DNA of 64,000 nucleotides from Oidiodendron maius Zn (lineage: Eukaryota; Ascomycota; Leotiomycetes; Myxotrichaceae): the NCBI GenBank assembly GCA_000827325.1, contig KN832873.1, positions 448,245-512,244 of the forward strand, written 5' to 3'. This document shows, piece by piece, positions 1-64,000 of this stretch. Within the stretch, counting starts at the first letter, position 1. The number at the start of each line of letters is the position of its first letter. The translations under genes were made by a program, and so were the position numbers. The notes under the pieces were generated by a model. The model was not told the origin of the DNA. It saw nothing but the letters and a program-made list of their open reading frames with translations, and did not search any database.

Positions 1-35829: not shown

Positions 35830-36946
35830 ATGCTGGTCACCGTCATTGGCGCCGGCCTGGCAGTACTGGCAGCTGTGCCTCATGCCAATGGTCAGACCAC
35901 AAACACCTCTGCCCCTTCCGGCGAAATCACGAGTGACTCGTACTTCTATGGAGACTCTCCGCCGGTATATCCCTCGCGTATGTCGTACGGTATAGATGGA
36001 TCTGGATAGAACAGCTCATGTGAAACTCTTATACATATTTCTATTCTTACATGCTTGGAGTTCGAACTCTATAACGGTGACGATTTTTTTCGTTACGCCA
36101 AATTCTAAACGGTTTGGACCCAGATACCATTCTCTAACCAAGATTATCACTCTCATTGCTGGTAACTCCTCCATTGATATAAAGCAAACAAGGAGGCTCC
36201 TCAACCAGTTTGCATATATTATCAGGCAGTTGTCAATTAGAAAGTTAGGGATGTCGGTTAGAGATGTTGAGATAATTAGTCCGCAAGACAAGAAGGAGCT
36301 CTTCGAGTATAACCGAGCAAGTCCGGAAATGGTCGATTCCTGTATGCGTCACTTGATATACCACGTAGTTCATGAGCAACCAACCATGTTTCCGCAATCA
36401 GACTTCACTGAGGGTATGTATATTGACTACCGACGCTTCGACCAGATGGGGATTGAGCCCCGCTCCGAATTCGGCTTTGGTCTCAGCTACACAATCTTCG
36501 AATATAGCAGGCTATCTATCTCCAAGCCATCCAGTACTAAGGGCGCCCTGGGCCCGTACCCGACAGGTCCCACTCTCCCAGGCGGGTACGCGGATCTGTG
36601 GGATGAGATCATTGAGGTCGCGGTGACGATTACTAAGGGGTTCATGGCCGGCGCCGAAGTAGCTCAGCTGTATCTCGGCATCCCATCCCCCAAGGGCAAC
36701 TCGGTACCGCCGACCCCTATCCGCCAGCTGCAAGGCTACGACAAGCCCTTTATCGACGCCGGCAAGAGCGCCACCGTCATCTTCAGCCTGACTCGCCGCG
36801 ATCTCAGCATCTGGGACGTTGTGGCGCAGGCGTGGGAGGTACTGGGAGAAATAATGCTTATCCCACTGCCGACATTTTGTCCTTTCGCTCTCATGTCTTT
36901 TGCCCTACTAATACCTGTAGCATATATACTTTATGCTGAAAGCTGA
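35830..36946 (+). pseudogene. chimeric remnant: GH3 beta-glucosidase ends around an NRPS-like fragment
   Basis: At 35830-35968 the frame MLVTVIGAGLAVLAAVPHAN... then SDSYFYGDSPPVYPS matches the N-terminal membrane/signal segment and first motif of GH3 beta-glucosidases, ending at a GTATGT donor. The next ORF (35996-36946) begins with about 130 residues resembling the condensation-adenylation linker of a nonribosomal peptide synthetase (RRLLNQFAYIIRQL, VRDVEIISPQDKKEL, PEMVDSCMRHLI). It then passes in frame to the GH3 C-terminus: DFTEGMYIDYRRFD, PRSEFGFGLSYTIFEYS, AGAEVAQLYLGIPS, GKSATVIFSLTRRDLSIWDV. The whole GH3 catalytic core is absent, so no glucosidase activity is expected. GH3 identity is firm; the NRPS part is moderate. 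Confidence 0.68.
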
Positions 36947-37064
36947 CTCTATCCCCTTAATTTCATGGGACTGAATAGATCAATTCTACCGCCATGTATT
37001 ATGGGGCCAGAGCTATCATTTGAAGTCACGAGTACAGGTAAGGGGGCCAGAAACCAGCTTCAAT

Positions 37065-39137
37065 TCATAATACGACCTGGGCAGATGTGCCCCCATCTAG
37101 ATTATAAGCGGGAGTGTGGTCGACCACTTTACCGCTATCTACAAGATCTAGCTCATCAATTCTCTCCTTCGCATATTCGACCCGCTTCCAAGTCTTGATG
37201 CCCCCAGTCCTTGTATCAAGCTCGAAAACCCGCGTTCGTCGGTGATATCGCTTGTCGCCGTACGAGCAATACCCTCCGAATCCACTTCCCCCTCCGTAAC
37301 ACAGCCAGGGGCCATGGAGTTTGTCGCCATCCTGCTGCGAATCTTTTGGCGGCCGAAGAGCGCAAAAGTCGTTCACGTGATCGTGCCCACAGCCTAATAC
37401 TGCTATGCCTTCTTGGGTCAAGGCATCGTAGAAGTGGGAATTGAAGCTTGGTCCTTCAGTTGGCTCTCTTCGCTTGCCGCCCCGTACTATGAGATCGCTG
37501 TCTGCGTATTCTGGAATCGGGATATGTATGAAAGCCAGAGACAGATGATTGTCCTTCTCATGACGGTCCTGTCGCAGCGCCTGGGAAGTGAATGTGAACC
37601 AGTCGATTTGGCTTTGCTTAATTGGGTCATAGTCTGGATCCCGTATCTTACTCGGTATTTGCCCGTGCGAGTCTAAGAAGTATAGAGTTGATAACGGAAG
37701 TTGTGATGACCCAGGAGCGAAGATTTGAAGGTAGTAGTTGCCTACTCCGTCAACCAGCTCTGGGCCCGATTGACAAAGACTAAACGGCATATCCTGATAT
37801 AATGACATCTGTGCCATGCCTGCCGTGCTATCTCGTTAGCAGGAGTCGCAAGTAATCGTTTCAGAATATTGCTCGCCAAATTGTAACACCCGGGGTGTGT
37901 TGTCGATTGTTTGCTCTGTTCATGGGCTATGAAAAGAAATTTAGACTTACGTGATAATGCGTAAGTACCCTCATCGTCATGATTGCCAAACACGACTGCG
38001 TATGGGATTGAACGCTCGATCAAAGGAGCAACTACCTTGAATAGAGTAGATTGGCTGTCCAAGATGTCGTGGTGCAATTGATCTCCAGTGAGAATCACGA
38101 GATCTGGTTTTTCGACATCCAAAATTCCCCCAATAAAGTTCACGGTGAGTGGGTCAGCCCCGCGTTCAGGAAGAGGATTCCCATGGGCATCAATGGCATC
38201 TTTGCACACCCCGACGCCAGTCACCATGTGTGTGTCGGCAATCTGGACGATTTTAAACTTGCCGTCCTCCTTGACCCGTAATGGCATCTGAGGGACGTCT
38301 GGTCGCGGCGTCACCCCGCCCTGCCGTATAGTCAGTCTTGCGACTGGTACCTCAGGGTGGGCGCCCAGCTGGAGCGGTGTCCCCATGAGACCCCATTGCG
38401 GTCGCGGGTCAACTGCATCTACACCAAAGAGAACGTCCACGGCCGTTACAGCCTGGTGGCGGTCGCCAGTGTAGGGGCTTCTTAACACCCAGATGCCGCC
38501 GGGTCGACGCTCCCATGAGTTCACCTCGTCCGAGCCAGCGCCAGCGTCTGGATGCAGCTCGCCAACTCTGATCTCCGTAACCACCAAGTCGTCCGCAGTA
38601 AGGTGTTCTTCCCTCGTCTGCTCTATCTGCAGCCACGCAGTCTGCTGAGCAGTATGTAGGTAGAGGTCCTTCTCTATGCGGAGCCATCTCGGCGAGTCGA
38701 GGGTGCAGGTGGAAAGAGGATCAGCCAGAGAGCAGAAGCTTAAGGTCAGATCGGTGACAACTAGCTGCGCGTTGGCACCGCCGACCTCAATTTCGGACAG
38801 ATTGGACGTGTTACTAATATAAGGCAGCAGAGGGCAGCCTACTAGGCACGGTACGTGCCTAGTATAAGGGCTTTACTGCCTAGAGTATGACTCTAGGGCT
38901 GCTGATCGGCAGCGCCGATCAGGGCTGCCTAGAGGGGCTTTAGGTCTATATATTAGGGACTACGCACCTCTGTAACCCTGAGTTAGTTAGTTGATTCAGT
39001 ACTCTCAATTCATATTATATTGCTGCCTGACCTTTGCAACAGGACGAAGTCGCCATCTTGGTGAGGAAGGAGGAGACTCCAAGAAGCTCGAAGGCACCAA
39101 AGATGACCGCCGGGACGAGCGCTATTAGCGCAGACAT
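37065..39137 (-). pseudogene. DCR2-like metallophosphatase gene interrupted by a solo LTR
   Basis: Calcineurin-like phosphoesterase of the fungal DCR2/SIA1 group. Minus-strand coding blocks are 39137-39042 (ATG, hydrophobic anchor MSALIALVPAVIFGAFELLG), 38808-37951 and 37819-37065; the intron is 37950-37820 (GTAAGT..GGCAG, TGCTAAC branch site). Family motifs: RIEKDLYLHTAQQTAWL, VVTDLTL, then the metal ligands IVQIADTHM, VILTGDQLHHD, VVFGNHDDE and GCGHDHVND, ending near 37065. Between the first two blocks sits a 233-bp solo LTR with a 5-bp target duplication, inside what was continuous coding sequence. Downstream of the LTR there is no in-frame ATG before MGTPLQLG, so N-terminal anchor and N-terminal domain would be lost unless the LTR is spliced or transcription starts within it. 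The metal-binding core itself looks intact. Confidence 0.82.
38809..39041 (+). mobile_element. solo LTR of an LTR retrotransposon
   Basis: 233 bp, beginning TGTTAC and ending GCAACA, flanked on both sides by GGACG (38804-38808 and 39042-39046), a 5-bp target-site duplication. It has a TATATATTAGGG core and the internal hairpin ACTAGGCACG..CGTGCCTAGT. No internal retroelement genes accompany it. The exact duplication suggests a fairly young insertion. A second, shorter relative lies at 58103-58239 on the other strand. Superfamily cannot be told from the LTR alone. Confidence 0.85.
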
Positions 39138-39248
39138 CGCGGCGCGCGCTTGTATACGTCGGACATGGAAAAAGGAAGGTGGGGCGCCAGGTGGTGAAGA
39201 ACAGCTAAAATCGGGGGTTGATGGAAGAAGAATGTTGATCTAGCCGAG

Positions 39249-39610
39249 ATGTGGCCTCGCGCCACGCAGCCACGAAGTGTGTTTGGCCAACTGTTCTGGA
39301 CTTACAGTTCCTCTATTTCGATGAGACCTTGCAACTACCCTCCCTGCCGAAAGGGCTTGGGTAAGCATCATTTCACTTACTACTTCCCACCATGGCTGGT
39401 CTCAAGGGCAATTGTAACCTCCGCAAATCTAGACGATCTTTTTGGTGCCGGCGCAAAGGTGTTGATTAACATGCCTCTTATCGTCCCCGAGGAAGGTCAC
39501 CTTGTTTGGTCGCTTGTGATAGCTGGAAACTTGGAGCAACTGCGGAATCTACTGGCGGGTGACCAAAATCTTGTGCATGTTAAGAACCAGTGGGGTCAGT
39601 CTATAATGCA
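39249..39610 (+). pseudogene. 5' fragment of an ankyrin-type fungal protein
   Basis: The frame reads VFGQLFWTYSSSISMRPCNY, PPCRK..., FTYYFPPWLVSRAI and WSLVIAGNLEQLRNLLA, then WGQSIMHV followed by a GTAAGT donor. The C..C motif, the TYYFPPWLVSRA block and the start of an ankyrin unit match a segment found ahead of ankyrin repeats in many fungal proteins. No continuation was found downstream, so the rest of the gene appears lost. Only about 110 bp separate it from the start of the DCR2-like gene on the opposite strand. Confidence 0.55.
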
Positions 39611-39676
39611 TGTAAGTAACACCTCAAAGGCTTCTCAAGATAATAAGTTATGTAGAAAGATTGTAGGAGAATAGAG

Positions 39677-39920
39677 TAGCTGTGAACGTTTTCTGTTGTG
39701 GAAAATAATATTAACTTTATATTAATATGCAGCTTAGTAAATTAGTAGTCACAATCTCTAGTTCTTCAGTCTTGAAGTCAAAGGCTAGTAAAGTGAATAC
39801 GTTCTGTATTTGGACTAGCTGTGTACGGACCCTGCTGTGGGAAACAATATTAACTTTATTTTGATATGCGGCCTATAGATCGGTAATAGTCGGTGCCTAG
39901 AACGCTAGTTCCCTTCTTAA
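39677..39920. repeat. diverged direct repeat, two copies of about 100 bp
   Basis: Copy A (39677-39775) and copy B (39816-39920) share TAGCTGTG, then CTGTGGGAAACAATATTAAC-like and TTTATTTTGATATGCGGCCT-like blocks in the same order and spacing, with many substitutions. No coding sequence lies in them. They may be tails of an old repeat; the family is unknown. Confidence 0.6.
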
Positions 39921-40465
39921 GTGCCTTTCACCCTAAACCGGCGAACACAGGATGACGCGCGAACGCTCGGGTAACGCTCTTCGAAAACAGTGAGTATGCT
40001 TTATCATCAAATGACCGTATTAGCTTAATACATTCTTCCTAGGTACACTATAAGAATCTTTATTATAAAGCTTCTCTGACTTTATGGGGTTTCGCATAAA
40101 GCTAATCCAAATGCAGAACGTATTCGCTTCACCGGCCCCTGGCTTCAAGATCTCATTCGGACGAGATTTCGCGGACGAAGTGAAACGAAGATTTTGTACC
40201 CTTGGAGGTGCTCCCTACTTACAGCCATTGATTTGTATTGTCGAACAGGAGCGAACATTTTCAAAATCCAAAATTTCTAAGCACTCAAATCAGCGCGGTT
40301 CTCGGCTGACGAACAAGTATAAGTAGAAGGGCACACGCCAGCACTAAGTCGTCCCTTGCGTACTTATAACGAGCCAGCGGATGGACGAGTAACAACACTA
40401 CACTTTTCAGACCTCGCGAGCTCCCTTTCTATGCACACATAGATTCAATCACTCGATTTGCAATA
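39921..40465. other. upstream region of the MFS gene
   Basis: No gene recognised. The ORF at 40084-40326 has no family features. It presumably holds the promoter of the MFS gene at 40466. Confidence 0.4.
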
Positions 40466-42406
40466 ATGTCAACCACATCCACTAGCAGCACGACCGAAAA
40501 GGTCAATGGAACAGCACTGCCAGATGTTAGAGAAGAGCCTGAAGGTAAAGGAGACATAGGGCAGGGGGAAGAATATGTCGCCCCTACTGATGATGTGGGA
40601 GAGTATCCAAAAGGCTTCAGGCTTGCCATGGTGATTCTGGCTCTCGTACTGGCCGTCTTCCTAGTCGCTCTCGACTTGGTAAGTTGACGGATTTAGAATC
40701 ATGGTATTTTCTGCTGACATCGCCGAGACGATCGTTGCTACAGCTATACCTCGCATCACAGACCAATTCCACAGCTTGGATCAGATTGGGTGGTATGGTT
40801 CGGCTTTCTTCCTTACTTTGGCTTCATTCCAGTCCTCCTGGGGCAAAGTATACAAGTTCTTTCCAATCAAGGCATCCTTCATGACTGCAATTGCAATCTT
40901 CGAACTAGGTAGCTTGATATGTGGTGAGTGAAGATTATTTTGCTTCTTGAAAGAGATCTAATGATATGCCGCAGGCGTTTCTCAGAACAGCAGCATGCTC
41001 ATTGCCGGCCGAGCCATCGCGGGACTTGGAGCTGCGGGCATCGCGACTGGATGCTACACCATTGTTGCGTTTGCAGCGCCTCCTCAGCTGCGACCCGCGT
41101 TCACGGGTATAATGGGGGCAACCTTCGGGGCTGGCAGTGTTGTTGGACCTCTTTTGGGTGGTGTTTTCACTGATCGTGTCTCTTGGCGATGGTGGTAAGT
41201 GCCTACCCGTATTCTGCTCGGGCTTAGCTAACACTTTCAAGTTTCTACATCAATCTACCCATTGGTGTTCCATCAATCGTTGTTATCCTGCTCTTGTTCA
41301 AGACCCCGTCAACAGCACAACCTTTGAAAGCTCCACTGCTAGAGAAATTCTTGCAGATGGACTTCAGCGGAACCTCTTTGATCATGGCAGCCACAATTTG
41401 TTACCTTCTCGCCATGGAATGGGGCGGGATTACCAAAGCTTGGAACTCGGCTTCTGTAATCGCCATATTAGTTCTCTTCCCTGTGCTAATTTTTGTCTTC
41501 ATATTGAATGAATGGTGGCAGGGTGAGAAAGCACAGCTCACTTTCAGGATACTGAAGAATAGGGCCATGCTAGCAGTTTGTCTGTTTGCTTTCTTGTAAG
41601 CTCATACTTATCTGAACGAAGTCTGATACTGACAGCCTCGAAGCTTTGCGGGTTCTTTCTTCACCTTGCTCTACTACCTGCCTGTCTACTTTCAAGCCAT
41701 TGACGGGGCATCACCCCAAGCATCTGGAGTCCATAACTTGCCTCTCATCATAGCCATGAGTAAGTTAAACCATAACTATAGATATTCAAGCCCCGCTAAA
41801 CCTTCTAGCAATTACGACTATTGCGTCTGGGGGACTGATCACCGCTTTCGGCCACTACGTCCCAATTCTTGTTAGCGGGGGAGTAGTGACAACAATCGGC
41901 ATGGGCGTGATCTATACTCTCCAAATCGGCTCAAAGTCTTCACACTGGATCGGGTATCAGGCTCTAGCAGGCCTTGGAGTAGGTTTCGCGTTCCAAGTCC
42001 CGCAAATCGTCGCCCAGTCAATTTGTGAACTTCCTGAAGTCTCGCACTACACTGCCATCAGCCTCTGTGAGTACCCTTACAGCTAGTAGATCGAACTTTG
42101 TATTGATGATGGGCAGTCTTCCAAATGATGGGCGGAACGTTCTTCGTCTCTGCGGCAGATTCTATCTTTTCAAATAAACTTGTTAAGCACCTGAAGGTCA
42201 ATGTTCCTGAGATCGACCCCAAGGTGGTGATTGGACTTGGCGCGACGCAGTTCCGAAACTCGCTGCCTGTGGCAGCTATCCCTGGTGTTGTGTTGTCTTA
42301 TATGCAGAGTTTGCATACTGTGTTCATCTTGGCTACTACGTTGGCTGGAGTGGCTACCCTCGTGAGCTTGATTGCGAGGTGGGAGAAGATAAAGATCAGG
42401 ATTTAA
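40466..42406 (+). CDS. MFS drug:H+ antiporter, DHA14 family (14 helices)
   Basis: Seven exons (40466-40678, 40728-40923, 40975-41194, 41242-41595, 41644-41759, 41809-42066, 42117-42406) with 47-51 bp introns give 548 residues in one frame. Family signatures: [14 protein letters not shown] then [17 protein letters not shown] (motif D1/helix 1), [39 protein letters not shown], the antiporter motif C region [48 protein letters not shown] and a C-terminal RWEKIKIRI. Such plasma-membrane pumps export toxins and drugs and often sit in secondary-metabolite clusters. It is convergent with a Zn2Cys6 gene that might regulate it. No biosynthetic core gene is present nearby except the NRPS-like scrap at 36 kb. 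Confidence 0.9.
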
Positions 42407-42578
42407 GGTGCATGGTATCAGGCTGTGATTTCGAACTGGGAAGATCTTGGTAAATTAGAAGGAGGTTAGTTGATAAGGGTTCCAGCTTTGGGTGTTTGTG
42501 AAGGAAAGTTCGTCTGAATTCATTATTGAATCTCTGCTCCTTTCTTAGAGTCATTATGTCTAACACTGCTGCAATAAT

Positions 42579-44817
42579 TTACATTTGTCCATTCATTTGA
42601 TAATCGGTATTTAACATCCAACTCCAGTCTTGATCAATATCCATAGCAAGTGTATCCGGGAGTAGGATATCATTGGGAACCGCCGATTGAGGAACCGAGC
42701 TCAAGCTTTGCAAACCATTGCCAAAGGAGAATGCATTGAACACGTCGATGTCGATGATGGGATTGTTTGCTTGAGAGCTGGTTGCTGGTGGGAGGTCCAC
42801 TTCTTGCTGATGGGGTGCCGCGCCCTGAGTCGTCCCATTCATGAAGCTGCTTACAGGAGCTACATTTATCATCCCAAAGTACGGAATGAAGATCTTGCGT
42901 CCAGACGCCTCTCCATTGGTTGAGAACTGGCCATTAGCAATGGACACAAGTGCTTCCAATGCTTGGAAACACTGAGCCGCAACCAAGTTCTCCGGCTCGG
43001 CAGAAACTACTTTCAGAACCTCCATCGTTTGATACACTAGGTTCCAGTCTTCCGCCTCTTGGCTGTAATTCCGCGGTGCAGACATAGGTCTGTAGCCCAA
43101 TAGCCCAAGAATCATGATCACAGCGGCCATGAAAACCTGGAAATCCACGACGCGGCAAAGATTGATCCTACCGTCAGCAAGCTCACGCATTCTGATGTAC
43201 ACCTGCACGACCTCGCGGGACCCTGATATGCAGGCTATCCGGTTGCAGTCGAACTCGCTGGAGGATGGGCTTTGGAGCATGAATGGAAGATGCAAGTACG
43301 CCTTTGCTTGGTAGTTCCAGAAGTGCGTTATTATACTCTCGTAGTTTCGGAGAGCATCTTTTATGCTGTAAGTTTGAGATGGAATAATCGGATTCCAGGA
43401 TATTGGTTGCAAATGGCTGGAAAGTGCATCTAGTTCCTGACTGATTTCCATCGTGGTCGTTAACATCGTATCCGATGAAATTTTCATGGCTTGGTTTCGG
43501 TCGCCGATCTTGCAGATCACGGTAAAAAGCTTCTTTCTGTAAAGGTCGCAGGAGATGATACCAGGCCCGGCCAGGAGCTCGAGCTGTGGATCCGAAAGCG
43601 GGGGTTTTGTGAAGCTTTGAAGGCCTAACATCAGACTGAGGTAGGCATCACACTGTACCAAGTGCCACCAAACATTCTCTCGTCGTTGATGATACGGTGA
43701 TGGAATGGCTGATTCTTGGGACGTGGTCTTGTGAAGTCCTAATAAAAGCGCGTGGGAGAGGGCCTTCCTGGTGATTGTCCAAGCCTTGCGCGGGCGACCA
43801 ACATTGCCATAAAATTGACCTTGAAGTAGAATACACTCAATACCCTCCAGAGACACTGAGATTTCATCATCACACACGATCAATCGATCAATAGTTGACA
43901 CGTAATGCTGAGTCAAGTCATTGAGGGGGATTGGTAGGCTAAGGTGACCAGTGCTGTAGCTCATAGGAAGGCATTGCATGCTCATAGCAAGCCAAGATAG
44001 TGCACTTCCCAGAATGCATGGATTATCTTGATTGAGAGCCAGAAGGACATAGCTTTGGATCGACATTTTGTCATCCTCGCAGCACATGTATGGATGCAAT
44101 GTTCGCAAGAGATCCCACCAGAACCCGCCGATCTCGAGAACCTCACACATGGCAGACTGAGAAGGTAGTAGGTCGGTGAGAGCCTCGCAGATTCTGGCTC
44201 TTTTGATTCTCGACATTCGGAAGTGGGGGGTACTTTGGTAATTTGCTGGCCCGAGAGGTCCAGTGCTGAATTCCCGGGAGATGGAGTCATAGATAGCGTT
44301 GTTTTTTTCGCTTGTAGTGAGGATAGTATTGTCGAATAGGGAGAGTATAGGGAGGTTATTGGCAGCGGTGGGTGATAAGGCTGAGAGCGGCCTTGATATT
44401 TCCGACGAAGTACCGAGAGCATTCGCGGGCTTTGTTGATGGATCAAAGTGTGTTTTTCCACCAGCCAGGAAAGAATTCTTGCAGGGCGTAACGTCGTTGT
44501 ATGAACGCAGAGCTGCTAACTCTTTCTCAAGTTGGGCAACTCTCTCACTCAGATTCATCCTCCCGGGAGTTTGTGCAACGGGCTCGCTTTCCGCTTGGCT
44601 CTTACATCGGATTCCATGTGAGAAGCAAGAAATGCAAGTTGATGGACTGTTTGGGCGAAATACGCAACGAATCTTACGGTGTCTACCTGACAGGGCAGAA
44701 CTGTGAGCTTTTGGAGTGGTTTGGATATGGGCTGCACTCACATTCGACGCAACTTTTTGTTCCCTTGCGTACAGGCCTCAATGCTGAATGACCCGAGGAG
44801 CTTGACGTTTCGGACAT
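42579..44817 (-). CDS. Zn2Cys6 transcription factor with coiled-coil and fungal_trans domain
   Basis: Two minus-strand exons, 44817-44742 and 44686-42579 (55-bp intron GTGAGT..TCAG), give 727 residues. The intron restores the first two cysteines: TKSCVEC joined to RHRKIRC, then TCISC and GIRC (cysteines 23, 26, 33, 43, 46, 53). The linker/coiled coil SERVAQLEKELAALRS follows, typical for dimerising GAL4-type proteins. The middle homology region contains GRPRKAWTITRKALSHALLLGLH and RENVWWHLVQCDAYLSLMLG, both standard for PF04082-type domains. Without the 5' exon the ORF at 44741 would lack half the zinc cluster. It is a plausible regulator of the adjacent convergent MFS pump. Confidence 0.9.
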
Positions 44818-44989
44818 CGTGCAATCTGTAGCCGAAATTTCTAGCTTCGACAAGGTACTAAAAGTTTCTGCATTAATGAGTTTGTGTTGTGGCCAAGATG
44901 CACCAGATCACCAGGCAAGTGATTATGTGAGCAGCATGTTCCACGTGATTGAATCAGGGGTCTTCGGACGAATTTCGACGGACGAAAAC

Positions 44990-45385
44990 TTCTTGCGGGT
45001 TTGATAGGCCTAGAAAGGAAGAGTCAATCTGGACGAAACTACGTGCCTTCGATTGGTTTGGATCCTTTCTCTTTGTGGCTGCGATAACTAGTTGTCTCAT
45101 TCCAATGACATGGGTCAGTATATCATTCGCATTCTAGAGAATCACTCCTACGTCAACAGGGCGGTATAACGTACGACTAGTCTTTACGGTGAACTCTTGT
45201 CCCACCCATTCTTGGTATTTTCGGCAGCATCGGCTTCATCATATAATCCGTCTACACATCACTGAACTGCTTATACGGAGCACCCTCTTCAACACCCCTA
45301 CCGCAATCATCGCCTATATCGGGACTCTAATCCAAGGCCTGATCGTATTCTCTTTAACGTGGAATATACGTACACCAGTAATTAG
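44990..45385 (+). pseudogene. MFS (DHA14) transporter fragment
   Basis: Pieces of the mid-region of a 14-helix pump in changing frames: ESIWTKLRAFDWFGSFLFVA, ITSCLIPMTW, then LVPPILGIFGSIGFII, then LIRSTLFNTPTAIIAYIGTL and IQGLIVFSL. Their order matches helices 6-8 of the family. At least two frame changes and the absence of both ends mark it as a dead fragment. It is not a copy of the intact pump at 40466, whose equivalent region differs clearly. Confidence 0.72.
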
Positions 45386-45729
45386 GCTTTCAGTGGGGTT
45401 GTCGTAATGAAAGGCTAGGGATTGATAAATACCCTCTTTTGGCTGGAAACAGGGTGGGAAGTTATTGTAGAGTGTTGTGTTAAATTATTGATCATTGCTA
45501 GTTATGCAGCTACAGTACAAAATTCAGGGGGGGGGGGGGAATCATTTTCATAGGTGCATCTCGCTTGCGCCGACCGCCTGGGAGAGCGGAGTCCGACGGT
45601 TAATAAATCAGCAGAAATATCCAAGTCCCCGATTGTACCACAGACTGTGAGTATATCGAACTCGATACTCTCCCACCAACTCAACCTTTACGAGAACTCT
45701 GACCTGCAGAATCAAACCACACTTGAAGA
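45386..45729. other. intergenic with a G homopolymer
   Basis: Contains a run of 13 G (45527-45539). No gene seen. Upstream region of the regulator at 45730. Confidence 0.4.
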
Positions 45730-47004
45730 ATGGCTAGCTGGGTTGTGTATCCATCTCAACTATCCCAACCACCAGACTTCACAGACGCTTCTAATACAAA
45801 TACCAGGCGCCAGCATTCGAAGTCTCGCAAAGGTTGCATAGTCTGCAAAACAAGACACATCAAATGCGATGAGACAAAACCAGCATGCAGGCAGTGCGTC
45901 GACTATGGTTGGCAATGTAGTTACTCGATCACGGGCTTGCAAGCTGCTGCTGGCGGACCTCAGCAACGGAACGCACATGGTCATGACGCATCCAACGATG
46001 AACTATTTGAACAAGTCTGGGAGAAATTTCAGTCCCTAGCTGAGTTGTGCACTCTCGGCGAATTGTCGATCCAGAAAGCCTCTTTGCGAACACTGCTATC
46101 CCATTTTATTGGCTGCGAGGACGAATGGCTTGCTGCACCTACATTTCAACAAATTCTCCAGCAGCACGGTGTCCAGCTTGGCTTACGGTCAGAGTATCTG
46201 CTTCATGCTATCCTGGCAGTAACTGCCTCTCACCTGCACTATCTAGACCCGACAAAATCGGAACTCAAGCTCATATACGGCTTTCACAACTCACTCTCAC
46301 TACGACTTTATCGTGAAAAGCTAAACAGTATCCAACCGGAAGACGCGGACGCCCTCTTTGCGTGTGGCGCAATTCATACCATCATGGTCATAAGACATAC
46401 CATGCTGGATGCAATAGCCAGCTGCGAGATGCATGGTGGTTTTGACGGTCTGCTGCTCGGTCTCAAATCAATCAAGAGCTTTCCAGCATTCCATTGCCCG
46501 TTTCACAAGGAAAATCGAATGACCAATAGTCAATTTCATCGTCACTTTCCTACCTGTGATTTTGCCCCACAATGGACCTTGGAGGTCAATCAAGAGGTCT
46601 CAAAAATGACGTCGCATCTCACTGGCCTTGAGAGTCACCTTTGTCAACTAGCCGGCATCGGAGTATTCGAAGACACGTACCGTGAGCCCTTCCAGTACCT
46701 TGTACTTGTTGGCGAACGTGGCCGTCATTCCAATGCCCTTGATATGCTCTTTTCCTTCTCAAATCAGCTCAAAACGCATTACCTTGAGGCGCTAGAAGAC
46801 CAAGCACCCGTAGCACTCTTACTCATGGGCTATTGGTTAGCCATGTTCTCTACGATCAAGCAATGGTGGATCACAAAACCAGCAGTAAGCCTTTGTGAAA
46901 GATTTTATGTCCATTTGCTAGGTACCTTGCCAGCAACAGTACAGGGCCGTGAAGCATTGCTTGCGCCTGTAGCGCAAGCTATAGGATGGGGATCCAAGGG
47001 ATAA
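45730..47004 (+). CDS. Zn2Cys6 transcription factor, single exon, 424 residues
   Basis: Cluster cysteines at 36, 39, 46, 53, 56 and 63 (KGCIVCKTRHIKC, ETKPACRQCVDYGWQC). The body matches short fungal regulators of the sterol-uptake/UPC2-like group: LLSHFIGCEDEWLA, EYLLHAILAVTASHLHYLDP, LFACGAIHTIMVIRH, LLLMGYWLAMFSTIKQWW. These usually sense metabolites through the C-terminal domain, but the ligand here is unknown. No intron is needed. The ATG at 45730 precedes the cluster by 35 residues, a normal distance. Confidence 0.87.
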   Translation: MASWVVYPSQLSQPPDFTDASNTNTRRQHSKSRKGCIVCKTRHIKCDETKPACRQCVDYGWQCSYSITGLQAAAGGPQQRNAHGHDASNDELFEQVWEKFQSLAELCTLGELSIQKASLRTLLSHFIGCEDEWLAAPTFQQILQQHGVQLGLRSEYLLHAILAVTASHLHYLDPTKSELKLIYGFHNSLSLRLYREKLNSIQPEDADALFACGAIHTIMVIRHTMLDAIASCEMHGGFDGLLLGLKSIKSFPAFHCPFHKENRMTNSQFHRHFPTCDFAPQWTLEVNQEVSKMTSHLTGLESHLCQLAGIGVFEDTYREPFQYLVLVGERGRHSNALDMLFSFSNQLKTHYLEALEDQAPVALLLMGYWLAMFSTIKQWWITKPAVSLCERFYVHLLGTLPATVQGREALLAPVAQAIGWGSKG

Positions 47005-47520
47005 GAATGGGGAACTTTTCTAAAGATGAAGCTATAATCTAAACTAGATTGTCATTCGTATTACCACAATGTGGAGTCTTTCCGAAGTTTGTTCCCCTTT
47101 ATTTGTCTGCCTATAATTTAGAGATTCAAAAGCAAAAGTTGCCTTTAAAAGCTAATTATCTTCAAAGAGGAGATAATTAGGTTTATAGAGATCAAAATTC
47201 GTGTTCTCCAACGCTCAGTACACTCGGTAACTGACATGCCGATTTTTAGATCTCTTGTGATGGCTGCTTTAAAAAAAGGACCAGCTAAATCCCCGCCACC
47301 TTTCCTCTCTTAGATAGTTACGCGAAGTATTATTACATAGGATTCTATAAGGCATCAAGTACTTTTGAAGCCTTTTTTGAAGGCAATTATAACTATAAAG
47401 ACACAACGGGTAAGAGGTTAGAGGTTAGGGTTGGTTGGGATTAGTCTGGGGGGGTTTGGTGGTGTCTGACCCCTCGTATAGATATATCTTTTAATAAATA
47501 GGTAGTATTTTGATCGTTTT
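47005..47520. other. intergenic between convergent genes
   Basis: 516 bp, AT-rich with a G-rich patch near 47,405-47,465. No gene recognised. Confidence 0.45.
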
Positions 47521-48856
47521 TTAAGATTTAGGCAACGGCAGGGGTTTAGCTAAGTCTGGCTGGGATTTAGCTGGTCCCTTTAAAAAACTTGATGAAGTAA
47601 TACTCTCCAACAATTCATCCTCGACAATAAAGACATCCTTGAACTCGTCCAGATCAAAGGCATCCATCTTTCTGACCTCCACAAAGCAGATTTCATCACA
47701 CCTCACTCTTCGATACATGTTAGGCCAGTTAATATTCGATTCTCGCAAAGGTTGGAGATAAATATATATGCGAAAGAATCTGCCACCTCGCAGTTGATTG
47801 CAATTCAACTCGGCAAGAAAAGTCCCTGTTCTCTCTTCTTTCAACCGCAGCTTAATTGACAGACCTAAGTTGGTCATTGTGTATGGGGTCATCTGGTTAT
47901 TCTTGAAAACGGGGAATAGCCGATACATCCCAACCAAGTCAGCGAAGGCGACTGGCGAACTAGCGAAAAGGCTGCTACTAATTATCGGTGCTCGCCAGGC
48001 GAAGATACTGTGATCATAAGACGTACTGATGATCTCGTACTGGAGCCTCTTGAAAGCTTTCGTCTTGCCTTCGCCATATATAATAGGCATGTTGACTTTA
48101 AAGATGCCCAAAAGGCAGTAAGCAATGTCTTCCTCTCGTGTAGTCTCGCGATGCGCGGCCCATCTCATACGCTCGGCAATTGGTAATAAGGGAATGTCAC
48201 TTTTGTTTATGAGATATTGCGGATGAAACGAGATAATTATCCCGAGAGTTTGCAGGAACGAGCTCTCTGGGTCTGACTCTTGCGTGACGGAGCCGATTCT
48301 GACCCAGTTCCGGTCGTAGAAAAATATCGTGTCGGGGGCAAGTAACTCTTGCAGAGTCCACTATTCTACAACGGTTAGGGCAAAAGAGCCAAGCCATATA
48401 GCCCAATAACATCCTCCCTCTGCTGCATCGCAAATGGAAATGCGAACAATATGAATTAGAGTGACATACGCCTCTGGTAAACCAACGGCTCTTCTTGAAT
48501 TCTGTGGTTGGAAAGCCTGAGGTCATCAGCACGTCGGCTAGGTAGACGAAACACTCTTGCGATCTCCTATACCAGTTGAACATAGAATTGATAGCCTCAG
48601 ACAGCTCTGCACTGCTTCGCTTGTCGATGCAGCACGAGTCGACCCACGCATACTTATAGCCATGGGCCGCGGCTTTCTCGCAGCACTTCTTGACCTTGAG
48701 GTAGCCAGATTTGCTTTTTGTCTCGTTGCGTTGCTCCTGTATCTCCTGGAAGTCCACTTCCTCGGTGCCCCAAGTGTGTGATAGAATAGCGTAAGGCGGA
48801 ATGTTGGAGCCTAGGAACTCACGAAACTGGAGGGTGGAGACATCTAGGAGTCTCAT
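47521..48856 (-). CDS. HET-domain protein (HET-E/D-type head), 408 residues
   Basis: Exons on minus: 48856-48470 and 48360-47521 (109-bp intron GTATGT..ATAG). I start at the ATG giving MRLLDVSTLQFREFLGSN rather than 22 codons upstream, since MRLL-type openings are usual. Motifs: PPYAILSHTWGTEEVDFQE, YAWVDSCCIDKRSSAELSEA, SRWFTRG spliced to WTLQELLAP, and EEDIAYCLLGIFKVNMPIIYG. This is the HET class that often precedes NACHT or NB-ARC domains. Here the frame ends after a further 130 residues with no NTPase, so it is a stand-alone HET protein. It may act with an NLR encoded elsewhere; that is inference. Confidence 0.88.
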
Positions 48857-50208
48857 ACTGAATAGCGGTACAGCTGAGAGTAAAGACGTGAAAAAATCAG
48901 GCCAAGTATAGACGAGCGACACAAGGAGTTTATTGCTCGCAGTGCGTTACTGCCCAATGCCCAGTTCAGTTCAGTGCGATTTCTATTCGGCTGTAGCTGC
49001 TGTTGCGAATCGTACAGTGCATCTGTAAGCTAGCCTCGTTTGAGCGCAGCTTAGTACAACCCCGAATACTGCCACTCTGGGCCTCGTGGGTTGGAAGTGA
49101 TGAGCTAAAGTAACAATGGTTGTGCTATGAATCCCGTGGTGTAATGAAAGCATAAAATGGCGTTTAAGTTTGAGCACAGGTTGTAATATGGTCTGTGCGT
49201 TATGCAACACTGTATAAATAGGCAGCATCTGTAAAAAGTTTTACAGTACGTAGTTAGAGTCTTTAGAGTATATCATAATTACCTCGTGGGACATAATCAC
49301 TAAGCTTATGATATAAAGTTATAGCCCGTACATTGTAGGCATTAATGCTCACGCAGGAGAAGGCAGGGGTCTAAAGTTGAGCTAGCTTTCCTGGTAGTAC
49401 TGTAGAAAGTGTGACTAAAATAAATCATCGATTGTTCGGAAGTGGAGCCGATTTCGAACTTGACTGCAAGGTCACGAACTTCTCTTTTGAGTAATTTACT
49501 CAGTAATGGAGGCGGGTAAAACATTGAAGACGGATTGAGCTATGTTTCTTATCAATGCTGCCTAAGGCGGAGAGACTCGAGTCAGGCAGAAGCGGCAGAG
49601 AGCGGGGGAAGAGAACAATTTAGATTGGCGCCGGAGGATGCAAACCGTCGTGGACCGCGATCCAGAAGGCAAGACAGGACAAGGGTAGGCTTACCTATTA
49701 TAGGCAGGTCCGTTAGGGGGCGCAAAAGGAGCGCCATGGCACGGGACAAGCTCCGGTGCAGCAGGTACTTGGCAGGACAGAAATAAATTTCCTTGGCAGA
49801 TGGCAACCGGTACTTGACGACTCGGGCGGGAATCAAGGTGAAACGACGTGAAAGACTGCCAGCTTTTACCGTTTGGAAAGAATTATTCTATGCCACGGCG
49901 CGGAAGCGGCTTGTTCCTGGTGCCTTATTGACAGTGAGTGCTTAAATTACGATCTACCTTCCCAACAAGGACTCGAGCGTGCAGATCTTCCTGAAGGATG
50001 ACAAGGCAAGCGCGCTGCGACTTACACATCAACTCGAGACGCGACTGAGGACCTTCTTTAAATGGCACCCCTGTCGAAATGAGATGGTAAGCTCAGGAGC
50101 TTGCCAGGAGCTTGCCATCGTACATATAGAGGGGCTCGTTCGCTGAAGATAAATTCTTGAATTGGACCTCCCTTCAGCCCATTCACCACTCGGATTGCCC
50201 CGTCCAAC
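48857..50208. other. intergenic, with a possible decayed coding patch
   Basis: 1.35 kb. At about 49,950-50,085 plus, one frame reads IYLPNKDSSVQIFLKDDKA, then LRLTHQLETRLRTFFKWHPC, and 49,790-49,930 reads TRAGIKVKRRERLPAFTVW; both look protein-like but match no family I can name. They may be leftovers of a broken gene. The last 120 bp are the sedolisin promoter/leader. Confidence 0.35.
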
Positions 50209-52207
50209 ATGGCTAAATTAACAGCTCTACGCCTCGTCAGCGCCCTGTCCCTCGTGGGCGCACAAGCTTCTGCCGCTGTGCTCCTCGAGCAGCTCGCACA
50301 GGTGCCTACCGGATGGAGTGAGGTAGACACGCCGAGCCAGTCTTCGCAGCTGGTCCTTCAAGTTGCCCTGACGCAGCAGAATATTGATCAATTGGAGTCA
50401 AGACTGGCGGCTGTGTCTATGCCAGAATCAAGCTCATACGGGAAATATCTTGATCTCGATGACGTCAATGCCATCTTTGGCCCAAGCCAAGCCAGTACCG
50501 CCGCCGTCGAGTCCTGGCTCAAGTCTTACGGCGTGACAGACTACACCAACCAGGGGAGTAGCATCTGGTTCCAGACCAATGTTTCGACTGCCAATTCGCT
50601 GCTGAGCACAAATTTCAAGACTTACAGCGACTCCACTGGTGCAACGAAGCTTCGGGCACTTGAATACTCTGTCCCTGAAAGTCTTGTCCCTCATGTCGAT
50701 CTTATCCAACCCACTACTTTCTTTAGTGCAACCGCAGCCATGAGGGCCACGAAGTCCAGGAATGCGGCGGCAGCTGCTAATTTAGCCACCCGCCAAGAGC
50801 CTGCTAGCTGCAAAGGAACTCTGGTTTTCCAAGGCGAAACATTTAATGTTTTCCAACCAGATTGCCTCCGGACCGAATACAACGTGAATGGGTACACGCC
50901 AAAGGCAAGTTCTGGCAGCAGAATCGGGTTTGGTTCTTTCCTAAACCAGAGCGCGAGCTTTTCGGACCTTGCCCTGTTCGAGCAACACTTCAACTTCCCT
51001 AGCCAGAACTTCTCCGTTGTCCTGATCAACGGCGGAACAGATCTGCCCCAGCCACCCGCCCTTGCAAACGATGGCGAAGCCAATTTGGACGTCCAAAACA
51101 TTGTGAGCATCGCGCACCCTCTGCCGATTACAGAATTCATCACTGCTGGAAGCCCACCGTACTTTCCAGATCCCGTTGAGCCAGCTGGAACTCCGAACGA
51201 GAACGAGCCCTACTTGCAATACTATGAGTTCCTTCTCTCCAAGTCCAACGCAGAACTCCCGCAGGTGATTTCAAATTCCTATGGCGACGAGGAGCAGACA
51301 GTGCCACAATCATACGCAGTGCGCGTGTGCAATCTGATTGGCTTGATGGGCCTTCGCGGAATCTCTATTCTCGAATCGTCAGGTGATGAAGGTGTTGGAG
51401 CCTCCTGCCTCGCTATTAATAGCACCACCGTGCCTCAATTTAACCCTATCTTCCCAGTATGAACACCGAGTCACAATCCATCAGAACACGCTGACTGCTT
51501 TTAGGCAACATGCCCCTACGTCACTAGCGTGGGTGGAACTGTGAGCTTTAATCCCGAGGTCGCCTGGGATGGCTCATCTGGCGGCTTCAGCTATTATTTC
51601 AAGAGGCCATGGTACCAGGAGATTGCCGTCGGATCGTACCTCTCCAAATACGTTAGCGCGGAAACGAAGGAATACTATTCTTCCTTTGTCGACTTCTCCG
51701 GCCGTGGTTTCCCGGATGTCGCGGCTCACAGCGTGTCTCCCGAGTGAGTATCATCCGATTCCAGAATTGTTGATGATGACTGACACCTAGCCAAAGCTAT
51801 CCTGTGTTCCAGGGCGGTGAACTCACCCCAAGTGGAGGAACTTCCGCAGCCTCTCCTATAACTGCCAGCATCATTGCCCTCATAAATGATGCCCGTCTAC
51901 GTGCCGGAAAACCCACACTCGGGTTCCTCAACCCCCTGATTTACCTGTATGCCTACCAAGGCTTCACGGACATCACAACTGGCCAGACCGACGGCTGCAA
52001 TGGGAATGATACTCAGACCGGCGCCGGCACACCTGGTGTAAGTATTTGACGTAGCGATATGTGGTGAAATCACGATCAATACTAACTTATGAATAGGCTG
52101 GTGTTATTCCGGGAGCACACTGGAATGCGACGAAAGGATGGGATCCTACAACTGGCTTTGGTGTGCCAAACTTTGAGAAGCTTCTACAACTAACAAGCAT
52201 CTTCTAG
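50209..52207 (+). CDS. secreted sedolisin (tripeptidyl-peptidase type, S53)
   Basis: Four exons (50209-51456, 51505-51743, 51791-52037, 52097-52207) give 614 residues. A signal peptide ([17 protein letters not shown]) is followed by the pro-kumamolisin prodomain to about residue 200. The catalytic domain has Glu290 and Asp294 in DGEANLDVQ, the oxyanion Asp360 in SNSYGDEE, and Ser514 in [10 protein letters not shown], the complete S53 set. Toward the C-terminus NGND and [13 protein letters not shown] form the conserved calcium/terminal block. Function: acid secreted peptidase releasing tripeptides from proteins outside the cell. Introns are 47-59 bp with standard ends. Nothing is missing, so it should be active. 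Confidence 0.93.
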
Positions 52208-52587
52208 TTAGTGCCAGTAGCTTACCAATATATTTTACTACGCGACCCGTTCGTTCAAGTGATGGTTCTATTGTGTAGAACTTTTGGGTCTAATCCTACT
52301 TCAGCCTGCCTCAGACAAATATTAATCCAATGATACACGATTTGAACCTATGTTATAACTGCTCTTGTCGTGTTTTAGTCGTAGATTTTGAATGGCTCAG
52401 TCGCCTCGCTGAGCTGGCCGCTAGCCGATCCCCAGAAATGTGGATGGAATATATATCTTTGCAAGGGCATCGCAATATATCTTAGAAATGGTAATGTCCC
52501 GTCAGAAGACAATGTCCACTGCCGCCTTTCAGCATTATTGCTGCAGTTCATTTCAGCATTACGAGCTAAGACCTATCTGCGTTTGCA
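52208..52587. other. intergenic, no gene seen
   Basis: Downstream of the sedolisin gene. The plus-strand ORF over 52388-52993 is the reverse of the regulator fragment that follows and was not annotated. Confidence 0.4.
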
Positions 52588-52960
52588 CTATATTTCCCAA
52601 GCACCACTCAGTCTATACCGCTCGAATGGCACGAACGTCCATATTGACATCCCGAATCTGTCTAAGTCTTTGCACCTGTTTCTCAGATCGGCCAGTACTT
52701 CGGGATCGTTAGCACCAATCTCCATGCTGGTGGTGGATGGCGTCTGCGATGTTGACATGTCCGCTAAGGTCAGTAATTTAGCTGAATTCCTTCCTCTAAG
52801 AACTTTCTCGTATCGTTTCTTCCATTCTGCGTTGGACGTTGCTTCCCATAGCTCCCGTGTGCAAAGAAGTGGGATTGATTTTCCATCTTCACAAATACCA
52901 TGTGACGCCGGACCCATGAGGCCCTCGAGAAGAAGGCCGATTACGTGGAGCAAAGCAATC
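52588..52960 (-). pseudogene. C-terminal fragment of a fungal transcription factor
   Basis: The minus frame contains LLCTRELWEATSNAEWKKRY, NSAKLLTLADM and DPEVLADLRNRCKDLDRFG. The ELWEA..AW, R..L.L.DL and C..LD.FG succession is seen near the end of the fungal_trans region of C2H2/C6 regulators. No DNA-binding domain or start is present, and the surrounding frames are closed, so it is a relic. It lies just outside the left inverted repeat of the HET-NLR unit. Confidence 0.5.
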
Positions 52961-53021
52961 GTACTGTTCTTCTGTCAGAATCCTTTTAAATAGTGAGTGC
53001 AAAGCTTGATCTTTTCATCGC

Positions 53022-53475
53022 GTAACGTCCCTCCCTGTGTGCCGAGAAACCTGTGTGCCGAGAACTAACGAGCATTGATTAGCTGAACAACATCAATTTG
53101 GAATTAGAAGTAACCATATTCTCGGGATAGAGAAATTAAGCTCCTAGCTTTATCTTAACTCCATTTCAATGAGCTTGTGGCATTTATCCTATATAAAATG
53201 CTACTTTAACCCTTAAATGTATTTTGACCTTGTTGTCCTAATTCTACCTTAGCTACCCAAATTACGATTAACTTACGAGAAATTTCTAAAACTCTAGTTT
53301 AGAAGGTAAAGAGGCTATCCCGAGAGTTTGTCCCATTTTCTTATCATACTTGCGCTGCTGCAATCATTTGCATACGACTCAATATAATTGATGGACAAGG
53401 TCACGACCGCAATCTTGTAAGGTATTACCTAAAGTAGTATAGCCAAGGAAACGTGTGGCTGGTGTCGTGGCTAGA
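53022..53475 (+). repeat. left inverted repeat flanking the HET-NLR gene
   Basis: Begins GTAACGTCCCTCCCTG, followed by CGAGAAACCTGTGTGCCGAG. It is homologous, in reverse orientation, to 57537-57101. The outer 45 bp match at about 41 positions. Further inward, blocks such as GGCTATCCCGAGA (near 53,311), GCTGCTGCAATCATTTGCAT (53,355), ATGGACAAGGTC (53,391) and GTGTGGCTGGTG (53,453) recur in the same order and at nearly the same distances. Identity falls to roughly 60-70% by eye in the interior. Confidence 0.78.
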
Positions 53476-53694
53476 TCGAAGAATGCAGGTTCTGTGAAGC
53501 ATCACGTGACTGCGGGGCTGAGCCTCCAGGCCGACACAGGAGATCGCAACCGCCTCAGTGCTGTGCTGCGGGACGGAGCCTGCACTCTTCTTCGCGATGA
53601 GTCTTCTCATGTTAAGTGAACTTTGTTATAACAATCGGCTTTCGTTATTTCATCCAGATCGTCGTAGCGCGCGTTACGACATGCCTACGCCAGA

Positions 53695-56600
53695 ATGCGC
53701 CTTATCTGGAGCAAACCAGGCGGCGGCTTCAAGCTAAGCACCTTCAACAATGACGACATTCCTCCCTATGCGATACTGTCCCACACATGGTCGGAAGGCA
53801 AAGAAGTTACATATGATGAGCTGGTTACTGGTATAGGCAGGAATAAGGCTGGCTATGCCAAACTCTGTTTCTGCGGAGAAAGAGCTGCAAAGGACGGCCT
53901 GAATTACTTCTGGGTGGACACTTGCTGTATCGACAAGCGGGACAATGTCGAGCTCAGTACAGCTCTTAATAGCATGTTCCGCTGGTACCAGCGTGCGACC
54001 AAATGCTATGTGTATCTCTCGGACGTTCATGTCCCAGATGAGGCTCCTGATGCACAAGAATTTCGAATAACATGGGAGGAAGCCTTTAGGAAGAGTCGTT
54101 GGTTCACTCGAGGCTGGACTTTGCAGGAGCTCCTCGCACCAGCTAGTGTCGAGTTCTTCTCGGCGAATGGCAAGCAGTTAGGCAGCAAGATAACGCTGGA
54201 GCAAGAGATTTATGAGATTACACAGATCCCCATCAGAGCGTTACGGAACTATGATCTCCGTGAGTTCATGGTTGATGAGCGGATGAGTTGGGTTACGGGC
54301 CGCAAGACAACCGTCGAAGAGGATAGGGCATACTGTCTGCTAGGGATTTTTGGTGTATTCTTACCGCTAATATATGGTGAAGGAGAAGAGCATGCACTTG
54401 GAAGGTTGAAAATGGAGATACAACGACACTTGGGTACATTACATAGCTCATATATAGCAGATTCACAGAGGATACCTGGTATGTTTCTTTTTGCCCTTAT
54501 GGTTCCGATACTGGCTTGAATTTAGCTCACAGTATGCAGCCTCTAAGCTACTACCATTTTCACGAAATGAATTTTTTGTCGGGCGCAAAAACCATCTCCG
54601 GACCCTTCAAGAACAGCTTCGTCCATCGAGTATACATCAGCGAATGTCTATCTATGGGCTAGGAGGTGGTGGTAAGACGGCGCTGGTTCTCGAACTCGCA
54701 TATCGGATGATGATGAAGTATTCTGGGCTTTTAGTTCTCTGGGTACCAGCTATAAGTCGAGAGACATTTGATATTGCGTACCGTGAGATAGGGACCTTGC
54801 TCGGGATATCGGGAATCACGGACGACAATGCTGACATCAAGCAACTCGTCAGGAATAGCCTGAACTTAGGCGGTTCTAGTGATTGGCTGATGGTTGTCGA
54901 CAATGCTGACAACCCTAACATCCTCCTGGAGGACATAAGTGATGGTCCACAGTCAGGCCGACTATACGACTATCTCCCACGTGGCGATCGAGGCTCGATA
55001 CTCTTCACAACACGAGGCAGGAAGGCGGCTGAGCGCTTGACGCCGGGCAATGTCTTAGAGCTCGAAGATATGAGCAGGCTTGAGGCGAAGCAATTGATAG
55101 CACGGCGAATCTTGAACAAAGCATTACTTAACGATGAAAGCGCTATAAACAAATTGCTTGAGATTCTAACGTGCCTGCCGCTGGCTATTGTACAGGCGGT
55201 CGCCTTCATCAATAGCAATCAAGTTTCGATTTCTGACTATGTTTCACTATTTAAACAAGCTGACACGGAAGTTGAGATCTTTAGTGAGCGCTTTGATGAC
55301 CCAAGCAGATATCGAGAGACGGAAAGCACGATAGCGAAGACGTGGCACATATCATTCGACCAGATCATGAAGCAGGACCAGCTTGCTGCAGGCTATCTGT
55401 CCTTTATAGCGTGTGTGGATCGCGTGAACATTCCACAGTCGCTGCTTCCCCATGATGGTAGCACGGTGCAGCAAGTCAAGGCGCTTGGCACGCTCACAGG
55501 ATACGCCTTTATTTCAGAGCGCCAGCATGATTCACAACTTCCAGAAGAAGAGAGACTCTTTGATGTCCATCGACTGGTGCAAAAGGCGACTGTATGGTGG
55601 CTAAAGGAGCACAGCGACTGGACAGCCTGGACAGAGAAGGTATATTGCAGATTGGAGGAGATAGTCCCCTATGGTGGACATGAGAGACGACAAAAATGGA
55701 TAAATTATCTACCGCATGCGAAGCATGTAAGCGGCCTTCATAATGAGCTGAGCGAGACGAGACGAGCCTCACTTCTCGATCGGATCGGGAAATGTCAAGC
55801 CACGTTGGGTCAGTACACAGCAGCGGAGGCGACGCATCGACAAGTGCTTATGTTGAAGAGGAAGGCTCTAGGGGATAAGGACGCATCAACACTTATTAGT
55901 ATGAATGAAGTGGGGTGGGCACTTGGCGGTCAGGGCAAGTACAAGGAGGCAGAGACGATGTACAGGCAGACGCTGGCATTGATGGAGAAGGTGCTCGGCA
56001 AGGAGCATCCGGACACGCTAAGGACAATAAACAACTTGGCGGAGGCGCTGGACAACCAGGGCAAGTACAAGGAAGCAGAGACGATATATAGGCAGACACT
56101 AGCGTTGAAGGAGAAGGTGCTTAGCAAGGAGCATCCGGACACGCTGACGACTATAGACAATTTGGCGGGAGTGCTCGGCGAGCAAGGCAAGTATGAGGAG
56201 GCAGAGATGATGTACAGGCAGACGCTAGCGTTGAGGGAGAAGGTGCTCGGTATAGAGCATCCAGACACGCTAAGGACAATAAACAACTTGGCGCTCGTGC
56301 TGGGCAAGCAAAGCAAGTACCAGGAGGCAGAGACGATGCACAGGCAGGAGCTAGCGATGTGCGAGAAGGTGCTCGGCAAGAAGCACCCGGACACGCTGAC
56401 GACCATGAACAACTTGGCGGCAGTGCTGGACGACCAAGGCAAGTATGAGGAGGCAGAGATGATGTACAGGCAGACGCTAGCGTTGAGGGAGAAGGTGCTC
56501 GATATAGAGCATCCAGACACGCTAAGGACAATAAACAACTTGGCGCTCGTGCTGGGCAACCAGGGCAAGTACCAGGAGGCAGAGACGATGCACAGGCAGA

Positions 56601-56917
56601 CGCTGGCATTGAAGGAGAAGGTGCTTAGTAAGGAGCATCCGTCCACGCTATTGAGCGTACACTGTCTTGCACACTCACTCGCAAAGCGAGACTCTTTTGT
56701 CGAGGCCACTACTTTGTATCAGAGGGCGTGTGAAGGCTACAGCGTGGTCTTTAGAGATGATCACCCAACTGCACGTGCATGTCGGCGACATTATCTAGAG
56801 ATGCTTCAAAGAAAAGAGAAAAGTGAGCTCATATCGACAAGTGAGGCATCACGTACTGTACCGAACAATAAGAAACCAAGAAGCGAAGATGGAAGCTGGG
56901 GTGGCCAGATGCATTGA
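53695..56917 (+). CDS. HET / NB-ARC / TPR NLR-like protein, 1,053 residues
   Basis: Exons 53695-54478 and 54540-56917 (61-bp intron GTATGT..TGCAG) join in frame. Residues 1-260 are the HET domain: IPPYAILSHTW, YFWVDTCCIDKRDNVELSTA, SRWFTRGWTLQELLAPASVE, EEDRAYCLLGIFGVFLPLIY. After LLPFSRNEFFVGR comes NB-ARC: P-loop IYGLGGGGKT (about 299-308), Walker B DWLMVVDNADN (about 376-386), GSILFTTRGRKAAERL and CLPLAIVQAVAFI. Residues 727-978 are six 42-residue kinesin-light-chain-type TPRs, with weaker units on each side. This is a complete fungal NLR: death effector, switch and repeat sensor. The near-identity of the TPRs suggests recent repeat turnover. It is flanked by long inverted repeats, and a HET pseudogene lies just beyond. 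Confidence 0.93.
55934..56689 (+). repeat. six tandem 126-bp TPR-coding repeats
   Basis: Repeats begin at 55934, 56060, 56186, 56312, 56438 and 56564, exactly 126 bp apart, each coding GKYxEAExxxRQ...EKVL..HPDTL..... Units 3 (56186) and 5 (56438) differ at only 3 of 126 bases. Units 4 and 6 share the KYQEAETMHRQ start, so a 252-bp two-unit block was probably duplicated recently. Confidence 0.92.
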
Positions 56918-57100
56918 ATGTCAAGACTATTACGTGGGCTAGCAAAGCTCAGGATTAGAGCCTTGAAGCATGAGAAGTATGTCAAACTATGGATTGGAAT
57001 TTCGGCTAGCCTTATATATATTCGAACGCTACTGAGTATAGAATGGCATTTCTCTATGTAGCAAGACGTTACAGCTAGCACGTCGGACTTCTCGCTTGGG
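56918..57100. other. 3' region of the HET-NLR gene
   Basis: Short stretch between the stop codon and the right inverted repeat. No gene. Confidence 0.5.
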
Positions 57101-57537
57101 TAGCTGCACCACCAGCCACACCTCATCCGCGGCTACACTACTTTGAGCCATATCTTACAGACTACGGTTCGACCATTGTCCATGGATTGCAGCCGAGTGC
57201 TATTTAAATGACTGCAGCGGGGCAAATATCATAAAGTGGAAGACACATAATCTCGGGATAGCTTCTCTATATGCTGAACTAGATTTCAGAGAAGTTTCCT
57301 CGCAAACGAGACGGAACATAGGCAGCTGAGCTTGAATATGCTCAAGATGTGAAGTGGTATTACCCTCGAAGTAAAGGTCGCAAGCATATGAGAATAGCAT
57401 CTAAATAAAGCTGAATGCTTGCGATCTTTATTCCGAGGATAATTTATTTCCTAACATAAGGTTGACATCATTCTGTGGCAAAACGGTTGCGAGTTCTCGG
57501 GACACAGGGTTTCTCGCCTCGCAGGGAGGGACGTTAC
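57101..57537 (-). repeat. right inverted repeat flanking the HET-NLR gene
   Basis: Reverse-complement counterpart of 53022-53475. Read on the minus strand it starts GTAACGTCCCTCCCTG and continues through CGAGAAACCCTGTGT, AAGCTATCCCGAGA, GCTGCAGTCATTTAAATAGC, ATGGACAATGGTC and GTGTGGCTGGTGGTGC, in the same order as the left copy. Homology ends before the gene's stop codon. Confidence 0.78.
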
Positions 57538-57803
57538 TTAAGTACTGCAGATTGCTACTCACCTCCTAGCACTCTCAAGCAGGATCCAGTGGCATCGATC
57601 AACTCGGCGGGGCGATATGCTTGAATGCCAGGCATAAAAGTCAACGAAAATTTTTACCCTTGCCTAGAAATTACCAGCGTTGTTTAGCCCAAGTACCTAT
57701 ATCCATAGTGTATACCTAAAGGCTTACCAGAGCTGTCATAACTAGCGAGACTGCGAAGACCAAGCAATTTGTAGTCTCGATCATTGAGTTGAAAGACATT
57801 GTA
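57538..57803. other. intergenic, no gene seen
   Basis: Spacer between the right inverted repeat and the HET pseudogene. Confidence 0.4.
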
Positions 57804-58600
57804 TCATTTCATCAAATCGATGGTATCCTTTGGAATCTTACAAAATTCTTGAAAAACTTGAGCCCCTGGTCGGGTGAAGGCGTCATCTCTGCCGAGCAGG
57901 GCTCTAATCATCTGGGCTACGCTGTAAATCTGGTCCATGATGGGCATTCCGCTCGGCTGCATCGTTTTGTTTAATACATATAGCGTCAAGCCAGATATTC
58001 TCTGCTCGTGGCCTCCTAGCAATGCCCTTGGATGTCTTAGGGGGCGCTCTGCGAATAGCGATCAGAGCGTCGTGCAAATTGGCTGTGACTGTCACGGGCA
58101 TCTGTTGTAGAGGTTAGGTAGTAATATATAATGTATTAAGAGCACTGAATCAACGATATACCTAAGGGTTACAGAGGTGTGTACTCCCTAATATATAGAC
58201 TTAAAGCTCCTCTAGGCAGTAAAGCCCTCATAGTAGGCACGTCCATTGCAAACGATCTCACGAGACTTGTCTAAAATTTTCGCTCCCTCCTTTGCTTGCT
58301 CTTCATTCTCATAGACCAGGATTGAATTTCCCCAAGTATACGACAATTCGTCATATTCTGGCTTTTCGTCGAGGCTGAGAGTTTTGATTGAGCAATAGTA
58401 GTCTCTGCATCCGACCACCAAAATGGGGACGGGAACTCGACTTCAGGCCGTGGGAGTAAATGTAGGAGACGAATGTGCCTCTTTGATGGAATAGGTAGGT
58501 ACTTGTAGCTTTTCGCCGGTGCTCTGCCAAGAAGGGATAAATCTGCAATCCTGGCATTGATATCGACCGAGCCTGGGCGATTTGCACTACTGGTAGACAT
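57804..58600 (-). pseudogene. broken HET-domain gene with an LTR remnant inside
   Basis: Minus-strand frames read successively as a HET protein: YKYLPIPSKRHIRLLHLLP, then CSIKTLSLDEKPEYDELSYTWGN style motifs, KILDKSREIVCNG, then after an insertion PVTVTANLHDALIAIRRAP, ENIWLDAICIKQNDAAER and MDQIYSVAQMIRALLG. The frame changes near 58,430 and near 57,950, and a 137-bp LTR remnant sits between the IVCNG and PVTVT motifs, which are adjacent in intact HET proteins. The frame ends at DLMK (57804), far short of a full-length protein. No cell-death function is expected. Confidence 0.8.
58103..58239 (-). mobile_element. LTR remnant related to the solo LTR at 38809-39041
   Basis: 137 bp on the minus strand matching the right-hand part of the 38.8-kb LTR: AGGGCTTTACTGCCTAGAG, then TCTATATATTAGGGA, CACCTCTGTAACCC, TTGATTCAGT and the ACAACA end. 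It is shorter at its 5' side and more diverged. No target duplication is evident, so it looks older. Broken; no internal genes. Confidence 0.75.
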
Positions 58601-59281
58601 TCTCCTCATCTGAACCCAGATGCTAGTAAGTATATCCGCAGTTGCCACGACTACCTCGCTCATGAAGTCCTGGATATGTATTATCAATGGCATGCTAATC
58701 CTCTTCGTACAGTACCTACAGCGCTTCGTTTTCCAAACCATGGCCTGAATCTCGCTCCCTCCCGGCATGATCTTATCCATGACATGATACTTCACCAGAA
58801 GCTCTCGACTTGACCGACGCTGATGGGTGTAGTGAGGCTTCGATCAAAGCAATGCGCTTAAATCTTTGTTACTTCAAGTCCAACAAGGCCCTACAAATGG
58901 TGGTGGAGGGTGTCGATCTATCATCACCAGCATCTAGAACCCGTTTCAATAGCAGTACACATTTCTCTGCTGGTTTGAGAGCCTCCACATCTTACCGTGT
59001 CCCTTCTAAATCAGGTCAACAATGGCCTTGCTGGCTAGTGTGTCTGGAAATCTTACCTTTGGTTCAATGTCATCTCTTGTAAACGTCCCCCTTGCGTCTA
59101 GGTTTCTATACATGTTATAATCTGGCACAGTTTGTTGACTTGCACTCGGGATGTCGCATGCTGGCTCAGGCTCTTTTGGGGGCATCCAATTTAAAAGATT
59201 ACACTAATAGCCTTATACACGGCTGAAGCAGCTTCACGTATCTATTAGTACATATGAATAATTAGCCCTAGTAGGTTCCCC
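58601..59281. other. intergenic, no gene recognised
   Basis: The minus-strand ORF 58271-58795 continues upstream of the HET pseudogene start without recognisable motifs. Plus ORF 58810-59082 has no family features. Confidence 0.4.
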
Positions 59282-61062
59282 TTAAAGACAGAATCTGAAA
59301 TTCGGATTCTCGCGGTCAGTCAAATCTGCATATGCGGTCAACTCAAGGTCTTGTCCTTCCGCTAACGATACGGTATTCCGTCTTTTATTCTCTCTCGCCA
59401 AGTAAAAGCGTAGTCCAAGACCAATGCAAATATTTGCGCTCAGCGCACCAATTATCGTCTTGAACTCAGTAGGGTAGTGCGTTGGTTCCTCGGGAGCCAG
59501 AATAAGCAGAGGAGAAACGCCGTTGGCCACACAGTATGCCGCCCAAATCATACCAGCAGTTACGGCCTTCTTGGTGTGGCCAGCAGTGTTTGCGTTCATG
59601 AGTGCCAAAATCATGACATACGAGACAGCAAAAAATCCCAAAATGCAGAAGCCTGCCATTGGTCCCGCATGACTAGCCCAGGAGAGTTTCCAAATTGCCG
59701 ATGCTCCTGCAATAACAGGTATAGAGCAGACAACTGCGATATATACGCGCATGTCTTTAATGTAAACCGACAAGAAGCTGTCTGATTTTAAGCAGGACAT
59801 CAAGTTCCATTAAACGAGGGGCTTACCCTGAAATTAGGAGAGAACCAAGAACGACCACACCGACACATCCAACCATCAACACGGACTTTAAGGGGGAATA
59901 ACCAAAACTCCTCACGATGATAGTGCCAAATCCTGACACTCCTCCATTTACCATATGTGTACACAGTGTCATTAACACAAGTAACCAATTCTTGGGATCG
60001 AGGAGGGCCTCCCGTGCCTGGTACCTGTAAACATAGCGTGTTAGTGGGATTTCGCAACATTTTTGAGCCATTGGGTAGAAGTAGATATACGAGAGCAGCT
60101 GCTCACCATTTGAAACGCTTGTTTTCTAATCCGGTCTGCTCAGATTTCATCCTGTGGACAGCTATGATTCGATGATTTTGGTTTAAGAACCATGCAGCGA
60201 GGGGATTATTTGGAAGCAAGAAAAATATCAATAAGCCCCATATTACAGTAATGCTTCCAATTATCAGGTATTGATATTTCCACGGGGCGAGTGGTCCTTT
60301 GATGTGACCTATTCCATAGGTCGCCAAAGACCCTACAAGACCGCCAAATCCTGTAGAAGAATACCAGATTGCGATCCGTAAAGGCTGTTCGTCTCTCTTG
60401 TACCACATTGCAGTGATCAGTGAAAACGCGGGAGAAATAGCCGCTTCTGTTAACCCCAAAAAGAATCTGCCAGTACTTATTAGCGTGGCAATAAAGGCAA
60501 TCGGGACGGAGTATGGCCATACCGTTGCACCAAAAATCCTCCATATGATTTTACTCCAACTGTTGCAATGGTAATAGCTCCCCAGACTGCAATAGCGATG
60601 CCTGCATATCGGCCGAGTGGTGCACGTTGACTTAGATATGCCGCGGGAAACGCTTTATGGGTTAGTGCTCGATCTTGATTTCATAAGGAGAAGAGAAGCA
60701 TTACCCCCAGTAAAGTAGCCCCAGTAGAATATCATGGTACAGTAGGAGTATCTCCTCAGATTGAGTCCTTGGCTATCAAGGGTATACAAATGGAGATCTT
60801 GGATAATGCCGCTTTGAGCCGCAGCAGAGAGAAGTGACTTGTCCATGTACTGCAGGCCAAAGGTGATGAACATGAGCGGCATTAAAACCATATCAATACG
60901 TCGTAAGTAGCCCTTTTCCTCAGCTCGACTGAGAGTAAGGCCATGTGTATGCGACACCAACTTCAAAGCAACATCACCGGTTCCAGATGCTTCTATCTTT
61001 TGCAAGCCATCATATTTGTCATTGGCGTGCTCTAAATGTGAAATGTCGTGAGCTTTCTCCAT
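59282..61062 (-). CDS. MFS permease, allantoate/anion:cation symporter (Dal5-like) family
   Basis: Five minus-strand exons: 61062-60705, 60652-60523, 60466-60107, 60024-59827 and 59777-59282, giving 513 residues. Family blocks: RRIDMVLMPLMFITFGLQYM, DKSLLSAAAQSGI, SQRAPLGRYAGIAIAVWGAI, FLVQR spliced to FFLGLTEAAISPAF, LITAMWYKRDEQPLRIAIWY, PLAPWKYQYLIIGSITVIWG, and a C-terminal YLARENKRRN. Twelve helices fit. Such plasma-membrane carriers import organic anions such as allantoate, nicotinate or pantothenate; the substrate here is unknown. An ATG 18 codons upstream (61116) is an alternative start. It is divergent from the CoA-transferase gene, so the carrier may import the acid that enzyme handles. 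Confidence 0.9.
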
Positions 61063-61641
61063 GATTGTCCAGGGTAATAAGAATCTACCAAAGAATTTCG
61101 AAGATAATTTAGGCATGAAGTATTGAGTGATTGGTATCCTCTTTATACTCGGTATAAAGCATCCTTACCCCAGGATTCCCGCCGCGGGGGCGGCACCAAA
61201 GTCAGGATTCGGAGTGCAAGCCCCCAGACTTTGTGGTCAATCCAGTGCCTCCACAATGAAATGAGGGGCAAGATTACACTAGGCTGGTTTTCATACGATC
61301 ATGTACCTATTAGTTGGCATGGGCATCGGGTTTGATACCCGCAGCGTACATACATCCGCACTAACATATCCGCACTGACATATCCGCACTTATATATCCG
61401 CACTTATACATCCGCACTTAGACATCCGCACTGATACACCAGAACTCATACCTCCACTATGTCCAAACTTGGAAAGATTTACTTGATGAAAGTTACGTTA
61501 TGATCCAATTCTTGTGGGTATTTCTAACAGGACAGCCCCTTCCCAGTCCTTTAAGATACCTGGCTTCATTCTTCTTTGGGGCTTTATTTACTATTCCTTG
61601 ATAGACTACATTAATACAGCGGATGGAAATTATCTTAACAG
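61063..61641. promoter_or_regulatory. bidirectional promoter of permease and CoA-transferase genes
   Basis: 579 bp between divergent starts. Contains a GC-rich palindrome-like CCCGCCGCGGGGG near 61,178-61,190 and the six-copy 14-bp repeat array at 61354-61437. Shared control of both genes is likely but inferred. Confidence 0.55.
61354..61437 (+). repeat. six phased 14-bp tandem repeats (ATCCGCACT + 5 nt)
   Basis: ATCCGCACT starts at 61354, 61368, 61382, 61396, 61410 and 61424, exactly 14 bp apart; the five spacer bases vary (mostly AT-rich). The block is 280 bp from the permease ATG and 200 bp from the CoA-transferase ATG. Confidence 0.9.
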
Positions 61642-63405
61642 ATGGAGACTTTCGACCAACTCCTTAATGATTTTGGCCTCCCTAGAAATGATGCGAAAAG
61701 CACTGTTGTTCTGGAGAGCGAAGTACCTGCCTTTGAACAGACGAAGAGTCAGAAAATCAATCTTTCTTTGATTGGATCACTTCCTGCCACCGCCAATGCA
61801 CTTGCAGCCGCACACATCTATGAATCCAGAGGGGGCGAGCCTCAACAGGTCAGCGTTGATTTATCGCGAGGCCACAACTACATTGATCCTGATATTGGCA
61901 TGACTCCATCTATTAACGGCCAGGTAACTAGTCTACTTTATAGGCTAGCCTTTCTCACGTGTTGATCAAAAGCCTAGGAGATTCCCGTCGATGTCGTTGT
62001 TGGCAATCCTTTTTTACACAACATATTTTTAACTGCCGATGATCGCTCTGCTGTCATCTCGGCCGTTTATGTCGACCTGGTATACAAGTGGTTGACATTT
62101 TTCAACTGCTCACCAGACGAGGGTGAGGTTCGAACGGCAGTTAAGGGTTGGCACTCTCAAGGTTGGTTTTTCATCCGCCAGATTTGCTCCTCCAGTCAAA
62201 TTCGAGTCAGGCTTGTTTCGAGCTGCTCAATCTTATCAGGTGTACTTGAAGCTAAAAGCGCGCCAGATTTAGCAGATGCAGCGGCAAAGGCAGGCTTACC
62301 GATGGCAATTGTGCAGGGCGAAGAAGAATGGGCCGCTTCACCGCAAGGAAAGTTTCTGGCAGCTTTGCCCATTGTCCCAGTACAAAGAATTGGCAATGCA
62401 CCCCCAAAACCGTGGCCCTCGACAAAACCCACTCGCCCTCTACAGGGTCTGAAGGTCCTTTGTGCTACCCACGCCATCGCCGGTCCGAGCTCAGGACGGA
62501 CCCTGGCCGAGCACGGCGCGTCTGTTCTACAAATCATGTTCACTCACGGCTTCGAGCACAATTTTGTCTATGATTCTGCCAACTTGGGCTGTGCTTCGGC
62601 AAGATTGAACTTCCACAAAGCTGCCGATATCGAACACATGTGGGCTTTGATCAAAGATGCAGACGTTTGGATCGATAGCTATCGAGATGGTGCTCTCTCA
62701 AAATTTGGCTTTGATGATGCTAGAATGCATGACGTTAATCCTAGTCTGATTATCTCTCACGTTCGTTGCTTTGGCACTGGCGGTCCGTGGGCGAATAGAG
62801 CTGGTTTTGATATGCAAGGTTCAGCGGCATCTGGATTGATGGCTTATTGTGGCAATGGCCCCCTGAAGCCGGCATGGCCACCGGGAAGTGTATTGACCCA
62901 GCCCTTCCCCGTCTAACAAGCTAAAGACTTACGACCCTTGCAGGTAATTAACGATTACACAACTGGATTCTACGGAGCTCTTGCGATCCAGGCGGCGATG
63001 CTCCGACGGTCGAAGGAGGGTGGGGGATACATTATTTCCCCGTCTCTAACCGGCACAGCCATGTCTATTCTCAAATACTTCAAGACACGTGGACCGTCCT
63101 CGCAAACCTCTCCCAACGCTCCGCGGCAAGTCACAGGTGATACGCCTATGGGCTACTTACATACCTTGAGCCCACTTCCTCAAATGAGCCTGACACCGCC
63201 ACGTTATGACCCCATCCTTCTAGTGCCCATCGGCAGTAGTTCTCCCATATTCCCAGGATTTGGGAGTGTCTGGGACCCGAAAAGTGTTCAACCCCGACAG
63301 AAGGAAAAGTTGATTACTGACATTGGTATCCCAACCATGATTAAGCTGGCGAAAATCAAGCAAATTGGAAAGGAAAGCAACAAGGTGAGGGGTGCGATGT
63401 TATAG
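61642..63405 (+). CDS. class III CoA-transferase (CaiB/BaiF-like)
   Basis: Four exons: 61642-61923, 61978-62161, 62240-62889 and 62944-63405, giving 525 residues. The second intron (62162-62239) is 78 bp, a multiple of three, and lacks a stop, so it can be missed; removing it gives WHSQGVLEAK. Motifs: LPATANALAAAHIYESRGG, YVDLVYKWLTFFNCSP, LKVLCATHAIAGPSSGRTLA, EHGASVLQIMF, DADVWIDSYRDGALSKFGF, SHVRCFGTGGPW and AGFDMQGSAASG, whose Asp is the expected catalytic aspartate. Then VINDYTTGFYGALAIQAA follows the third intron. It should move CoA between organic acids in the cytosol or mitochondria. Divergent from an anion permease. The C-terminal 40 residues deviate from relatives. Confidence 0.87.
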
Positions 63406-63761
63406 GACAGTTTGACAGAGAAATATCCATATAATAACTGTCGGAAAATTTCATATGATGTAATTCACGTTCCATTACCGCAAAGCTATTTACAACCAAT
63501 TTGTGTGGCGTCAGAAATGAGAAAGCACTCGAGAACATGGCTAGCATATTTATCTACAAGACGGCTTCCGCAGTACTCGATAGTCGAAATTTATAAGTGT
63601 GACAATAGGCGCGAAGATTTCCCATGCTAATCACTAGATTACTCACTGGATATTTCGATCCTAGTAGTTAAAGTCCAACCTTTGCAGCTACCAACCCTCG
63701 TGCCATATACCTGCACTCTAAACTTGTCAAAGATACAACGGGCGTAAATAGAACTGCATAG
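63406..63761. other. intergenic, no gene seen
   Basis: Short ORFs only, downstream of the CoA-transferase gene. Confidence 0.45.
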
Positions 63762-64000
63762 CCTAGGAGGCTATATAACTATGTCGTAAGCAGTATCCAC
63801 ACGCTAATCAAATACCCGCCATTTCAGTCGGTCCTCTTTACAGGAGCGATGGTAGGCATAGTGGTCGTTGCATGCATAGTTATCGGCCACGGAGGGACCT
63901 TTGCTACAGATAGCCGGATGCAGCTGATGGTTTGTGGCGAGATACTGGCAACTTTAAGTACCTTGATTTGTAATAGCAATATCAACACTTACCATCACTG
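63762..64000 (+). pseudogene. possible membrane-transporter fragment at window edge
   Basis: One open frame runs to the edge: SSIHTLIKYPPFQSVLFTGA, MVGIVVVACIVIGHGG, MQLMVCGEILATLSTLI. Two hydrophobic spans and the YPPFQSVLFTGA block resemble helices 7-8 of allantoate-type MFS permeases. The upstream frame is closed, so it is either an internal exon or a fragment. Weak call. Confidence 0.3.

Follow-up and report, generated by a model that had tools for sequence, protein, structure and literature searches.

An element of 4.5 kb (positions 53023-57536) was identified in the window, the 64-kb stretch of Oidiodendron maius Zn DNA that was analysed. It has a TA on either side, and its interior is one intact HET / NB-ARC-like / TPR gene. 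The features are as follows.

53023..53024, no strand: left TA, putative target-site duplication (from the sequence; 10 of 11 tabulated elements read TA...TA)
53022..53475, + strand: left arm, long subterminal inverted repeat (77% identity to the right arm, 406 columns)
53023..53065, + strand: terminal inverted repeat on the left, TA included (scores 45.7 bits with the family end model, window E value 4e-13)
53695..54478, + strand: receptor exon 1, HET domain (PF06985, E 3.1e-11, 44.3 bits, cut-off 22.5)
54479..54539, + strand: predicted 61-bp intron, GTATGT...GCAG, joining two frames without a stop
54540..56917, + strand: receptor exon 2, NB-ARC-like NTPase and TPR repeats, stop codon at 56915-56917
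55796..56725, + strand: 126-bp repeats coding TPR units (six copies of 300 nt each, in register at a spacing of 126)
57101..57537, - strand: right arm, long subterminal inverted repeat (arm alignment; related copies elsewhere)
57494..57536, - strand: terminal inverted repeat on the right, TA included (scores 53.9 bits, window E value 1e-15, with an end model in which this repeat is itself one of the 12 rows)
57535..57536, no strand: right TA, putative target-site duplication (from the sequence; 10 of 11 tabulated elements read TA...TA)

With a predicted start codon, exon 1 end and splicing, the joined receptor frame is intact at 1053 residues. The second exon has a TPR_12 match at E 1.2e-99 and a borderline NB-ARC match, at about 23.4-23.5 bits against a cut-off of 23.5. 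The gene therefore combines a HET effector, an NTPase (the borderline NB-ARC) and a repeat domain, as do HET/STAND (NLR-type) receptors, and relatives with HET, NB-ARC and TPR domains were found. Among the ORFs of at least 100 aa between the arms, there is no independent second gene of size besides the two receptor exons and no transposase. The remaining ORFs either run antisense across the receptor or overlap the right arm together with the 3' end of the gene, in agreement with the original prediction that nothing but the NLR lies inside.

The same sequence had been predicted to flank the gene in opposite orientation. Aligned end to end, 53022-53475 and the reverse complement of 57101-57537 are identical in 312 of 406 columns (77%), with a global score of 252.5 against a mean of -0.2 and a maximum of 35.5 in 500 dinucleotide shuffles. 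The local score is 150, where shuffles and random window pieces reach 30 at most. Of the outermost 45 bases 40 are identical, where the original prediction had given about 41. Both ends, read inward, are TA|ACGTCCCTCCC, the TA-bordered form that had been described. At E values up to 5, the family end model finds only these two ends in the 64-kb window, and none where the arms meet the interior.

The end model was applied to the window, and ends were counted across the genome with a sequence pattern. This pattern for the 43-bp ends has 123 genome matches, and its reversed control has none; further copies of the ends, which the original prediction had proposed to look for, are thus plentiful. 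They stand at many unrelated places with unrelated flanks. The left terminal inverted repeat has 43-column blast matches to the ends of sibling elements. Of the 11 complete elements tabulated, 10 have TA on both sides, the exception (L062) having TA on one side and CA on the other. There are 15 inward-facing end pairs, of which 11 hold HET or NACHT genes, three hold other genes and one is unread; 3 of the 12 elements read carry other genes. Short elements are exemplified by an inward pair of 446 bp at C1:868055-868500, which was left out together with the overlapping C1:868055-877486, and four end-pair combinations at C18:350819-359290 were merged. Four of the siblings (L054, L055, L056 and L059) were chosen with a HET match inside already known, and L063 after a NACHT match. 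Among the six chosen without a known immune match (L057, L058, L060, L061, L062 and L070) three are immune, namely L057, L058 and L060.

Of the 100 ends listed, out of 123, 43 have an immune locus on their inner side and 9 on their outer side. Randomly placed ends give a mean of 8.8 and a maximum of 17, and locally shifted ends a mean of 12.0 and a maximum of 22. For the control family, 150 Zn2Cys6 (Zn_clus) genes, the counts are 0 inner and 1 outer; MFS_1 was set aside as a control, with 9 of 810 candidates scored. The immune lists cover 150 of 481 candidates for PF06985, 89 of 145 for NACHT, 55 of 211 for NB-TPR and 137 of 198 for the HET protein. The rows used were 125 of 135 for HET and 73 of 100 for NB-TPR, the remainder being judged by eye as repeats of loci already included. 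Taken singly, the PF06985 top-150 list has a weak bias, with 7 inner and 4 outer. The binomial p-values for the inner-side bias count both ends of each element and so overstate independence. The best reading of these counts is that the element family is biased towards immune-receptor cargo.

A transposase with matching terminal repeats had also been suggested as a target of search, and siblings of 3-10 kb with such ends do hold DDE_1 transposases of pogo type. In L056, a HET-WD40 gene and a 597-aa transposase ORF (DDE_1 3e-33, HTH_Tnp_Tc5 2.1e-5) lie inside one pair of ends, and these ends give 43-column matches of 79-84% to those of the window element. The L056 and L051 transposases both have DDE_1 and HTH_Tnp_Tc5 domains, with 35 residues from the second to the third D (D,D35D). 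L059 has a relative of the L056 transposase with HET, NACHT and WD40 ORFs and shares the HET-NACHT-WD40 architecture with L055. A total of two complete elements thus pair a pogo/Fot1-type transposase with a HET-WD40 or HET-NACHT-WD40 gene. The TA borders, the shared terminal inverted repeats and the D,D35D motif with a Tc5/CENP-B-type HTH are the traits on which a probable assignment of the family to pogo/Fot1 rests. For 10 of 15 loci in the closer transposase family, the nearest immune locus, with the PF06985 list left aside, is over 6 kb away; for these distances 74 transposase rows were merged into 69 loci. Precomputed Pfam domains of 120 listed transposase relatives, from a total of 992, show no fusion to HET or NACHT.

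Paralogous empty sites were found for two siblings. That of L059 is L064, with 172 of 176 bases matching, gap-free, around a single TA, and that of L057 is L065, where 96 bases align gap-free with the TA at 91%. At the L056 target, three aligned empty copies cross the junction without a TA, and one of them is gapped elsewhere. Within this genome, there is no empty copy of the joined flanks of the window element and none was found for the other seven elements tested. The window element has another copy, L043, which is truncated but retains the 3' end of the receptor followed by the arm and the terminus in unchanged order, its homology stopping at the outer terminal TA. Related copies of the right arm occur at four other genome loci; L044 to L046 are copies of arm sequence only.

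The window element is very probably a non-autonomous Fot1/pogo-like Tc1/mariner transposon that carries an NLR-type receptor gene and would be mobilised in trans by a sibling transposase. The 43-bp terminal inverted repeats, extended into arms of about 440 bp, bound a 4.5-kb unit that sits at a TA; a sibling-encoded transposase would bind its ends in trans, and the unit would move by cut and paste with a complete receptor gene. The idea that the NLR gene is the cargo of such an element came with the original prediction, and it is supported by the dispersed TA-flanked ends, the sibling pogo-type transposase, the paralogous empty sites of siblings and the receptor 3' end kept in L043. The transposase presumably acts on the diverged ends of this copy, the receptor may be expressed and work in non-self recognition, and strains may differ in the presence of the element, as the original prediction proposed. 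Counting against this reading are the lack of a transposase and of an empty site for this element, the truncation of L043, the copies with arm sequence alone, the TA-less junctions at the L056 target, the transposase loci distant from immune loci, the elements with other genes inside and the weak bias of the PF06985 list. Judged from its sequence, the window copy may be old or immobile because its arms have diverged (77%).

An element that enclosed the gene long ago and is now a fixed relic, the receptor having spread by ordinary gene duplication, would fit that divergence as well as the missing transposase, the truncated related copies and the lack of an empty site in this genome. It is improbable given that the receptor frame is intact, that the outermost bases are conserved (40 of 45) and that a sibling with a transposase ORF of intact length is present. 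It is very unlikely that two independent MITEs of the same family came to lie in opposite orientation around a host receptor that is not cargo. Short elements with such ends do exist, as the 446 bp pair illustrates, and the genome is rich in both family ends and HET genes. However, the inner borders of the arms lack end sequences, immune loci are found inside far more of the ends than the random and shifted sets allow or than lie outward, and L043 keeps the receptor 3' end and arm together. A chance pair was rejected on the missing inner ends, the inner-side bias and the Zn2Cys6 control.

NLR and HET genes are among the known cargo of Starships (PMC9594970, PMC12134995), and a fragment of such a giant element might therefore be considered. 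This is highly implausible for a 4.5-kb unit with two complete ends and no second large ORF, whose siblings with shared ends are 3-10 kb and hold DDE_1 transposases. Starships are large insertions marked by a captain, a tyrosine recombinase, and none was found within the 4.5-kb unit, where the receptor gene stands alone; the small size and single gene led to rejection of this origin. The arms are long and not identical, as might also follow from a local inverted duplication around the gene that is unrelated to transposition, but the same ends recur at many unrelated places with unrelated flanks, and end pairs enclose different genes, which makes this barely credible.

Fot1/pogo elements and their traits are well known from the Tc1/mariner superfamily of filamentous fungi. 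The elements described here resemble them in their TA borders, terminal inverted repeats and, in siblings, DDE_1 and Tc5/CENP-B-type HTH domains with D,D35D. To our knowledge, classic Fot1/pogo elements carry a transposase only, whereas these units hold a receptor gene, with or without a transposase. The number and presence of NLR and HET genes are highly variable in fungi. Cut-and-paste units, usually with one complete receptor each, are a testable route for receptor gain, loss and copying, and possibly for horizontal transfer. One such unit holds, besides a transposase, a HET-NACHT-WD40 gene, whose architecture is that of known incompatibility genes. Some of the fungal immune repertoire appears mobile, and repeat masking can conceal immune genes in fungal genomes.

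It is possible, if on balance doubtful, that a small Fot1/pogo lineage has specialised in HET/NACHT receptors, with or without a transposase, copying and reshuffling the repertoire while the receptor aids persistence of the element. The receptors in question would be of many architectures, namely HET, HET-WD40, HET-NACHT-WD40, NACHT-ankyrin, HET-NB-TPR and perhaps HeLo-NACHT. By analogy with bacterial mobile elements, in which defence genes aid persistence of the element, such a receptor may help the element that carries it, either by defending it or as a weapon directed at nuclei without it.

The nearest known cargo elements are the Starships, Icarus and ToxhAT. According to the relevant sections of PMC9594970 and PMC12134995, Starships are likewise mobile elements of fungi whose cargo includes NLR and HET genes; they differ in being giant, with many genes and a tyrosine recombinase captain, where the units here are 3-10 kb with usually one receptor and a DDE transposase. 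Icarus, a Starship of Pyrenophora tritici-repentis of 294 kb, is described with terminal inverted repeats and DDE endonuclease genes; one isolate has a HET gene, and the captain is missing from both isolates described (PMC9594970). Within the open-licence literature searched it is the nearest terminal inverted repeat element with DDE and HET genes. ToxhAT, a fungal DNA transposon of 14 kb bounded by 74-bp terminal inverted repeats, also carries a non-transposon gene of adaptive weight (PMC6737239), but is a single element of hAT type with effector cargo, whereas the family here is of pogo type and carries immune receptors repeatedly, and of different kinds. Fot lineages have been catalogued in Fusarium oxysporum work (PMC3599309), where mimp and mFot5 MITEs adjoin SIX genes. 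These are also Tc1/mariner-type miniatures tied to one gene class, with inverted repeats flanking one mini-cluster, but they are separate MITEs upstream or downstream of a gene, whereas here one pair of ends encloses it. The Podospora HNWD genes het-d, het-e and their kin have the HET-NACHT-WD40 architecture of L055 and L059; in the pertinent sections of PMC1805685 only one pseudogene is said to adjoin a transposon relic, and repeats around the genes go unmentioned. The open-licence literature searched, in its accessible text, describes no small pogo-type element around a receptor, with subscription papers and preprints mostly outside that search.

The length of the arms varies among the siblings, and a special role for the 440-bp length was therefore rejected. 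The local arm match is 192 columns (76%) in L054, and 27 to 115 columns in the other ten siblings.

The two arms of the window element (53023-57536) align as inverted repeats over their full length, with 77% identity across 406 columns and all shuffles far below. The arms have diverged and the outermost bases are conserved: 40 of the outer 45 positions are identical, against about 41 in the original prediction, and the predicted TA borders each end. A single gene is present between the arms, in keeping with the claim that nothing but the NLR-type gene is enclosed. Its features are as follows.

53695-54478, plus strand: receptor exon 1, HET (Pfam scan)
between 54478 and 54540: inferred intron of 61 bp
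54540-56917: receptor exon 2, borderline NB-ARC match and TPR array (Pfam scan)

The joined frame is 1053 residues without a premature stop. Among the 120 matches listed, the receptor's named relatives are from ascomycete fungi almost throughout, with one labelled Quercus suber.

The genome (45.9 Mb, 58 contigs) was searched for other copies of the ends. First leads came from 13 end bases with at most 1 mismatch, giving 111 matches against 81 for the reversed pattern, many of them by chance. Sixteen loci from this search were aligned and 12 retained for an end model of 46 positions. With 3 or fewer mismatches, a 30-place pattern matches the genome 61 times forward and 62 times in reverse, 123 in all, against 0 for its reversed control. 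Just inside the 43-bp end, two distinct subterminal sequences were seen by eye, near TTTAGGGG and near AGGTACTTTG. One end has the TTTAGGGG kind and the other the AGGTACTTTG kind in L055, L056, L057, L059, L060, L061, L063 and L070, and the transposases of L056 and L059 read from the TTTAGGGG kind. These recurring sequences may act as promoters or mark polarity.

Of twelve elements bounded by a pair of inward ends and read from end to end, nine contain HET or NACHT genes (the last three rows do not).

Cargo of the fully read elements
Window element: HET-NB-TPR
L054: HET
L055: HET, NACHT, WD40
L056 (C30:84806-91836): HET-WD40, with a 597-aa open transposase frame
L057: HET
L058: NACHT with DUF7791
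L059 (C31:70249-77066): HET, NACHT and WD40 ORFs (WD40 read by eye), with a transposase in two frames
L060: HET
L063: NACHT with ankyrin-like repeats (repeats read by eye)
L061: short-chain dehydrogenase and an ORF that by eye is the end of a Zn2Cys6 factor, no Pfam hit for the latter
L062 (C17:302042-305140): gene of near-identical C2H2 zinc-finger repeats
L070 (C25:64150-73746): enoyl-CoA hydratase; the other ORFs have no Pfam hit

The different-frame ORFs in L055 are probably exons of one gene, and likewise in L059. L070 is 9.6 kb, its end bases match at 45 of 45 positions, and it may carry a small metabolic cluster in the same vehicle. In L062 the cargo is again a gene with internal repeats.

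The sought transposase with matching terminal repeats is found inside the ends of L056 and L059. That of L056 combines a DDE_1 domain with a Tc5-type HTH, and its second and third D are 35 residues apart; its relative in L059 is 84-86% identical. Transposase remnants are present in L061 and L070. At L051 (L051:4969-9899, C38:18768 onwards), known from one end only, a family end is followed by a different pogo-type transposase (35% identical). HeLo and NACHT ORFs come next, so that this may be another autonomous lineage, with HeLo-NLR cargo. Named relatives among the transposase matches listed include Lachnellula, Pseudogymnoascus, Cadophora and Rutstroemia, a set that hints at a Leotiomycete source without being proof of it. 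The closer transposase family has 15 loci. Seven of them have a listed end no more than 6 kb away and five an immune locus at that distance, so most copies of this family are not beside receptors today. For the 54 loci of distant relatives these numbers are 2 and 3.

The interesting question is why HET or NACHT receptors are so often the cargo. Inward pairs from 100 of the 123 ends give 15 distinct elements of 3-10 kb, once the 446 bp pair C1:868055-868500 and the overlapping pair C1:868055-877486 were dropped and four combinations at C18:350819-359290 were merged. Immune genes, by list hits or reading, are present in 11 of the 15 (10 of 14 excluding the window element) and absent from three; the remaining one, C4:156412-164991, is unread and has no hit in the immune lists. 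With L059 added, its left end having been found by reading, 11 of 16 elements have an immune-list hit. When segments of equal length were drawn 5000 times from the same contigs, the mean was 1.8 and the maximum 8. The HET gene of L060 is absent from the search lists and hence outside this count.

The dull answer would be that elements capture abundant neighbours in repeat-rich regions. For 43 of the 100 ends the nearest 6 kb inward contain an immune locus, and for 9 the nearest 6 kb outward. Random positions give a mean of 8.8 and a maximum of 17 (1000 draws), and ends shifted by 15-60 kb a mean of 12.0 and a maximum of 22. The shifted and outward-facing controls speak against neighbour capture as the whole explanation. 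A bold conjecture is that receptor cargo would give the element or the host an advantage.

Gene loci with a family end within 6 kb
HET of the receptor's type (125): inward 20, outward 5, both 2
NACHT (89 of 145 candidates): inward 10, outward 0
NB-TPR (73): inward 7, outward 1
PF06985 (best 150 of 481): inward 7, outward 4
Zn_clus control (top 150): inward 0, outward 1

The best PF06985-scoring HET genes contribute much less to the bias, and from this weak figure (7 against 4) it is carried by the window's HET type and the NACHT genes. The HET/NLR repertoire is very large, with 481 first-look candidates for PF06985 (150 scored) and 145 for NACHT (89 scored).

Paralogous empty sites are found for some siblings. 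The joined flanks of L059 match a C30 site over 176 bases without gaps and with 4 differences. A second match, on C1, has two gaps, neither of them at the junction; both sites have one TA at the element's position. Those of L057 match a C1 site over 96 gap-free bases, TA included. The flanks of L056 match many repeat copies, of which three were aligned, two gap-free and none with TA at the junction. Eight other joined flanks, including those of the window element, have no junction-spanning match in their own genome. The repeat targeted by L059 is perhaps a preferred target of the family. A copy of it (L069, C1:867912-868084) sits exactly between two outward-facing family ends.

The right-arm sequence of the window element recurs at four other loci. 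At one, L043, the last codons of the receptor and its 3' flank (84% over 182 columns) are followed by the arm (82% over 394), in the same order, and homology ends at the outer TA. No receptor sequence was found at L043 beyond query residues 754-809. Judged by its sequence, L043 is a truncated copy of the window element, and, to judge by the relatives at these four loci, the window element appears to have been mobile.

The simplest account would be a non-autonomous Fot1/pogo-like unit with one receptor gene as cargo, which sibling transposases would move in trans. For how the ends would be recognised and the unit moved, this account draws on known pogo/Tc1 biology.

According to PMC9594970 and PMC12134995, the many genes carried by Starships include NLR and HET genes; a tyrosine recombinase defines these giant elements, whereas the present family is 3-10 kb with a DDE transposase in siblings. 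The nearest published case found there is Icarus of Pyrenophora (294 kb), which is filed as a Starship but lacks the captain. It shares terminal inverted repeats and DDE endonuclease genes, and one isolate also has a HET gene in it. ToxhAT (PMC6737239) is a TIR element whose cargo is an effector rather than HET/NACHT receptors. For the Podospora HNWD genes, PMC1805685 mentions a transposon relic adjoining one pseudogene. The open-licence papers searched gave no account of receptors enclosed by small pogo/Fot1-type ends. Cargo-carrying DNA transposons are a known kind; here the vehicle is rated as new and the cargo bias is striking.

Two neighbouring genes were also seen in the window. A second HET gene of the receptor's type (48031-48817, minus strand) has no family end nearby. 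An S53-type protease exon with a Pro-kumamolisin domain is at 50161-51462; its best named relatives listed are from Trichoderma (76-80%), above Leotiomycetes (about 50-54%), and it was possibly gained by horizontal transfer.
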